A DNA stretch of 64,000 nt from Sphaerisporangium siamense. Lineage in GTDB: Bacteria > Actinomycetota > Actinomycetes > Streptosporangiales > Streptosporangiaceae. Below, piece after piece: positions 1 through 64,000 of this stretch. The notes under the pieces were generated by a model. It was not told the origin of the DNA, searched no databases, and saw only the letters and a program-made list of their open reading frames with translations. Made by a program: the position numbers and the translations under genes. Where the stretch lies: positions 2,976,001 to 3,040,000 of the forward strand of contig NZ_JACHND010000001.1 in NCBI RefSeq assembly GCF_014205275.1, in the 5' to 3' direction. How positions within the stretch are numbered: the first letter of the stretch is position 1; every line of letters begins with the position of its first letter.

Positions 1-195
1 CGGCATGTCCTGTCGCCTGAGCCAGGACTCGAAGAGCACGTCCTCCTGCGTGTGGACGTACGGACTGCCGGCCAGCATCTCGTACTGGACGACGGCCACG
101 GTCCTGCGCCCGCCCCGCCCCTCAGGAACGACAGCACTGCTCACCGGGCAGTCATCCGCCACCGCGATCAGCGTCTTGTAGTAATCGAGGTCCAC
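1..195 (-). CDS. DUF6157 family protein, N-terminal part (partial)
   Basis: The frame runs off the left edge, so only the first 65 codons are present. The GTG start at 195 is chosen because GGGAGGGG lies just upstream on the minus strand. The residues read LDYYKTLIAVADDCPV, then TVAVVQYEML, then TQEDVLFE, the pattern I associate with DUF6157, a small family of unknown function. It points the same way as the TAC operon upstream, but a gap of about 95 bp separates them, so co-transcription is only possible. No catalytic residues can be named. The family call rests on remembered motif pattern and was not searched. Confidence 0.7.
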   Translation of the reverse strand, partial: MDLDYYKTLIAVADDCPVSSAVVPEGRGGRRTVAVVQYEMLAGSPYVHTQEDVLFESWLRRQDMP

Positions 196-289
196 AACCC
201 CTCCCACACGACACCCGGAACCGGCGTCCTCGGATTCTAGACGGCCCTGTTCCACAAGGAGACCGCCGGTCCTGAAACGCCGGATCGGC

Positions 290-757
290 TCAACCCGTCA
301 CGTCGGCTTCCAGGCCACTCGCGGGCCGTAGCATCGGCAGTTGGAACGCGTGGACGCGCAGACGGCCCAACACCGCCTGGACGGCCTCTCGCAGGTATGG
401 ATACACCTCCACCCAGGCGACCTGCTCCCCGAAGACCTTGAGCGCGGAGGTTTCCTCGGTCAACGCCTCATGGTCCGGATCGCGCGGAACATAGGTCACC
501 ACCATGGAGACGCTGAACGTGACGATGTCGTCGTCGTCGCCGCCCAGAACCTTGCCGGTCAGGTCGAACTTGTACGAGAGCGAGCCGTCGGCGGTGGCGG
601 CCGCGGAGGCCAGCGCCATTTTCAGTTTGACGCCATCGCCGGGCTTGAGCCTCTCGGCGGAAAAGGCCACGGGCGCGATGTCCTGGAGTTCCACCCGGTC
701 ACTGATGCGTTCGACAAGGCCGGCGATGGCTCCTGGCGTTTCCTTACCGGTCGTCAC
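290..757 (-). CDS. SecB-like chaperone of a toxin-antitoxin-chaperone operon
   Basis: This 155-residue protein looks like a SecB-fold chaperone. After the N-terminal strands (VELQDIAPVAFSAERL) comes YKFDLTGKVLGG, then VSMVVTYVP, then the SecB-like end with VFGEQVAWVEVYPYLREAVQ and FQLPMLRP. In TAC modules such a protein binds the C-terminal tail of the antitoxin and stops its aggregation and degradation; it acts in the cytoplasm. The GTG start at 757 overlaps the antitoxin stop as GTGA, so translation is probably coupled. An open frame extends upstream to 883 but is antitoxin sequence read in another frame. It is the third gene of toxin-antitoxin-chaperone, the order of M. tuberculosis Rv1955-Rv1957. 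The role is inferred from fold pattern and context. Confidence 0.8.
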   Translation of the reverse strand: MTTGKETPGAIAGLVERISDRVELQDIAPVAFSAERLKPGDGVKLKMALASAAATADGSLSYKFDLTGKVLGGDDDDIVTFSVSMVVTYVPRDPDHEALTEETSALKVFGEQVAWVEVYPYLREAVQAVLGRLRVHAFQLPMLRPASGLEADVTG

Positions 758-1287
758 GTCGTGACCAGCGGGGTCGTGCCGAGCGATACGTAGGTGTCGG
801 GAGAGGGGACGCGCGGGTCCATGGGATGAACCTCCGCCACCAGCCGGATGCCGTTCGTGGTGCCGATGGGCGTCGAATTCCACTTGACGAGGATCGGCCG
901 GCCCTCGCTCTCAGGGGTGAGGAACACGCCCGATGCCGTCGCCTGAGGAATCCGGACGCGCCAGTCCCGGGTGGCCGGGCGCACCGCACGTTGCTGGACA
1001 GTGGCGCTTCGCGGCTCGCCCGCCCGTACCAGCCGGACGTCGGCTTCGAAGCCCATGGCGTGCAGATAGTCCGCGAGGGTGTTGATCCTCACGTTCCCGT
1101 CTCCGCGGAAGACCTGGTTCACCGCTGATCGCCGGAGTCCGAGCTTTTCCGCGACGTCGCTTTGGGAAAGCCCGCACAACTGGAGCGCCTGATGGAGCGT
1201 CGCCAGGACCTCGTGACGAAGTCGCGCGGCGGCAAGAGCCCTCGCACCCCTGACAGTAGCCGCGAATCGGTCGTATAGGTTTCTCAC
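754..1287 (-). CDS. higA: HigA-like XRE-family antitoxin with C-terminal extension
   Basis: The 177-residue protein has an XRE helix-turn-helix at about residues 40-85 (LSQSDVAEKLGLRRSAVNQV) followed by about 90 residues ending in VSLGTTPLVTT. HigA antitoxins bind the toxin and repress their own promoter; in TAC systems the extra C-terminal segment is the chaperone-addiction region. The GTG start at 1287 is preferred over an upstream GTG at 1314: a strong AGGAGGGAGGA lies just before it, and it overlaps the toxin stop as GTGA. Its own stop overlaps the chaperone start the same way. A perfect palindrome at the toxin start is a candidate operator. The HTH is clear; the ChAD role of the tail is inferred from length and context. 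Confidence 0.8.
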   Translation of the reverse strand: MRNLYDRFAATVRGARALAAARLRHEVLATLHQALQLCGLSQSDVAEKLGLRRSAVNQVFRGDGNVRINTLADYLHAMGFEADVRLVRAGEPRSATVQQRAVRPATRDWRVRIPQATASGVFLTPESEGRPILVKWNSTPIGTTNGIRLVAEVHPMDPRVPSPDTYVSLGTTPLVTT

Positions 1288-1700
1288 GACGCGAGATCCT
1301 CCCTCCTGATCCACATGGCCTCGTCGATCTGCTTCCTTGGCGTCTTCCAGGACTTCTTCAGGAAGCCGCTGGTGAGCCGGATGGCCGCGGCAGAGGACTT
1401 GACGACGTCGAAGAAGGGCAGACGTACGTCTCCGGCCTTTATTTCCTTGATTCCATCGCGTAGGTCGTTGAGTTCCCGTGGCACTGGAAGTGAGCCGGTG
1501 TGAGCGTATCGCTCAAAACGGATCAAAATATCCGCGAGCCGTGTCTCGTCTTTCCTGCTACGTGAAGACTCGAGCATTCGCATGAACGAATCTGCTCTGT
1601 ACTCTCCGTCGCGAGTTCGCGCTGCCTCGATCATCTTGGCGGGCCCCCACTCATAGTAGATGCGACCGCAGTCCGGGCACGTCCCTCGCTGTACAGTCAA
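1284..1700 (-). CDS. higB: HigB/Gp49-like toxin of the RelE superfamily
   Basis: The 138-residue protein ends with the signature of Gp49/HigB-like toxins: LRDGIKEIKAGDVRLPFF, a strand with IRLTSGFLKKS, then KTPRKQIDEA. These toxins are ribosome-dependent mRNA endonucleases. The N-terminus carries an unusual CPDCGRIYYEW segment with a single CxxC, which may only be structural. The TTG start at 1700 is chosen because CAGGAGGT lies 6 nt upstream and no other start fits. It is first in the operon and overlaps the antitoxin by 4 nt. Toxicity is inferred from family and from the antitoxin and chaperone genes behind it. The protein is longer than the roughly 110-residue norm because of its N-terminal extension. 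Confidence 0.75.
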   Translation of the reverse strand: MTVQRGTCPDCGRIYYEWGPAKMIEAARTRDGEYRADSFMRMLESSRSRKDETRLADILIRFERYAHTGSLPVPRELNDLRDGIKEIKAGDVRLPFFDVVKSSAAAIRLTSGFLKKSWKTPRKQIDEAMWIRREDLAS

Positions 1701-1708
1701 AACTGTAC
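1691..1708. promoter_or_regulatory. Perfect palindrome over the toxin start, candidate HigA operator
   Basis: GTACAGT-CAAA-ACTGTAC is a perfect inverted repeat with 7-bp arms and a 4-bp spacer. It covers the TTG start of the toxin gene. HigA antitoxins usually autoregulate through short palindromes at the start of their operon, so this is the natural candidate site. Confidence 0.6.
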
Positions 1709-1765
1709 CTCCTGTGGGTACGGTTTGTCTTCACTGATCTTCAAAGACTTAACCCTGCCACAGAA

Positions 1766-1783
1766 GATCGCGACTCCGCGATC
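1766..1783. promoter_or_regulatory. Second 7-4-7 palindrome upstream of the TAC operon
   Basis: GATCGCG-ACTC-CGCGATC is a perfect inverted repeat of the same 7-4-7 geometry as the one at 1691-1708, 58 bp upstream of it in the promoter region. It may be a second operator or a transcriptional hairpin. The arms differ in sequence from the first palindrome, so shared recognition is uncertain. Confidence 0.35.
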
Positions 1784-2043
1784 GATTGACTTGAATGGAT
1801 GGCTATAGGGGTTGTTGCGCTGACTCTTTTGTCCTTGTCGTGACTCCATGCGCTATGTAAGTGCTTTGGCTGCCCTTTTACCCGTCCGCAGCTCGCCCAC
1901 TTCCAAGTCCGACAATAATGGGCATGCGCAAATATATATCTAGGTATTGTGAGATATGGGTGTGCGTTCGCCGGCGCCGGCGTCGGTGCCGCCCGTGCGA
2001 GTCGGCCGGTCTGGGGCGCGGGCGGTGGCCGGGATCTGGGGTG
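1784..2043. other. AT-richer non-coding stretch upstream of the TAC operon
   Basis: Together with 1709-1783 this forms about 340 bp without a convincing gene, between the 3' end of the GntR gene and the TAC operon. It includes runs such as AAATATATATC near 1930, much richer in A and T than the surroundings. The promoter of the TAC operon must lie here or just downstream, but no clear -35/-10 pair is visible on the minus strand. Confidence 0.5.
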
Positions 2044-2715
2044 TCAGGAGGGGCGGCGGAGCCATTGCTCGACGCCGGCGACGTGGACCGTGGCCCAGGC
2101 GCGGGCGACGTCGGGCTGCCGGGCGGCGATGGCCGTGTAGATCGCGGTGTGCTGCTCCCTGAGCCCGGCCGCCGCCCCGTCCTGGGTGAGGCCGTGCCAG
2201 ACGCGGGCGCGGGTGGCGGGGCCGGACAGGCTTTCCAGGAGCGCGGCCAGCACGGTGTTGCCGGACCCCTCGGCGATGCGCCGGTGGAACCGCAGGTCGT
2301 TGGCGGCGAGCTCCTCGGCGCTCGGCTCCTCGGGCAGCTCGTCGAGGATGGCGCGCAGCTCCTCCACGCCGACGTCGTCCATGTGGACGGCCGCCAGGCC
2401 CGTGGCCGACGGCTCCAGGATGCGGCGGACCTGGAAGAACTCCAGGACGGTCTCGTCGCGGTGGAAGTCGGCGACGAACGACAGCGCGTCCAGCAGGAGG
2501 CGGGGCTCCAGGCTGGTCACGTACGTGCCGTCGCCCTGGCGGACGTCGAGGACGTTGATGAGCGCGAGCGCGCGCACCGCCTCGCGCAGCGAGTTGCGCG
2601 AGAGGCCCAGGCGTTCGGCGAGGTCGGCCTCCTTCGGCAGCCGCGCTCCGGGGGCGAGCTCCCCCGAGACGATCATTTCCTTGATCCTGTCGATTGCGGC
2701 GTCCGTGACCGCCAC
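2044..2715 (-). CDS. GntR (FadR subfamily) transcriptional regulator
   Basis: This 223-residue protein has an N-terminal winged helix (IKEMIVSGELAPGARLPKE, then LAERLGLSRNSLREAVRAL, then VRQGDGTYVT) and a C-terminal all-helical FCD domain with VRRILEPSATGLAA and LRFHRRIAEGSGN. The Asp and His residues of the FCD domain (RFHRRI, EQHTAIYTAI) normally hold a metal and a carboxylate ligand. Regulators of this group control sugar-acid or carboxylate catabolism, but no such gene is adjacent, so the target is unknown. The GTG start at 2715 follows a GGGGTGGTGAG stretch. A tandem 15-bp repeat lies 26-55 bp upstream. Confidence 0.9.
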   Translation of the reverse strand: MAVTDAAIDRIKEMIVSGELAPGARLPKEADLAERLGLSRNSLREAVRALALINVLDVRQGDGTYVTSLEPRLLLDALSFVADFHRDETVLEFFQVRRILEPSATGLAAVHMDDVGVEELRAILDELPEEPSAEELAANDLRFHRRIAEGSGNTVLAALLESLSGPATRARVWHGLTQDGAAAGLREQHTAIYTAIAARQPDVARAWATVHVAGVEQWLRRPS

Positions 2716-2740
2716 GAACTCACCACCCCTGTGTTCTCGC

Positions 2741-2770
2741 GCTGAGCACCAGACGGCTGAGCACCAGACG
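2741..2770. promoter_or_regulatory. Tandem 15-bp repeat upstream of the GntR gene
   Basis: GCTGAGCACCAGACG occurs twice in perfect tandem (2741-2755 and 2756-2770), just upstream of the GntR start. The repeat contains CTGGTGCTCAG on the minus strand. Two adjacent copies, one and a half helical turns apart, suit a dimeric regulator, most simply GntR itself. Confidence 0.45.
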
Positions 2771-2859
2771 TCGGATGTCTACGAGTCTATGCGGCGGGTC
2801 GTCCGGCGCCACGGGCCGGAACCCGAGCACCCGGAGCTCCAGGTGCGCCGAGGGACGTC

Positions 2860-3501
2860 TCAGAGGCCGGCGAACAGGCGGCCGGCGGCGATCTCGATGC
2901 GGCGCTGGAGCTGTTCGTACGTGCGCCGCCCGCGCAGCATTTCGAGCAGTTCGTGCACCCACACGCCCGCCAGCGACCCGGCGAGCGCGTACTGCTCCTC
3001 GGTGGCCGCCTCCAGCGTGAGCCCCCCGGCCGAGACGCGCAGCAGCAGACCGGCCATGCGGTCGCCGAACGGGGCCTCGACCTCGGCAATGATCAGGGAG
3101 CGGATGAGGGCGTCGGCGAGCTCGGGCTCGCGCATGAGGCCGCGCGTGGCCCGCATGAGGACGTCCACCGCGCGCCCCGCCGGGGTGGCGGCGCTCGGCG
3201 GGCGGCGCTCGATGCTCGTCTCCAGAAGGTCGAACTCATCGCTGACGACCGCGACGACCAGGTCCATCTTGGAGGGGAAATAGCGGTACAGCGTGCCGAG
3301 GGCGACGCCGGCGCGCTCGGCGACCGTTCTCATCTGCATGGCCTCGACCCCGCCGCGGGACGCCAGCGCGGCCGCCGCCTGGACGATGCGCTTGCGCCGC
3401 TGGTGCTGGCCGCGCGTGCGGACACCCGAGGCGGGGGGAACGGAGGAGTGCGCCGGAGGCGCGCCCTCGCCGGGAGGGGCCGCGGTATGCGGAGTTCGCA
3501 T
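2860..3501 (-). CDS. TetR-family regulator, KstR-like
   Basis: The 213-residue protein starts with a disordered Pro/Ala tail of about 30 residues, then a TetR DNA-binding domain: QRRKRIVQAAAALASRGG, MRTVAERAGVALGTLYRYF, PSKMDLVVAV. The GTLYRYFPSK helix and the following ligand domain resemble KstR, the mycobacterial regulator of sterol and lipid catabolism. Such proteins repress until an acyl-CoA or steroid ligand binds. The ATG start at 3501 sits inside a GAGAACACGTT stretch that could be its own operator. The hot-dog dehydratase at 4197 is the nearest lipid-type gene. The TetR fold is certain; the KstR likeness is from memory. Confidence 0.88.
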   Translation of the reverse strand: MRTPHTAAPPGEGAPPAHSSVPPASGVRTRGQHQRRKRIVQAAAALASRGGVEAMQMRTVAERAGVALGTLYRYFPSKMDLVVAVVSDEFDLLETSIERRPPSAATPAGRAVDVLMRATRGLMREPELADALIRSLIIAEVEAPFGDRMAGLLLRVSAGGLTLEAATEEQYALAGSLAGVWVHELLEMLRGRRTYEQLQRRIEIAAGRLFAGL

Positions 3502-3504
3502 GAG

Positions 3505-3512
3505 AACACGTT
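3505..3512. promoter_or_regulatory. AACNNGTT core at the TetR start, possible operator
   Basis: AACACGTT overlaps the region just upstream of the TetR start codon. Its AAC-NN-GTT core matches the centre of the published KstR site (TNNAACNNGTTNNA), but the flanking T and A are absent. It is a weak candidate for autoregulation. Confidence 0.25.
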
Positions 3513-3543
3513 ACCGGATATCACCCAAGCGGGCTTTGTTACC

Positions 3544-3567
3544 GACCGGTTAGCCGGAATACCGGTC
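3544..3567. promoter_or_regulatory. Palindrome upstream of the TetR gene
   Basis: GACCGGT and ACCGGTC form perfect 7-bp inverted arms around a 10-bp spacer, 43 bp upstream of the TetR start on the minus strand. The left part reads TACCGACCGGTTA, a pattern common in TetR operators. Confidence 0.45.
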
Positions 3568-4196
3568 ATGCTCGTCGTTCGGGCGACAGATCCATGTGCG
3601 GCCGTGTCTTCCGAAAAGCATTCCGGGCCAGGATTGAAATGTGTTCTATTCCGTGAGAGGACGAGATCATGTGGGTGTGCTGATCGGCTTCTCCTCGAAC
3701 GGCGCGGGAACGGGCGGAGACGGCCGGCGGCGAGATGTTCTGTATGGAGAATGCCGGTCCGGGTGATGAAGTTTCGTCCCCGGGGGGACGAATTCGTGTC
3801 CGGGGGGCAGCGGTTCGTATACCCGGAAGCACAGGCCCGGCCAGGGGTGCGGATTTTCTGGGACGGTGTACGCGACGGCGCACCACGAATCCGGAAACGC
3901 CGCTCCGGCGGCGGGCCCCGCGCCCACCCGGGCCGTCCCGTCCCAGGTGATCGGCGGGGCGGACGTGCGCCGTGGCGAGCGAGGTCCGCGGCCTCCTCGT
4001 GTACCACGCGCCGCCTGTATCCCAGATCACGCCGCTTTCCGTCGTGGCCGTGATCCGATTACCGGAGGGTGCGGCGTGTTGCCGGGAACATGAGGAATGC
4101 GACCTTGAAAAGGTGGGTATCGCTATGCCGGTGCGGGTTGTCCGCCGCCCGATCGAACAAGTCGACTCTGCCCTTATGGGCGCCACGGGAGCCGTC
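3568..4196. other. Non-coding region with a strong palindrome at 3773-3792
   Basis: No open frame in these 630 bp has convincing codon use or a recognisable product. The notable structure is a 9-bp perfect inverted repeat, TTCGTCCCC-GG-GGGGACGAA (3773-3792), followed by a similar GTCCGGGGGGCAG element at about 3799. These could be operator sites or an RNA hairpin. The 5' region of the dehydratase gene begins near the right edge. Confidence 0.4.
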
Positions 4197-4604
4197 ATGC
4201 GCACACTGTCGGACGACGACATCGCCCGCGGCGCCACGCTCCCCCCGCGGCGCGTCGCGGTCACGCCCGCCACCGTCGCCTCGGCCGCGCTCGCGACCAT
4301 GGAGCATGGACCGGTCCCGCACGAGGCCGGCCGGACCGTCGTCCACGGCTCCACCGACGTCGTCCTGAACATCCTGACCACGATGGGCCTGGTCGAGCGC
4401 TACGTCACCGACTGGGTGGGGCCCGAGGCGCTGATCCGCAGCATCAACGTCCGCCTGGGCGTGCCCGCCTACGCCGGGGACACCCTCACCTTCAACGGCA
4501 CCGTCGCGGCCCGGGAAGGCGGCGAGGTCACCGTCGAGGTGCGCGGCACGGTCGGCATCGGCGACCACGCCACCGGCACCGTCCGTTTCCAGCTCCCGTA
4601 CTGA
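4197..4604 (+). CDS. MaoC/hot-dog fold acyl dehydratase-like protein
   Basis: The 135-residue product has hot-dog features: a helix with STDVVLNILTTMGLVERYVTDW, then SINVRLGVPAYAGDTLTFNG and a final strand pair ending ATGTVRFQLPY. MaoC-like proteins hydrate or dehydrate 2-enoyl thioesters. The usual catalytic Asp-x-x-x-x-His in the hot-dog helix is not clean here; the corresponding stretch reads EHGPVPHE, so activity is uncertain. The ATG at 4197 is preferred; in-frame starts further upstream (4125) add low-quality sequence. A GGGAG lies about 8 nt upstream. It is a single gene, convergent with the sigma-like gene. A thioesterase role is the main alternative. Confidence 0.7.
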   Translation: MRTLSDDDIARGATLPPRRVAVTPATVASAALATMEHGPVPHEAGRTVVHGSTDVVLNILTTMGLVERYVTDWVGPEALIRSINVRLGVPAYAGDTLTFNGTVAAREGGEVTVEVRGTVGIGDHATGTVRFQLPY

Positions 4605-4627
4605 GGTCCGGAGCGGCGCGACCGGCC

Positions 4628-6256
4628 TCAGGGCGTCACGAGCGTGGGGACGGCGAAGAACACGAGCAGGCCGATGGCCACGCAGAGAAGGATGCCGACC
4701 AGTTCCCACAGCCAGTCGTAGTGGCGCTCGCGGACCTTGACCGGCTTGGCCTTCTTGTGGCGGCACCGCCGCCCCTTGGCCCCCTCGTCCGGCGTGACGA
4801 CGGCCTGGTCGGCGGGCACGACGGCCTCGGCCGTCACCGTCGCGGCCCCGGGTTCCTTCTCCGTCGTCACCTCGGCGGCCGGGGACTCCGGGACCTCCGG
4901 CGCCACCGTTTCCGGCTGTGCCGCCGGGTCGATCGCCACAGGCGCGGCCACCACGGGGTCACCGAGCGCATCGGCCGCTGCGTCGGCCGCCGTGTCGTCC
5001 GCGGTCTCACCCGCCGGCCCGGCCATGGTCTCGCTCGCCGTCGTGCCGGACTTCGGCTCCGCGGGCGGAGTCTCGGCGCGCCCGTCGGTCAGGGGGCCGT
5101 CCTCCGGGAGGTTCGCCTGGATCTCGGGCGTTTCGAACGTTCCCGTGCCGTCGGCGGCCGGTACGGCGGGGGACTCCTCGGCCGGTTCGCCCGCGACCGG
5201 CTTGTCGGGCGCCTTGGCCTGCCGCCGTCTGCGCGGCAGCGGCTTGAACGTGCGCCGCAAGGTGGGCCACTGCCCGGTGGCCAGCGCCTTGCCGAACGCC
5301 GAGTCCGGCGGCGAGGCGTGCTCGGACTTCAGGGGGATGTCGTCGTCCAGGGCCTCCAGCGGGACCGGCGCGGCGAGCGGCATCGCGGAAGCCGGAGCGG
5401 GGGCTGAGACCGGCGCGGCGAGCGGCGTCGCGGCGAGCGCGCCCGGGGGAGCGACGTCGCGCAGCTTCGGCATCGGCTCGGTCGTGGCCTCGTGCCGGGA
5501 CCGCACGCCCGGCTCCGGCGGCGACAGCTCCGCGGCGGGGAAGACGCCGGTGGCGGTGACGGGGTTGGGCTCGGCCAGCGGCAGCGGCCACCGGGGCGTG
5601 GTCGGCCACAGGCTTTCGGCGTCCCGCCGGGGGGCGGGCGCGGCGCCGGCCTCGTCGGCGACGGCGTTCAGCACCTGGGCGCGCAGCGCCGTGGGCGGCG
5701 AGCGCCAGGGCAGGCGGGCCAGGGCGTCCTCGGCCGGGGCGACCGTGAGCGCCTCGTACACCTCGGCCACCGCGGCGGGGACCGGCGGGCCCGACCGGGC
5801 CGCGGCGACGGCGGAGGACAGCGACCGGGTGAACCGGTGCCGGGCGGTGATGTCGAGCTGCTCGGCCGTGTCGGCCGCGACGTCCAGCACCCAGGCCAGC
5901 TCGGGGGCGTCGAGCCCGCAGATCGCGGACAGCAGCAGCACCTCGCGCTGATGGGGCCGGATCTCGCGCACGACGCGTTCGATGAGCGCGGTCGCCGGGT
6001 CGGTGACGGCGTCGACGGTGGGGAAGGCGTAGGCGACGTCGCGCCGGTAGATCTCGCGGCGGGCGAGCGCGTACAGCGCCGCGCGCGGGGTCTCGACGGC
6101 CGGGACGCCCGTGAGGACCGCCACGAGCGCGTCGGCGGCGGAGGCGGTGTCACCGAGCTGGTCGTGGATGTAGGCGAACAGCCCCGTGGCGTGGCGGTCG
6201 TAGAGCTCGGCGATCAGCTCGGCCCTCGGGCGGCGATCGATGAGCGAAGGGGACAC
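4628..6256 (-). CDS. Sigma-factor-like protein with Ala/Pro tail and C-terminal membrane anchor
   Basis: The first 165 or so residues resemble an ECF sigma factor: region 2-like LIAELYDRHATGLFAYIHDQ, then region 4-like RPHQREVLLLSAICGLDAPE followed by LAWVLDVAADTAEQL. The region 4 helix-turn-helix is degenerate and lacks the usual basic recognition helix. About 330 residues of Ala/Pro/Glu-rich, low-complexity linker follow, then a basic stretch (RRCRHKKAKPVKVRERHYDW) and one hydrophobic helix (LVGILLCVAIGLLVFF) at the very end. The order implies a cytoplasmic sigma-like head tethered to the membrane. The GTG start at 6256 has GAGGAA upstream. Whether it still binds RNA polymerase or acts as a regulator is unknown. 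Confidence 0.7.
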   Translation of the reverse strand: MSPSLIDRRPRAELIAELYDRHATGLFAYIHDQLGDTASAADALVAVLTGVPAVETPRAALYALARREIYRRDVAYAFPTVDAVTDPATALIERVVREIRPHQREVLLLSAICGLDAPELAWVLDVAADTAEQLDITARHRFTRSLSSAVAAARSGPPVPAAVAEVYEALTVAPAEDALARLPWRSPPTALRAQVLNAVADEAGAAPAPRRDAESLWPTTPRWPLPLAEPNPVTATGVFPAAELSPPEPGVRSRHEATTEPMPKLRDVAPPGALAATPLAAPVSAPAPASAMPLAAPVPLEALDDDIPLKSEHASPPDSAFGKALATGQWPTLRRTFKPLPRRRRQAKAPDKPVAGEPAEESPAVPAADGTGTFETPEIQANLPEDGPLTDGRAETPPAEPKSGTTASETMAGPAGETADDTAADAAADALGDPVVAAPVAIDPAAQPETVAPEVPESPAAEVTTEKEPGAATVTAEAVVPADQAVVTPDEGAKGRRCRHKKAKPVKVRERHYDWLWELVGILLCVAIGLLVFFAVPTLVTP

Positions 6257-6655
6257 GGCCGGTTCCTCTGGAATTCTCTAGCGGGCTTGGGGGTTTGGCC
6301 TGGCTGAGGAGGTTAGAGAGGAGCGGGGGACTCAGGAGGCCCTGGTAACCAATCATGCCAAGCGTGTCACGACCGCCGCACCGATCGATGCAAGTTTGAT
6401 AGATATCGCGAAATCACCGGTACGGAGCCGTCTCCCGGGGGGAGGCCGGTTCTTTCGGCCGTCCCGACAAATGGCCATGAGGAGTGTCCTGGGATAGATG
6501 GTGGAGATGATCGTAGGCTGTGCCCGGGGGAGATCAAGTGGACCCGCGGTCCGGCCGTCACCTACCGTGGGGGCTGCCGAGCGGGTGGTAGCCGTGTGCA
6601 ACCGACTCGACGATTCCGGGTTAGCCATGCCCGGCCGAGAAGCACGAGGTCGTGC
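6257..6655. other. Divergent intergenic region between sigma-like gene and opuC operon
   Basis: About 400 bp without a convincing gene, holding the promoters of both flanking units. A relatively AT-rich part lies at 6380-6420 (GCAAGTTTGATAGATATCGC). Several G-runs are present. I cannot assign a sigma-type promoter with confidence. Confidence 0.4.
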
Positions 6656-7696
6656 GTGATCACATTCGAAGGCGTCACCAAGCGTTACGGGGACGGCACG
6701 GTCGCCGTCGACAACCTCAGCCTCCAGGTCCCGACCGGGGCCATCACCGTCTTCGTCGGGCCCTCCGGCTGCGGCAAGACCACCTCCCTCCGCATGATCA
6801 ACCGCATGATCGACGCGACCGAGGGCCGCATCCTCCTCGACGACCGGGACGTCAGGTCCATCGACCCGCCCACGCTGCGCCGGGGCATCGGCTACGTGAT
6901 CCAGCAGGCCGGCCTCTTCCCGCACCGCAAGATCGTCGACAACGTCGCCACCGTGCCGTACCTGCTCGGCTGGGACAAGAAGAAGGCCCGCGCCCGGGCG
7001 ATGGAGCTGCTGGAACGCGTCGGCCTCGACACCAAGCTGGCCGGCCGCTACCCCTTCCAGCTCTCCGGCGGGCAGCAGCAGCGCGTCGGCGTGGCCAGGG
7101 CGCTCGCCGCCGACCCGCCCGTGCTGCTCATGGACGAGCCGTTCAGCGCCGTGGACCCCGTCGTGCGCGCCAGCCTCCAGGAGGAGCTGCTGCGGCTGCA
7201 GGCCGAGCTGCGCAAGACCATCGTGTTCGTCACCCACGACATCGACGAGGCCGTCAAGCTCGGCGACCACGTGGCCGTCCTGCGGGTCGGCGGACGGCTG
7301 GCGCAGCTCGCCGACCCCGCGACCCTGCTGGCCGCGCCCGCCGACGCGTTCGTGGAGGGCTTCCTCGGCAAGGACCGCGGCATCCGCCGCCTGTCGTTCG
7401 TCCCGGCCTCCGGCCTCGCCCTGCGCGCCGAGCCGGACGTGCCCGGCTGGTCGGTCGCGCTGGACGAGGACGGCCGCCCGGTCGGGTGGCGCGCCGACGG
7501 CGGCGACGGCCTCCTGCCGTTCGGCGCCTTCGACGTGAAGAAGGACTCGCTGCGCACCGCGCTGGACGCCGCTCTGCTCGCGCCGTCCGGCTCGGCCATC
7601 GCGGTCGACGGGGACGGCCGCTTCGCGGGCGTCGTCACCCGGGAGGCCCTGGACGAGGCGCTGCTGCGCGCCCGGGCGGTGCCGGGCGATGGGTGA
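6656..7696 (+). CDS. opuCA: Osmolyte (glycine betaine/choline) ABC importer, ATPase subunit
   Basis: The ATPase of a quaternary-amine importer, about 346 residues. It has Walker A GPSGCGKTTS, a Q-loop in VIQQAGLF, the ABC signature LSGGQQQRVGVARAL, Walker B VLLMDEPFSAVD and the switch His in FVTHDIDEA. The C-terminal 100 residues form a CBS-like regulatory region (FAGVVTREALDEALL), as in OpuCA. The GTG start at 6656, reading ITFEGVTKRYG, is chosen because it opens the conserved domain and has GAGGT upstream. The frame overlaps the first permease by 8 nt, so the four genes form one operon. It powers uptake of compatible solutes such as glycine betaine; the exact substrate is inferred. Confidence 0.92.
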   Translation: MITFEGVTKRYGDGTVAVDNLSLQVPTGAITVFVGPSGCGKTTSLRMINRMIDATEGRILLDDRDVRSIDPPTLRRGIGYVIQQAGLFPHRKIVDNVATVPYLLGWDKKKARARAMELLERVGLDTKLAGRYPFQLSGGQQQRVGVARALAADPPVLLMDEPFSAVDPVVRASLQEELLRLQAELRKTIVFVTHDIDEAVKLGDHVAVLRVGGRLAQLADPATLLAAPADAFVEGFLGKDRGIRRLSFVPASGLALRAEPDVPGWSVALDEDGRPVGWRADGGDGLLPFGAFDVKKDSLRTALDAALLAPSGSAIAVDGDGRFAGVVTREALDEALLRARAVPGDG

Positions 7697-8354
7697 CGCC
7701 GAGCCGCTGATCCGGTGGGACTGGATCGGCCGCAACCTGCCGAGCATCCAGCAGCAGGCCCTCGATCATCTGATCATGGCGGTCACCCCGGTGCTGCTGG
7801 GCCTGGTCCTCGCCCTGCCGATCGGCCTGGCCTGCGCCCGCTGGCGGGCGCTCTACCAGCCGACGGTCGGGCTGATGAACGTCGTCTACTCGCTGCCGTC
7901 CCTCGTGGTGTTCATCGTGCTGCTCCCGATCACCGGGCTCGCCGAGCGCTCCACCGTGATCATCCCGTTGACGTTCTACTCGCTGGCCGTGCTGATCCCG
8001 GGCGTGGTGGACGGGCTCGCGGCCGTCCCCGACAGCGTGCGGCAGTCGGCGGTGGCCATGGGCTTCAAGCCGATGCGGCGGCTGGTGCGGGTCGAGTTGC
8101 CCATCGCGGTCCCCGTGGTCCTCGCCGGGGTGCGGGTGGCCATGGTGTCCAGCATCAGCCTCGTCAGCGTCGGCGCGCTGATCGGCCGCGGCGGGCTGGG
8201 CTACCAGTTCATCGACGGCTGGCAGCGCCAGTTCTACACGCCGATCATCGTGGGCATCGTGCTCATCGTCGTGATGGCCGTGCTCGCCGACGGGCTGATC
8301 GTCCTCGCGCAGCGCCTGCTGACGCCCTGGGCCCGCGCGAGGAGGGGCACGTGA
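7689..8354 (+). CDS. opuCB: Osmolyte ABC importer, permease subunit 1
   Basis: This 221-residue membrane protein has about five to six helices and the permease contact loop GLAAVPDSVRQSAVAMGFKP, where the ATPase docks. Conserved pieces include IGLACARWRAL and SVGALIGRGGLGYQFIDGW, typical of OpuCB/ProW-type subunits. The ATG at 7689 overlaps the ATPase stop. Its own stop overlaps the next permease through GTGA. It forms half of the transport pore in the cytoplasmic membrane. Confidence 0.9.
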   Translation: MGDAEPLIRWDWIGRNLPSIQQQALDHLIMAVTPVLLGLVLALPIGLACARWRALYQPTVGLMNVVYSLPSLVVFIVLLPITGLAERSTVIIPLTFYSLAVLIPGVVDGLAAVPDSVRQSAVAMGFKPMRRLVRVELPIAVPVVLAGVRVAMVSSISLVSVGALIGRGGLGYQFIDGWQRQFYTPIIVGIVLIVVMAVLADGLIVLAQRLLTPWARARRGT

Positions 8355-9022
8355 ACTGGCTGACCGACTTCTTCGGCGACCCGGCGAACTGGTCGGGCCC
8401 GAGCGGCATCCCCGTGCGCCTGCTGGAGCACGTCGAGTTCTCGGTGGTGGCGTTCGTCCTCGCCATGCTCGTCGCGATCCCGCTCGGGCTGCTGGCCGGG
8501 CACACCGGCCGCGGCGGCGTGTTCGTGGTCGGCGCCGCCAACGCCGCCCGCGCCCTGCCCACTCTCGGCCTCGTCGTGCTCATCGTGCTGCTGGTGGGCG
8601 TCGGCACCACCTGGCCGGTGCTCGTGCCGCTCGTCGCCCTGGCCGTCCCGCCGATCCTGGTGAACACCTACGAGGGCGTGCGGGGCGTGGACGCGGACCT
8701 GCGTGACGCCGCGTACGGCATGGGCCTGCGCGGCGGGCAGGTGCTGGTCAAGGTGGCGGTGCCGGTGGCGCTGCCGCTGATCCTGCTCGGGCTGCGCCTG
8801 GCCGCGATCCAGGTGGTGGCCACCGCCACCGTCGCCGCCTACGTCGGCCTCGGCGGGCTCGGCCGCTTCATCATCGACGGCCTCGCCACCAAGGACTTCC
8901 CCAGCGCGATCGGGGGCGCGGTGCTCGTCGCCGGGCTCGCCCTGATCGTGCAGCTCGCCTTCTCGCTGGTGCAGCGAGTGGCCGTCTCCCCGGGAGTGAG
9001 CAGGCGGGTCACGGTCCGCTAG
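8351..9022 (+). CDS. opuCD: Osmolyte ABC importer, permease subunit 2
   Basis: The second permease, 223 residues, is homologous to the first: IPLGLLAGHTGRGG, then the docking loop VRGVDADLRDAAYGMGLRGG, then VGLGGLGRFIIDGLATKDF. The GTG at 8351 overlaps the preceding stop in a GTGA. The C-terminus ends in a basic tail. With the first permease it forms the translocation channel; the binding protein follows 35 nt downstream. Confidence 0.9.
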   Translation: MNWLTDFFGDPANWSGPSGIPVRLLEHVEFSVVAFVLAMLVAIPLGLLAGHTGRGGVFVVGAANAARALPTLGLVVLIVLLVGVGTTWPVLVPLVALAVPPILVNTYEGVRGVDADLRDAAYGMGLRGGQVLVKVAVPVALPLILLGLRLAAIQVVATATVAAYVGLGGLGRFIIDGLATKDFPSAIGGAVLVAGLALIVQLAFSLVQRVAVSPGVSRRVTVR

Positions 9023-9057
9023 TCTCATTACCCCCCGAAATAGAAGGGAATTGCACG

Positions 9058-9975
9058 ATGCGGCGAATCTTCGCCACCGTGGCGGTCACGGTGGCCGCGG
9101 TGCTGACTTTGGGAGCCTGCGGCGACGGGGGGGATCCGCTCGGCACGAGCGCCAGCGTGGCGCCGACGACCTCCGGTTCCGCGTCCGCCGGCAAGGTGGT
9201 CGTGGGCTCCGCCAACTTCCCCGAGAACGTCCTGCTCGCCTCCATCTACTCCCAGGCCCTGCAGGCCAAGGGCGTCCAGGTGGAGGAGAAGTTCAACATC
9301 GGCAGCCGTGAGGTGATCATCGACCAGATCAAGTCCGGCGGGCTGACCGTCCTGCCCGAGTACAACGGCGGCCTGCTCGGCTTCATCGACCCCAAGAGCA
9401 CCGCCTCCAGCAAGGACGACGTCAACGCCGAGCTGAAGTCCAAGCTGCCCGCCGAACTGGAGATCCTGGACTCCTCCGCCGCCGAGGACAAGGACTCCCT
9501 CACGGTGACCAAGGAGGCCGCCGCCAAGCAGGGCCTGACCACCATCGAGGACCTCGCCAAGGTGGCGAAGGACTACGTGGTCGGCGGCCCGCCGGAGTTC
9601 AAGAAGCGCCGCGAGGCCCAGTTCAAGGACGTGTACGGCATCACGTTCAAGGAGTGGAAGGCGACCGGCGAGACCACGGCCGACGCCATCAAGAGCGGCG
9701 CGGTCCAGGTGGGGAACGTCTTCACGACCGACCCGAAGATCCTGATCAACGGCCTGGTGCCGCTGCAGGACCCGAAGAACGTCTTCAGCGCCCAGAACGT
9801 CACCCCGCTCGTCAACAAGGCGGGCGCCAACGACACCGTCCGCACCACCCTCAACGCCATCTCCGCCAAACTCGACACCAACGCGCTGGTCGACCTGATG
9901 AAGCGCGTCGCCGTCGACAAGGACGACCCGCCGGTCGTCGCCAAGGACTGGCTGACCAAGAACGGCCTCGCCTGA
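9058..9975 (+). CDS. opuCC: Osmolyte ABC importer, substrate-binding lipoprotein
   Basis: The N-terminus is a lipoprotein signal (MRRIFATVAVTVAAVLTLGAC) with a lipobox ending LGAC at Cys21, so the protein should sit on the outer face of the membrane. The mature part begins with a Ser/Thr/Ala-rich linker and then has the type II binding fold of glycine-betaine receptors: VVVGSANFPENVLLASIYS, LTVLPEYNGG and a C-terminal KDWLTKNGL. The ATG at 9058 lies in TTGCACGATG after an AGAAGGGAA Shine-Dalgarno. It is last in the operon, and a strong terminator follows. Confidence 0.92.
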   Translation: MRRIFATVAVTVAAVLTLGACGDGGDPLGTSASVAPTTSGSASAGKVVVGSANFPENVLLASIYSQALQAKGVQVEEKFNIGSREVIIDQIKSGGLTVLPEYNGGLLGFIDPKSTASSKDDVNAELKSKLPAELEILDSSAAEDKDSLTVTKEAAAKQGLTTIEDLAKVAKDYVVGGPPEFKKRREAQFKDVYGITFKEWKATGETTADAIKSGAVQVGNVFTTDPKILINGLVPLQDPKNVFSAQNVTPLVNKAGANDTVRTTLNAISAKLDTNALVDLMKRVAVDKDDPPVVAKDWLTKNGLA

Positions 9976-9989
9976 TCGTGGCGGTGGAC

Positions 9990-10022
9990 GGACCCCTCGC
10001 GGAGCTCCTCCGCGAGGGGTCC
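9990..10022 (+). terminator. Rho-independent-type terminator of the opuC operon
   Basis: GGACCCCTCGCGGAG and CTCCGCGAGGGGTCC are perfect 15-bp arms around a 3-nt loop, beginning 14 nt after the binding-protein stop. There is no long T-run, as is usual in actinomycetes. Confidence 0.85.
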
Positions 10023-10062
10023 TCCGTCTCACGGCGGGCGCGGCCGGTGGTAGGAGTGGGCC

Positions 10063-10542
10063 ATGAACGAGTTCACGGAGGCGATGCGGCAGCTCGCCGC
10101 GGGAGTGGCCGTGGTCACCGTGCGGGACGGGCGTGACGACATCGGCACCACCGTCACCACCTTCTCCTCCCTCTCCGCGGACCCGCCCATGGTGCTGCTC
10201 AGCCTGACCGCCTCCGGCTACCTGTGCGAGGTGCTGCTGCGCCAGGACCGCTGGGCGGCCAGCCTGCTGTCCGGCGGGCAGGCCGTGGTGGCGAGCCGTT
10301 TCGCCACGCCGGGACGCCCGAGCGCGCGCCTGCTGGTCGCCGGCACGCCGCACCACCGGGGACGCCACACCGGGGCGTTCGTCATCGACGGTGGCGTGGC
10401 CGCGCTGGAGGCGGAGACGGCCCGCGTCATCCCGGCGGGCGACCACACCGTGTTCCTGGCCCAGGTGCTCGGCGTGGATTACGTCGAGCCGTCCCAGGCC
10501 CCCCTGGTCCGCATGCGGGGCCGGTACCGGGCCGTCACCTGA
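10063..10542 (+). CDS. Flavin reductase-like, FMN-binding split-barrel protein
   Basis: This 159-residue protein fits the flavin reductase-like domain. MRQLAAGVAVVTVRDG opens the barrel, TTVTTFSSLSADPPMVLLSL is the classic FMN-contact region, and CEVLLRQDRWAASLLS follows. These enzymes reduce FMN/FAD with NAD(P)H, usually to feed a partner monooxygenase. No monooxygenase is adjacent, so the partner is unknown. The ATG at 10063 is a clear start. The gene is monocistronic between a terminator and the phosphate permease. Confidence 0.85.
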   Translation: MNEFTEAMRQLAAGVAVVTVRDGRDDIGTTVTTFSSLSADPPMVLLSLTASGYLCEVLLRQDRWAASLLSGGQAVVASRFATPGRPSARLLVAGTPHHRGRHTGAFVIDGGVAALEAETARVIPAGDHTVFLAQVLGVDYVEPSQAPLVRMRGRYRAVT

Positions 10543-10663
10543 CCGGTGACCTCCTGGAAGTCACCTGACGGGCGGCCTCCCGGGAAGTGGCGCGATGCCC
10601 ACACGCCGATGAATTTCACAAGCCGGGGGATTAGATCGAGGCAGGCGTGTCAGAGGTCGCGGT

Positions 10664-11818
10664 ATGGACGCGAACACCGTGCTACTCGCAGTCGTCGTCG
10701 TCACGGCTCTGGCCTTCGACTTCACCAACGGTTTCCATGACACGGCCAACGCCATGGCCACGTCCATCGCGACCGGCGCCCTCCGCCCCAAGATCGCCGT
10801 CGCCCTGTCGGCGGTGCTGAACTTCGCCGGCGCGTTCCTGTCCCTGAAGGTCGCCGCGACGATCGCGACCGGCATCGTCGAGACCGGCGCCATCACGCTC
10901 ACCGTGGTGTTCGCCGGCCTGGTCGGCGGGCTGGCCTGGAACCTCCTCACCTGGTACTTCGGCATCCCGTCGAGTTCCTCGCACGCGCTGATCGGCGGGG
11001 TCGTCGGCGCCACGCTGATCGCCGCGGGATCCTCGGCGGTCAAGAGCGCCGCGATCGTCGCCAAGGTGCTGATCCCCGCGCTGCTCGCGCCGCTCGCGGC
11101 CGTCCTCGTCGCCACGGTGGGCACGTACCTGGTGTACGCGCTGACGAGGAACGTCGCGGACGGCGTGCGCCGCCGGGGTTACCGGTACGGCCAGATCGGC
11201 TCGGCCTCGCTGGTGTCGCTCGCGCACGGCACCAACGACGCCCAGAAGACCATGGGCGTCATCACGCTGGCGCTGATCACCGCGGGCGCGATCGGCAAGG
11301 AGGCGGGCACCCCGCTGTGGGTGATCGCGTCCAGCGCCACGGCCATCGCGGCCGGCACCTGGATCGGCGGCTGGCGTGTCATCCGCACGCTGGGCAAGGG
11401 TCTCACCGAGATCGAGACCCCGCAGGGGTTCGCGGCGGAGAGCTCGTCGGCCGCCGTCATCCTGGCCTCTTCCCACTTCGGTTTCCCGCTGTCCACGACG
11501 CACGTCTGCACCGGCTCGGTCATCGGCTCCGGGCTCGGCAGGCGGCTGGCCGAGGTCCGCTGGGGCGTGGCCACCCGCATGGTCACCGCCTGGCTCCTCA
11601 CGCTGCCGGCCGCCGCGCTCGTCGGCGCGCTGGCCTGGGGCGGCGCCGACCTGATCGGCGGCGCGGCCGGGGTCACCGTGGTGTTCGCGGTCACGCTGAT
11701 CCTGTCCGGCGCCCTCTACCTGGCCTCGCGCCGCGCCCCGGTGCACGCGGGGAACGTCAACGACGACTGGGCCGGAGGCGTGGCCTCCGCCCCGGCCGTG
11801 AAGGGAGGCGTCGCGTGA
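10664..11818 (+). CDS. pit: Inorganic phosphate permease, Pit family
   Basis: A 384-residue integral membrane protein with both PiT signature repeats: FDFTNGFHDTANAMATSIAT near the N-terminus and SLAHGTNDAQKTMGVI in the middle. GIPSSSSHALIGG and FPLSTTHVCTGSVIG are the matching second motifs of each half. It imports phosphate, usually as a metal-phosphate complex driven by protons. About ten hydrophobic segments are visible. The ATG at 10664 reads DANTVLLAV. It overlaps the following small membrane-protein gene by GTGA. No phoU-like partner is seen. Confidence 0.93.
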   Translation: MDANTVLLAVVVVTALAFDFTNGFHDTANAMATSIATGALRPKIAVALSAVLNFAGAFLSLKVAATIATGIVETGAITLTVVFAGLVGGLAWNLLTWYFGIPSSSSHALIGGVVGATLIAAGSSAVKSAAIVAKVLIPALLAPLAAVLVATVGTYLVYALTRNVADGVRRRGYRYGQIGSASLVSLAHGTNDAQKTMGVITLALITAGAIGKEAGTPLWVIASSATAIAAGTWIGGWRVIRTLGKGLTEIETPQGFAAESSSAAVILASSHFGFPLSTTHVCTGSVIGSGLGRRLAEVRWGVATRMVTAWLLTLPAAALVGALAWGGADLIGGAAGVTVVFAVTLILSGALYLASRRAPVHAGNVNDDWAGGVASAPAVKGGVA

Positions 11819-12018
11819 CCGAGTACATCGACCTCGACGCGCTGTGGAAGGTGCTCGTGGCCGCGCTGCTCGCCGGCGCGGGCCTGGTCGCCGTCTACTC
11901 GCTGGCCCTGGTGGGCCTGGCGAACGGCCGCGCCGCCGGCCGCGTGGCCGCCGGCCTGTGCTTCCTGGTGGTGGCCGCGGGCCTCGTCCTCGGCCTGTAC
12001 GTCATGCTCGCCAAGTGA
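11815..12018 (+). CDS. Small two-helix membrane protein in the pit operon
   Basis: A 67-residue protein with two hydrophobic helices, LVAALLAGAGLVAVYSLALV and VAAGLCFLVVAAGLVLGLYV, joined by a short basic loop. The GTG start overlaps the pit stop by 4 nt (GTGA), so it is translated with the permease. The function is unknown; coupling suggests it helps assemble or regulate the Pit transporter. Confidence 0.75.
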   Translation: MTEYIDLDALWKVLVAALLAGAGLVAVYSLALVGLANGRAAGRVAAGLCFLVVAAGLVLGLYVMLAK

Positions 12019-12023
12019 TCGCG

Positions 12024-12079
12024 GGGAACGGCCCCCGCCTCGCGGACGCCGGCCGGCGTTCTCCGGCCGGGGGGTTCCT
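12024..12079 (+). terminator. Probable terminator hairpin after the pit operon
   Basis: GGAAC/GTTCC and CCCCC/GGGGG segments can pair across this stretch. Inside it lies a perfect 14-bp palindrome, ACGCCGGCCGGCGT (12046-12059). The exact fold is uncertain. Confidence 0.45.
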
Positions 12080-12099
12080 GCGGGGTAATCTGGAGGTGT

Positions 12100-12113
12100 A
12101 ATGTCTAGGTTAT
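12100..12113. promoter_or_regulatory. Rrf2-box copy 1, at the Rrf2 start
   Basis: AATGTCTAGGTTAT runs into the ATG of the Rrf2 gene. It matches the element at 12646-12659 at 11 of 14 positions (AAYGTCTAGRTTWT). The repetition on both sides of the regulator gene suggests a binding site of the regulator itself. Confidence 0.5.
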
Positions 12114-12594
12114 GCGGATGGGTGAAGGGGTCGAGTGGGCGGTGCACTGCTGCCTGACGCTCGGCTGGCTCGGGGACGACCAGCCGGTGCCGACCGCCAA
12201 GCTCGCCGCGGGCTACGAACTGCCCCCCGCCTACCTGAACAAGCAGTTGCAGGCGCTGGTCCGCGCCGGCATCCTCACCTCCACGGCCGGGGCGCGTGGC
12301 GGCTTCCGGCTGGGACGTCCGCTGGACAAGATCACGCTGCTGGACGTGGTGGCGGCGATCGAGGGGCCGGACGAGGCGTTCCAGTGCACCGAGATCCGCC
12401 AGCGCGGCTCGGGGGCCGAATCGCCCGCGCGCAGCTTCCTCGCGCCGTGCGCGGTCGCGACCGCGATGCGCAAGGCGGAGCTGGCCTATCGCCGCGCGCT
12501 GGCGGCGCAGACCCTGGCCGAGGTCAAGGGGGCGGCTGAGCGGCACGTGCCGCGCCTGGGGGACTCCGTCCGGCGCTGGTACGGGCGCGGCTGA
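12112..12594 (+). CDS. Rrf2-family transcriptional regulator
   Basis: A 160-residue protein with the Rrf2 winged helix: VEWAVHCCLTLGWL, then LAAGYELPPAYLNKQLQALV, then LTSTAGARGGFRLGRPLDKI. A C-terminal segment has Cys in FQCTEIRQRG and APCAVATAM, so two of the three Cys typical of iron-sulfur Rrf2 proteins are present and the third is missing; Fe-S sensing is uncertain. The ATG at 12112 is used; a second in-frame ATG is two codons on. The gene precedes an AhpD-like enzyme, and both have the same 14-bp element at their start regions, so this regulator probably controls itself and that gene. Confidence 0.88.
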   Translation: MRMGEGVEWAVHCCLTLGWLGDDQPVPTAKLAAGYELPPAYLNKQLQALVRAGILTSTAGARGGFRLGRPLDKITLLDVVAAIEGPDEAFQCTEIRQRGSGAESPARSFLAPCAVATAMRKAELAYRRALAAQTLAEVKGAAERHVPRLGDSVRRWYGRG

Positions 12595-12645
12595 GATCGC
12601 GTGGGAGGGGAGCGGGGGACACGCAGGTCGTGAAACTGGATATGA

Positions 12646-12659
12646 AACGTCTAGATTTT
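12646..12659. promoter_or_regulatory. Rrf2-box copy 2, upstream of the AhpD-like gene
   Basis: AACGTCTAGATTTT is the second copy of the element found at the Rrf2 start. It lies 170 bp upstream of the AhpD-like start codon. The core GTCTAG is identical in both copies. Confidence 0.5.
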
Positions 12660-12829
12660 GGCCGGACGCGCACGTCACGAAGTCCGAGCGGATGATCGCG
12701 GACCACGGGCGGCGGGGGCGGCCGTCCCGGTATGGCCCTTGTGGCGCCCGCGCCGCGCGGGAACACGTCCGTATGGCGGTTCCGCCGTACGGCACACCGA
12801 CCGAACCACCGATGACAGGAGACACGACA

Positions 12830-13300
12830 ATGCAGCCACGCATGGACAACTTCGCCAAGATCGCCGCCGAGGGCTACCGCGCGATGCAGGCCGTCGAGGC
12901 GTACCTCGGGCGCAGCGAGGTCCCCGACAGCCTGCTGGAGCTGGTGCGGATCCGGGCCAGCCAGATCAACGGCTGCGGGTTCTGCCTGGACATGCACCAC
13001 CACACCGCCAAGCGCGCCGGCGAGACCGACGAGCGGCTCTTCGCCGTCGCCGGATGGCGCGAGGCGCCGTACTACACCTCGGAGGAGCGCGCGGCCCTCG
13101 CCCTGACCGAGGCCGTCACCCGGCTCGCCGACGGTGAGGGCGTCCCCGACGCGGTGTGGGACGACGCGGCCGACAACTTCGACGAGAAGTCGCTGGCCGC
13201 CCTGGTGGTCGCCATCGCCCAGATCAACTCCTGGAACCGCATCAACGTCACGATCCGCTCGGTCGCCGGCTCCCACCGCCACGCGGTCGCCGCGTCCTGA
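12830..13300 (+). CDS. AhpD-like carboxymuconolactone decarboxylase-family protein
   Basis: The 156-residue protein carries the AhpD-type redox motif NGCGFCLDMHHHTAKRAGET, with CxxC and the downstream His. In AhpD this pair relays electrons to peroxide reduction. It opens with QPRMDNFAKIAAEGYRAMQA and has the family segment EERAALALTEAVT. The ATG at 12830 follows an ACAGGAGACACGACA ribosome site. The 230-bp leader from the Rrf2 gene holds the second Rrf2 box. A thiol-dependent antioxidant role is inferred from the motif and the Rrf2 link; the substrate is unknown. Confidence 0.88.
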   Translation: MQPRMDNFAKIAAEGYRAMQAVEAYLGRSEVPDSLLELVRIRASQINGCGFCLDMHHHTAKRAGETDERLFAVAGWREAPYYTSEERAALALTEAVTRLADGEGVPDAVWDDAADNFDEKSLAALVVAIAQINSWNRINVTIRSVAGSHRHAVAAS

Positions 13301-13308
13301 CCCGTGAC

Positions 13309-13337
13309 GGCCCGCGCCCCGGCCGAGGGCGCGGGCC
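13309..13337. terminator. Bidirectional terminator between convergent genes
   Basis: GGCCCGCGCCC and GGGCGCGGGCC form perfect 11-bp arms around a 7-nt loop, between the AhpD-like gene and the end of the MarR gene. It can end transcription from both sides. Confidence 0.75.
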
Positions 13338-13340
13338 GGC

Positions 13341-13811
13341 TCATTGGTAGCCGAACCAGCCGGGGACGTCCAGGCGGAACACGTCGTGCGGGGTGAGGGT
13401 GCGCAGGTCGGCCTCCATGGCGCGCAGGCGGTCCTCGCCGATGGTCTCGGCCCAGCGGGCGCGCAGGGCGTCGAAGACGCGGGCCGAGCGGGCCAGGCTG
13501 TCGGCGCCGCGGGCGGTGAGCCGGACGACCTTGCGGCGGGCGTCGTCCGGGTCGGCGGCGCGCTCGACGTAGCCGAGGCGCTCCAGCGTGTCGACGGTCT
13601 TGCCGGCGGCCTGCTTGGAGACGCCGAGCCTGCGGCCGAGGTCGGCGGCGGTCGTGCCGCGCACGCCGATGGCCTGCATGACGAACCCGTGCATCGGCCG
13701 TAGATCAGGATGGCCCTGGCGGGCCAGCTCGGCGTGCAGCTCGTCGATCAGCGTGCGAAAGCCCAGGAAGAGCCGCAGCGGCAGCTCGAAGCCGGGAGGG
13801 TCGCTTGACAC
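13341..13811 (-). CDS. MarR-family transcriptional regulator
   Basis: A 156-residue winged-helix protein: LDELHAEL-type helix (LIDELHAELARQGH), then TTAADLGRRLGVSKQAAGKT recognition region and the wing ERAADPDDARRKVVRLTARG. MarR dimers repress until a small aromatic ligand or oxidant binds. The GTG at 13811 is favoured over a TTG at 13820, because GAGG lies 9 nt before the GTG but touches the TTG. It is divergent from a cupin gene; a perfect palindrome lies between them. The target is likely the cupin gene. Confidence 0.88.
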   Translation of the reverse strand: MSSDPPGFELPLRLFLGFRTLIDELHAELARQGHPDLRPMHGFVMQAIGVRGTTAADLGRRLGVSKQAAGKTVDTLERLGYVERAADPDDARRKVVRLTARGADSLARSARVFDALRARWAETIGEDRLRAMEADLRTLTPHDVFRLDVPGWFGYQ

Positions 13812-13834
13812 GATGGACAACCTCGTTCACTATC

Positions 13835-13853
13835 TAGACAACCACATTGTCTA
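13835..13853. promoter_or_regulatory. Palindromic operator between marR and the cupin gene
   Basis: TAGACAA-CCACA-TTGTCTA has perfect 7-bp arms and a 5-bp spacer. Its position between two divergent starts, and its AT-rich symmetric form, are typical of MarR operators. A repressor bound here would shut both genes. Confidence 0.7.
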
Positions 13854-13871
13854 TTGTACGAGGAGCACCCC

Positions 13872-14279
13872 GTGCCCGTCATCCGTCATGCGCAAAGCCG
13901 CAGGACCGAAACCCCCAACGCCGTCATGACCACCTACGCCTCGCCCACCCAGGGCGGCACCGGCCTGTCGCTGTGGCGCGTCGAGATGGAGGCCGGCCAG
14001 TCGGGGCCGGCGCACGCGTTCGACGCCGAGCTGGTGTGGACCGTGCTGTCCGGGGAGGGCGCCGTCGAGGTCGGCGCCGAGAGCTTCACGATCATGCCCG
14101 GCGACACCGTGGTGCTGCCCGCGGACGTGCCGCGCCGGCTGTCCACCGGCTCCGGCCTCACCCTGGTCGCCGCCGCGCCCGCCGGCGCCCGCGCCTACAC
14201 CACGGAGGGCGCGCCGGACGTGCCCCGGGCGTGCGCCGCGCCGGAGGGGGACATGCTGCTGCCCGCCTGGATGGCCTAG
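13872..14279 (+). CDS. Cupin-domain protein
   Basis: A 135-residue single cupin. The two conserved motifs are recognisable: AHAFDAELVWTVLSGEGAVE, then FTIMPGDTVVLPADVPRRLS. The usual metal-binding His residues are few, so it may be a ligand-binding rather than a catalytic cupin. The GTG at 13872 is preferred because GAGGAG lies 6 nt upstream; an in-frame TTG at 13854 would lie in the operator. It is divergent from marR and probably under its control. Confidence 0.8.
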   Translation: MPVIRHAQSRRTETPNAVMTTYASPTQGGTGLSLWRVEMEAGQSGPAHAFDAELVWTVLSGEGAVEVGAESFTIMPGDTVVLPADVPRRLSTGSGLTLVAAAPAGARAYTTEGAPDVPRACAAPEGDMLLPAWMA

Positions 14280-14371
14280 GCGCAGGGGACGCGAACCGTC
14301 CACCGCCTCGCCGGCCCGGTTCCGTTGGCGGCCCGTTCACCACTGCGGCAGGAGGACGGTTCACCGCCCCG

Positions 14372-16063
14372 TCAGCGGATGGTCCACCACCCCGGGAGCA
14401 TCAGGGGCCCGTAGGCCGGCAGCCCCAGCTCGGCGGTCAGCCGCGTCAGCGGGCCCCACGCCTCCAGGCGGACCCGCGTCAGCGCGGCGGCCCGGTCCTC
14501 GCTGGACTCGGCCGGGCGCAGGCGCTCCAAGGGGTGGACGCGCGGGTAGGTGCGCACCGGGGCGTTCTTGGGGAGGCCCGCCCGGCTCCTGGCCAGGTCG
14601 ACGGCGTCCTCCAGGCCGCCGAGCCGGTCGACCAGGCCGCTGTCGCAGGCGTCGGCGCCCGTCCAGACCCGGCCGCGCGCCAGGTCGTGGGCGCGCTCGC
14701 GGTCGATGCCCCGGCCCTCGGCGACCTTGCCCACGAAGTCGTCGTAGATGCGGTCCAGCCAGGTGTTGACCCGCGCCCACTGCGCCTCGGAGTAGGAGCG
14801 GCTCGGCGAGAACATGCCCGAGTTGGCGCCGACGTCGACCGACTCGGAGGTGATGCCGGCCCGGCCGAGCAGCCCGGCCAGGGACGGCTTGCCGCCGAAC
14901 ACGCCGATCGAACCGGTGAGCGTGCCCGGCTGGGACACGATCACGTCGGCCGCCATCGAGACGAAGTAGCCGCCCGAGGCCGCCAGGTCGCCCATCGAGA
15001 TGATCACCGGCTTGCCGGCCTTGCGGGTCAGCACGACCTCGCGCCAGATGACGTCCGAGGCGACGTACGACCCGCCGGGGCTGTCGACGCGGAAGACGAC
15101 GGCCTTGACCGCGTCGTCCTTGCGGGCGGCGCGGAAGGCGGCGCTGATCGTGTCCGAGCCCATGGCGCCCCCGCCGCCGAGAGGGCTGCGCCCGCTGCGG
15201 CCGAGGCGGATCGCGCCGTTGCCGTGGATCAGCGCCACGACGCGCTCGCCGGGGTGGGGCAGCTTGCCGGAGATCGGCCCCTTGGCGTACCGCGAGACGT
15301 ACAGCAGGAGGTCGCCGTCCTCGCGGATCTCGTCGTAGACCTCGTCCCGGTAGGCGAGCCGGTCGACCAGCCCGGCCTCCAGGGCCTCGGCGCCGATGAA
15401 CGGCCCCTGGTCGATGAGCTCGCGCACGCGCTCGGGCGCGAGGCCGCGTCCCTCGGCGACGCCGGCGACGATCTGCTCGATGACCGACTCGGCGATCCGC
15501 TCGGCGGACTCGCGGTGCGCCTCGGTCATGTGGTCCTGGGTGAAGGTGTTGGCCGCGGTCTTGTACTCGTGCCGCTGGCCGATCTGGTAGTCGACGCCGA
15601 GCTTGCCGAGCGCGTTCTTCACGAAGCGCTGCTCCAGGCTGACGCCGGTCAGCCCGACGTCACCCGAGGGCTGCAGGTAGACCTTCTCGAAGGCGCTGGC
15701 CAGGTAGTACGGCACGGTGCCCGCGCCGAACTCGCCGAACGTCTCGCCGAAGGCCACGGTCATCTTGCCGGCGGCCCGGAGCTGGACGACCGCCGTGCGC
15801 AGCTCCTGCACCATGGCCAGCCCGATGGGACGCCCGCCGATCTTGACGACGAGGCCCTTGACCCGGGGGTCCCTGCGCGCGCGGCGCAGGCCCTCCAGCA
15901 CGTCGGCGAAACGGGTCTTGCGCATGGACAGGATGGCGCCCAGCGGATCGGACGGGGGGCCCTCGGTGAGACCCTCGGTCAGGTCGAGTTCAAGGATCAA
16001 GGGGGCCGTGCGTCGCTGCCGGAACCGGTCGACCGATTCCATGATCGCCTTAGTCGCGTCCAT
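14372..16063 (-). CDS. sppA: Signal peptide peptidase SppA, 67K type
   Basis: A 563-residue protein made of two S49 peptidase domains, as in E. coli SppA. The catalytic Lys is seen in GQRHEYKTAANTFT and the Ser in MGDLAASGGYFVSMAAD. SppA clips remnant signal peptides and some membrane protein segments. The start DATKAIMESVDRF lacks a transmembrane helix, unlike E. coli SppA, so this form may be peripheral. The ATG at 16063 is the first good start. It is transcribed in the same direction as glgB, 92 nt downstream of that gene's end. Confidence 0.92.
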   Translation of the reverse strand: MDATKAIMESVDRFRQRRTAPLILELDLTEGLTEGPPSDPLGAILSMRKTRFADVLEGLRRARRDPRVKGLVVKIGGRPIGLAMVQELRTAVVQLRAAGKMTVAFGETFGEFGAGTVPYYLASAFEKVYLQPSGDVGLTGVSLEQRFVKNALGKLGVDYQIGQRHEYKTAANTFTQDHMTEAHRESAERIAESVIEQIVAGVAEGRGLAPERVRELIDQGPFIGAEALEAGLVDRLAYRDEVYDEIREDGDLLLYVSRYAKGPISGKLPHPGERVVALIHGNGAIRLGRSGRSPLGGGGAMGSDTISAAFRAARKDDAVKAVVFRVDSPGGSYVASDVIWREVVLTRKAGKPVIISMGDLAASGGYFVSMAADVIVSQPGTLTGSIGVFGGKPSLAGLLGRAGITSESVDVGANSGMFSPSRSYSEAQWARVNTWLDRIYDDFVGKVAEGRGIDRERAHDLARGRVWTGADACDSGLVDRLGGLEDAVDLARSRAGLPKNAPVRTYPRVHPLERLRPAESSEDRAAALTRVRLEAWGPLTRLTAELGLPAYGPLMLPGWWTIR

Positions 16064-16155
16064 AGCGACACCCTAGGCGACGTTTCCGGTAAAGAGGCGC
16101 AGGCTTTTCCCGGGGCGGGACGCGAGGCCGCCCCAGGACGGCCGATGAGCGAGGT

Positions 16156-18513
16156 TCATGCCCTTTCGCCGGGCTCTTCGCGAGGCTGTCCGCCGGGCGC
16201 GGTGACGCCCTCCCCAAGCTCGGCGGTGCCCCCGCCGAGGTCGGCGGCGTCCTCGCCCGGCTCGGCGGCGTCCCGCACGGCGCCGGGCCCGCTGGTGCGG
16301 ACGGCCCGCGGGAGCTCCTCCGCGACGGGCCGGGCGGCCGGCCCGTCGTGGCGCAGCCACAGCGCGCCGAGCGGCGGCACCCGCAGCCGCGCCGAGTACG
16401 GCAGCCCGTGCCAGGGCTCCGCCTCGGCCTCGACGGCGCCGAGGTTGCCGACGCCGCTGCCGTAGTAGTCGTAGGCGTCGGTGTTGACGACCTCCTCCCA
16501 GCGGCCCCCGGCGGGCAGGCCGAGGACGTAGTCCTCGTGGGGGCGGCCGGAGAAGTTGGCGACGCACGCCACCATCGACCCGTCGTCGCCGTGGCGCACG
16601 AACGAGAAGACGTTGCCCGAGGCGTCGTCGGCGTCGATCCACTGGAAGCCGTCGGGCGTGTGGTCCTGGGAGTACATGGCCCGGGTCTCGCCGTACACGC
16701 GGTTCAGGTCGCGCATGAGCCGCTGCACCCCCTGGTGGGGCTCGAAGTCCAGCACCCACCAGTCCAGCCCGCGCTCCTCCGACCACTCCGAGCCCTGGCC
16801 GAACTCGCTGCCCATGAACAGCAGCTTCTTGCCCGGGTGCGCCCACATGAACGCCAGCAGGGCCCGCAGGTTGGCGAACCGCTGCCACTCGTCGCCGGGC
16901 ATCTTGCCGAGCAGCGACCCCTTGCCGTGCACGACCTCGTCGTGGGAGAGGGGGAGCACGAAGTTCTCGGAGTAGGCGTACATCAGCGAGAACGTCATCT
17001 GGTGGTGGTGGTACTGCCGGAAGACCGGCTCGTGCTGCAGGTAGGCCAGCGTGTCGTGCATCCAGCCCATGTTCCACTTGAAGCCGAACCCGAGCCCGCC
17101 CAGGTAGACCGGCCGCGACACCCCCGGCCACGCGGTGGACTCCTCGGCGATCGTGACGATGCCGGGCTCCTCGCGGTAGGCCACCGCGTTCATCTCCTTG
17201 AGGAACTCCACCGCGTCCAGGTTCTCCCGCCCGCCGTGGATGTTGGGCGTCCACTCGCCCTCGCGGCGCGAGTAGTCCAGGTAGAGCATCGAGGCGACCG
17301 CGTCCACCCGCAGCCCGTCGATATGGAACTCCTTGAGCCAGTACACGGCGTTGGCGACCAGGAAGTTGCGGACCTCACGGCGGCCGTAGTCGAAGATGTA
17401 GGTCCCCCACTCGGGGTGGGTGCCGCGGCGGGGGTCGGCGTGCTCGTACAGGGGCGTGCCGTCGAACCTGCCGAGCGACCATTCGTCCTTGGGGAAGTGC
17501 GCGGGCACCCAGTCGAGCAGGACGCCGATGCCGGCCGCGTGCAGGCGGTCGATCAGGTACCGGAACTCGTCGGGCGTGCCGAACCGCGCGGTCGGGGCGT
17601 AGTAGGAGCTGATCTGGTAGCCCCACGAGCCGCCGAAGGGGTGCTCGGCGACGGGCAGGAACTCGACGTGCGTGAAGCCCATCTCCTGGACGTACTCGAC
17701 GAGCTCGGTGGCCAGCTCGATGTAGGAGAGGCCGGGGCGCCAGGAGCCGAGGTGGACCTCGTAGGCGGCCATGGGCTCGGCGAGCCGGTCGCGGCCGGCG
17801 CGGTCGCGCATCCACGCGTCGTCGTCCCAGGTGTAGGCGGACTCCTCGACGATCGAGGCGGTGGCGGGCGGGATCTCGGTGCGCCGCGCCATCGGGTCGG
17901 CCTTGGACCGCCAGACCGAGTCGGCGCCGAGCACCGAGAACTTGTAGCGCTCGCCCGCGCCGACCCCGGGGATGAACAGCTCCCACACCCCGGAGGCGCC
18001 GAGCGAGCGCATCGGGTGGCCGGAGCCGTTCCAGTGGTTGAAGTCGCCCTCGACGCGCATCCCGCGCGCGTTCGGGGCCCAGACGGCGAAGGCGGTGCCG
18101 TCCTCGTCGCCGTGGCGCATGACCCGGGCGCCGAGGACCTCCCACAGGCGCTCGTGGCGGCCCTCTCCGATCAGGTGCAGGTCGATCTCGCCCAGAGTGG
18201 GCCAGTGGTGGTACGGGTCGCCCACGTCGTGCGGCTCGCCGCCCTCGTACGTCACGCGCAGGTGGTAGGGCGGCACCTTGTCCACGCCCGGCAACGTGGC
18301 CGTGAACACGCCGTGCGCCTCGTGACTCATCTCGTGGACGGTCTCCTGGCCGCCGTCGTCGAGCACCAGCTCGACCTTCTCGGCCAGGGGCTTCAACGCC
18401 CGCACCGTCATGCCGTCGGGTGAGGGGTGCGCGCCCAGGATCGAGTGCGGATCATGGTGTGCGCCGCCCGCCAATCGGTTCAGGTCCAGGTCCGCGTTCA
18501 TCGAATCGCTCAC
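16156..18513 (-). CDS. glgB: 1,4-alpha-glucan branching enzyme GlgB
   Basis: The 785-residue enzyme belongs to GH13. After an N-terminal CBM48-like part ([16 protein letters not shown]) comes the catalytic barrel with nucleophile Asp in [16 protein letters not shown], acid Glu in [13 protein letters not shown] and the third acid in [15 protein letters not shown]. It adds alpha-1,6 branches to glucan. The C-terminus has a 60-residue Ala/Pro/Glu tail (ending REEPGERA) beyond the usual length. The GTG at 18513 is used; a GAGGAG lies only 2 nt before it, and an ATG at 18501 is a fair alternative. It closes the glgE-treS-mak run. Confidence 0.95.
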
Positions 18514-18653
18514 CGCTCCTCAGGCGCCTTGCTCGTCACTACCTCTGCGTATCCCCTAACCCTGCCCCAGAACGGCCTGCCAACCCACGATCTCGGAGGT
18601 ATCACACCTTGCCTATGGCAAACGTGTGGTCCAGGCGTTTCGGGCTGTATGTC

Positions 18654-19100
18654 TCACCAGTTCAGGACACGCAGCTCGCCGGTGGTCAGATCGGCGATCA
18701 CCCGCCCCACGTCCAGCCACCGGCCGTCGGGAAATCTCACGAAGAGCTGCAGGCAGCGGTGGGCCTCGCAGCCGTGCCTGCGGAAGATCAAACTGTGCAC
18801 GCGCAGCTCGGCGGGCGACGTCAGCGGCCGGCCCGCCGCGGCGGCGTACGAGCGCCTGACCATGGCGCCGAGCCGGGGATGGGCCAGCAGCACCTCGGTG
18901 GCCCTGGCCTCCTCCCCGCGCGTGGGCGCCGGGCGCATCGCCGCGCCCGCAGGAGCGGCGTCCGCGGTGGCCTCCGACCGCAGGGCCTGCCGCCGGGCGT
19001 CCACGACCGGGGGCCCGGCCGCCTGCGTCAGGCATGACGTCAGGACCAGTGCCGAGGCGACGGCCCCCGCCCCCACGACGGCGACCCGCCCTCGCCGCAT
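18654..19100 (-). CDS. Unknown lipoprotein between maltokinase and glgB
   Basis: A 148-residue protein with a lipoprotein signal: MRRGRVAVVGAGAVASALVL and the lipobox LTSC at Cys23. The mature part has a low-complexity Ala/Pro region, then a small domain with HSLIFRRHGCEAHRCLQLFV and a last strand FPDGRWLDVGRVIADLTTGE. The final ADLTTGELRVL recalls PepSY-type ends, but this is only a resemblance. Two Cys in HGCEAHRC could form a disulfide. It lies 47 bp after maltokinase on the same strand, so it may be co-expressed with the glucan genes. The function is unknown. Confidence 0.75.
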   Translation of the reverse strand: MRRGRVAVVGAGAVASALVLTSCLTQAAGPPVVDARRQALRSEATADAAPAGAAMRPAPTRGEEARATEVLLAHPRLGAMVRRSYAAAAGRPLTSPAELRVHSLIFRRHGCEAHRCLQLFVRFPDGRWLDVGRVIADLTTGELRVLNW

Positions 19101-19147
19101 CCTTCCACCGCCTCACGCTAGGCATGCGTGCGACTACGGATGGTAAT

Positions 19148-20550
19148 CTACCGGGCGGCCTGCGTGAAGGCGGCGAGCGGGATCGGCAGCCACGTCGGGC
19201 GGTTGCGCGCCTCGTAGACCACCTCGTAGGCGGCCTTGCTCAGCTCCAGCGCCCGCAGCACGACCGCGTCGTCGCCGTGGATCCTGCCCCCCGCCGCCGA
19301 GTAGCCCGCGACGAACTCCGCGCGGTTGCGCTCGGCCCACTCGGCCGCGCACGGTTCCAGCGCCTCGGCGTCGGGACGGCCGAACAGCAGGTGGCGCGCG
19401 GCATAGTCGAACGAGCGCAGCATGCCGGCGACGTCCCTGAGCGGGGAGTCCAGCGCGCGGCGCTCGCGCAGCGGCTGACCGGGCTCGCCCTCGAAGTCCA
19501 GGACCACCCATTCGCTCGGCGTCCGCATGACCTGGCCGAGGTGGTAGTCGCCGTGGACCCGCTGGACCGTGATCGGCCGGCCGATGTCGGCCAGCCGGTC
19601 GAACGCCTGGTGCGCGACCCCGGCGTGCGCGGCCAGCTCGGGCACCTCGGAGATCGCCGACTCCAGGCGGCGCCTGAACCCCTCGACCATGCGCTTGACC
19701 TCGGGCGCCTCGATCGTGCTCGTGGGGAAGGCGTCGGCCATCTGGCGGTGCAGACGGGCGGTGGCCATGCCGAGCCGGTGCGACTCGGCGGCGAAGTCGC
19801 CGCCCGCGTCGCAGCACGGCGTGCCGGGCGGCGAGCCGTACAGGTCGCGGACGCTGGTCAGGGCGAGCGCCCAGCCGTCGCTGGCGGTCGACAGGAACTC
19901 CTGGACGAAGGCGAGCGTGGTGCTCTGGCCGTCGACGTCGGTCTCGACCCAGCCGTACGGGCGGGCGATGTTGCGCGAGCCCCGGCGGGCCAGGGCCGAG
20001 ACGACCTCCACCTCGGGGTTGACGCCCGGGATCAGCTTGCGGAACAGCTTGCAGATGTAGGCGTCGCCGAACACCAGCGAGGTGTTGGACTGCTCGCCGC
20101 CGAGGACCAGGCTGCGCAGCGAGGTGTCGATCGTGGTACCCGGCATGCGCCGGAAGCGCAGCGGCCCGACGTCGGCGTCCCCGGCCATGGCCGCGAGCAG
20201 CACCCCGGTCACGTCGGCGTCGTGGACGGCGTCGTAGGCGAAGCCCTCCGCGGTCTCGCCGATCGCGACGTGGCGCAGGCGCTGGGGCAGCTCGGGGCGT
20301 AGCCCCACGAGCAGTTGGTAGCGGTCGACGGCGTCCCCCTGGGTGACGGTGATCACCACGTGGCGCACGGAGACCTGGTCACCCGTGGTCCTGGAGGAAC
20401 CCGCCACATCGCTCTGGCGGGTTTCTTCAAGACCACGGAGGGGCAAAGGAGTGGCCGATTCCACGGCCAGCCCCGAGATCGCGCGGCTCTTGCCGGCGAA
20501 CCACCGCTGTCCGGTGATCCAGCCGGCAAGGAGCTCTTCGAGAGTATGTG

Positions 20551-20554
<4 letters not shown>
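19148..20554 (-). CDS. mak: Maltokinase
   Basis: A 468-residue kinase of the aminoglycoside-kinase fold. Features are the N-terminal cap ([17 protein letters not shown]), the catalytic loop [15 protein letters not shown] and the metal motif [13 protein letters not shown]. It phosphorylates maltose to maltose-1-phosphate with ATP, giving the donor for GlgE. The GTG at 20554 overlaps the TreS stop by 4 nt (GTGA), so TreS and Mak are translated together, matching their known complex or fusion in other actinobacteria. The enzyme acts in the cytoplasm. Confidence 0.95.
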
Positions 20555-22263
<1,709 letters not shown>

Positions 22264-22315
22264 CTGTGGACTCCCCGCTGTGCTTATGCGCGCGTACGCC
22301 GACGCGGCCGGGCGT

Positions 22316-24343
22316 CTATGACCGGCCGGCCGGCGTCGCTCGCAGTGTGAGGACGTGGGCTGGATTGATATGTGGATCGAGGCGCACGTAGTTGGCATGC
22401 CGCCAGTGGTACGACTCGCCCGATAGCTCGTCGTCCACGAGGAACTCCGCGCCCCAATCGAGGCCGAGGCCCGGCATGTCCAAGGTGACCGTCGCCTCGT
22501 GCGTGTTGTGCGGATCCAGATTGACGACGACCAGGACCACATCGCCCAGACCGTGCCGTCGTGTGGACGGGTCGTAGGCGCCGGGCAGCCGCTTGGAGAA
22601 GCAGATCATGTCCGGGTGGTCGACGCTGTGGAACCGTAGGTTACGCAGTTCCTGGACCGCTGGGTGTGCTCTTCTGAACAAATTGAGGGTCGTGATGAAC
22701 GGCGCGAGGCTGCGGCCGTCGCGTTCCGCGCCCGCCCAGTCACGAGGCCGCAGCTCGTACTTCTCGCTGTTCAGGTATTCCTCGCTGCCCGGACGCACCG
22801 GGGTGCCCTCGGCGAGCTCGTAGCCCGCGTACATGCCCCACGAGGGGGACCCCAGGGCGGCGAGGACGGCCCTGATCTTGAAGGCGGGCACGCCTCCGGT
22901 CTGGAGGTATTCGTGCAGGATATCCGGGGTGTTCACGAAGAGGTTCGGCCGCAGGTAGTGGCTCGTCTCATGGGACAGCTCGGAGAAGTAGCTCTCCAGC
23001 TCCCCGGCGGCGGTCCGCCACGTGAAATAGGTGTAGGACTGGTGGAAGCCGACCTTGGCGAGGGCGCGCAGCATCGGGGGCCTGGTGAACGCCTCCGACA
23101 GGAACACCACGTCGGGGTCGGTGGTGTAGATCTCGCCGAGCAGCCGCTCCCAGAACTCCACCGGCTTGGTGTGCGGGTTGTCGACGCGGAAGATGCGCAC
23201 GCCGTGGTCGATCCAGTGGCGCACGACCCGCAGCACCTCGGCGTAGATGCCCTCGGGGTCCTTGTCGAAGTTCAGCGGGTAGATGTCCTGGTACTTCTTC
23301 GGAGGGTTCTCGGCGTAGGCGATCGACCCGTCGGCGCGGATCGTGAACCACTCCGGGTGCTCCTTGACCCACGGATGGTCGGGGGAGCACTGCAGCGCCA
23401 GGTCCAGCGCGACCTCCAGGCCCAGCTCCCCGGCACGCTTCACGAAGGCGTCGAAGTCCTCCATGGTGCCGAGGTCGGGGTGGATCGCGTCGTGGCCGCC
23501 CTCCGCGGCGCCGATCGCCCACGGGGAGCCCACGTCGTACGGCTCGGGGTGCAGGGTGTTGTTGCGGCCCTTGCGGTAGGCGTCGCCGATGGGGTGGACG
23601 GGCGGCAGGTAGACGACGTCGAAGCCCATGGCGGCCACGGCCGGCAGCCGCTCGGCGGCCGTCCGGAAATTTCCGGACTTGGGGGGAACGTCCTGCTCGA
23701 TCACCGCGCCCTCGGAGCGAGGGAACAGCTCGTACCACGAGCCGAACAGCGCACGGCGGCGATCCACCCGGACCCGGTAGCGTGGCCCCCGCGTGACCAG
23801 GTCGCGCAAGGGATGGGCGGTCAGGGCGCTCGCGACGTCCGGGAGCTGCGCGTACGACAGGCGCGCCCGCGGGTCGAGCTCGTCGTCGCGCAGGCGGTCC
23901 GCCACCTCCTGCAGCGCGGCGCGGTGGGCGCAGTCGTCGCACCCCGCCTGCCGGACGCCCTTCGCGGCCCGCTCGAAGACGCGGGCCCCCTCCTCGCACA
24001 TCAACTCGACGTCGATGCCCCGGGGGATCTTGATGCCCGCGTCGTGCAGCCAGGTGGCGACCGGGTCGCTCCAGGCCTCGACGCGGAACTGCCAGGTGCC
24101 CTCCGTGGGCAGCGTCACCTCCACCGACCACCGGTCGGTCCCCGGCTCGCCTTCCCGCATCAGCAGGAGCGGCCTTCGAACGCCGTCCGGGTCGAAGAGC
24201 ACGACCCCGGCCGCCACCGCGTCGTGTCCCTCACGGAACACGACGGCGCTTATCTCGAAAGTCTCGCCCGCCGCGGATTTCGCGGGCCACCGCCCGCAAT
24301 CGACGACTGGGTGAATGTCCTGTATTGGGATTCGTCCGATCAT
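22316..24343 (-). CDS. glgE: Alpha-1,4-glucan:maltose-1-phosphate maltosyltransferase GlgE
   Basis: A 675-residue GH13_3 enzyme. The N-terminal domain opens [20 protein letters not shown]. The catalytic barrel has [20 protein letters not shown], the nucleophile Asp in [17 protein letters not shown] and the acid Glu in [14 protein letters not shown]. It transfers maltosyl units from maltose-1-phosphate to glucan. The ATG at 24343 is the natural start. It is the first gene of the minus-strand set glgE-treS-mak, divergent from glgP. In mycobacteria loss of GlgE is lethal through maltose-1-phosphate build-up; whether that holds here is unknown. Confidence 0.96.
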
Positions 24344-24771
24344 CGCGTCTCAAGGTAGCGGCGACGCACCGGGCGTCACCGGGAATTGTGAGGGCAAGGA
24401 TTGATCTTTGCTTCCGGTAGGTTCCCGGGCACGGCGCCTGGGATATGCGGGCATGGTCGGCTCCGGCCGGGAGTGACCGTGCCATCCCGAGTCCGGAGAG
24501 GTAGAGGTGAGGCTCTTACATGGGACTGCCCCCATAGTCCATCCTCAAGCATCCCCGGGGGAAGTTAGGGGCCCACGGCGCGCCTTTTCTCCATCATGTT
24601 GCCGGTGTGCGCGACAGTCGTACATGATCGAGTTGAGATCACTGTGCCGTGTCGGCTTTAGTGAGGTTTGAGCATGTTGGCTAGTGGTGAGAGCGAATCG
24701 CAGTACATCTGGCAGACGCGAAGAGCGTTCCGGTCGCGCGTCGTGGCGCTGAGTAACTAGGGTCTGGCCCC
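24344..24771. other. Divergent promoter region between glgE and glgP
   Basis: This 428-bp region separates the synthesis and breakdown arms of glucan metabolism and should hold both promoters. A weak candidate for glgP is TTGAGA (24633-24638) and TTTAGT (24657-24662), spaced 18 bp. No palindrome of note was seen. No gene is supported here. Confidence 0.4.
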
Positions 24772-27375
24772 GTGAGAGCAATCCGCAGATTCACCGTCCG
24801 TACCGTCCTTCCCGCAGAGCTGGCCGCCTTGGGCGAGCTGGTGCACAACCTGCGCTGGTCCTGGCATCCCGAGACCTTGGACCTCTTCGCGGAGGTGGAC
24901 CCAGCCACCTGGGAGCGGGTCGGCCACGACCCGGTCGCCCTACTGGGAGCGGTGGAAGCCGACAGGCTCGCCGAGCTGGCACGTGATCGCAGATTCCTCC
25001 GCAGGCTGGCCGACGCCGCCGACGACCTGCGGGAGTACATGACCGCCCCGCGCTGGTACCAGACGCTGCCGGACGCCCCCGCCGCCATCGGCTACTTCTC
25101 GCCCGAATACGGCATCGCCGCGGCGCTCCCGCAGTACTCCGGGGGCCTCGGCATCCTCGCCGGCGACCACCTGAAGGCCGCCAGCGACCTCGGCGTGCCC
25201 ATCCTCGGCGTCGGGCTCCTCTACCGGCACGGCTACTTCACCCAGTCCCTCTCGCCCGAGGGCTGGCAGCAGGAGCACTACCCGAGCCTCGACCCCGGCG
25301 GCCTGCCCCTGTCCCTCCTGAAGGAGGCCGACGGCACGCCCGCCCGCGTCGCCATCCCGCTGCCCGGGGACCGCACGCTGCACGCCCAGATCTGGGTCGC
25401 CCAGGTCGGCCGGGTCCCGCTGCTGCTCCTCGACTCCGACGTCGCCGAGAACGACACCGCCGCCCGCGACGTCACCGACCGGCTGTACGGCGGGGGCACC
25501 GACCACCGCCTCATGCAGGAGCTGCTGCTCGGCATCGGCGGCGTGCGGGCCCTGCGCGCCTACTGCAGGATCACCGGGCACCCCGAGCCGGAGGTCTTCC
25601 ACACCAACGAGGGCCACGCGGGCTTCCTCGGCCTGGAGCGCATCCGCGAGCTCACCGAGCACAGGCTCTCCTTCGACGAGGCCCTGGAAGCGGTGCGCGC
25701 CGGCACGGTGTTCACCACCCACACGCCGGTCCCCGCGGGCATCGACCGCTTCCCCGTCGAGATGATCGAGCGGCAGTTCGGCGGCGCCAACGCCTGGCCG
25801 ACGGTGCCCGTGGAGCGCATCCTCGCGCTCGGCGCCGAGCCGGGCACGCCCGAGTCCACCGGCGAGGGCGCCCTGTTCAACATGGCCGTCATGGGCATGC
25901 GGCTCGCCCAGCGGGTCAACGGCGTTTCCGAGCTGCACGGCGAGGTCAGCCGCGAGATGTTCCAGGGGCTGTGGCCGGGGTTCGACCTCGACGACATCCC
26001 GATCGGGTCGATCACCAACGGCGTGCACGCCCCCACGTGGGTGGCCCGCGAGGTCATGGAGCTGGCCGGCGAGGAGCTCCCGTCCCTGATCGAGAAGGCC
26101 CAGGGCTGGGAGGGCGTCCAGAAGCTCTCCGACGAGGACATCTGGGGCATCCGCGGCAGGCTGCGGGCCCGGCTGGTCGAGGGGGCCCGCGAGCGGCTGC
26201 GGTCCTCGTGGCGGGCGCGCGGCGCCTCCAGCGCCGAGCTCGGCTGGATCGACGAGGCCCTGTCGCCGGACGTGCTCACCATCGGCTTCGCCCGGCGCGT
26301 GCCGTCCTACAAGCGGCTCACGCTCATGCTCAAGGACGCCGACCGGCTCAAGCACCTGCTGCTCGACCCGGAGCGGCCCGTCCAGATCGTCATCGCGGGC
26401 AAGGCACACCCGGCCGACGAGGGCGGCAAGAAGCTGATCCAGCAGATCGTCAGGTTCGCCGACCGCGAGGACGTCCGGCACCGCATCGTCTTCCTGCCCG
26501 ACTACGACATGAACCTCGGGCGGCTCATGGTGCAGGGCTGCGACGTGTGGATGAACAACCCGCTGCGCCCGCTGGAGGCCTGCGGCACCTCCGGCATGAA
26601 GGCCGCGCTCAACGGCGGGCTGAACCTGTCCATCAAGGACGGCTGGTGGGACGAGTGGTACGACGGTGACAACGGCTGGGCGGTCCCGACCGCCGACGGC
26701 GTCGAGGACGCCGACCGCCGTGACGAGCTGGAGGCGTCCGCGCTCTACGACCTGATCGAGCGCGAGGTCGCCGCCCGCTTCTACGACCGCTCCGGCGGCG
26801 GGTACCCGCGCCGCTGGCTGGAGATGGTCAAGCACACCTTCAGCTCCCTCGGCCCGAAGGTCCTGGCCGGGCGCATGCTCCGCGACTACGTGGTCGACCT
26901 GTACGCCCCCGCGGCCACGTCGGCCCGCGAGCTGTCCAAGGCCGACCACGTCCGGGCCCGCGAGTTCGCGGCGTGGAAGCTGCGCGTCAGCCGTGCCTGG
27001 CCGGGCGTCCGCGTCGAGCACGTCGAGACCTCGGGCATCGGGGACACCCCGCAGCTCGGCGCGGCCATGGAGGTCCGCGCCACCGTCGCGCTCGGCGAGC
27101 TGTCCCCCGACGACGTGTCGGTGCAGGCCGCGTACGGCAAGGTCGGCGGGCACGACGAGCTGATCAAGCCCTCGTACGTCACGCTGTCGGTCGACTCGGT
27201 GGGCGACGACGGCAAGGCCACCTACACGGGCGTCGTCCCGCTGGACCGCACGGGCGCCTTCGGCTACACCGTCCGCGTGGTGCCCGCCCACGTCCTGATG
27301 TCCTCCCCGGCCGAACCGGGCCTGATCACCGCCCCCGAGGAGCCCGTCGGCATGACCAATGGCACCCTCCGCTGA
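24772..27375 (+). CDS. glgP: Alpha-glucan phosphorylase, GlgP type
   Basis: A 867-residue glucan phosphorylase of the shorter actinobacterial/archaeal class, opening with a DUF3417 domain (LVHNLRWSWHPETLDLF). It has YFSPEYGIAAALPQYSGG, VFHTNEGHAGFLGLER and the PLP-lysine region EACGTSGMKAALNGG. It releases glucose-1-phosphate from alpha-1,4-glucan. The C-terminal 100 residues include VSVQAAYGKVGGHDELI, an accessory region. The GTG at 24772 begins RAIRRFTVRTVLP. It is divergent from glgE, so storage and mobilisation share one control region. Confidence 0.95.
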   Translation: MRAIRRFTVRTVLPAELAALGELVHNLRWSWHPETLDLFAEVDPATWERVGHDPVALLGAVEADRLAELARDRRFLRRLADAADDLREYMTAPRWYQTLPDAPAAIGYFSPEYGIAAALPQYSGGLGILAGDHLKAASDLGVPILGVGLLYRHGYFTQSLSPEGWQQEHYPSLDPGGLPLSLLKEADGTPARVAIPLPGDRTLHAQIWVAQVGRVPLLLLDSDVAENDTAARDVTDRLYGGGTDHRLMQELLLGIGGVRALRAYCRITGHPEPEVFHTNEGHAGFLGLERIRELTEHRLSFDEALEAVRAGTVFTTHTPVPAGIDRFPVEMIERQFGGANAWPTVPVERILALGAEPGTPESTGEGALFNMAVMGMRLAQRVNGVSELHGEVSREMFQGLWPGFDLDDIPIGSITNGVHAPTWVAREVMELAGEELPSLIEKAQGWEGVQKLSDEDIWGIRGRLRARLVEGARERLRSSWRARGASSAELGWIDEALSPDVLTIGFARRVPSYKRLTLMLKDADRLKHLLLDPERPVQIVIAGKAHPADEGGKKLIQQIVRFADREDVRHRIVFLPDYDMNLGRLMVQGCDVWMNNPLRPLEACGTSGMKAALNGGLNLSIKDGWWDEWYDGDNGWAVPTADGVEDADRRDELEASALYDLIEREVAARFYDRSGGGYPRRWLEMVKHTFSSLGPKVLAGRMLRDYVVDLYAPAATSARELSKADHVRAREFAAWKLRVSRAWPGVRVEHVETSGIGDTPQLGAAMEVRATVALGELSPDDVSVQAAYGKVGGHDELIKPSYVTLSVDSVGDDGKATYTGVVPLDRTGAFGYTVRVVPAHVLMSSPAEPGLITAPEEPVGMTNGTLR

Positions 27376-27539
27376 GCTCTGCCCGTTTCGTTCGAGCGAG
27401 AGGGCAAGGAAGCCGCACATCCACGACGCTCCCGGGGGACGGCCAAGGTCATCCCCCGGCGGCGTCGTCGATCGCCGCGCCCGTATCGTGGTGGTGCCGT
27501 GCCGCCGGGGCGCGGGGTCGTACCACCGAGGAGGGCGTC

Positions 27540-28313
27540 ATGGGAGAGTTCGTACGCGTCGAGTCCACCGGCGGCGTCGCGACCATCCGGCTCGACCGGC
27601 CGAAGATGAACGCCATCAACATCCAGATGCAGGCAGAGCTCGGCGACGCCGCCCGCCAGGTCGACGCCGACCCCGGCGTCCGCGCCGTCGTCATCTACGG
27701 CGGGGAGCGGTCCTTCGCGGCGGGCGTGGACATCAAGGAGATGGCCCACATGGGATACGCAGAGATGTCCGCCCACTCCGGCGGCCTCCAGGCGTGCTTC
27801 ACCGCCATCGCCAAGATCGGCAAGCCCGTCATCGCGGCGGTCACCGGATACGCCCTCGGTGGCGGCTGCGAGCTGGCCCTCTGCGCCGACTTCCGCGTCG
27901 CAGGGGAGGGCGCCAAGCTCGGCCAGCCCGAGATCGCCCTCGGCATCATCCCCGGCGCCGGCGGCACCCAGCGCCTGCCCCGCCTGATCGGCCCCGCCCG
28001 CGCCAAGGATCTGATCTTCACCGGCCGCCACGTCGACGCCGCCGAGTCCTTGGCCCTCGGCCTGGTCGACAAGGTCGTCCCCGACACCGACGTCTACACC
28101 GCGTCCCTCGCCCTGGCCGAACGCTTCGCCGACGCCCCGCCCCTGGCCTTGCGCGCCGCCAAGCAGGCCGTGGACCACGGCCTCGAAACCGACCTCGACA
28201 CGGGCCTCGAAATAGAACGCCTCCACTTCTCCGCCCTCTTCGCGACGAAAGACGCCCACACCGGCTTGACCGCCTTCACCGAAAAAACAAAGCCCACCTT
28301 CACCGGCCACTGA
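27540..28313 (+). CDS. Enoyl-CoA hydratase/isomerase family protein
   Basis: A 257-residue crotonase: [17 protein letters not shown] at the start, the oxyanion-hole stretch [10 protein letters not shown], then [19 protein letters not shown] and [20 protein letters not shown]. The Glu in GQPEI matches one catalytic Glu of crotonase; at the second Glu position an Asp appears to align (AKDLIF). It likely hydrates 2-enoyl-CoA in beta-oxidation. The ATG at 27540 follows a GAGGAGGGCGTC ribosome site. It stands alone, 164 bp after glgP. Confidence 0.92.
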
Positions 28314-28383
28314 ATCGCCCACCGATCCGACCAGGGAACCCCTCCTCTCCGGTTCGGTCCGTTTCTGGTCAAGGAGAGCGCCG

Positions 28384-28575
28384 GTGAGATGGTCCCCGCG
28401 AACGACCAGACGCGTATGCCTAGCCCTGTGCTGCGGTCTCGTCTACATAGGGACAGTGGGAAACGCCGTCCTCGGTGACGACCAGCCCTGGTCCACAGCC
28501 CTGCTGAGAGGAATCGTCCCCACATCATTGGCCGCCGCACTGGCAATCGCCACCGAATGGAGGACCGGCCGCTGA
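28384..28575 (+). CDS. Small membrane protein
   Basis: A 63-residue protein with two hydrophobic stretches (CLALCCGLVYIGTVGNAVL and LLRGIVPTSLAAALAIATEW) and a basic N-terminus. AAGGAGAG lies just before the GTG at 28384, which supports real translation. A terminator hairpin begins at the stop codon. No family is recognised. Confidence 0.6.
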   Translation: MRWSPRTTRRVCLALCCGLVYIGTVGNAVLGDDQPWSTALLRGIVPTSLAAALAIATEWRTGR

Positions 28576-28601
28576 ACCTCGCGCGACACGCGCGCGAGGT
28601 T
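28575..28601 (+). terminator. Terminator after the small membrane protein gene
   Basis: AACCTCGCGCG and CGCGCGAGGTT are perfect 11-bp arms around a 5-nt loop, beginning in the stop codon, followed by TAACACC. Confidence 0.8.
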
Positions 28602-28640
28602 AACACCGTCATATGACCGCACCAGGGGCGTCCTCTCTTG

Positions 28641-28709
28641 GGGAGTGCGCGATCTCGAACGCGCGTGATCCCTTGATCTGTTGGATCAGTCCGTCTTCGC
28701 CAGACTCCC
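28641..28709 (+). ncRNA. Possible structured RNA with three-way, tRNA-like fold
   Basis: Three stems nest here. The outer stem is GGGAGT (28641-28646) with ACTCCC (28704-28709). Inside are GCGCG/CGCGC (28647-28651, 28660-28664) and TGATCC/GGATCA (28666-28671, 28683-28688). The order recalls a tRNA acceptor, D arm and anticodon arm, but there is no T arm and the second loop is 11 nt. It lies in a region of about 290 bp without a firm gene. It may be a decayed tRNA, a regulatory RNA or chance. Confidence 0.25.
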
Positions 28710-28891
28710 ATGCGGACACGCTGCGTATCACGGGATTGACGGAAAGTCCTATACGCTGCTCGGCGCGTTTGCCCAGGAGACGGCCGCGATCACGTGCGAG
28801 CCGGCTGTGGCGAGACGGGGGCTCGGCCGGCTGCGGGGCGGATGGATGAGTGGTTCGGGTAGATCATGGTTTGGCGCTAGGGTTGCCGGTC

Positions 28892-29287
28892 ATGGCGCGG
28901 TTTGGGGTGCGGGCTTTGGTGCCTTCCGGGGTGTGGCGCGCTGTGCTCCGGCGGTTTGACGGGCGGTATGTGACCAGGGCCGATCATCGGCAGGACGTCA
29001 AGGACGCCCTGTGGGAGGTGCAGGCGCTCAAGCGGGAGTTGGCCGAGGTGCGCCGGGAGGTCGGGCAGCTGCGGAAGCGCGTGGAGAGCGCGGCGGCGGC
29101 GCCGGTCAAGGCCACTGATCCCGCGCTCGGGGCCAAGGTCGCGGAGACCCATCGCCTCGCGAGCGAGACCGCCTCGGCCGTCGATCATCTGCTTCAGGCC
29201 GATGTGCTGCTCTGGCAGGCCGTCGAGGAGATCCGTGAGGGTGACCGGCCGGCCGCGGATGGACCCGCGCCGCGCGGGGACGCGTGA
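28892..29287 (+). CDS. Small coiled-coil protein
   Basis: A 131-residue protein. After a basic start (ARFGVRALVPSGVWRAVLRR) there is a long helix with heptad features: ALWEVQALKRELAEVRREVG, then QLRKRVESA; a second helix runs VAETHRLASETASAVDHLL. The ATG at 28892 is preferred to a GTG at 28850. No enzymatic motif is seen. It is the first gene of a plus-strand run with the DUF6395 gene 42 bp downstream, so it may be a partner of that enzyme. The family is unknown. Confidence 0.65.
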   Translation: MARFGVRALVPSGVWRAVLRRFDGRYVTRADHRQDVKDALWEVQALKRELAEVRREVGQLRKRVESAAAAPVKATDPALGAKVAETHRLASETASAVDHLLQADVLLWQAVEEIREGDRPAADGPAPRGDA

Positions 29288-29329
29288 GGACGGCGTCATG
29301 ACGGTCTCGCGGGTTGCCGGGGTGGCGTC

Positions 29330-30565
29330 ATGAGGGTTGCCTGGGTTGCTGAAGGTGGGGAGTGGCGGCTGCGCTTGCGGCTGGGGGGTGGGGAAGGGCT
29401 CGTCGGGAACGTCACCGATGGGCAGGAGGTCGAGTTGGCGACCGACTCCTGCCGGGTTCGGACGCCGTTCCCGGCCGATCCTGATTCTGTGCATCCTGAT
29501 CTGCTCGCGCTCGCGGCGTGGACGGTCGTCGCGCCCTGGGCTCGGGGGAGGATCGAGTTCGATCGGCCTGTGTCCCAGGGGTTCGCCGAGGCTTTGTACG
29601 GCGGGTGGGGGATCGAGGCCGGGCCGGTCGGCGCGCCCGGGGTCCGGCAGGGGAGTCGGCTGGCGATTTCCTACAGTGGTGGGGCGGACTCGGTGGCGGT
29701 GGCGGCGTTGCTGCCGGAGGCGCCGCTCGTTCACTTCCGCCGGGTGACCCATCCCAGGATTCCGAACCGCTGGACGCATTACCGGTCCGATGTGCTGGCC
29801 GAGCTGGCGGTCAAGACGGGGCGGGACGTCACCGTCGTCGAGTCGGATCTGGAGTTCCTGCTCAGGAGTCCTCGTCCCGGATATCCCGAGCACCACGCGG
29901 TGACGGTCGGCGCGCTGCTGTTGGCCGACGCGATGGATCTCGGGGGGATCGCGCTCGGGTACGAGATCGGGTCCCGGTGGCTCGGTGGGGGCAGGTACGT
30001 GCACCGGTACACGCCCGACAACCCGATGTGGTCCGGGCGCGGCCCCTGGGGACGCTTGTTCGCCGCCGCGGGGCTGCCGATCGTGCTGCCCGTGGCGGGG
30101 ATCAGCGAGGCGATGACGATGCGGATCGCGCTCGGCTCGGAGCTCAAAGATCAGGTTCGCTGGTGTCTGCGCGGGGACCTCGACGGGCCGTGCGGGCGGT
30201 GCGGGAAGTGCCTGTACAAGGAGCTGATCCAGGCGGCGATCGAGCGGCGGCCGATGCGGACCGCGATCACCGCCGACCGTCCGGTGGCGCGCAAGTGGCA
30301 GCAGCCCCCGCCGTACGGCGGCCAGGAGATGATCGAGTACGGCTGCGCGCACGTCCCCGGGATCGAGAGCACGCCGTTCGCCAGGGCGGCCGGGTACCTT
30401 CAGGCGACGCGGGAGTCCACGGAATGGCTGGAGCGGTGCTACCCTCCGGCCGTCGAGGAGGTGCCCGAGCCGTGGCGGAAGACCATCGGCGCCATCATGG
30501 TCAACAAGTTCGGCTTTATGGGCGCTGAAGACATCAGAAGGGTGGAAAACTGGGGACGGCGATGA
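29330..30565 (+). CDS. DUF6395 PP-loop ATP pyrophosphatase-like protein
   Basis: A 411-residue protein with a PP-loop, AISYSGGADSVAVAALLP, at about residues 110-127, as in enzymes that adenylate a substrate and release pyrophosphate (QueC, NadE, asparagine synthetase). A zinc-type cluster GPCGRCGKCLYKELIQ lies near residue 290, reminiscent of QueC. The N-terminal 100 residues are a separate beta-rich part. I associate this layout with DUF6395, of unknown function. The codon choice is less biased to C-ending codons than in most neighbours. The stop overlaps the M55 peptidase start (ATGA). The substrate is unknown. Confidence 0.75.
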   Translation: MRVAWVAEGGEWRLRLRLGGGEGLVGNVTDGQEVELATDSCRVRTPFPADPDSVHPDLLALAAWTVVAPWARGRIEFDRPVSQGFAEALYGGWGIEAGPVGAPGVRQGSRLAISYSGGADSVAVAALLPEAPLVHFRRVTHPRIPNRWTHYRSDVLAELAVKTGRDVTVVESDLEFLLRSPRPGYPEHHAVTVGALLLADAMDLGGIALGYEIGSRWLGGGRYVHRYTPDNPMWSGRGPWGRLFAAAGLPIVLPVAGISEAMTMRIALGSELKDQVRWCLRGDLDGPCGRCGKCLYKELIQAAIERRPMRTAITADRPVARKWQQPPPYGGQEMIEYGCAHVPGIESTPFARAAGYLQATRESTEWLERCYPPAVEEVPEPWRKTIGAIMVNKFGFMGAEDIRRVENWGRR

Positions 30566-31404
30566 AGGTTTACGTGTCGGTCGATATGGAGGGCGTGACC
30601 GGGCTCACCGACCCGGAGGAGATGCACGCCGGTGGCCGCGGCTACGAGCGCGGCTGCGAGCTCATGACCGCCGACGCCAACGCCGTCATCGCCGGGGCCT
30701 GCGAGGCGGGCGCGACGTCGGTGGTCGTCAACGACGCCCACGGCTCGACCAAGAACCTGCGGATCGACCTGCTCGACCCGCGCGCCTCCCTGATCCGCGG
30801 CCCCGGCAAGCCGATGCGCATGGGCCAGGGCCTCACGGCCGACTGCCAGGCCGCGATCTTCGCCGGGTACCACGCCCGCGCGGGCGTCCAGCACGGCGTG
30901 CTCAACCACACCTGGATGGGCAAGGAGATCCAGAACGTCTACCTCAACGGCGAGGTGTGCGGCGAGACCGCGCTCGTGGCCGGGTTCGCCGGCTTCCTCG
31001 GCGTGCCGGTGGCGCTGGTGACCGGCGACGAGGCCGTGTGCGAGGAGGCCCGCGCGCTGCTCGGGGACGTCGAGACCGTCGCGGTCAAGAAGGGCGTCGA
31101 CCGCTTCTCCGCCGAGCTTCTCACGCCGGCCGTCGCGCAGGCGCTGATCCGCGAGGGCGCGGCCCGCGCGCTGAACCGCCTGAGCGACTTCCGCCCGTAC
31201 GTCGTCCCCGCGCCGTTCACGCTCGGCGTGGAATGGAACTCCACGGCCATCGCCGCCGGCTGCGCGCTGGTGCCGGGCACGCGGCAGGCCGGCCCCCGCC
31301 ACACCGAGTTCACGACCGAGGACTTCCGCGACATCATGGCGCTGCTCGGCCTGTTCGCGACGATCGCCGGCCGGGTGGCCTGCGACAGCGGACGGTACGG
31401 CTGA
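30562..31404 (+). CDS. M55 family D-aminopeptidase (DppA-like)
   Basis: A 280-residue zinc peptidase. The metal ligands are visible: VYVSVDMEGVTGL (Asp, Glu), VVNDAHGSTKNL (His), IFAGYHARAG (His) and VYLNGEVCGETAL (Glu). DppA hydrolyses D-Ala-D-Ala and related D-amino peptides. The ATG overlaps the DUF6395 stop as ATGA, so the two are coupled. The following gene is an FAD amine oxidase, so released amino acids could be oxidised next. The family call is firm; the substrate is inferred. Confidence 0.92.
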   Translation: MKVYVSVDMEGVTGLTDPEEMHAGGRGYERGCELMTADANAVIAGACEAGATSVVVNDAHGSTKNLRIDLLDPRASLIRGPGKPMRMGQGLTADCQAAIFAGYHARAGVQHGVLNHTWMGKEIQNVYLNGEVCGETALVAGFAGFLGVPVALVTGDEAVCEEARALLGDVETVAVKKGVDRFSAELLTPAVAQALIREGAARALNRLSDFRPYVVPAPFTLGVEWNSTAIAAGCALVPGTRQAGPRHTEFTTEDFRDIMALLGLFATIAGRVACDSGRYG

Positions 31405-31408
31405 GCGC

Positions 31409-33064
31409 GTGGAAGAGAACGAAGGGTTACCGCGCCGCGCCGCGGACGGCCTGACGCGGCGTGCCCTGCTCGTCGGCATCGGCGCGGCGGGCGGCGCGGG
31501 CGCCATGTACGCGGCGATGGGCGTGCTCGGCCTCGCCCCGTCGAAGACCACGACCCCGGTGCCCGTGACGCCGGGCGCGACCGCCCCGACGCCGTACGTG
31601 CCGCCGCAGCGGTCGGACTTCGCGCTGCGCGGCGGGCGTGCCGGGACCGTGCTCGTGCTGGGCGCGGGCGTGGCGGGCCTGGCGTGCGCGTACGAGCTGG
31701 GCAAGGCCGGGTACGACTGCACGGTCCTTGAGGCCAGGGACGGGATCGGCGGGCGCAGCATCACCCTGCGCGGCGGCGACACGTTGACCGAACTGGCCGC
31801 GAGCCCGGTCGCGGGGGTGGCCGACGGGGCGCTGGGGGAGACCCAGCGCGTGGGCTTCGGCGCGGGGACGTACTTCAACGCGGGCCCGGCCCGCATCGCC
31901 CAGTGGATGGTGACGCTCGACTACTGCCGCGAGCTGGGCGTGCCCCTTGAGGTGTTCGTCAACACCAACGCCTCCGCCTACGTCCTCACCGCGGGCATGC
32001 GGCGCCCGGTGCGCGTCCGCACGGCCCGCGCGGACGCCTACGGCTACATCTCCGAGCTGCTCGCCAAGGCGACCGACGCGGGGGCGCTCGACGCCAGGCT
32101 CACCAAGGCCGACAAAGAGCGCCTGCTGGACTTCCTCTCCGACTTCGGTGCGATCGGCCCCGAGCACGAGTACACCGGGAGCGAGCGCCGGGGGTTCCGG
32201 GTGGACCCCGGGGTGCGGCCGGGCACCGATCTCGGGACGCCGCCGCCGCTGACCCAGGTGCTCGCCGAGGGCCTCGGACGGGTGCTCACCATGGACGCGG
32301 GCTACGACCAGGCGATGCCGATGTTCCAGCCGGTCGGGGGCATGGACGCGATCGTGCGCGCGCTCGCGGCCCGCGTCGGGGCGGGCCGCGTCAGGACCGG
32401 CGCCCGCGTCACACGGATCATGAACAGGCCGGACGGCGTGGAGGTGACCGTCGAGGGCGGCGGCGTCCTCCGGGCGGACTACTGCGTCGCGGCGCTGCCC
32501 CCGCATGTCATGGCGAAGATCCCGGGCAACCTCGGAACCGACGTCGTGGCCGCGCTGGCCACGCCGACACCGATGTCGGCGGGCAAGCTCGGGCTGGAGT
32601 ACCGCCGGCGTTGGTGGGAGATCGAGGACCGCATCTACGGCGGCGCCACCGAGACCGACCTGGACATCGGGCACATCTGGTACCCGTCGTACGGGTTCCA
32701 CGGCGAGCGGGGCCTGGTCGTCGGCTATTACAACACCGCCCAGGACGCCGAGATCTACGAGGGCCTGCCCCACGCCGAGCGGCTCCGGCAGGCGCTGGAC
32801 CAGGGCGCGAAGGTCCACGGCCCGGCCTATGCCAAGGGCATTCTGGCCTCGGCGTCGATCGCCTGGCGGCGCCAGCCGCACATCGAGGGCGCGTGGGTGA
32901 GCTGGCCGTCGAGGAACGGCTTCTCGCTGCTCCAGCGCCCGGCCGGGCGGGTCTACTTCGCCGGCGACTGGCTCAGCCACCTCGTCGCCTGGCAGGCGGG
33001 CGCCTTCGAGTCCGCCCGTAAGGTGGTGACCGAGATTCATCACCGCGTACTGAAGGAGGCATGA
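31409..33064 (+). CDS. Tat-targeted flavin monoamine/L-amino-acid oxidase family protein
   Basis: A 551-residue flavoprotein. The N-terminus has a twin-arginine signal, GLTRRALLVGIGAAGGAGAM, so export folded with its FAD is likely. The dinucleotide fold begins VLVLGAGVAGLACAYELGKA, with GIGGRSITLRGG after it. The C-terminal FAD motif is AGRVYFAGDWLSHLVAWQAG. Relatives oxidise amines or L-amino acids to imines and H2O2. The GTG at 31409 lies 4 nt after the peptidase stop. The export signal is notable because the preceding peptidase has none. Confidence 0.9.
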   Translation: MEENEGLPRRAADGLTRRALLVGIGAAGGAGAMYAAMGVLGLAPSKTTTPVPVTPGATAPTPYVPPQRSDFALRGGRAGTVLVLGAGVAGLACAYELGKAGYDCTVLEARDGIGGRSITLRGGDTLTELAASPVAGVADGALGETQRVGFGAGTYFNAGPARIAQWMVTLDYCRELGVPLEVFVNTNASAYVLTAGMRRPVRVRTARADAYGYISELLAKATDAGALDARLTKADKERLLDFLSDFGAIGPEHEYTGSERRGFRVDPGVRPGTDLGTPPPLTQVLAEGLGRVLTMDAGYDQAMPMFQPVGGMDAIVRALAARVGAGRVRTGARVTRIMNRPDGVEVTVEGGGVLRADYCVAALPPHVMAKIPGNLGTDVVAALATPTPMSAGKLGLEYRRRWWEIEDRIYGGATETDLDIGHIWYPSYGFHGERGLVVGYYNTAQDAEIYEGLPHAERLRQALDQGAKVHGPAYAKGILASASIAWRRQPHIEGAWVSWPSRNGFSLLQRPAGRVYFAGDWLSHLVAWQAGAFESARKVVTEIHHRVLKEA

Positions 33065-33067
33065 CCC

Positions 33068-33592
33068 GTGAGGCTGGGCACGCTCGACTGGGTGCCGGCG
33101 AAGGATCGGCGCGACCTGCTCGCCGCGCCCGTGGCCCGCGCCGTGGACTCCCTGACCGAGGACGTCGTGGTGACGCCGATCGACCCCGAGCTGGCCGACA
33201 CCGCCGCGTTCTGCGAGCGGTACGAGGTGGCGCTGGAGGACTCGGCGAACTGCGTGATCGTCGCGGCCAAGCGGGGAGGGGAGACGCGGTACGCGGCCGT
33301 CATGGTGCTGGCCACCATGCGCGCCGACGTGAACGGGGTGATCCGCCGCCATCTGGACGCGCGCAAGACCTCCTTCGCCCCGCAGCCGGAAGCCGTCGAG
33401 ATGTCGGGTATGGAGTTCGGCGGCATCACGCCGCTCGGGCTGCCCGACGACTGGCCCGTGCTGGTGGACTCCGAGGTCGCACGCCGGCCGCTGGTGGTCA
33501 TCGGCAGCGGGATCCGGGGCTCCAAGCTGGCGCTCGCGGGTGAGGCCCTGACGCGGCTGAAGACTGCGGAGATCCTGTCCCTGGCCAGGTAG
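33068..33592 (+). CDS. YbaK/prolyl-tRNA synthetase-associated domain protein
   Basis: A 174-residue INS/YbaK-domain protein. The substrate pocket is indicated by ANCVIVAAKRGGETRYAAVM, then ARKTSFAPQPEAVEMSGME and GGITPLGLPDDWPVLVD, with VVIGSGIRGSKLALAG near the end. Such proteins remove mischarged amino acids from tRNA (for example Cys-tRNA-Pro). The GTG at 33068 has GGAGG 8 nt upstream. It closes the operon. Editing of some amino acid is expected from the family; which one is unknown. Confidence 0.9.
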   Translation: MRLGTLDWVPAKDRRDLLAAPVARAVDSLTEDVVVTPIDPELADTAAFCERYEVALEDSANCVIVAAKRGGETRYAAVMVLATMRADVNGVIRRHLDARKTSFAPQPEAVEMSGMEFGGITPLGLPDDWPVLVDSEVARRPLVVIGSGIRGSKLALAGEALTRLKTAEILSLAR

Positions 33593-33986
33593 AAGGAGCC
33601 GCGGCGAAGTTTTTCCGGTTCCGGGAAACCGTTGGCACCGGTTGGGCCGTTGTATTACCGGGAATGTGGCCTCATGGTTCACTTATGTGTGGGGTTTAAG
33701 CCGGTATGGTGCTACGTGCCGTCAAGGACCACGGGCGTTCGTCCGTGGGGCACTCGCATGTCCACCGGAGGCTGGGAGGGCGAACCGGTGGCCGCCGTCA
33801 GGGGTGGGGCCGCCGATCGGCCGGTGACGTGGGGCGTCCGCGGGGGTGGCACGTGGTTCGGGCGGCGGGCCATGTCGTCGATCGCCGGCCGATGCTCTTG
33901 GGCATTGCGCTCGGTACACGAAATGTGACAATTGGAGCAAGGCGCTTTCCTCCGGGCATGAATACCGGGGCACCGCCGGAGATCAG
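33593..33986 (+). other. Leader region of the kinase cluster with a hairpin at 33729-33748
   Basis: About 390 bp without a supported gene. Near the left edge, CGGTTCCGGGAAACCG (from 33611) can form a small hairpin after the YbaK gene. CCACGGGC-GTTC-GTCCGTGG (33729-33748) is an 8-bp stem with one G-T pair. The promoter of the kinase cluster should lie here but is not clear. Confidence 0.4.
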
Positions 33987-36362
33987 ATGAAACATGACGA
34001 CCGATTGGGCCCTTACCGGCTGCTCCGGCGGCTCGGCGAGGGCGGCATGGGCGTGGTGCACCTCGCACTCGACTCCCAGGGGCGGCAGGTCGCCGTCAAG
34101 GTGCTGCGCGCCGAGGTGACCGGGGACGACGTCGCGCGCCGCAGGCTCGCGCGCGAGGTCGAGACCATGCGGCGCGTGCGCAGCCGCAACATCGCCGAGG
34201 TGCTCGACGCCGACGTGACCGGCAGCCGTCCCTACATCGTGACCCGGTACGTGCCGGGAATGCCCCTGGACGACACGGTCAAACGTGACGGCCCCCTCGC
34301 GGTCGGCCCGCTGGTGCGGGTGGCGCACGGCGTGGCCGAGGCGCTGGCGGCCGTGCACGCGGCCGGGGTCATCCACCGCGACCTCAAGCCGGGCAACGTC
34401 CTGCTGCTGGACGGCGAACCCGTCCTCATCGACTTCGGCATCGCGCAGGCCGTCGACGCCACCCGGCTCACCCAGACCGGCATGTTCATCGGCACGCCCG
34501 GATACCTCGCGCCGGAGATCATCGAGGGCCACGAGGCCGGGCCCGAGGTGGACGTGCACGCCTGGGCGGGCACCGTGCTCTACGCCGCGACGGGCCAGCC
34601 GCCCTTCGGCAAGGGCACGCTGGAGATGATCTTCTACAACATCACGGCGGGACGGGCCAACGTCGACGCCGCGCCCGCGCTGCTGCGCCCGCTGCTGCGC
34701 GCGGCCTTCCACCGCGACCCGGCCAAACGTCCCACGGCGTCCCAGCTCGCCACCCAGCTCGTCCGGCTGGTCCCCCCGCGCGGAGGCCGCGCGAACGTCC
34801 CCGACGACATCATGACCGTCCCGGACATGGGGGACGGCCCGCCCCAGATGGGCCCGCCCCCGGGCACCCGCCCGGTGCGCACGGGGCCGTCCCGCACGGG
34901 CGGCCCCCTGACGAGCAGCCCGGCCGCGGGCCCGCTGGGCCCGGGGACTCCTGTCGCGGGGACGCCGGTCACCGGGCACTCCCTCCTGCCCGGCCCGGCC
35001 ACCGGAGCGGCGGCCCGGCCTCCTGGCACCCCGGGCGTTCCCGGAGCCGCGGGGCCCGGTGGGGGCGTGGGGACGCAGGCGGGGGAGTACGTCTCGTTGC
35101 TCGGCGACGTGCCCAAGGGGGACGGTCCCGGCGACCCGTGGCCGACGGTCCGGGTCACCGGTGAGGAACTGCGCGACGTGGGGCTGTCCCGCGAGGCGCC
35201 GACCGTACGCCCGGGCGCCGACGCCGCACGCGCCGCCGAGGGTGACCTGCCCACGCGTTTCGCGCCGCCCGCGCCGTCCCGCCCGTGGACCGAGGCCCGG
35301 CCCGGCTCCTACGACCAGGGCGAGGTGCCCACCCGCAGGGTGCGGCCCGGTGAGGTGGACCCGGCCGGGCACCGCTCCCCGCCGGGCGTCACGCCCGGAG
35401 CGGCGACCGGCCCGGCGGCCCGGCACGCCGCCGGCACCTCCTCCCAGCAGGTGCCCGGCGCTCCGCACGCCCCAGGCTCCACGTCCCCGCACGCCCCCGG
35501 TTCCCCGTCTCAGTACGCCCCGGGCACCGGTGCGCAGCAGGCGCACGGCGGTTCACGGGACCGTGCCGCCGGGGCCGCCGGGGCCGCTCCGGCGCAGGGA
35601 CGGCACGCCGCCGGGCAGCCGCCGCAGTCCTACCATCAGGCGTTGTTCGAGGCGTCGCCCGACATCTTCGAGAAGACGCCGCACGTCCGCCAGCAGCACG
35701 CCCCCGCGTACGTCCCGACGATGCGCCTCCCCTCGGACGCGCGGGACCTGGCCGCGGAGGTCCTGGCCTCCGGACCGGTGTACGGGGTGGCGAGCCTGCT
35801 CACGTTGCTGATCGTCATCGGCGCCGCCGTGGCGGCGCCCGTGGTCGTCGCGGCGCTGGTGGTCGTGGCCGCCGTGCTGCTGCGCGCCGCCGACATCGCC
35901 CAGCCCGACCTGAACGCCGCCCGCCCGCTCAAGTCCGCCGCGGGCGACGTGCTGCGCGTGCTCGGACGGCCGGGCGCGCTGGTCAAGTCCGTCGGCCTCA
36001 CCGTCGCGCTCCTGCCGTACGGCCTGATCCTCGGGGCGCCCGTCGCGCTCGTGCTGGCCTTCCTGGCCAGGTCCGTCCCGATGGGGACGGTGATGAGCTG
36101 GGGGGTCGCGGTGAGCCTCGCGGTCGTCTGCGCCGGGCCCGGCGTGGTGGGGCCCGGCCGCCAGCTCACCAGGACGTTCGCCTCCGCTTTGCCCTCCAAG
36201 GGCGCGGCCGTCGCCGTAACCTGCGTGCTCGGGGTCCTGGCCGCGGGCGCGGCGCTGTATGCCGTCGGCTCGCTCATCAGGCCGATGGGCGATGCAGTCT
36301 GGAGTCCAGTGGACGTAAGCGAGTTGCTGACGAGGCTCGGCGAGCTTCGAGGGAAGGCATGA
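33987..36362 (+). CDS. Membrane Ser/Thr protein kinase 1
   Basis: A 791-residue protein. The kinase domain covers about residues 8-265: P-loop GEGGMGVVHLAL, VAVKVL with the ATP lysine, catalytic HRDLKPGNVLLLDG, DFGIAQAVDA and activation loop ending GTPGYLAPEII. All key residues are present. A linker of about 320 residues rich in Pro, Gly, Ala and Thr follows, then four hydrophobic helices (from VASLLTLLIVIGAAVAAPVV). There is no PASTA or other extracellular sensor. The ATG at 33987 is chosen because it opens KHDDRLGPYRLLRRL. It is the first of three paralogs in tandem. Confidence 0.93.
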   Translation: MKHDDRLGPYRLLRRLGEGGMGVVHLALDSQGRQVAVKVLRAEVTGDDVARRRLAREVETMRRVRSRNIAEVLDADVTGSRPYIVTRYVPGMPLDDTVKRDGPLAVGPLVRVAHGVAEALAAVHAAGVIHRDLKPGNVLLLDGEPVLIDFGIAQAVDATRLTQTGMFIGTPGYLAPEIIEGHEAGPEVDVHAWAGTVLYAATGQPPFGKGTLEMIFYNITAGRANVDAAPALLRPLLRAAFHRDPAKRPTASQLATQLVRLVPPRGGRANVPDDIMTVPDMGDGPPQMGPPPGTRPVRTGPSRTGGPLTSSPAAGPLGPGTPVAGTPVTGHSLLPGPATGAAARPPGTPGVPGAAGPGGGVGTQAGEYVSLLGDVPKGDGPGDPWPTVRVTGEELRDVGLSREAPTVRPGADAARAAEGDLPTRFAPPAPSRPWTEARPGSYDQGEVPTRRVRPGEVDPAGHRSPPGVTPGAATGPAARHAAGTSSQQVPGAPHAPGSTSPHAPGSPSQYAPGTGAQQAHGGSRDRAAGAAGAAPAQGRHAAGQPPQSYHQALFEASPDIFEKTPHVRQQHAPAYVPTMRLPSDARDLAAEVLASGPVYGVASLLTLLIVIGAAVAAPVVVAALVVVAAVLLRAADIAQPDLNAARPLKSAAGDVLRVLGRPGALVKSVGLTVALLPYGLILGAPVALVLAFLARSVPMGTVMSWGVAVSLAVVCAGPGVVGPGRQLTRTFASALPSKGAAVAVTCVLGVLAAGAALYAVGSLIRPMGDAVWSPVDVSELLTRLGELRGKA

Positions 36363-36369
36363 CGGGGGA

Positions 36370-38523
36370 ATGACGAGCGAAACGGCACGGGAGACGATGG
36401 ACAGACTCGGCCCTTACCGGCTGCTGCGCCGGCTGGGCGAGGGCGGCATGGGCATCGTCCACCTGAGCCTGGACGAGGAGGGCAGGCAGGTCGCGGTCAA
36501 GGTGTTGCACCCGCACGTGGCCGCCGACCTCAAGGCCCGCGACCGGCTGACCCGCGAGGTCGAGACCATGCGCCGGGTGCGCAGCCCGCGCGTGGCCGCG
36601 GTGCTCGACGCCGAGCTCGTGGGGCGCACTCCGTACATCGTGACCAGGTTCGCCGCGGGCCGCACGCTGGAGGAGACCGTGCTGACCGACGGGCCCCTGC
36701 CGGCGGCGGGGGTCGTACGGCTGGCGCGGGGGCTGTGCGAGGCGCTGCTCGCGATCCACGCGGCGGACGTCATCCACCGGGACATCAAGCCCGCGAACGT
36801 CATGCTGGTGGACGGCGACCCGCTGGTGATCGACTTCGGCATCGCACACCTGGTCAACGCGACGCGGCTGACCCAGACCGGCATGTTCGTCGGCACCCCG
36901 GGCTACCTGGCCCCCGAGATCATCAGGGACGAGGAGATCACGCAGGCGGCGGACGTGCACGCGCTGGCCGCCACGGTGTTCTTCGGCGCGACCGGCAAGC
37001 CGCCGTACGGCACGGGCTCGTTCGAGTCGGTCTGCTACAACATCATGGAGGGCCGGGCCAACATCGACCAGGCGCCGGTCTGGCTGCGCGGCTGGCTGCG
37101 CGCGGCGCTCGCGGTCGAGCCGGGCTCCCGCCCGGACGCCCGGCGCCTGCTGGCGATGACCCGGTCGCTGGACCCGACCCTGACCGCGCTGCAGGAGACC
37201 CCGGTGCGCGGCGGCGACACCCGCAAGCTCGGTAGCTCGCCCGGCAACGGCCAGGGCGCGGGCCGGGTGCGGGGCGTCATGGCCCCGCCCGCGCCCGGCG
37301 CGGACGACCGCACGCGCGCCCTGGACGAGGGCACTCCCGTCCTCGGCGACGGCACTCGTGTCCTGGACGACGGCACGCGTGTGCTGGGCGACGGCACCCG
37401 CGTCCTGAGCGACGGCACCCGTGTGCTGGGCGACGGGACGCGTGTCCTGGACGAGGCCGCCGTGGAGGAGGGGCCGCGGACCACGCGGGAGAAGCTCGCC
37501 AAGGACGACAGCTTCTCCGACCTCCTGCCGCCGGTGCGCTACGCCGAGCCCGATCGCCGGCGCGGCCGGCTGACGGCGTCCGCCTCGTCCCCGCCCGCCA
37601 CCTCGCCACCCCCGGCGCCACCCCCGGCGCCGCCGCCGGCCTCCCCGGCCGCGTTCGCGCCGCCGCCGGCCTACCCGCCCGCCCCGTACGGGCCGCCGCC
37701 ATACCCGGACCAGCGGGTCGCCTACCCGCCGCCTCCGCCCGCGCCGGGCGCGACCCGGGGCTCGGCGCCGCCGCCGAACGCCCCCCGGCCGTACCAGCCC
37801 GACCCCTACCGGCCCGACCCGCGTCGCGGCCCCGAGGGGGAGGCCAGGCCCGACCGTCCCCGCTACCGTGCCGGGCATCCGGTGCTGGCCGCGGCCCTGC
37901 TGGTGGTCGCGGTCACCGGCGCGCGCATGCTGCCCGTGCTGGTCGGCGTCTTCATGGTGATCGTGGTGCTGTGCCTGCGCGTCGGCGAGAACCTGTGGGG
38001 CGACCTGGCCGAGCGCCGCTCGGTGCGGGGCAGCAGCGCGAGCGATCCTCTGCTGGCCGTGCTCGGCACCCCGTGGGCGCTGGTGAAGGCCACGCTCGCC
38101 ACGATCGTGATCACGCCGCTGGCGGCGATGCTCGGCGTCTGCGTCTGGGGCGGGCTGCGCTTCCTCGGCGACATGAACGCCGATTCGGCGGCGGCGTGGG
38201 GGGTCTCGGCGTTCGTCGCCGGACTGTTCCTGCTGCCCGGGGGAGGCAAGCCGCGCAAGGCGGTGGCCCGCACGCTGACCGCGGTGATCCGCAGCCCGGG
38301 GGCGGGCATGATCGCGACGATCATCGTGGGCACCGTGGCGTTCTTCGCGGTGGTGACCGCCGTCTCGGCGGTGCCGTCGTGGATTCCCTGGCGGCCGCCG
38401 TCGCAGGTCATCGCGTCGCTGAGCGCGTCGGCCCAGAGCAGCGCGACGGGCCTGATCGGCGGCTTGGTCAAGAGCCTCTTGAAGGATCTGGGCCTTGGTT
38501 TTCTGGCGTTCTGGGGGAAATGA
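36370..38523 (+). CDS. Membrane Ser/Thr protein kinase 2 with heptad repeats
   Basis: A 717-residue paralog of kinase 1, 7 nt after it. The kinase domain has GEGGMGIVHLSLD, VAVKVLHPHV, HRDIKPANVMLVDG, DFGIAHLVNA and GTPGYLAPEII. Residues 312-360 are seven consecutive 7-residue units of the form x-D-G-T-R-V-L. A proline-rich stretch (PPPAPPPAPPPA type) follows, then four or so membrane helices beginning LAAALLVVAVTGARMLPVLV. The Thr in each repeat could be phosphorylated by the kinase itself or its neighbours, which is inference. No extracellular sensor domain is seen. Confidence 0.93.
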   Translation: MTSETARETMDRLGPYRLLRRLGEGGMGIVHLSLDEEGRQVAVKVLHPHVAADLKARDRLTREVETMRRVRSPRVAAVLDAELVGRTPYIVTRFAAGRTLEETVLTDGPLPAAGVVRLARGLCEALLAIHAADVIHRDIKPANVMLVDGDPLVIDFGIAHLVNATRLTQTGMFVGTPGYLAPEIIRDEEITQAADVHALAATVFFGATGKPPYGTGSFESVCYNIMEGRANIDQAPVWLRGWLRAALAVEPGSRPDARRLLAMTRSLDPTLTALQETPVRGGDTRKLGSSPGNGQGAGRVRGVMAPPAPGADDRTRALDEGTPVLGDGTRVLDDGTRVLGDGTRVLSDGTRVLGDGTRVLDEAAVEEGPRTTREKLAKDDSFSDLLPPVRYAEPDRRRGRLTASASSPPATSPPPAPPPAPPPASPAAFAPPPAYPPAPYGPPPYPDQRVAYPPPPPAPGATRGSAPPPNAPRPYQPDPYRPDPRRGPEGEARPDRPRYRAGHPVLAAALLVVAVTGARMLPVLVGVFMVIVVLCLRVGENLWGDLAERRSVRGSSASDPLLAVLGTPWALVKATLATIVITPLAAMLGVCVWGGLRFLGDMNADSAAAWGVSAFVAGLFLLPGGGKPRKAVARTLTAVIRSPGAGMIATIIVGTVAFFAVVTAVSAVPSWIPWRPPSQVIASLSASAQSSATGLIGGLVKSLLKDLGLGFLAFWGK
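37303..37449 (+). repeat. Seven 21-bp tandem repeats inside kinase 2
   Basis: Seven 21-bp units encode DDRTRAL, DEGTPVL, GDGTRVL, DDGTRVL, GDGTRVL, SDGTRVL and GDGTRVL. The last five are nearly identical, while the first two have diverged. Such tandem units are prone to copy-number change. Confidence 0.9.
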
Positions 38524-38611
38524 CCCGGGAGGGTCATCGTTTCCTCCGGGGTGAGTGTGGAAATGAGGCTGCCGAAGGCACGATGGGAACGGGTGGGCCG
38601 GAAGGAGTCGC

Positions 38612-39835
38612 ATGAGCGTGCCGGCGGCCGGGCAGCTCGGTCCCTACCGCCTGCTCTCCAGGCTGGGGGCGGGCGGGTTCGGCGAGGTCCACCTGGCCCT
38701 CGACCCCGAGGGGCACACGGTGGCGGTGAAGGTCCTGCATCCGCACGTCGCCTCCGACGAGGTCGCGCTCGCCAGGCTCGGCCGCGAGGTCGAGACCATG
38801 CGGCTCGTGCGAGGCCCGCACATCGCCGAGGTGCTGGACGCCTCGATGTCCGGCCCGCGGCCCTACCTGGTCACCCGGTACGTCCAGGGCCGCGCGCTCG
38901 GCGCGGTCGTGGCGGCGGGCGGGCCGGTCAGAGGGGACGATCTGCAGCGCCTCGCCGCGGGGCTCGCCGAGGCGCTGGCGGCCGTCCACGCGGCGGGGGT
39001 GGTGCACCGCGACCTCAAGCCCGCGAACGTGATCATCGCGGACGGGGAGCCGCACGTCATCGACTTCGGCATCGCGTACGCGCTCGACTCGGCCTCGGTG
39101 ACGGCGTCGGGCGCGGTGCTCGGCACCCCCGGCTACCTGGCCCCCGAGGTGCTGGAGGGCCGCGCGACGGGCCCGGCGGCCGACGTGTTCGCCTTCGGCG
39201 CCACCATGGCCTACGCCGCCTCGGGCCGCCAGCCGTACGGCACGGGGCCCGCGCCCGCGGTGGCCTACCGCGTCGTGCACGGCGAGCCGGACCTGGCCGA
39301 CGTGCCGTCCTGGCTGGCCCCGCTGCTGGAGGAGTGCCTGCGCGCCGACCCCGCCGCGCGGCCCACCGCGCGTGACCTGTGCGCCCGGCTCGGCGCCGCG
39401 CCCCCGCCGGTCGTGGTGCCGCCGCCGCGCAGGAGCGTTCGCGGCGACGAGCCTCCGACCGAGGAGTGGCGTCCCGCCGCCCGGCGCGAGCCCCTGGGCA
39501 CGGTGGACGCCGCGCACGCGCGGCACCGCGAGAAGGTCAGGAAGCGCTGGGTGGTGGGCTCGGGCGTGGTGTCCGGCCTGGTGGCCGCGGCGGCGCACGG
39601 CTACGTCTCCGAGCTGTCGGTGCTGGTCCTGGCCGCGTACGGGGTCGGGGTGCTGGTGGACACCGGGTTCGGCGTCGTGGCCAGGTCCAGGCCGCGGGTG
39701 GTGTTCGACCTGGTCGCCGGGGCGGGTACCGTCGGGCTGTACGCGCTGCTCACCGCCCTGTTCAGCCCGTTCACGCTGGTGCTCGCGCTCGGCACCGTCA
39801 TGGTCGTGCTCGTGACGATCGCGTTCGCGAGCTGA
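38612..39835 (+). CDS. Membrane Ser/Thr protein kinase 3
   Basis: A 407-residue paralog. The kinase domain is at about residues 10-265: GAGGFGEVHLALD, VAVKVLHPHV, HRDLKPANVIIADG, DFGIAYALDS and GTPGYLAPEVLEG. The linker is far shorter than in the other two, and three or four hydrophobic segments end the protein (KRWVVGSGVVSGLVAAAAHG and on). The ATG at 38612 has GGAAGGAG upstream. It lies 88 bp after kinase 2 and is likely in the same unit. Confidence 0.93.
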   Translation: MSVPAAGQLGPYRLLSRLGAGGFGEVHLALDPEGHTVAVKVLHPHVASDEVALARLGREVETMRLVRGPHIAEVLDASMSGPRPYLVTRYVQGRALGAVVAAGGPVRGDDLQRLAAGLAEALAAVHAAGVVHRDLKPANVIIADGEPHVIDFGIAYALDSASVTASGAVLGTPGYLAPEVLEGRATGPAADVFAFGATMAYAASGRQPYGTGPAPAVAYRVVHGEPDLADVPSWLAPLLEECLRADPAARPTARDLCARLGAAPPPVVVPPPRRSVRGDEPPTEEWRPAARREPLGTVDAAHARHREKVRKRWVVGSGVVSGLVAAAAHGYVSELSVLVLAAYGVGVLVDTGFGVVARSRPRVVFDLVAGAGTVGLYALLTALFSPFTLVLALGTVMVVLVTIAFAS

Positions 39836-40166
39836 GGACGGTCCCCTAGCAAGCTTCTGGAATAAAGTTCGGTAGGGTGGGGAAGGGAAGTCCCCGAGGC
39901 CCGTGCGGACCGTACGACCGTGGGGTCTGCCGCTGGGCTACTGGCCGGTAACATGAGGCCGGGAAGCGGGGCGGCGCCGGGCGGATCGCCCTGGGGCACC
40001 CGCTGTCATGGCGCTTCCGGGCCCATGACAGGCTGAAGGAGCCTCCGGTGCCGATCACCGGGGCGGCTCGTACGACGTGCGCGTGCCCCGCGCGCACGTG
40101 CCGAGGGAATCGACGCCATCCCAGCGATGCGGTGGCGCCAGCGAAACGGGAGGTCGGCCACCGGCC
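39836..40166 (+). other. Leader of etfBA with a TACTGGCCGGTA palindrome
   Basis: A 331-bp gap with no supported gene. TACTGGCCGGTA (39939-39950) is a 12-bp near-palindrome (ten of twelve positions symmetric), lying within GCTACTGGCCGGTAAC. It may be an operator for a lipid-metabolism repressor of the TetR type, since etfBA serve acyl-CoA dehydrogenases. The target protein is unknown. Confidence 0.4.
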
Positions 40167-40946
40167 ATGAACATCGTCGTCTGCGTGAAGCAGGTCCCCG
40201 ACACGGCGACCGAGCGCAAGCTGAACGCCAAGGACAACACGCTCGACCGTGACGCCGCCGACGGCGTCATCAACGAGCTGTGCGAATACGCCGTCGAAGA
40301 GGCGCTCAAGATCAAGGAAGCCCACGGCGGCGAGGTGACCGTCCTCACCATGGGGCCGGCCAAGGCCACCGACACGATCCGCAAGGCCCTCGCCATGGGC
40401 GCGGACAAGGCCGTCCACCTCGTCGACGACGCCCTGCACGGCTCCGACGCCCTCTCCACCTCCTACGCGCTGGCCCAGACGCTGAAGAAGATCGGCTTCG
40501 ACCTGGTCATCCTCGGCTCGGAGTCCACCGACGCGCGCACCGGCGTGCTCGCCGCCATGCTGGCCGAGCGCCTCGGCGCCCCGCAGCTCACGCTGGCCCG
40601 CAAGGTCGAGATCGACGGCTCCTCGATCACCATCGAGCGCCTCACCGACTACGGCTTCGACCGCGTGCAGGCCTCGCTGCCCGCCGTCGTCTCCGTGGTC
40701 GAGAAGATCAACGAGCCGCGGTACCCGTCCTTCAAGGGCATCATGGCCGCCAAGAAGAAGCCGGTGCAGACGCTCGGCATCGCCGACGCCGAGATCGACG
40801 CCGCCCAGGTCGGCCTCTCCGGCGCCTGGAGCGAGGTGGCCGACTTCGCCGTCGCGCCCCCGCGCGCGGCCGGCACCATCGTCAAGGACGAGGGCGACGG
40901 CGGCGCCAAGGCCGCCGAGTTCCTCGCGTCGAAGAAGTTCATCTGA
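40167..40946 (+). CDS. etfB: Electron transfer flavoprotein beta subunit
   Basis: A 259-residue ETF-beta. It begins MNIVVCVKQVPDTATERKLN and has YAVEEALKIKEAHGGEVTVL, then LILGSESTDARTG-type sequence for AMP binding and the ETF-beta signature-like LTDYGFDRVQASLPAVVSVV. With ETF-alpha it carries electrons from acyl-CoA and other dehydrogenases to ETF-quinone oxidoreductase. The ATG at 40167 follows a GGGAGGTCGGCCACCGGCC leader. The alpha gene starts 11 nt after its stop. Confidence 0.96.
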   Translation: MNIVVCVKQVPDTATERKLNAKDNTLDRDAADGVINELCEYAVEEALKIKEAHGGEVTVLTMGPAKATDTIRKALAMGADKAVHLVDDALHGSDALSTSYALAQTLKKIGFDLVILGSESTDARTGVLAAMLAERLGAPQLTLARKVEIDGSSITIERLTDYGFDRVQASLPAVVSVVEKINEPRYPSFKGIMAAKKKPVQTLGIADAEIDAAQVGLSGAWSEVADFAVAPPRAAGTIVKDEGDGGAKAAEFLASKKFI

Positions 40947-40956
40947 GGGGGCCCCG

Positions 40957-41910
40957 ATGGCTGAGATCCTGGTTCTCGTCGAGCACGTCGACGGAGAGGT
41001 CAAGAAGGTCACCCTCGAACTGCTGACGCTGGCCCGCTCGCTGGGCAGCCCGTCGGCGGTGTGGGCCGGTCCCGGCTACTCCGAGGCCGCCAAGGCGCGG
41101 CTGGCCGAGTACGGCGCCGACAAGATCTACGTGGCCGGCGCGCAGGACATCGCCGACCACGTCGTCGCGCCGAAGGCCGAGCTGCTCGCCCGGCTCGTCT
41201 CCTCCGCCTCCCCGGCGGCGGTCCTGGTGGCCGCGACCGCCGAGGGCAAGGAGGTCGCGGGGCGCCTGGCGATCAAGACCGACTCCGGCGTCCTCACCGA
41301 CGCGGTGGGCCTGAGCGACGGCCTCGTGGCCGAGCAGTCCATCTTCGGCGGCGGCGTCAACGTCAAGTCCAAGGTCGTCAAGGGCACCCCGATCGTCGCC
41401 GTGCGGCCGAACTCCACCGCGCCCGAGGCGTCGGCGGGGGCCGCGGCGGAGGAGCAGGTCGAGGTGGAGCTGTCGGACGCCGCCAAGGCCGCCCGGGTGG
41501 TGGAGCGCGTCGCCCAGGACAAGGGCGCGCGTCCCGAGCTGACCGAGGCCGCGATCGTCGTCTCCGGCGGGCGCGGCGTCGGCTCCGCGGAGAACTTCGC
41601 GATCATCGAGAAGCTGGCCGACGCGCTCGGCGCGGCCGTCGGCGCCTCGCGCGCCGCCACCGACGCCGGGTGGTACCCGCACCAGTTCCAGGTCGGGCAG
41701 ACCGGCAAGACCGTGTCGCCGCAGCTCTACATCGCCGCGGGCATCTCCGGCGCCATCCAGCACCGGGCCGGCATGCAGACCGCCAAGACCATCGTGGCGA
41801 TCAACAAGGACCCCGAGGCCCCGATCTTCGAGCTCGCCGACTTCGGCATCGTCGGCGACCTGCACCAGATCGTTCCTAACCTCACCGAAGAGGTCCAGAA
41901 GCGCAAGTGA
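40957..41910 (+). CDS. etfA: Electron transfer flavoprotein alpha subunit
   Basis: A 317-residue ETF-alpha. The N-terminal domain has [20 protein letters not shown]. The C-terminal FAD domain has [15 protein letters not shown] and the signature region [20 protein letters not shown], followed by [20 protein letters not shown]. It binds FAD and pairs with EtfB. The ATG at 40957 is a clear start with GAGGGGG before it. A long hairpin follows the stop. Confidence 0.96.
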
Positions 41911-41965
41911 CCGCCGCCGCCCCTTCCAGATCCTTGGGGAGGGGACGGCGCCACGCGGCTCCAGG

Positions 41966-42004
41966 ACGGCGCCGCACCCGGCCACGGTACGGGTGCGGCG
42001 CCGT
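41966..42004 (+). terminator. Terminator of etfBA
   Basis: CGGCGCCGCACCCG and CGGGTGCGGCGCCG are perfect 14-bp arms (15 with the flanking A-T pair) around a 9-nt loop, 56 nt after the etfA stop. Confidence 0.85.
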
Positions 42005-42134
42005 TCGCGTGCGCGCCGTCGTCCCGGACGGTGACGTCGTCGTCGCTCACCGAACTTTCTGATTTTCGGTGGAAACGCCGGTCCTTGTGCGGACACGTAC
42101 ATAGTGATGGTGTCCACCGACGAGAGGGCGCGGC

Positions 42135-42710
42135 GTGCTTCCCGAAGACCTCAGCAGGCGACGCTTCGAGGAGATCTACACCGCGCACTATCCCGACATC
42201 CTCGCCTATGTCCGGCGGCGCACCGGTTCACCCGACGACGCCGCCGACGCGCTCGCCGAGACCTTCACCGTCGCGTGGCGCCGCGTGGCGGAGATCCCCG
42301 CGGACGGCAGGGCCCGCCTCTGGCTGTACGGCGTGGCCCGGCGGGTGCTCGCCAATGGGCGCAGGGCCGAGTCCCGCAGGAGCGAACTGGTCGAACGGCT
42401 CGGCGCGCAGCTCGCCGTGTGGTCGGAGTCGATCGGCCCGCCGGGCGGCGACGACCTGGACGGGGTCCGCAAGGCGTTCGGGCGGCTGAGTCCGGACGAC
42501 CGCGAGGTCCTCTCCCTGGCCGGCTGGGAGGGCCTCGACTCCGAGGAGATCGCGACCGTCCTCGGCTGCTCGCGCGGCGCCGTACGCCTGCGGCTGCACC
42601 GGGCCCGCAAACGCCTCGCCGCCGAGCTGCGCGCCGCCGGATTCGACGTGGCCGTGTACGGCCCCCGCGCGCTCGCGTTGACCAGGGACATCAAGGGAAT
42701 GGCGTCATGA
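42135..42710 (+). CDS. ECF RNA polymerase sigma factor
   Basis: A 191-residue sigma-70 family protein of the extracytoplasmic type. Region 2 is seen in [20 protein letters not shown] and [20 protein letters not shown]. Region 4 is [20 protein letters not shown] with helix-turn-helix [20 protein letters not shown], then [10 protein letters not shown]. The GTG at 42135 is preceded by GAGAGGG. It overlaps the membrane partner gene by ATGA, the usual coupling of a sigma factor with its anti-sigma. Its regulon is unknown. Confidence 0.93.
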
Positions 42711-43588
42711 ACGAAGCCGACCGCATGATCGACCGGCTGGTCGCGGACATCGCCCCCGACCCCGGCCCCGGCATGACCCCGCTCGCCCGGGAACTGCTCG
42801 ACGAGATCACCATGGCCCGTCCCGCCGCCCCCGCACGGCCGCGCCGCCGATGGCTCGCCGTTCCCCTCGTCGCCGGGCCGCTCCGCCGGTGGTCCGCCGT
42901 TCCCGTCGCCGCCGCGCTGGCCATGATCGCCATGGTCGCGGGCGTGGCGCTGACCTCGCCGCCCGCCTCGGCGGCGCTGGAGTTCAAGCGCGAGAAGCGC
43001 TTCTACGTCATCACCGTCAAGGACCTGTTCGCCAATCCAGGGGTCTACCAGGCCGAGTTCGAGGCCAGAGGATTCGACATCACCCTCAGCGTCGCGCCCA
43101 CGTCGGAGGGCAACGCCCGGAGCATGTTCGTGCTCAACGGGGTGGACAGGGTCACGGGGCGCGCCTACGCCGACGGAGCGATCACGACGATCATGACACC
43201 CGGCCCGTGTCTGCGCCGCATGCAATGCGCGGCCAAGGTGAAGGTGCCCGTGGACTACCGGGGGACGGCCGAGATCGTCCTCGGCCGGGTGGCCCGTCCC
43301 GGCGAGGAGTACGAACTGCCGCCCCCCATCGACGGTCCCGGCGAGCCGTTCCACTGCGTGCGCTACGTCAACAAGACGGTGGCCGACCTGATGCCGATGC
43401 TCCGGGCACGCGGTGTCATGCCGGAGTTCTTCTCCTACGGTGCCAAGGCCCCCAAGCCGGCGGCTCCCCTTGGCTGGTATGTCCACGACGGGGTGATGAG
43501 CGCGGCCGGCAAAGCGCGCATCCTCGTCCAACCCACGCCCAACCCCACCCCTCGCCCCTTCGAGGTCCTCTGCCCGAACGGCCCCTGA
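42707..43588 (+). CDS. Membrane-anchored partner of the ECF sigma factor
   Basis: A 293-residue protein. The first 50 residues are cytoplasmic ([19 protein letters not shown]), with one helix at about residues 65-87 (VPVAAALAMIAMVAGVALTS) and a large outer domain of about 200 residues. The outer part has four Cys (TPGPCLRRMQCAAK, PFHCVRYVNK, EVLCPNG), which could be disulfide-linked. I associate this with CU044_5270-like proteins next to sigma factors. It probably holds the sigma factor inactive until an outside signal, which is inferred from coupling and topology. Confidence 0.8.
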   Translation: MNEADRMIDRLVADIAPDPGPGMTPLARELLDEITMARPAAPARPRRRWLAVPLVAGPLRRWSAVPVAAALAMIAMVAGVALTSPPASAALEFKREKRFYVITVKDLFANPGVYQAEFEARGFDITLSVAPTSEGNARSMFVLNGVDRVTGRAYADGAITTIMTPGPCLRRMQCAAKVKVPVDYRGTAEIVLGRVARPGEEYELPPPIDGPGEPFHCVRYVNKTVADLMPMLRARGVMPEFFSYGAKAPKPAAPLGWYVHDGVMSAAGKARILVQPTPNPTPRPFEVLCPNGP

Positions 43589-43858
43589 TCCTCCCGCCCT
43601 CGTCCGGCGGCCCGGACCCGCGTCCCGGCTCCCGGCCGCCGTCGAGGCCCTCCGTGCCGGAAGGCTGAACCGCCGAGGTCACGCGACACGGGCGCGCGCA
43701 TAAGCCGCCCGCGTGCCGCGCCTCCTCCGCGCCCGTTCCCCGCGCCCGGATTCCCGCGCTCACACGCGAACACCGTCCCACTCGCCCGCGCCATGCGCGC
43801 TGTTCCGCGTGCCCGCGTGCGGCCCTCACGACTTTCACCGACGACGATCGGATTCCGC

Positions 43859-45232
43859 GTGCTCACAGACATCCCCACGCCCGCGCCGCCCCGGCCTCGC
43901 TCCCCCTGGCTCGCCGCGCTCGCGGACCACCGCCTCTTCGCCGTGGTCGTCGCGCTCGCCGCCGGGCTGCGCGTGGTCACGATGCTGGGGTTCCGGCCGG
44001 CCAGGACCTACTGGTACGACTCGTTCACCTACCTTGACACGGCCGTCCACCTCGCGCCGAACGGCGCCTTCCACCCGGTCGGCTACTCGCTGCTGCTACG
44101 CGTGCTGTGGCCGTTCCACGACGTGAACGTGATCGCGGCGGTCCAGCACGGCCTCGGCCTGGCCATGGGCGTGATGATCTACGCGGTGCTGCGCCGCCGC
44201 GGGCTGCCGGCCTGGGGAGCGGCGGCGGCCACCGTGCCCGTCCTGTTCGACGCCTCCTTCCTGCAGTTGGAGCAGGCGATCCTGTCCGACACGCTGTTCA
44301 TGTTCCTGATCGTCGCCGGGCTGACCACGCTGCTGTGGTCGCCCCGCCTGTCGGCACGGGCCGCCGCGGGGGCGGGCCTGCTGTTCGCGGCGGCGGCGGT
44401 CACCCGGACGATCGCCGTGCCGCTGATCGTGCTGGTCCTGGTGGTGCTGGCGCTGCGCAGGGTGGGCGCGCGGCGCCTGCTCGCGGTGGCCGTGGCGGGA
44501 TTGCTGCCCGTGGCCGCCTACGCCGGCTGGTACGCCGCGCACCACGGCAGGTTCGCGCTGAACGAGGCGGACGGGGTGGCGCTGTGGGCGCGCACGATGA
44601 CCTTCGCCGACTGCTCGGTCATCAAGCCCCCGCCTCGTGAGGCCGTCCTGTGCCCGAACGGCACCGTCGTGGACGCGGCCTCCGAGTACGTCTGGGCGGC
44701 CGGCGCGTCGCTCAACCGGCTGCCCGGCGGCCGGTTCGCCCACAACGACCTCGCCCGGTCCTTCGCGGTCAAGGCGATCCTGGCGCAGCCGTTCGACTAC
44801 CTGCGCGACGTCGCCCGGGACACCGCGATCGCCTTCTCATGGACACCGATCGCCCACCCGAAGCGGACGACCCCCGCCTTCGGCTGGGCCAACGGGGTGG
44901 GGGGACTGCCCGCGCAGCCGCTGATCGACAAGGTCAGGCGCGAGTACGACCCCGGTATCCGCGGCGTGTCCTCCGTCAGCCCGTACTCGGACTTCCTGAT
45001 CGCCTACCAGTACCCCGCCTACCTGCGGGGACCGATGCTGGCCGCGATCCTGCTCGCCGGGGCGGCGGGGGTGCTCCGGCGGCGTCGTGCGGCGCTGCTG
45101 CCCTGGTCGGTCGCGGTGGCCCTGCTGGTCGGGCCGGTGGCCGTCCTGGATTTCGACCACCGCTATGTCATGCCCGTCGTCCCGGTCGCCTGCCTGGCCG
45201 CCGCACTGGCGCTGCGCCCGCGGAGCGATTGA
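43859..45232 (+). CDS. Polytopic membrane glycosyltransferase-like protein (GT-C type)
   Basis: A protein of 457 residues with many hydrophobic helices. The loop after the first helix reads ARTYWYDSFTYLDTAVHLAP, where GT-C enzymes have an acidic motif. AFHPVGYSLLLRVLWPF, ILSDTLFMFLIVAGL and a final LDFDHRYVMPVVPVACL are typical of this broad group. Such enzymes transfer sugars from polyprenyl donors on the outer side. The GTG at 43859 is chosen before the conserved part; an ATG at 43793 would add 22 poorly typical residues. The acceptor and donor are unknown. Confidence 0.7.
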   Translation: MLTDIPTPAPPRPRSPWLAALADHRLFAVVVALAAGLRVVTMLGFRPARTYWYDSFTYLDTAVHLAPNGAFHPVGYSLLLRVLWPFHDVNVIAAVQHGLGLAMGVMIYAVLRRRGLPAWGAAAATVPVLFDASFLQLEQAILSDTLFMFLIVAGLTTLLWSPRLSARAAAGAGLLFAAAAVTRTIAVPLIVLVLVVLALRRVGARRLLAVAVAGLLPVAAYAGWYAAHHGRFALNEADGVALWARTMTFADCSVIKPPPREAVLCPNGTVVDAASEYVWAAGASLNRLPGGRFAHNDLARSFAVKAILAQPFDYLRDVARDTAIAFSWTPIAHPKRTTPAFGWANGVGGLPAQPLIDKVRREYDPGIRGVSSVSPYSDFLIAYQYPAYLRGPMLAAILLAGAAGVLRRRRAALLPWSVAVALLVGPVAVLDFDHRYVMPVVPVACLAAALALRPRSD

Positions 45233-45236
45233 CATC

Positions 45237-45271
45237 GTTAGCCGACTAGGGAACTCTGTTAGTCGGCTAAC
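45237..45271. promoter_or_regulatory. Perfect 12-bp inverted repeat over the SDR promoter
   Basis: GTTAGCCGACTA (45237-45248) and TAGTCGGCTAAC (45260-45271) are perfect 12-bp arms with an 11-bp spacer. TTGACA (45229-45234) lies just before it, so the repeat covers the spacer and -10 region of a likely promoter. It ends 13 bp before the SDR start. It could also act as a hairpin after the preceding gene. Confidence 0.65.
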
Positions 45272-45284
45272 GAAAGGTGAGATC

Positions 45285-46049
45285 ATGGATCTGGGCTTGT
45301 CGGGAAAGACGGTGCTGGTCACCGGGGCGTCGCGCAACATCGGGCGGGCGATCGCGGCGCACTTCGGCGCGGAGGGGGCGACGGTGGCCGTCGGCTACCA
45401 CGCCGACGAGGCGGGGGCCGCGCGTACCGCCGAGATGGTGGAGAAGCGCGGCGGGCGGGCGAGCACCGTGCGGATCGACCTCGGGGACCAGGCGTCCGTC
45501 GAGGCCGCGGCGGCCGAGGTCATCGGCACCTACGGCGGGGTGGACGTGCTGGTCAACAACGCGGTGGCCTGGCCCGGGTTCCCCGCGCCCGGCGAGGTGT
45601 TCGAGACCGCGCCGATCGAGATGATGCGGGCTTCGCTGGAGGCCAACCTCCTCGGCCACTACGTGCTGTCCCGGGCCGTCGTCGGGCCGATGCGCCGTAC
45701 CGGCTGGGGCAGGATCGTCCACATCTCCACCGGCCTGGTGGAGGACGGCCGGCCGGGCAGCTCGTCCTACGTCACGCCGAAGTCCGGCCTGCACGGGCTG
45801 GCGCGGACGATGTCACGTGAGCTGGCCGGAGCCGGAATCCTCACGAACGTGGTCATGTCCGGGTTCGTCGTCGACGAGCATGACATGCCCGAGGAGGTCA
45901 TCGCCAAGGCCGCGGCCGCCGCCGCGACGAGGAAGACGACCACGGCCGCGGAGGTCGCCGCCGTGGTCGTCTTCCTCTGCTCGGCGGCCAACGGCGCGGT
46001 GACCGGCGAGCTCGTGCGGGTCGACGGCCACCTGCTCGCGCCGCTCTGA
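45285..46049 (+). CDS. SDR-family oxidoreductase
   Basis: A 254-residue short-chain dehydrogenase. The cofactor motif is VTGASRNIGRAIAAHFG, then VDVLVNNAVAW. The catalytic Ser is in IVHISTGLVEDG and the Tyr-x-x-x-Lys in SSYVTPKSGL. The C-terminus ends GAVTGELVRVDGH. It reduces or oxidises a carbonyl or alcohol with NAD(P); the substrate is unknown. The ATG at 45285 has AAAGGTGAG upstream. A perfect inverted repeat in its promoter suggests tight repression. Confidence 0.93.
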   Translation: MDLGLSGKTVLVTGASRNIGRAIAAHFGAEGATVAVGYHADEAGAARTAEMVEKRGGRASTVRIDLGDQASVEAAAAEVIGTYGGVDVLVNNAVAWPGFPAPGEVFETAPIEMMRASLEANLLGHYVLSRAVVGPMRRTGWGRIVHISTGLVEDGRPGSSSYVTPKSGLHGLARTMSRELAGAGILTNVVMSGFVVDEHDMPEEVIAKAAAAAATRKTTTAAEVAAVVVFLCSAANGAVTGELVRVDGHLLAPL

Positions 46050-46080
46050 CCGCAGGCCGTCGCCCGGCGGTCAGAGCGGC
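46040..46080. terminator. Bidirectional terminator between SDR and MFS genes
   Basis: GCCGCTCTGACCGC and GCGGTCAGAGCGGC are perfect 14-bp arms around a 13-nt loop. The left arm covers the SDR stop codon and the right arm ends 8 nt before the MFS stop. Confidence 0.85.
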
Positions 46081-46087
46081 CCAAGCG

Positions 46088-47287
46088 TCAGGCGGCCAGC
46101 TTGACCGGTTCCGCGCGGCGCTCCGGGATCGGTGCGATCTCGGCCGCGGCGGGGCCGCGGGGCAGGAACCTGGCCGCCACCGCGATGAGCGCGCCGAGCA
46201 CGACCACCACGCCGAGCGCGGTCCGCAGCGTCGCGGCGTGGCTCAGGAAGCCGATCGCCACGGGGCCGAGGAGCAGGCCGGCGTACCCCATGGCGCTGGT
46301 CTGCGCGATCGCCGGGCCCGGCGTGGCGGTGGCCGAGCCCGCCAGCGAGATCGCCATCGGCGAGACGGTGGCGACGGTGAGGCCGATGAGCAGCATGCCC
46401 GGCACGGCGACCAGCGCGGACGACGTGGCGATGACCAGCGCGAACGCCGCGGCCGTGCCGAGCCCGGAGACGATGATCAGACGGCGGGTGCCAAGGCGGG
46501 TGCGCAGCCCGTCGCCCGCGAGGCGGGCGGCCAGCATGCCGGCCTCGAAGATCGGGTACCCCAGCGCGGCCACCGCCTCGGGCGCGCCCACGGTGTCCCG
46601 CAGGAACAGCCCGTTCCAGTCGGCGATGGCCCCCTCGACCATGAACGCGCAGAACGCGATGACGCCGAGCAGGTACACCACCGGAGGCATCCGGCGCCGC
46701 GCGCGGTCGGCGGCCGGGGCGGGGGCGACGGGGTCGGGCAGGTAGCCCCGGCTGAGCAGGAACGCCATCGGGGCGGACACCACGGCGACGGCCACGAGGT
46801 TGGCGGAGAAGGACACGCCCGTCGCGATCGCGGCCGTGCCGAGCGCGCCCGCCGCCATGGCCCCCACGCACCACCCGGCGTGCATGCCGTTCATCAGCGG
46901 ACGCCCGAACGCGCGCTCCACCGTCGAGCCCTGCGCGTTCATGGCGATGTCCACCGCGCCGAACGCCATGCCGAACACCGCCGCCGCGGCGATCACCCAC
47001 GGCACCGAGGGGGCGAAGGCGACGCCCGCCAGGGACACCGCGGTCAGCGGCGCCCCGACGCGCAGGACCGCACGGCTGCCGGCCCGTGCCATCACGCCGC
47101 GCATCGCCTGCATCGTCACGAGCGCCCCGACCCCCCACGCGAGGAGCACGACGCCCACCGACGCCTCGGACATGCCGAGTTTGTCGGTCAGCGCCGGGAT
47201 GCGGACGGTGAACGTCCCGCACATCAGGCCGGCCAGGACGAAGGTGAGGAGCGCCCGGTTCCGGGCGACCCTCAGGTCGCGCGTCAT
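46088..47287 (-). CDS. MFS transporter
   Basis: A 399-residue transporter with about twelve hydrophobic helices. MFS-like pieces include LTFVLAGLMCGTFTVRIPAL, LGMSEASVGVVLLAWGVGAL and FGAVDIAMNAQGSTVERAFG. It resembles the YbjJ-type branch of efflux-like permeases; the substrate is unknown. The ATG at 47287 is favoured over the GTG at 47290, since AAGGA lies 7 nt before the ATG. A TetR gene lies 275 bp upstream on the same strand, so the two may form a regulator-exporter pair. Confidence 0.88.
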   Translation of the reverse strand: MTRDLRVARNRALLTFVLAGLMCGTFTVRIPALTDKLGMSEASVGVVLLAWGVGALVTMQAMRGVMARAGSRAVLRVGAPLTAVSLAGVAFAPSVPWVIAAAAVFGMAFGAVDIAMNAQGSTVERAFGRPLMNGMHAGWCVGAMAAGALGTAAIATGVSFSANLVAVAVVSAPMAFLLSRGYLPDPVAPAPAADRARRRMPPVVYLLGVIAFCAFMVEGAIADWNGLFLRDTVGAPEAVAALGYPIFEAGMLAARLAGDGLRTRLGTRRLIIVSGLGTAAAFALVIATSSALVAVPGMLLIGLTVATVSPMAISLAGSATATPGPAIAQTSAMGYAGLLLGPVAIGFLSHAATLRTALGVVVVLGALIAVAARFLPRGPAAAEIAPIPERRAEPVKLAA

Positions 47288-47562
47288 CACGAATTCCTTT
47301 CAACAGTGGTTCGGTCGGCTGCCGAGCCGTCCGAAGCGGGGGCGGGGGGCGTACGGGCATGGGGGAGCGGCGGGACCGAGGGAACCGGGCACGCCGATGC
47401 CGGGCCGCTGGACGGCTCGGGAGTGGAGGGGAAGTGGGGAAATAGGGGGAAGGTGACGTGGACGCCTAGGGGGAGGGGCGGCGTGCCGGGGAGGCGGCGC
47501 GCGGCGGCGGACCGGCGGGAGGGGGCTCCGGCCGGGTCACGGCGTCCGGGACGTCGGAAAGG

Positions 47563-48072
47563 TCAGGAGCCGGGGAGGATCGCCAGGAGCCTGCGGTGCA
47601 GCTCCTCGTACTGCTCGTCGGCGTAGAAGGCGGGATCGTGGGTCACGACGTCCCACAACCCCTCGCAGGCGAGGCGGACGATGCCGGCGGCGACGGGGTC
47701 AGGCTCGGACTCCATGCCCTCGCGATGCCATCGGGCCATCGCCTCGCGCATCGGGGCCAATAACTGGGGGTCCCCCGCCGCGCCCGTGACGACGGCCCAC
47801 CGCCGGAGCCGCCCGCTGCGGACCGCCGTGAGCGTCGCCGCGAGGTAGGCACGGGTGTAGGAGCTCTCGTCCTGGGCGGCGACCAGCTCGTCGAAGTCGG
47901 CGACCAGCCGCTCGATCATGCCCTTGATCAGGGCTTCCTTCGTGCTGAAGTGGTAGAGGAGACCGCCTTTGCTGACGCCGGCGCGTTCGGCCACGGCCGA
48001 CAGCGTGAGGCACGTGGCCCCCTGCTCGGCCAGCAGCTCCTCCGCCGCGTTCAAAAGCTCGTCTCTCCGCAC
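47563..48072 (-). CDS. TetR-family transcriptional regulator
   Basis: A 169-residue regulator: RRDELLNAAEELLAEQGATC, then LSAVAERAGVSKGGLLYHFS and TKEALIKGMIERLVADFDEL. The ligand domain ends with YEELHRRLLAIL. The GTG at 48072 begins right behind a 26-bp palindrome, leaving almost no leader and no clear Shine-Dalgarno, so the mRNA may be leaderless. It should repress itself and perhaps the MFS gene or the divergent cysteine desulfurase. The DNA-binding domain is certain; the targets are inferred. Confidence 0.9.
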   Translation of the reverse strand: MRRDELLNAAEELLAEQGATCLTLSAVAERAGVSKGGLLYHFSTKEALIKGMIERLVADFDELVAAQDESSYTRAYLAATLTAVRSGRLRRWAVVTGAAGDPQLLAPMREAMARWHREGMESEPDPVAAGIVRLACEGLWDVVTHDPAFYADEQYEELHRRLLAILPGS

Positions 48073-48078
48073 ATCCGT

Positions 48079-48104
48079 GACTATACCGTCCGGACGGTAT
48101 AGTC
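48079..48104. promoter_or_regulatory. 26-bp perfect palindrome, TetR operator
   Basis: GACTATACCGTCC (48079-48091) and GGACGGTATAGTC (48092-48104) form an uninterrupted perfect palindrome. It lies 6 bp upstream of the TetR start and 27 bp upstream of the divergent NifS start, so repressor bound there could block both. Confidence 0.8.
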
Positions 48105-48131
48105 GGCAAACGTGGGTACCCTGAAGGGGCC

Positions 48132-49292
48132 ATGGCATACCTAGACCACGCGGCGACCACGCCGATGCTCCCCGAAGCGATCGAGGCGATGACCGCTCAG
48201 CTCGCGCGGGTCGGAAACGCCTCCTCCCTCCACGCCGCCGGCCGCCGCGCGCGCAGGGTCGTCGAAGAGTCGCGCGAGACCGTCGCCGACGCCCTCGGCG
48301 CGCGGCCCAGCGAGGTCGTCTTCACCTCCGGTGGCACCGAGGCCGACAACCTCGCCATCAAGGGCCTCTACTGGGCCCGCCACGACGCCCGCGGCGCCCG
48401 TCGCGTCCTGATCAGCGCCGTCGAGCACCACGCCGCCCTCGACCCCGCGCACTGGCTCGGCGAACGGCAGGACGCCGTGGTGGAGTCGCTGGAGGTGGAC
48501 GAGCACGGCCGCGTCCATCCGGACACGCTGCGCGCGGCCGTCGAACGCGACCCCGAGGGCGTGGCGCTGGTCAGCGTGATGTGGGCCAACAACGAGGTCG
48601 GCACCGTCCAGCCCGTCGCCGAGCTGGCCGTCGTCGCCGCCGGGCACGGCATCCCCTTCCACACCGACGCCGTGCAGGCCGTGGGGCAGCTCCCGGTGTC
48701 CTTCGCCGCCTCGGGCGTCCAGGCGCTGGCCCTGTCCGGGCACAAGGTCGGCGGCCCCATGGGCGTGGGCGCGCTGCTGCTGGCCAGGGGGGCCGACCCC
48801 GTCCCCGTGCTGCACGGCGGCGGCCAGGAGCGCGACGTGCGCTCCGGCACGCTCGACGCCCCCGCCATCGCCGGGTTCGCCGCCGCCGTGCGCGCGGCCG
48901 TGGACCACCGCGAGGAGCACGCCGCGCGGCTGACCGCCCTGCGCGACGAGCTGATCGCCCGGGTCAGGGCGGCCGTCCCCGACGTGATACTCAACGGCCA
49001 CCCCGAGAACCGCCTGCCCGGCAACGCGCACTTCTCCTTCCCCGGCTGCGAGGGCGACGCGCTGCTGATGCTGCTCGACGCCAAGGGAGTGGAGTGCTCG
49101 ACCGGCTCGGCCTGCTCCGCCGGCGTCGCCCAGCCCTCCCACGTCCTCCTCGCCATGGGCTCCGACGCCACCCGCGCCCGCGGCTCCCTCCGCTTCTCCC
49201 TGGGCCACACCTCGACCCGCGACGACGTCGACGCTCTGCTCGCCGCCCTCCCCGCCGCCGTCGAACGCGCCCGGCGGGCCGGGCTGTCCTAG
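48132..49292 (+). CDS. Cysteine desulfurase, NifS/IscS family
   Basis: A 386-residue PLP enzyme. [16 protein letters not shown] starts it, [15 protein letters not shown] holds the PLP-stacking His, [15 protein letters not shown] holds the PLP Lys, and [20 protein letters not shown] the catalytic Cys. It takes sulfur from cysteine and passes it on as persulfide. Partner genes for Fe-S assembly are not adjacent; MnmA at 54.9 kb is a possible acceptor. The ATG at 48132 is clear. Confidence 0.93.
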
Positions 49293-49305
49293 CGGCCCGG
49301 GCCCG

Positions 49306-50247
49306 TCAGAGGGTAGGGACGGTCACGCCGAGGGCCTTGGCGATCCAGTGGTGGACGGTGGTCTCGGGTGGCGGCCAAGGGGTGCCGTTGACGATGGCGA
49401 CCAGGTGCCAGTGGCGTTCGGCGCGGGGGTCGTGTTCCTCGTAGCCGCGGGTCAGCGTGGCGCGGAGGGCGGGGCCGTCCTCGGCTCCGTGCATCCCTGC
49501 GAGCAGGGCCACCACCCGGTCGAGGACGGGGGCCGCCTCGGGCGTGCCGGGGGCGACGCCCTCGGCGATGGCGTCCTGGACCACTTGGGTGACGGCGTCG
49601 TTGGTCTCGCGCCACGCCTCGGCGTCGAAGCCGCCCTCGCGCCGTTCCCAGAAGTCGTCGCTCTGCCGGCGCAGCGTGGCGCGGTAGTCGTCGTCGGAGA
49701 GCAGGTCGACCAGCTCCAGCCAGGCGTCGAGCTGCTCGATGGTCGGTTCGGCGGGCAGCTCGGGCACCATGGCGTCGCGCAGGCACGTCAGCCACTGCTC
49801 GCGGGCGCGGTTGCCGCCGCCGACCTCGGCCACGAACGCGTCCATCAGGGCGTCGCGTTCGGCGGCGCCGATGCGGCCCAGGGTGTTGAGCCTGCGCAGG
49901 TCCTCCTCGGCGGGGTCGCCGCGCTCCAGTGTCGCGCGCAGGACGGCGCGGGTGCGCTGGAGGCTCTTGAGCTGCGCCTCCACGGTGCGCAGGTGCAGGT
50001 CGAGCACCTGACGGAGATCGCGCTCGCCCAGGGAGCGGATCGTGGCGAGGCCGACGCCGATCTCGCGCAGCGTGCGGACGAGTTCGAGGCGGGCGACGTC
50101 GGCCTCGCCGTACAGGCGGTAGCCGGCGGGGGTGCGGTCGCGTTCCGGTAGGACGCCGGCGTCGGAGTAGAAGCGGATGGTCTTGACGGGCAGGCCGGAC
50201 AGCCGTGAGAGCTGACCGATCGTGTACGTGTCAGGCGGCCTGGTCAT
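49306..50247 (-). CDS. MerR-family regulator with a large C-terminal domain
   Basis: A 313-residue protein. The MerR DNA-binding part is DTYTIGQLSRLSGLPVKTIR, FYSDAGVLPERDR, TPAGYRLYGEADVARLELV, followed by a coiled coil to about residue 110. A 200-residue C-terminal domain of helices (ELVDLLSDDDYRATLRRQSD region) should bind the ligand; I cannot name its family, and it does not look like TipAS. The ATG at 50247 opens TRPPDTYTIG. It is divergent from an L11 paralog, with a MerR-type promoter between. A decayed partial copy of this gene and its promoter lies at 53.5 kb. Confidence 0.9.
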   Translation of the reverse strand: MTRPPDTYTIGQLSRLSGLPVKTIRFYSDAGVLPERDRTPAGYRLYGEADVARLELVRTLREIGVGLATIRSLGERDLRQVLDLHLRTVEAQLKSLQRTRAVLRATLERGDPAEEDLRRLNTLGRIGAAERDALMDAFVAEVGGGNRAREQWLTCLRDAMVPELPAEPTIEQLDAWLELVDLLSDDDYRATLRRQSDDFWERREGGFDAEAWRETNDAVTQVVQDAIAEGVAPGTPEAAPVLDRVVALLAGMHGAEDGPALRATLTRGYEEHDPRAERHWHLVAIVNGTPWPPPETTVHHWIAKALGVTVPTL

Positions 50248-50264
50248 ACGCCCGATTATTCCAG

Positions 50265-50295
50265 TTGAGCCTCCAGTAACTGGACACTTTACGGT
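50265..50295 (+). promoter_or_regulatory. MerR-type promoter/operator of the L11 paralog
   Basis: TTGAGC (50265-50270) is followed after 19 bp by TACGGT (50290-50295). The overlong spacer holds the perfect dyad TCCAGT-A-ACTGGA (50272-50284), just where MerR-family activators bind. Wider arms TCCAGTT/AACTGGA also fit. The -10 ends 8 nt before the ATG at 50303, which suggests a leaderless mRNA. Confidence 0.65.
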
Positions 50296-50302
50296 TTCCG
50301 AC

Positions 50303-50728
50303 ATGGCGAAGAACAAGGTCACCAGAGTCGTGAAACTGCAGGTCAGGGCGGGTGAGGCCAGTCCCGCGACGGTCGGGAAGGACCTTGGGCCGCTCGGCAT
50401 CAACCTGATGGACTTCTGCCGCAGGTACAACGCCGAGACCGAGGGCCGGCGGGGCTTCGTGGTCCCCGCCGAGATCACCGTGTACGAGGACCGCTCGTTC
50501 GACCTCGTCACCAAGATGCCCACCACGGCCTCGCTGCTGCGCCACGCCGCGGGACTCCAGGCGGGCAGCCCCCGCCCGGGGCATCAGGACGCCGGGGCGA
50601 TCACCCGCGAGGCGCTCCGCGAGGTCGCCCGCACGAAGATGCCCGACCTGAACACCACCGACCTCGCCCAGGCCGAGAAGATCGTCGCAGGCACCGCCCG
50701 CTCCATGGGCCTCACGATCAAGGACTGA
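50303..50728 (+). CDS. Ribosomal protein L11 (uL11) paralog with altered thiopeptide-contact site
   Basis: A 141-residue protein clearly homologous to L11 over its full length: VVKLQVRAGEASPA, LGINLMDFCRRYNAETEGRR, VPAEITVYEDRSFDLVTKMP and TKMPDLNTTDLAQAEKIVAG, TARSMGLTIKD. In canonical L11 the loop reads A-P-P-V-G-P-A-L-G; here it is A-T-V-G-K-D-L-G. So one Pro is lost, another is Thr (residue 23) and a third is Lys (residue 26). Those prolines contact thiostrepton in normal L11. The genomic context is a divergent MerR gene, not the rplK-rplA and nusG context of the housekeeping copy. A resistance or conditional role is inferred. Confidence 0.9.
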   Translation: MAKNKVTRVVKLQVRAGEASPATVGKDLGPLGINLMDFCRRYNAETEGRRGFVVPAEITVYEDRSFDLVTKMPTTASLLRHAAGLQAGSPRPGHQDAGAITREALREVARTKMPDLNTTDLAQAEKIVAGTARSMGLTIKD

Positions 50729-50818
50729 CACCGCCGGTCAGACCAGGGTCGTGCGTGCCGATCGCGCGGATCGCGCCGCTCTGTGCGATCGGGCGGGACC
50801 CGTATGGAGCAGAGCGGG

Positions 50819-51244
50819 TCAGGGCCGACGGCTGTAGGCGAGATGGTTCCGCAGCATCAGAGGCGGGCGGGAGGCCAGGAGCACCAGACCGCCGATCAGC
50901 AGCGTTCCCCAGGCCCGGCCGCCCTCGTTCACCGCGACGGCGACGGTGAAGAGCACGCCGGCGGCCCAGAGGGCGAGTGCCGGGAGGACGAGGGCCGGGA
51001 CCGGGCGGCGCGCCAGGCCCGTGCCCGCGGCCAGCGACAGCACCAGGCAACTCGCCGTCGCCGTCGCACAGGCCGCGACGAAGGGCTTCGCCGTGCCGGG
51101 GACGTCGGCGGCCGTGAAGAGGAAGGCCGTGGCGGCGATCGCGCCGAGCACCAGGAAGCGGATCAGGCAGAACCACAGGTACCGGCGGGCCGTCGCCATA
51201 TCCGGCGGGTGCCACCGCAGGCGGACGGGGCGCGACGGGGTCAC
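50819..51244 (-). CDS. Small four-helix membrane protein
   Basis: A 141-residue protein with four hydrophobic helices: FCLIRFLVLGAIAATAFLF, FVAACATATASCLVLSLAAG, ALVLPALALWAAGVLFTVAV and AWGTLLIGGLVLLAS. The GTG at 51244 overlaps the stop of the WXG-like gene by GTGA, so they are translated together. No family is recognised. It is the last of four coupled minus-strand genes. Confidence 0.7.
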   Translation of the reverse strand: MTPSRPVRLRWHPPDMATARRYLWFCLIRFLVLGAIAATAFLFTAADVPGTAKPFVAACATATASCLVLSLAAGTGLARRPVPALVLPALALWAAGVLFTVAVAVNEGGRAWGTLLIGGLVLLASRPPLMLRNHLAYSRRP

Positions 51245-51975
51245 CAGGCGGCCACTCCGGACGGCGGCCACTTGCCGGCCGGCAGATGATCGTTGCCGTT
51301 GTTCTGCGTGCGGAAGGTGCTCGCCGCGTCGGACATCTCACTGATCGCGTACGCGGCGGCGGCGGCGACGCTGAGCAGGAACTGGCCGATGATCCCGACG
51401 GTGTAGAGGATGGCGGGGAGCGTTCCCGCGATGCTGACGAGCCCGGCGATCGCGGCGACCACCTCGCCGATGAGGATCGCCAGGGCGGTGCCGAACGCGA
51501 TCCAGAATATGATCAGCGCCCAGCGGCAGCTGTTCAGCGCCTTGGAGACCTCCAGCACGGTGCTCGCGTACTGGCGGAGCGCCGAGCTCTGCGGGGCGTC
51601 CGGCTTCAGGACCTTCTTGTACGCCTCGGCGGCGTCGCCCTTCCACTTGTCGTCCACGTGCATGTAGGTCTCGGTGAACTTGCCGGCCTGAGCGCTGACG
51701 CCGGCCTGGACCTTGTCGCTCAGCGTCTTCGCGGCGTCGTGCAGCCGCCCGGGATCGCCGCGGTCGCTGAAGAAGTCCGAGACCTCCTTCCACAGCTTTT
51801 TGCACTGCTCGCAGAACTTGTCCCAGGCGCGCTTGATCGGTTCGATCACCGGCGCCAGCACGCGGGGAACCTCGCGGAGGAAATGCTCGACCTTGCGGCG
51901 CAGTTCGTCGAACGTCGACTCGAGTTGGATCATCTGACGGTTGATGTTGCCCATCAGCAGGCTGAACTCGGTCAT
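51241..51975 (-). CDS. WXG100-like protein with membrane helices
   Basis: A 244-residue protein. The N-terminal 140 residues are helical, with a WxG hairpin in HVDDKWKGDAAEAYKKVL, the hallmark of WXG100 (ESX) proteins, preceded by FCEQCKKLWKEVSDFF. Then three hydrophobic helices follow (WALIIFWIAFGTALAILIGE and on) and a polar C-terminus. WXG100 proteins are type VII secretion substrates or partners, but a membrane-spanning form is unusual. The ATG at 51975 is clear. It lies between the small helical protein and the membrane protein. Confidence 0.75.
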   Translation of the reverse strand: MTEFSLLMGNINRQMIQLESTFDELRRKVEHFLREVPRVLAPVIEPIKRAWDKFCEQCKKLWKEVSDFFSDRGDPGRLHDAAKTLSDKVQAGVSAQAGKFTETYMHVDDKWKGDAAEAYKKVLKPDAPQSSALRQYASTVLEVSKALNSCRWALIIFWIAFGTALAILIGEVVAAIAGLVSIAGTLPAILYTVGIIGQFLLSVAAAAAYAISEMSDAASTFRTQNNGNDHLPAGKWPPSGVAAW

Positions 51976-51976
51976 C

Positions 51977-52300
51977 TCAGAAGTTCCAGCCTTTCTTGAC
52001 GCGGGAGACCAGTTCCTTGTTGCGTTCCTCGGTGCCCTCGTACACCCGGATCACCGTGTTCAGCTTGCCCTCCACGTCCTTGAAGGTCGCGTCGGCCTGC
52101 TGTGCGAGGCTCCGCAGGGTGTCGTTGAGCGTCGCGTAGGTGGTGTCCGCCTCGCCCCGCTTACCGAGGTAGCCGAACGCGGTCTGCACGCTCTTGAGCT
52201 CGCCCACGATCTGCGCCACCTTGTTCATCTCCGCGGCGGCCTGCCGCCACGCTTCGACGTCCTCGCGCATCTCTTTGAGGCGCGCTTCCAGTTCGCTCAT
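51977..52300 (-). CDS. Small helical protein of the WXG100-type cluster
   Basis: A 107-residue all-helical protein: ELEARLKEMREDVEAWRQAA, then KSVQTAFGYLGKRGEADTTY and DATFKDVEGKLNTVIRVYEG, ending VSRVKKGWNF. Size and helical pattern suit an ESX-like partner of the next gene, though no WxG lies in a clear hairpin. Its stop is 1 nt before the ATG of the WXG-like gene. A role in type VII secretion is inferred from context. Confidence 0.65.
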   Translation of the reverse strand: MSELEARLKEMREDVEAWRQAAAEMNKVAQIVGELKSVQTAFGYLGKRGEADTTYATLNDTLRSLAQQADATFKDVEGKLNTVIRVYEGTEERNKELVSRVKKGWNF

Positions 52301-52310
52301 GTCGTCCTTG

Positions 52311-53288
52311 TCAGGAGAGGAGGCCGAGGCTGCGGGTCAGCGCCTGGAGTTCGCGCGTCGCCTTGGTCAGTTCCCGAAGGCCGGGGACGGTTTCCGTCGC
52401 GGGCCGTGCGGAGCGGTCGCCGATGACCTGGTTGACCGCCTTGAAGGCGGTGTCGAACTCCTCGGTGACGCGGGTCTCGTCGGCGGTGCGCAGCCAGGAG
52501 GGGTGGGTGGCCACCCTGGTGACGAGGTCGCCGGTCAGGGTCAACGTGACCCTGCCGGTATCGCTCTTGATCTCGACGCCGGTCGGCACGGCCCGGGTGG
52601 CCTCCTGCCGGGCGGTGGTCAGCGCGGTCGAGAACTCGGCGAACAGCAGGTTGGCCTGACGCAGCACGGCCTCCGCGTCGAGGTCGGGCGGGGCGGGAGC
52701 GCGGAGCGGCGGAACCGGCGGAGGTTCGGTGGTGGGACGGATCATGTCGTCCGCGGGGAGCATGGTGGTGAACCGCGCCAGCACCGCGTTGGAGATCGCC
52801 TCCAGCACCGCCGGGTCGAACGCCTCGAACGGAAGTACCTTGCGCCACGGCCGCCGGAAGGAGAGGCGGTCGAACGTCCCGTCCGGGGCCAGCGTGACCG
52901 CGATCGTGCCGGAGTGGTCCTCACCGGTGGACGGCTCGGCGTGCTGCCGGGCCGTCCTCAGGGCGTGGGTCAGGCCGCCGATCTCGGCGAGGATCTCCCG
53001 CGCGCCGCCGAACAGGTCGAGCGCATCGAAGGGCGGGGGAGGAGGTGGGGGCGGTGTGGCCGAACCGCCGGACGGCGGACGCCGCCTGGGCTCCGCCTCC
53101 GCGACAGGAGCCGGCTCCGGCTCCGAGGCGGCCGTCTCCACCGCTTCGGCCGGCGCGGAGACCTCCTCCGCCCGCGACTCGTTCACGGTCAGTCGTTCGC
53201 GGACCTCCTCCGCGGTGTCCGGGGCGAAAGGGGTGCTCGTATTGAGCAGGCCGTCGAACCTTTTAGCTAAACCATTTTCAGACTCCAT
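52311..53288 (-). CDS. YbaB/EbfC-like protein with Pro-rich linker
   Basis: A 325-residue protein. The N-terminus is acidic and disordered, with a PPPPPPPP run near residue 80. Two similar beta-rich parts follow: GTIAVTLAPDGTFDRLSF with FEAFDPAVLEAISNAVLARF, and VEIKSDTGRVTLTLTGDLVT with EEFDTAFKAVNQVIGDRSA. Both resemble the YbaB/EbfC nucleoid-associated fold. In actinobacteria YbaB-like genes often sit with WXG100 genes, as here. The ATG at 53288 has GAAGGG upstream. DNA binding is likely from the family but not shown. Confidence 0.75.
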   Translation of the reverse strand: MESENGLAKRFDGLLNTSTPFAPDTAEEVRERLTVNESRAEEVSAPAEAVETAASEPEPAPVAEAEPRRRPPSGGSATPPPPPPPPFDALDLFGGAREILAEIGGLTHALRTARQHAEPSTGEDHSGTIAVTLAPDGTFDRLSFRRPWRKVLPFEAFDPAVLEAISNAVLARFTTMLPADDMIRPTTEPPPVPPLRAPAPPDLDAEAVLRQANLLFAEFSTALTTARQEATRAVPTGVEIKSDTGRVTLTLTGDLVTRVATHPSWLRTADETRVTEEFDTAFKAVNQVIGDRSARPATETVPGLRELTKATRELQALTRSLGLLS

Positions 53289-53480
53289 GTGGACCCTTCA
53301 GCGGTAAATCAGCACAGACCCACAAATTACCGGGAGTTCCATCGGGTGCGCCGGTCTATTGACATTTTCTTGGCGCCGTTCACCGGATCTGTTCGACGTT
53401 CAGACGTGGAAGAGCGCGAGGCCGCACACGTGGTGGCCCACGGCTGCGGCCGAGGGTGGGGGTGCCGATCCACGGCGAAC
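53289..53480. other. Non-coding region before the MerR relic
   Basis: No gene is supported here. It holds the promoter of the YbaB gene on the minus strand. Part of the stretch (TTGACATTTTCTTGG near 53359) is AT-rich but has no fitting -10 on the plus strand. Confidence 0.4.
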
Positions 53481-53485
53481 GAGGG

Positions 53486-53690
53486 CCGTGAAGTGCCCAG
53501 TGACCGGGGGCCCAAAGGGATAGCCGAGCCATGCCACGGTACTGCGAAACCTATAGGGTCGGGAAAATATCCCGGCTGTCCGGAATTCCCGTGAGGGCCA
53601 TCCGATTCTCCGTCGACGCCGGCGTCCCGCCCTGGCGCGAAAACGCACCGCGTCCGGCTACCGGTTGGACGGAGACGCGGACGTGGCGCG
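53486..53690 (+). pseudogene. Decayed duplicate of the MerR gene and its promoter
   Basis: From ATG 53531 the frame reads TYRVGKISRLSGIPVRAIRF, closely matching the intact MerR at 49306-50247. Near 53645 the frame shifts by one: TASGYRLDGDADVARPE continues in another frame, matching the intact TPAGYRLYGEADVARLE. Soon after, similarity ends, and the coiled coil and C-terminal domain are missing. The upstream segment (53486-53506) matches the intact gene's promoter at 16 of 21 positions, including a degenerate CCAGT dyad. It is a truncated, frameshifted relic of a duplication or a related gene. Confidence 0.8.
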
Positions 53691-53764
53691 GCCCGAATGC
53701 GCACGCCGGCCCAAGGCCACCAGGAGCTTGACCCGTGCGCCGAGCGTCACCGGCGGTCGGTGGC

Positions 53765-54811
53765 TCAGGTCAAGAAGGGGGAGACGACGAGCCAGCCGGG
53801 GTCGGGGGTGGATTCGACGGTCGGGGTGCCGTCGGTCCAGGTCTCGGCGACCTCCTCGGCGCGCTGGACGGCGTCGGTGGACGGGTCGCCGTAGACGTGC
53901 AGGACCCGGTTGCCTTCGCTGCTCATGTGGACGGCGAGCACGGCGGTGTCGCCGAGTCGCGCGGTCAGCCGCTCCTCGAAGGCGCGCAGCGCCTCGGCCG
54001 CGTCTCCCGCGGGCAGGCCGTCCGGGTCGCGCTCGGCGTACGGCAGGGTGATCGCGATGTGCCGGTCGAAGAGGGGGTGGTCGACGGGGCGCAGGGGGTA
54101 GCGCGTGGCGGCGACCAGGGGCGCCCCGCCGGCCGTCTGCCCGGTCAGCACGGCCCACTGTTCGCCCTGGTGCTCGGCGGCGAGGTCGGCGACCATGGCG
54201 GGCAGGTAGACGGCCGGCACCGCGTCGATGGGCGGGGCGGTGGCGGCGGTGAGGTCGCCGATCCAGCGGGCGACCTCGTCCTCGCCGATCAGCCGGTCGA
54301 GCGCGAGGAAGGCCGCCTCGGTACGGCTCTCGTCCCCCAGGTCCGGAAAAATCGGGTGATAGGCGGAGACGTCCATGCGGGGCGCGCCGGGCGGCACCCG
54401 CAGGCCCAGCACCAGCTTGCCGAGCGCGAACTCGCGCCCGTCCACCTCCAGCACGAGATCGGCCGGGTGTGAGGACGCCTGCCGCGACGGGTGGAACTCC
54501 CACAGCGCGTCCGGTGGCGGCGCCGCGAGCGCCCAGCGGTGCGCGAGCGGGCGCAGCTCCGGATCGCCGTCGCAGGACACCACCAGCGACCGCAGCGCCT
54601 CGCGGCCCGGCGTGATCTCGGCGACCAGCCCGGGGTGGACGGCCGCGATCGCCGGCGCGAGCAGCTCGTCCGCCGCCGCAACGCCCCCGGCCTCCAGCAG
54701 CGCGTCGACCTCCGGCCGCGTCGCCGCCCACCACGCCCAGAAACCGGCGATGGCGGCGTCCCCCGCCCGGCCCGCCCCGGCCTCGTCGCTCTCGTGCCCG
54801 AACAGTCGCAT
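53765..54811 (-). CDS. DUF695-like protein of unknown function
   Basis: A 348-residue protein. The N-terminal region has AIAGFWAWWAATRPEVDALL, then VVSCDGDPELRPLAHRWALA and PDALWEFHPSRQASSHPADL, a pattern I link with DUF695-like proteins. A second half contains YPLRPVDHPLFDRHIAITLP and AVHMSSEGNRVLHVYGDP. No signal peptide or membrane helix is visible. The ATG at 54811 has GGGAGGA about 9 nt upstream. It is divergent from mnmA. The family name is from remembered motifs. Confidence 0.6.
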   Translation of the reverse strand: MRLFGHESDEAGAGRAGDAAIAGFWAWWAATRPEVDALLEAGGVAAADELLAPAIAAVHPGLVAEITPGREALRSLVVSCDGDPELRPLAHRWALAAPPPDALWEFHPSRQASSHPADLVLEVDGREFALGKLVLGLRVPPGAPRMDVSAYHPIFPDLGDESRTEAAFLALDRLIGEDEVARWIGDLTAATAPPIDAVPAVYLPAMVADLAAEHQGEQWAVLTGQTAGGAPLVAATRYPLRPVDHPLFDRHIAITLPYAERDPDGLPAGDAAEALRAFEERLTARLGDTAVLAVHMSSEGNRVLHVYGDPSTDAVQRAEEVAETWTDGTPTVESTPDPGWLVVSPFLT

Positions 54812-54930
54812 GAGCAAGCATCCTCCCAGCCCCCGGGCCCGAACGCCAACGCGGACCCGCCCCCACCGCCCGCCGAGCAGGGTACGGAGATACCCGTGGG
54901 GGGTCGGGGGGAGGGTAGTCTCGGAGTGTT

Positions 54931-56001
54931 ATGAGTCTTCGTGTGCTTGCCGCCATGTCGGGCGGCGTCGACTCCGCGGTGGCCGCGGCGCGGATCGCCG
55001 AGGCCGGGTACGACGTCACCGGCGTTCACCTGGCGCTGTCGTCGAACCCCAAGTCGTACCGCACCGGCGCCCGTGGCTGCTGCACGCTGGAGGACTCCCG
55101 CGACGCCCGCCGCGCCGCCGACGTCATCGGCATCCCTTTCTATGTCTGGGACATGGCCGAGCGCTTCCACCGCGACGTCGTCGAGGACTTCGTCAGCGAG
55201 TACGCCGCGGGCCGCACCCCGAACCCCTGCCTGCGCTGCAACGAGAAGATCAAGTTCGAGGCCGTGCTCGACCGGGCGCTGGCCCTCGGCTTCGACGCGG
55301 TCGCCACCGGCCACCACGCCCGCCTGGAGGACGGGGTGCTGCGCAGGAGCGTCGACGCGGGCAAGGACCAGTCGTACGTCCTCGGCGTGCTGACGCGCGA
55401 CCAGCTCTCCCACGCGATCTTCCCGCTGGGCGGTTCCACCAAGGCCCAGGTCCGCGAGGAGGCCGCCGCCCGCGGCCTGACCGTGGCCGACAAGCCCGAC
55501 AGCCACGACATCTGCTTCATCGCCGACGGCGACACCCGCGGTTTCCTCGCCGAACGGCTCGGCGCCGAGCGCGGCCCGATCGTCGACGAGACCGGCGCGG
55601 TCCTCGGCACCCACGAGGGGGCGTACGGCTACACGGTCGGCCAGCGCAAGGGCCTGCGGCTCGACCGTCCGACCGCCGACGGCCGCCCGAGGTACGTGCT
55701 GTCCATCGAGCCGGTGTCCAACACGGTCACCGTGGGCCCGCGCGAGTCGCTGGCCGTGAGCACGATCGTCGCCGAGCGCCCGATCTTCAACGGGCCGGTG
55801 GCGGAGCCGCGCGAGCCGCTGGCCTGCCAGGTGCAGCTCCGCGCGCACGGCGAGGTGTACGGCTGCCGTGCCCAGCTCTCCGGCGGCGTGCTGCACATCG
55901 CGCTGGACTCCCCGGCGACCGGCGTGGCGGCGGGTCAGGCGGCCGTCCTCTACAGCGGGGACACCGTCCTCGGCTCCGCCACCATCACCTCGTCGTCCTG
56001 A
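54931..56001 (+). CDS. mnmA: tRNA 2-thiouridylase MnmA
   Basis: A 356-residue enzyme. The PP-loop is [15 protein letters not shown]. The two catalytic Cys lie in [16 protein letters not shown] and [14 protein letters not shown]. It adds sulfur to U34 of certain tRNAs, taking persulfide sulfur from a cysteine desulfurase. The usual domain order is present through the C-terminal barrel ([20 protein letters not shown]). The ATG at 54931 reads [11 protein letters not shown]. The NifS at 48.1 kb could be its sulfur donor, though they are not one operon. Confidence 0.95.
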
Positions 56002-56025
56002 GCCGTCGCGCGGCCCGGCGGCGGG

Positions 56026-56670
56026 TCAATCGCCGATGACGACGCTCTCGCCCGGCTTCAGGCGGCGGAAGTCGCCGCCCTGGGCCTGCGCGCTCCGGTC
56101 GAGCAGCCCGTCCACCAGCGACAACCCCACGTCGTTGTACAGGCCGTCGTGGATGGAGAACGCCCGCGTGGGGTTCACGGCCTTGAGGTAGTCGAGCATC
56201 TCGGCGGCCTTCATCCACGGCCCGCCGGTCGGGGTGAGCAGCGTGCCCACCGGGCTCCCCGGGACGGTGAAGGCGTCGCCGGGGTGGAAGACCTCGCCGT
56301 CGATGAGGAAGCCGATGTTCTGCACCGGGGGCATCTCGGGCCAGATCTTGGCGTGCTCCTGACCGGCCACGCCCACCTCGAACCCCGCCGCGGTGAACGC
56401 GTCGCCCTCGCCGACGACGTTGACCTTCGCGCTCAGCCCCTCCAGTTGCGCCGCGACCGCCGCGCACGTCCAGATCTGGACACCGGAGGCGAGCGCGGCG
56501 AGGCGCTTGACCTCCAGGTGATCGAAGTGCTCGTGAGTGATCAGCACGGCGTCGGCGCCCTCGACGGCCGACTCCTCGGTGAGACCGCCGGGGTCGATCA
56601 CCAAGGTCGAGCCGTCCTTCCGCAGGCGCACGCACGCGTGTCCGTGCTTGGTGAGTGTGATGGGATTCAT
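56026..56670 (-). CDS. UlaG-like metallo-beta-lactamase-fold hydrolase
   Basis: A 214-residue MBL-fold protein. LTKHGHACVRLRKDG starts it, TLVIDPGGLTEES follows, and the metal site is VLITHEHFDHLEVKRL, with VFHPGDAFTVPG and AFSIHDGLYNDVG supplying further ligands. It belongs with UlaG-like hydrolases; the substrate is unknown. The ATG at 56670 overlaps the exporter stop by ATGA, so it is translated with the peptide exporter. This coupling is the only hint at a role. Confidence 0.88.
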   Translation of the reverse strand: MNPITLTKHGHACVRLRKDGSTLVIDPGGLTEESAVEGADAVLITHEHFDHLEVKRLAALASGVQIWTCAAVAAQLEGLSAKVNVVGEGDAFTAAGFEVGVAGQEHAKIWPEMPPVQNIGFLIDGEVFHPGDAFTVPGSPVGTLLTPTGGPWMKAAEMLDYLKAVNPTRAFSIHDGLYNDVGLSLVDGLLDRSAQAQGGDFRRLKPGESVVIGD

Positions 56671-58844
56671 GTTCCCATCATGACCCCCGGCGCCGTCCGG
56701 CCGCCGACCAGCGTGGCGTACTCGCCGCCGAGGGCCAGCAACTCCGCGTGGCCGCCCTGCTCGACGATCCGCCCGTCGCGCAGGACGAGGATCAGGTCGG
56801 CGTCCCTGACGGTGCTCAGCCGGTGCGCGACCACGATCCTCGTCTGGCGAAGCCCGGACAGGCGCGCCTCGATGGCGGCCTCGGTGGCGGTGTCCAGGTG
56901 GCTCGTGGCCTCGTCCAGGACGAGCAGGCGCGGCTCCGACAGAAGGGCCCTGGCCAGCGCGATCCGCTGCCGCTGGCCGCCGGACAGGCCGTGCCCCTCC
57001 GGCAGCGGCGTGTCATAGCCGAGCGGCATGCGGGCGATCTCGTCGTGGACGCAGGCCAGCCGGGCGGCGGCGACCACCTGTTCCAGCGGCGCGTCCGGGT
57101 CGCCGAGGGCGATGTTGTCCCTGATCGTGCCGGAGAACAGCGCGGGCTCCTGGGTGACGACGCCGAACCGGCGGCGCAGCGCGGGCGTCCACGCGGCGGG
57201 CGGGGCCACGCCGTCGTAGCGCACCTCGCCCTCCTCGGGCGCGTACAGCCCGAGCATGATCCGCGCCAGCGTGCTCTTGCCGGAGCCCGAGCGTCCGACC
57301 AGCGCGATCTTCTGGCCGGGCCGGGCCAGCAGCGACACCTCGCGCACGGTCCACGCCCCGCGCGGGTCGTACCGGAAGCCGACCCCGCGCAGCTCGACGG
57401 CGCCCTGAAGCTCGGGCAGGCGCGGCTCGTCCGCGGCGCCCGGCTCGGGGCCGGTGTCCAGGATGTCGGCGAGCCTGCGAACCGCCGCGCCGGCGACCTG
57501 CATGCGCTGCACGGCGCTCATCAGGGAGTTCAGCGGCGTGATCGCGGCCAGGGCGACGGCGTTCAGGGCGAGCAGCGTGCCGAGCGTCATGTCGTGGCCG
57601 AGCACGCGCCAGGCGCCGGCCCACAGCAGGACCATGGGCGTCATCACGTGGAGCGAGGTCTGCGCGGCCACCACGCCGCCGACGGCCCGCGTGCCGCGCG
57701 CGGCGGCGTCGAGCTGGGCCTCGAACAGCGCCGCCCACCGGTCGATCACCCGGCGCTCGGCGCTCATCGCCTTCAGCGACTCCACGCCCCGGATGGACTC
57801 GATCAGCCGTCCCTGGGCCTCCGCCTGGGCGGCGAGCTGCCGCTGGGCCAGCGCGGCGGTGCGCCGCCGCGTGCCGAACAGCAGCAGGGCGTGCGCGGCG
57901 ACGATGCCGAGCAGGCAGAGGCCGAGCACACGGTCCCCGGCCATGACGAGGGCGATGTAGACGACGGCGAGCGGGCCGTCCAGCATCGCGGGCAGCACCT
58001 GGCCGGTGGCCAGCTCCCTGATCGCGGTGACGCCCTCGGCCCTGGCGACCAGGTCGCCGGTGCCGCGCAGGGCGAAGAACCGGTACGGCAGCGCGAACAG
58101 GTGACGCACGGTCTCGGTGGTGAGGCGGCGGTCGACGCGCGTCTGGAGCGCCGCGAGCACGCGCACGCGCGCGAGGCCCAGCGCGAGCTGGGCGCCCGCG
58201 GCCACCGCCACGCCGGCGCCGATCAACGGCAGCGGGTCCGCCGAACCGGACGGCAGCACCCGGTCGACGATCAGGCCGGAGCCGAGCGGCAGCACCAGGC
58301 CGAGCGCCTGGAGCAGCACCGAGGCGAGCACGACCAGCGCGACCAGGCCGCGTGAGCGGCGCAGCGCGTCCAGGAGCATGCGCCGCCGCCAGGGCCGTAC
58401 GGGAAGGTCGATCCGTCCCGGACGGAAGCCGGGGCCGGGCGTGGGGACGATGACGACGCCGGTGAAGCCCGCGGCGAACTCCTCGCGGGTGAGCCGCAGA
58501 CGGCCCCGGGCCGGGTCGGCGACCTCCACGCCCCGGCGCCCGTGGCGCTCGACGACCACGAAGTGGCCGGACCTCCAGTGCGCGATGGCGGGCAGGGCCA
58601 CCCGGCCGAGTCCGTCCGGCGCGATCCGCATGGCGACCGGCGCGAGGCCGTACTCGCGGGCGGCGGCCACCAGCGCGCGTGCGGTGGTCCCGTCGCGGGA
58701 CGGGCCGATCCTGCCGCCGACCTCCCGGAGCGTCGTGCGCAGCCCGTGGTGGCGCAGGACCATCGTCAGGCAGGCGGCCCCGCAGTCCGTCATGGTGTTC
58801 TGCCGCACCACCGGGACGCGGCGGCGCCGGGCCCGTCCGGACAC
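56667..58844 (-). CDS. Peptidase-containing ABC exporter with C39 domain
   Basis: A 725-residue exporter with three parts. The N-terminal C39 peptidase has the catalytic Cys in NTMTDCGAACLTMVLRHHG, the His in GHFVVVERHG and the Asp in EVADPARGRL. A membrane part of about six helices follows (LVALVVLASVLLQALGLVL). The ATPase has Walker A VGRSGSGKSTLA, signature LSGGQRQRIALARAL and Walker B LLVLDEATSHLD. Such exporters cut the leader after a GG pair and export the peptide. The GTG at 58844 has GAGGAAG before it. The 42-residue GG peptide just upstream is the expected substrate. Confidence 0.93.
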   Translation of the reverse strand: MSGRARRRRVPVVRQNTMTDCGAACLTMVLRHHGLRTTLREVGGRIGPSRDGTTARALVAAAREYGLAPVAMRIAPDGLGRVALPAIAHWRSGHFVVVERHGRRGVEVADPARGRLRLTREEFAAGFTGVVIVPTPGPGFRPGRIDLPVRPWRRRMLLDALRRSRGLVALVVLASVLLQALGLVLPLGSGLIVDRVLPSGSADPLPLIGAGVAVAAGAQLALGLARVRVLAALQTRVDRRLTTETVRHLFALPYRFFALRGTGDLVARAEGVTAIRELATGQVLPAMLDGPLAVVYIALVMAGDRVLGLCLLGIVAAHALLLFGTRRRTAALAQRQLAAQAEAQGRLIESIRGVESLKAMSAERRVIDRWAALFEAQLDAAARGTRAVGGVVAAQTSLHVMTPMVLLWAGAWRVLGHDMTLGTLLALNAVALAAITPLNSLMSAVQRMQVAGAAVRRLADILDTGPEPGAADEPRLPELQGAVELRGVGFRYDPRGAWTVREVSLLARPGQKIALVGRSGSGKSTLARIMLGLYAPEEGEVRYDGVAPPAAWTPALRRRFGVVTQEPALFSGTIRDNIALGDPDAPLEQVVAAARLACVHDEIARMPLGYDTPLPEGHGLSGGQRQRIALARALLSEPRLLVLDEATSHLDTATEAAIEARLSGLRQTRIVVAHRLSTVRDADLILVLRDGRIVEQGGHAELLALGGEYATLVGGRTAPGVMMGT

Positions 58845-58876
58845 CCGTCTTCCTCTTCCTGGGTCTTGGCGATGGG

Positions 58877-58910
58877 CGGGCCCGGGGCGGGTACCCCCGT
58901 CCCGGGCCCG
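58877..58910 (-). terminator. Strong hairpin between precursor and exporter genes
   Basis: Two 15-nt arms pair with a single G-T: CGGGCCCGGGGCGGG (58877-58891) and CCCGTCCCGGGCCCG (58896-58910), loop TACC. Placed between the small gene and the exporter, it could be a leaky terminator giving more precursor than exporter. Confidence 0.7.
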
Positions 58911-58955
58911 TTCGTGAACGGATCGGCGGCCCGCCGGGCGTGGCGGGCGGCCGTC

Positions 58956-59084
58956 TCAGACGGAGACGCAGATGCCCGGCGGGTCGATGTAGAGGCCCAT
59001 CGAGACCTCCACCTTCTGACCTCCGCTGAGCTGCTCCAGCTCCTCGTCGCCGAGCACCTGCCCGGTCGTCTCGTTCTGGTCCAC
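58956..59084 (-). CDS. Double-glycine leader peptide, putative exported RiPP/bacteriocin-like precursor
   Basis: A 42-residue peptide with the leader DQNETTGQVLGDEELEQLSGG, which ends in a GG pair after the LGDEELEQLS pattern typical of C39 exporter substrates. The core of 20 residues starts QKVEVSMGLY, contains IDPPG and ends GICVSV with a single Cys. The GTG at 59084 is chosen because AAAGGAGG lies 7 nt upstream; an in-frame GTG at 59090 is too close to that site. It is too short for normal gene finding. It lies just before the C39 exporter on the same strand. No modifying enzyme is nearby, so the product may be unmodified. Confidence 0.75.
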   Translation of the reverse strand: MDQNETTGQVLGDEELEQLSGGQKVEVSMGLYIDPPGICVSV

Positions 59085-59273
59085 GCTCACCCCTCCTTTC
59101 GTCGATCTTTCACGGGCCGCCGGATCGCCCGGCGGCGTTCCCGGGGGTCGGCCCGGTGATCCAAGGAATATGGGGCCGCTCTTGGAATCGGCTTGGACAG
59201 GACTGAACAGGACGGGACGGCTCCCGCGGCGGCGCGTCACCCGTTCGCCCGGCAGTCCCTAAGCTTGCGGCTT

Positions 59274-60284
59274 GTGAGCGAGTTTCCGTGGGGCCAGGCC
59301 AGCGCGACGGGGGTGGGGTCCCACCCGGGCGCCGACCATGTCGAGACGTTGCGGGTGGTGTTCGGCGAGGTCCCCGACCTGCCGTATCTGCCCGAGCTTC
59401 CCGACCGCGGCGTCGGCGCCGACATGGTGGGGCGCACGGCGTCGCTGCTGGTCGACCTGGCGGTGGAGGTGCAGCCGTCCGGGTGGCGGTTCACCGACAG
59501 GCCGGGCCGCGACCTGCGCAGGGCCAGAGAACACCTCGCCCGCGACCTCGACGGCCTGGAGGAGGTCGCCCAGGGGTACGAGGGCCCGCTGAAGATCCAG
59601 GTCTGCGGGCCGTGGACCCTCGCGGGCACCGTCGAGCTGCGCTACGGCGACCGCACGCTGGCCGACCCCGGCGCGGTCCGCGACCTGGCCGACTCGCTGG
59701 CCGAGGGGCTCGCCGCGCACATCGCCGCCGTGCGGTCCCGCGTGCCGGGCGCCACGGTGGTGGTCCAGGTGGAGGAGCCGGGCCTGCCGGGGGTGCTCGC
59801 CGGGACGGTGCCGACGGCCTCGGGGTTCGGGCGGCTGGCCGCCGTGGAGCCCCCGGTCGCGGCCGAGCGGCTGCGCGCGGTGCTCCCGTCCGACGCGTTC
59901 ACGGTCGTCCACTGCTGCGCGCCCGAGGTGCCGTTCGACGTGCTGCGCTCGGCCGGGGTGCGGGGCGTCTCGCTGGACGCGGGGCTGTTGCGGCGCAGGG
60001 ACGAGGACGCGATCGGCGAGGCGATCGACCGGGGGACGGCCCTGTTCCTCGGCGTCGTGCCCGGCACGGACGCCCGGCTGCCCGACGTCGGCGTGGTGGC
60101 CAAGCCGGCCGTCGAGCTGTGGCGCAGGCTCGGCTTCGCGCCCGCGGACCTGGCGCGCCAGGTGGTGCTCACCCCGTCGTGCGGGCTGGCCGGCGCCTCA
60201 CCCGGGTACGCCAGGGCCGCGCTCGCCCGGTGCCGCGAGGCCGCCCGCGTGCTGCGCGAGGACCCCGAGGACGAACGCGACTGA
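59274..60284 (+). CDS. MetE-like cobalamin-independent methionine synthase family protein
   Basis: A 336-residue protein equal to the C-terminal catalytic half of MetE. The zinc ligands are seen in FTVVHCCAPEVPFD (His, Cys) and LTPSCGLAGASPGYARAA (Cys). It starts SEFPWGQASATGVGSHPGAD. Full MetE is about 750 residues, so the N-terminal half is absent; short forms like this are common in actinobacteria. Whether it makes methionine or acts on another thiol is unknown. The GTG at 59274 fits the conserved start. The gene is divergent from the peptide operon. Confidence 0.88.
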   Translation: MSEFPWGQASATGVGSHPGADHVETLRVVFGEVPDLPYLPELPDRGVGADMVGRTASLLVDLAVEVQPSGWRFTDRPGRDLRRAREHLARDLDGLEEVAQGYEGPLKIQVCGPWTLAGTVELRYGDRTLADPGAVRDLADSLAEGLAAHIAAVRSRVPGATVVVQVEEPGLPGVLAGTVPTASGFGRLAAVEPPVAAERLRAVLPSDAFTVVHCCAPEVPFDVLRSAGVRGVSLDAGLLRRRDEDAIGEAIDRGTALFLGVVPGTDARLPDVGVVAKPAVELWRRLGFAPADLARQVVLTPSCGLAGASPGYARAALARCREAARVLREDPEDERD

Positions 60285-60331
60285 TCCGGCCGGACGAGTG
60301 CGCTTCAAGTGCCTCGCAAGCGGCGTGCCCT

Positions 60332-60362
60332 ATTCCTGGATGGCGTGGAACCACCCAGGAAT
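60332..60362 (+). promoter_or_regulatory. Leader hairpin before the secreted protein gene
   Basis: ATTCCTGG (60332-60339) pairs with CCAGGAAT (60355-60362), and GTGG-AA-CCAC forms an inner stem. It ends 15 nt before the ATG, so it could affect mRNA stability or translation. Confidence 0.4.
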
Positions 60363-60377
60363 CCGGGAGAGAAAGTC

Positions 60378-60866
60378 ATGCGCAGCGGTCTTCGCGTCCT
60401 GCTCGGCCTCACCACCGCCGCGGCCCTCGGCCTCGGCCTGCCCGCCGCGGCGTCGGCCTCTGTATCGGCTCCTGTATCGGGCTCTGTATCGGGCTCGGTG
60501 TCGGCCTCCGGTGCCGCGGTGAGCTCGGCCGCCGAGAGGTGGGAATGGGGGCCCACCGCGTCCACGGACTTCAAGGGCTGGGCGTCGGGCGAGATCCGGA
60601 CGACGCGGTCCGGCCTGCGGATCAGCGGCGACGTGTACGACGCCGGGGGCGCCCGCACGTGCACCTGGCTGAAGATCAAGTGGCTGACCGACCGCGGCAA
60701 GTGGCGCACCGCGACGTACAAGAACTGCTCGCAGTCCAGGACGCGGTCCTTCCGGATCAACGCCGGGTACATGCTGACGTCCTCCGCCAAGGTGTGCCGG
60801 GGCACCTCGACCCGCGTCACCGGCAAGTGCTCGCACTGGGAGGGCGTGTGGTCCCAGGGCGGCTGA
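60378..60866 (+). CDS. Small secreted protein
   Basis: A 162-residue protein with a Sec signal: RSGLRVLLGLTTAAALGLGL followed by AAASASV, cleavable near residue 27. A low-complexity SVSAPVSGSVSGSVSASG segment comes from short tandem DNA repeats (TGTATCGG units, about 60470-60510). The mature part has four Cys (ARTCTWLKIKWL, TYKNCSQSRT, AKVCRGTS, TGKCSHWEG), which suggests two disulfides. No family is named. It is a single gene followed by a terminator. Confidence 0.8.
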   Translation: MRSGLRVLLGLTTAAALGLGLPAAASASVSAPVSGSVSGSVSASGAAVSSAAERWEWGPTASTDFKGWASGEIRTTRSGLRISGDVYDAGGARTCTWLKIKWLTDRGKWRTATYKNCSQSRTRSFRINAGYMLTSSAKVCRGTSTRVTGKCSHWEGVWSQGG

Positions 60867-60931
60867 CCACGAAAGCCTGATAAGTCGGCAAATAGTGGTT
60901 GTGCCGGTCTTTGCCGGACACCCTGATTCTT

Positions 60932-60968
60932 CAGGCGATCCCGGGGGGACGACGCCCGGGATCGCCTG
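60932..60968 (+). terminator. Terminator after the secreted protein gene
   Basis: CAGGCGATCCCGGG and CCCGGGATCGCCTG are perfect 14-bp arms around a 9-nt loop, followed by TT, 65 nt after the stop. Confidence 0.85.
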
Positions 60969-61083
60969 TTGCCGTCCGGGTCCGTTTCATGGGGAAATGT
61001 CGGTGCCAGATGGCATGGTGGAGGTAACGATTGCCCAGGTAGAGCGCCGATGCGCGGGCGCGAGCACGCGCCGCTGCCCGTAG

Positions 61084-63336
<2,253 letters not shown>

Positions 63337-63783
63337 CGGACGGAGGTCCCAGAAGCGGCGCCCGCCCGCGCCGTCGAGCAGGGGAGACGCGGCCCGACGC
63401 CCGGCGGGCCGCATGCTCGACTTGCCGATGGGCGGCCCGCGCCACACCGCGGCCCCCGCTGACCCTCGCAGGCCCGTGCGCGGCCGGTCCGGCGTCGTCG
63501 GACGCCCTGCGCGGCCGTGCCGAGCGTGAACACCTGCGCGGAAGCCGCGCGGCGCGGGCGCCGGTGAATCAGAATGGTCAAGTGCGGGTCAAACCGCGTG
63601 TGGACTCTTGTGGAGGGTTCCAGGGGGCATTTCACGGGATCCGGACCGGCTGGGGGAGCCGGAGGAAGGGTGACGTAACACGAGGTCCCGAAATATTCGG
63701 TGACGCAACGTGCCCAACCGGTTTCGCGAAGTGGCCCAAAGGCCGTACCCTCCCATAGTGACCTCTTGGGGGTTTACTTGCCT
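63337..63783 (+). other. Non-coding region with direct repeats before the last gene
   Basis: No gene is supported in these 447 bp. GGTGACG(T/C)AAC occurs twice as a direct repeat (63669-63679 and 63699-63709), spaced 30 bp, or about three helical turns. The copies could bind a regulator of the gene at 63784. I see no match to a known riboswitch. Confidence 0.45.
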
Positions 63784-64000
63784 ATGACGGACCCATCCGA
63801 CACACGCGACACCGCTCCGCGCCCGTTGTCCCCGCTCTGGACCTACATCACGGGAGTCGTGCTCACAGGGCTCGCGGCGCTGGTCGTCGCCGAGGTGCGG
63901 CTCGGTGCCTGGGAACTCGTCACGCTGGCGCGCACCTCCCTGTTCTGGGTGCTGGTGGTGCTGGTCGTGCTCGGGGAGCTCCGCCCGCTCGTCGTCTCCA
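63784..64000 (+). CDS. N-terminal part of a membrane protein (partial)
   Basis: The frame leaves the right edge after 72 codons. It starts MTDPSDTRDTAPRPLSPLW and holds two hydrophobic helices, TYITGVVLTGLAALVVAEV and LFWVLVVLVVLGELRPLVV. This layout resembles the sensor part of actinobacterial signalling proteins such as GGDEF/EAL cyclases, but the diagnostic domain is outside the window. The ATG at 63784 is used; no strong Shine-Dalgarno is seen. It is about 450 bp after ligA. Confidence 0.65.
   Translation, partial: MTDPSDTRDTAPRPLSPLWTYITGVVLTGLAALVVAEVRLGAWELVTLARTSLFWVLVVLVVLGELRPLVVS

Follow-up and report, generated by a model that had tools for sequence, protein, structure and literature searches.

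A 42-codon precursor gene adjoins a C39 exporter

The stretch of DNA analyzed here (the window, 64,000 nt from the genome of Sphaerisporangium siamense) carries on its minus strand a precursor peptide gene of 42 codons and a stop codon at positions 58956 to 59084. The gene starts with GTG, and a ribosome-binding site, AAAGGAGG (59092 to 59099, minus strand), ends 7 nt upstream of the start codon. A ribosome site had been noted in an earlier interpretation made from the sequence alone (the sequence-only reading). The minus-strand frame (59084 to 58956) is translated as VDQNETTGQVLGDEELEQLSGG, a leader of 22 residues (59019 to 59084), followed by QKVEVSMGLYIDPPGICVSV, a core of 20 residues (58959 to 59018), and the stop codon. 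The translation bore out the earlier description of these two parts: the leader ends in LEQLSGG, a double-glycine site for C39 peptidases, and the core contains one Cys. The GC content at the three codon positions of the frame is coding-like (0.70/0.35/0.93), and that of its upstream in-frame extension is 0.69/0.71/0.67. A single frame with the pattern of the precursor was found in the 64-kb window, and 40 first-order resamples of the window yielded no such frame. The sequence-only reading had made its proposal depend on conservation of the small frame beside exporter homologues, and homologous precursors were found to adjoin homologous exporters in three other genomes. A chance frame was rejected because of this conservation and because the resamples lacked the pattern. 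The ribosome-binding site is kept in all four genomes, and a block at the precursor gene, AAAGGAGGGGTGA, shows no differences among them. The 42-codon gene is real, and a few related species have conserved it. A simple gene caller of our own, rather than annotation, supplied the small frames and the gene limits.

The precursor gene lies directly upstream of a peptidase-containing exporter gene, as had been claimed. The exporter gene (56667 to 58844, minus strand) starts after 111 bp and encodes a peptidase-containing ABC transporter of 725 amino acids, in which Pfam detected an N-terminal C39 peptidase domain (Peptidase_C39; E value, 4.8e-33) and the ABC membrane (ABC_membrane) and ATPase (ABC_tran) domains. 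The best NCBIfam match was TIGR03796, but its score was below the cut-off (565 versus 853 bits). Cys21, His94, and Asp110, presumably the C39 catalytic residues, are invariant among the five exporters aligned, three of which are from loci of the window type. The 111-bp gap between the two genes (58845 to 58955, minus strand) could form strong RNA hairpins. The predicted fold of positions 58845 to 58958 has an energy of -65.4 kcal/mol and a z score of -3.4, and the z scores in the relatives are -3.3 (G007, part of the gap), -1.9 (G006), and -2.0 (G003). These hairpins are a possible attenuator that might set the ratio of peptide to exporter.

A gene for a metallo-beta-lactamase-fold hydrolase (56026 to 56670, minus strand) overlaps the exporter stop codon by 4 bp. 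This gene was rejected as a member of the system and counted as a mere neighbor, since it is present in all 11 genomes of the genus studied, 7 of which have no peptide-exporter pair. A Pfam scan of 28 proteins, encoded between ∼29 kb and the end of ligA (63.3 kb) and covering the small frames in part, agreed with the statement that there is no lanthipeptide synthetase, radical SAM enzyme, or cyclodehydratase nearby. Similarly, tblastn queries with one group 21-type ATP-grasp protein and one TIGR04500 protein gave no match in the 64-kb window at E values up to 1e-12. One other frame in this region (60378 to 60866), between a methionine-synthase-like gene and ligA, encodes a secreted-looking protein with several Cys residues and no Pfam match; it is shared by all three other loci that have the peptide-exporter pair and by three of the six that lack the pair.

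Homologous cores belong to graspetide clusters

The pair of peptide and exporter genes is present in 4 of the 11 Sphaerisporangium genomes, namely, the window genome (G000), G007, G006, and G003. Relative to the window, the precursor proteins of the last three are 98%, 83%, and 68% identical, and the exporters are 96%, 81%, and 78% identical (100% for G000 itself). A profile built from five precursors was then used to search 341 genomes of the family Streptosporangiaceae at E values up to 0.05, and matches were found in at least 50 of them, with at most the best 21 candidates per genome scored. At least 17 of the family genomes contain a DPPG-type core: the four of the window type and 13 others. 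In all 13 of the latter, an ATP-grasp protein and a PpiC-type partner protein of the TIGR04500 family are encoded beside the core, compared to none of the four window-type loci. An exporter was present within the fetched stretch in 11 of these 13 grasp-linked loci; in the remaining two genomes, it was ∼12 kb away (G015) or on another contig (G108). The ATP-grasp protein of G015 had its best match to TIGR04187, the graspetide synthetase family (E value, 1.1e-68; 232 bits, below the cut-off of 350), and its partner protein matched TIGR04500 above the cut-off. Beside the 17 DPPG-type genomes, weaker matches (E values above 1e-4) were found in 33 further genomes. Of eight loci with weak matches that were fetched (seven from these 33 genomes, plus a second G003 locus), seven were grasp-linked with other cores, and one (L079) contained nothing recognizable. 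In a class-wide sample, matches were found in at least 12 of 394 genomes, all of them Streptosporangiaceae, with at most the best 17 candidates per genome scored.

The best reading of these data is that the window peptide is homologous to the precursors in rosaritide-type (group 21-like) graspetide clusters without being a graspetide precursor itself. This family of homologous cores had not been recognized in the sequence-only reading. The rosaritide cluster, mirA to mirD, is from Micromonospora rosaria; its synthetase modified the precursor only when the TIGR04500 partner was present, and the links join Ser8, Ser9, and Thr11 to Asp22, Asp24, and Asp26 (PMC13097080). TIGR04500 proteins are also listed among the families associated with ATP-grasp loci in a second report (PMC8939145). 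The window resembles the rosaritide cluster in having a double-glycine leader precursor beside a peptidase-containing ABC exporter (best match, TIGR03796, the family named for MirD), and TIGR04187-like and TIGR04500 proteins, which represent the families named for MirB and MirC, accompany the relatives of the window precursor in their clusters. In contrast to the rosaritide cluster, the window locus has no synthetase and no partner, and its core lacks the Ser/Thr and Asp pattern. The assignment of the 13 relatives to group 21 is one of gene content. A profile for putative ATP-grasp target peptides, TIGR04497, weakly matched three of the four grasp-linked DPPG precursors scanned (E values of 3.5e-4, 0.0049, and 0.021, all below the cut-off), compared to no match for the window peptide at E values up to 1.

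Enzymes and presumed linkage residues are both missing from the window type

Comparison of the four window-type cores with 24 grasp-linked cores from 13 loci showed which parts are shared and which are not. First, L-x-x-L-S-G-G is kept in all four window-type precursors, and G-[LI]-Y-I-D-P-P-G-I-C is kept in all four cores. Second, the two types share the Cys of DPPG-x-C, which is found in all four window-type cores and in 23 of the 24 that are grasp-linked. Third, a Thr or Ser precedes the D/N/S of the PPG motif by 3 or 5 residues in 24 of 24 grasp-linked cores versus 0 of 4 of the window type, and the same frequencies (24 of 24 versus 0 of 4) apply to an acidic residue at +3 from the Cys position. 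The window core has neither the Thr nor the terminal Asp of its grasp-linked relatives. Finally, a leader motif of the R-T-E-L type, by the pattern used, was found in 20 of 24 grasp-linked precursors versus 0 of 4 of the window type. A good example is the closest grasp-linked core, QRVEVSMGTYIDPPGVCCAD of G108, which has T where the window core has L and D where it has V at these two positions, along with four other differences. Judging from this comparison, the probable linkage residues are the Thr preceding the motif and the acid 3 residues after the Cys position. The shared losses of the four window-type cores may represent one event, because these cores are related. The enzymes are missing as well: no ATP-grasp or TIGR04500 protein was found by tblastn (E values up to 1e-12) at the 19-kb loci of G003, G006, and G007, and searches of the entire G000, G006, and G007 genomes gave no TIGR04500 protein. 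The fourth pair genome, G003, has a synthetase together with TIGR04500 at two loci elsewhere, where the precursors are different.

These data are best explained, with a probability of roughly 0.6, by a minimal secretion module, kin to graspetide precursors, which produces a leader-cleaved, exported, uncross-linked 20-mer that probably acts outside the cell. The double-glycine leader of the 42-residue precursor would be recognized by the exporter, the C39 domain of which would cut after Gly22, and the 20-residue core would leave the cell without ATP-grasp cross-links. The single Cys of the exported core would be free or would pair two molecules. The peptide is probably secreted unmodified because both the enzymes for knotting it and the residues to be joined are missing. 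Once outside, the core would probably act as a signal or competition factor through its conserved Y-I-D-P-P-G-I-C part. Double-glycine peptides that are exported unmodified by C39 transporters are known, for example, class II bacteriocins and pheromones. The window peptide is like them in having a double-glycine leader, an adjoining C39 exporter, and no modifying enzyme recognized beside it among the proteins scanned, whereas it differs in being actinobacterial, short, and related to graspetide precursors. Among the 20 genes called between 44 and 64 kb of the window, none for immunity, a sensor, or a response regulator was specific to the pair loci. In titles and first lines, the literature searched made no mention of this peptide or of group 21 relatives that lack a synthetase.

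Exporter phylogeny and the direction of change

Two routes could lead to such a module. The enzymes may have been lost from a graspetide cluster, or an unmodified peptide and its exporter may be ancestral, with the synthetase and partner gained later. The mechanism proposed above is compatible with either. In a tree of 30 exporters, the four of the window type form one clade (support, 100/100) inside a clade of 23 (100/100), and the other 19 members are all from loci with a synthetase and partner. These loci were reached through precursor matches, and the tree carried a long-branch warning among the outgroups. Two loci from a further set of 80 were used as outgroups, and 77 of that set were left out of the analysis. 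The best tree of 26 exporters speaks for the ancestral state, in that it places the window lineage outside the grasp-linked exporters, with its four exporters branching near the base. However, the branch that puts the 19 grasp-linked exporters on their own side is weakly supported (84/74), and two placements of the window lineage nested among them were not rejected (AU test P values of 0.16 and 0.28). A clade restricted to the window-type and DPPG-cluster exporters was rejected (AU test P value of 1.3e-7). The peptide core and the exporter may therefore have separate histories.

A wider sample of exporters in the family points in the other direction. The best three candidates per genome were considered; among the matches listed, at least 105 in number, 40 loci were chosen for fetching. 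At 27 of these loci, a TIGR04500 homologue accompanies a synthetase of nearly full length; 2 have only a synthetase fragment, and 11 have none of these, which means that 13 of the 40 loci sampled have an exporter with no full synthetase beside it. One of the 11, L296, is insecurely labeled because the locus is near a contig end. In a quick exporter tree (SH-aLRT support only), several of the synthetase-free loci are nested among the grasp-linked ones, as expected from losses, with seven changes of state when fragment-only L320 is labeled as grasp-linked. Furthermore, apart from the residues presumed to form the linkage, the window core is similar to a grasp-linked one. Enzyme loss is the favored direction of change, and an ancestral absence appears unlikely, although of the alternatives considered here it survives best. 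The two fragment loci, L312 (5698 to 5925) and L320 (5677 to 5928), each contain a synthetase fragment of ∼80 residues beside an open exporter frame, and these are signs of decaying clusters.

Conservation of the pair within the genus

Reduction could also have gone further, leaving the peptide-exporter pair as a decaying remnant with no present function. The pair is absent from 7 of the 11 genus genomes. Its site is between the metallo-hydrolase gene and the methionine-synthase-like gene, and both neighbors are present in six of the seven genomes without the pair, with another gene in between in G004; in the remaining one, G008, a contig end lies beside the hydrolase gene. A remnant of the exporter, a 44-residue C terminus that is 61% identical, was found in G005 (L144, 8747 to 8869) upstream of the metallo-hydrolase gene at the pair site, and exporters with neither synthetase nor recognizable precursor occur in other genera. 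Against decay, both frames are open in all four pair genomes, which have preserved the ribosome-binding site, the double-glycine site, and DPPG-x-C in the core, and none of the three window-type exporters aligned has lost the C39 residues. The precursor coding region is also more similar than either flank in all four comparisons made. Identities in the coding region, in the 200 bp preceding it, and in the 112 bp following it were 97%, 95%, and 69% for G000 and G007; 80%, 58%, and 55% for G000 and G006; 76%, 55%, and 61% for G000 and G003; and 77%, 69%, and 54% for G006 and G003, respectively. The dN/dS ratios of the precursor were 0.29 to 0.84 for six pairs with few sites, only moderately below 1, and selection on the precursor is therefore suggested mainly by the kept motifs. 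A functionless remnant appears improbable.

Candidate modifying enzymes elsewhere in the genome

The sequence-only reading had left three options, an unmodified bacteriocin, a signaling peptide, or a modified peptide whose enzyme is encoded elsewhere. In one form of the third, the window peptide would be a graspetide precursor after all, modified in trans by a distant ATP-grasp enzyme. A search of the window genome with TIGR04187 gave three places. The first is an unbroken TIGR04187-like gene at 3826002 to 3826877 of contig C1 (L092, 7988 to 8968) with no clear precursor beside it. Counterparts exist in all three other pair genomes and in three of the seven without the pair, for a total of 7 of 11 genus genomes, and this co-occurrence (4 of 4 versus 3 of 7) is not significant. 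D-W-R was found in none of the seven proteins of this group (the gene and its six genus counterparts), compared to all 13 synthetases from the DPPG loci, and the rosaritide report describes a "DFR" motif as critical for synthetase activity (PMC13097080). The 3826-kb protein thus appears to be an ATP-grasp protein akin to graspetide synthetases but lacking D-W-R, and this, along with the lack of TIGR04500, weakens it as the modifier. A small frame near the gene (L092, 9098 to 9253), similar in four other genomes, was not taken as a precursor; it overlaps the next gene.

The second place, at 3148.5 to 3149.2 kb (L091, 7339 to 9477), is an ATP-grasp gene split between two overlapping frames and located between its own precursor and a methyltransferase gene. 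Both of these score above their cut-offs, the precursor against TIGR04186 (51 bits; cut-off, 25) and the methyltransferase against TIGR04188 (443 bits; cut-off, 380). L091 is another graspetide locus of the window genome, and the frame split may reflect a sequencing error or a pseudogene. The third match (3248775 to 3249281) is weak (38 bits) and LysX/RimK-like by eye. Modification in trans is considered unlikely because the unbroken gene lacks D-W-R, the split gene has its own precursor, and the third match is weak and LysX/RimK-like. It is least unlikely in G003, with its two synthetase and TIGR04500 sets. In addition, the window-type core of Sphaerisporangium album (taken to be G006), QVAVQGGLYIDPPGICVGF, contains no Ser, Thr, or Lys that could serve as a donor. 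On balance, a graspetide made in trans is about as improbable as a remnant, if not slightly more so. Of the three earlier options, the one with a distant modifier is weakened, since TIGR04500 was not found, the unbroken synthetase-like gene lacks D-W-R, and the other gene has its own precursor, and an unmodified peptide is favored.

The least probable alternative is modification of the core, for example, at the Cys or Asp-Pro, by a near or distant enzyme of an unrecognized kind: DPPG-x-C is the best-kept part of the core, and the overlapping metallo-hydrolase gene could be cotranscribed, but this gene is present regardless of the pair, and only the peptide and exporter are specific to the pair loci among the 20 genes called (44 to 64 kb), being found in 3 of 3 other pair loci versus 0 of 6 loci without the pair.

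Implications and a second synthetase-free pair

Beyond the unmodified secretion proposed for the window peptide, a broader reading, offered tentatively, is that rosaritide-type clusters repeatedly lose the synthetase and partner yet export an uncross-linked peptide, with the core motif rather than the ring under selection. If true, the window type (DPPG-x-C) and an NYDWMNYDW type in other genera would represent two independent cases. It would also predict that the link in the grasp-linked DPPG peptides joins the acid 3 residues after the Cys position to the Thr ahead of the motif, because these residues are missing in the enzyme-free window type. This is a predicted ring linkage for an uncharacterized graspetide subgroup. 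The window type and its relatives amount to a natural experiment on the purpose of graspetide cross-links, in which close relatives with and without the enzymes show a consistent difference at two core positions. Genome mining keyed to the synthetase would overlook such secreted relatives.

The second type consists of double-glycine leader peptides at three of the synthetase-free loci in the exporter sample, L329 (8357 to 8542), L331 (8257 to 8427), and L332 (6026 to 6223 and 6310 to 6549). Their cores end in NYDW(M/A)NYDWRDAVI(E/S/D)ALP, and the adjoining exporter is 52% to 53% identical to that of the window. Such NYDW(M/A)NYDW peptides were seen in only three genomes. As proof of the same route of loss, these pairs are weaker evidence because 11 of 11 searched genomes of the two NYDW genera keep, elsewhere, a TIGR04500 homologue without the N-terminal part; no synthetase was found beside this truncated homologue in the four loci fetched. 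Separately, complete clusters of synthetase, TIGR04500 protein, and exporter were observed in four Sphaerisporangium genomes (L140, L141, L142, and L143), with cores such as MHVSWYIGGRPAEWVGSNG, and one precursor of this type reached 31.5 bits against TIGR04497 (cut-off, 32).
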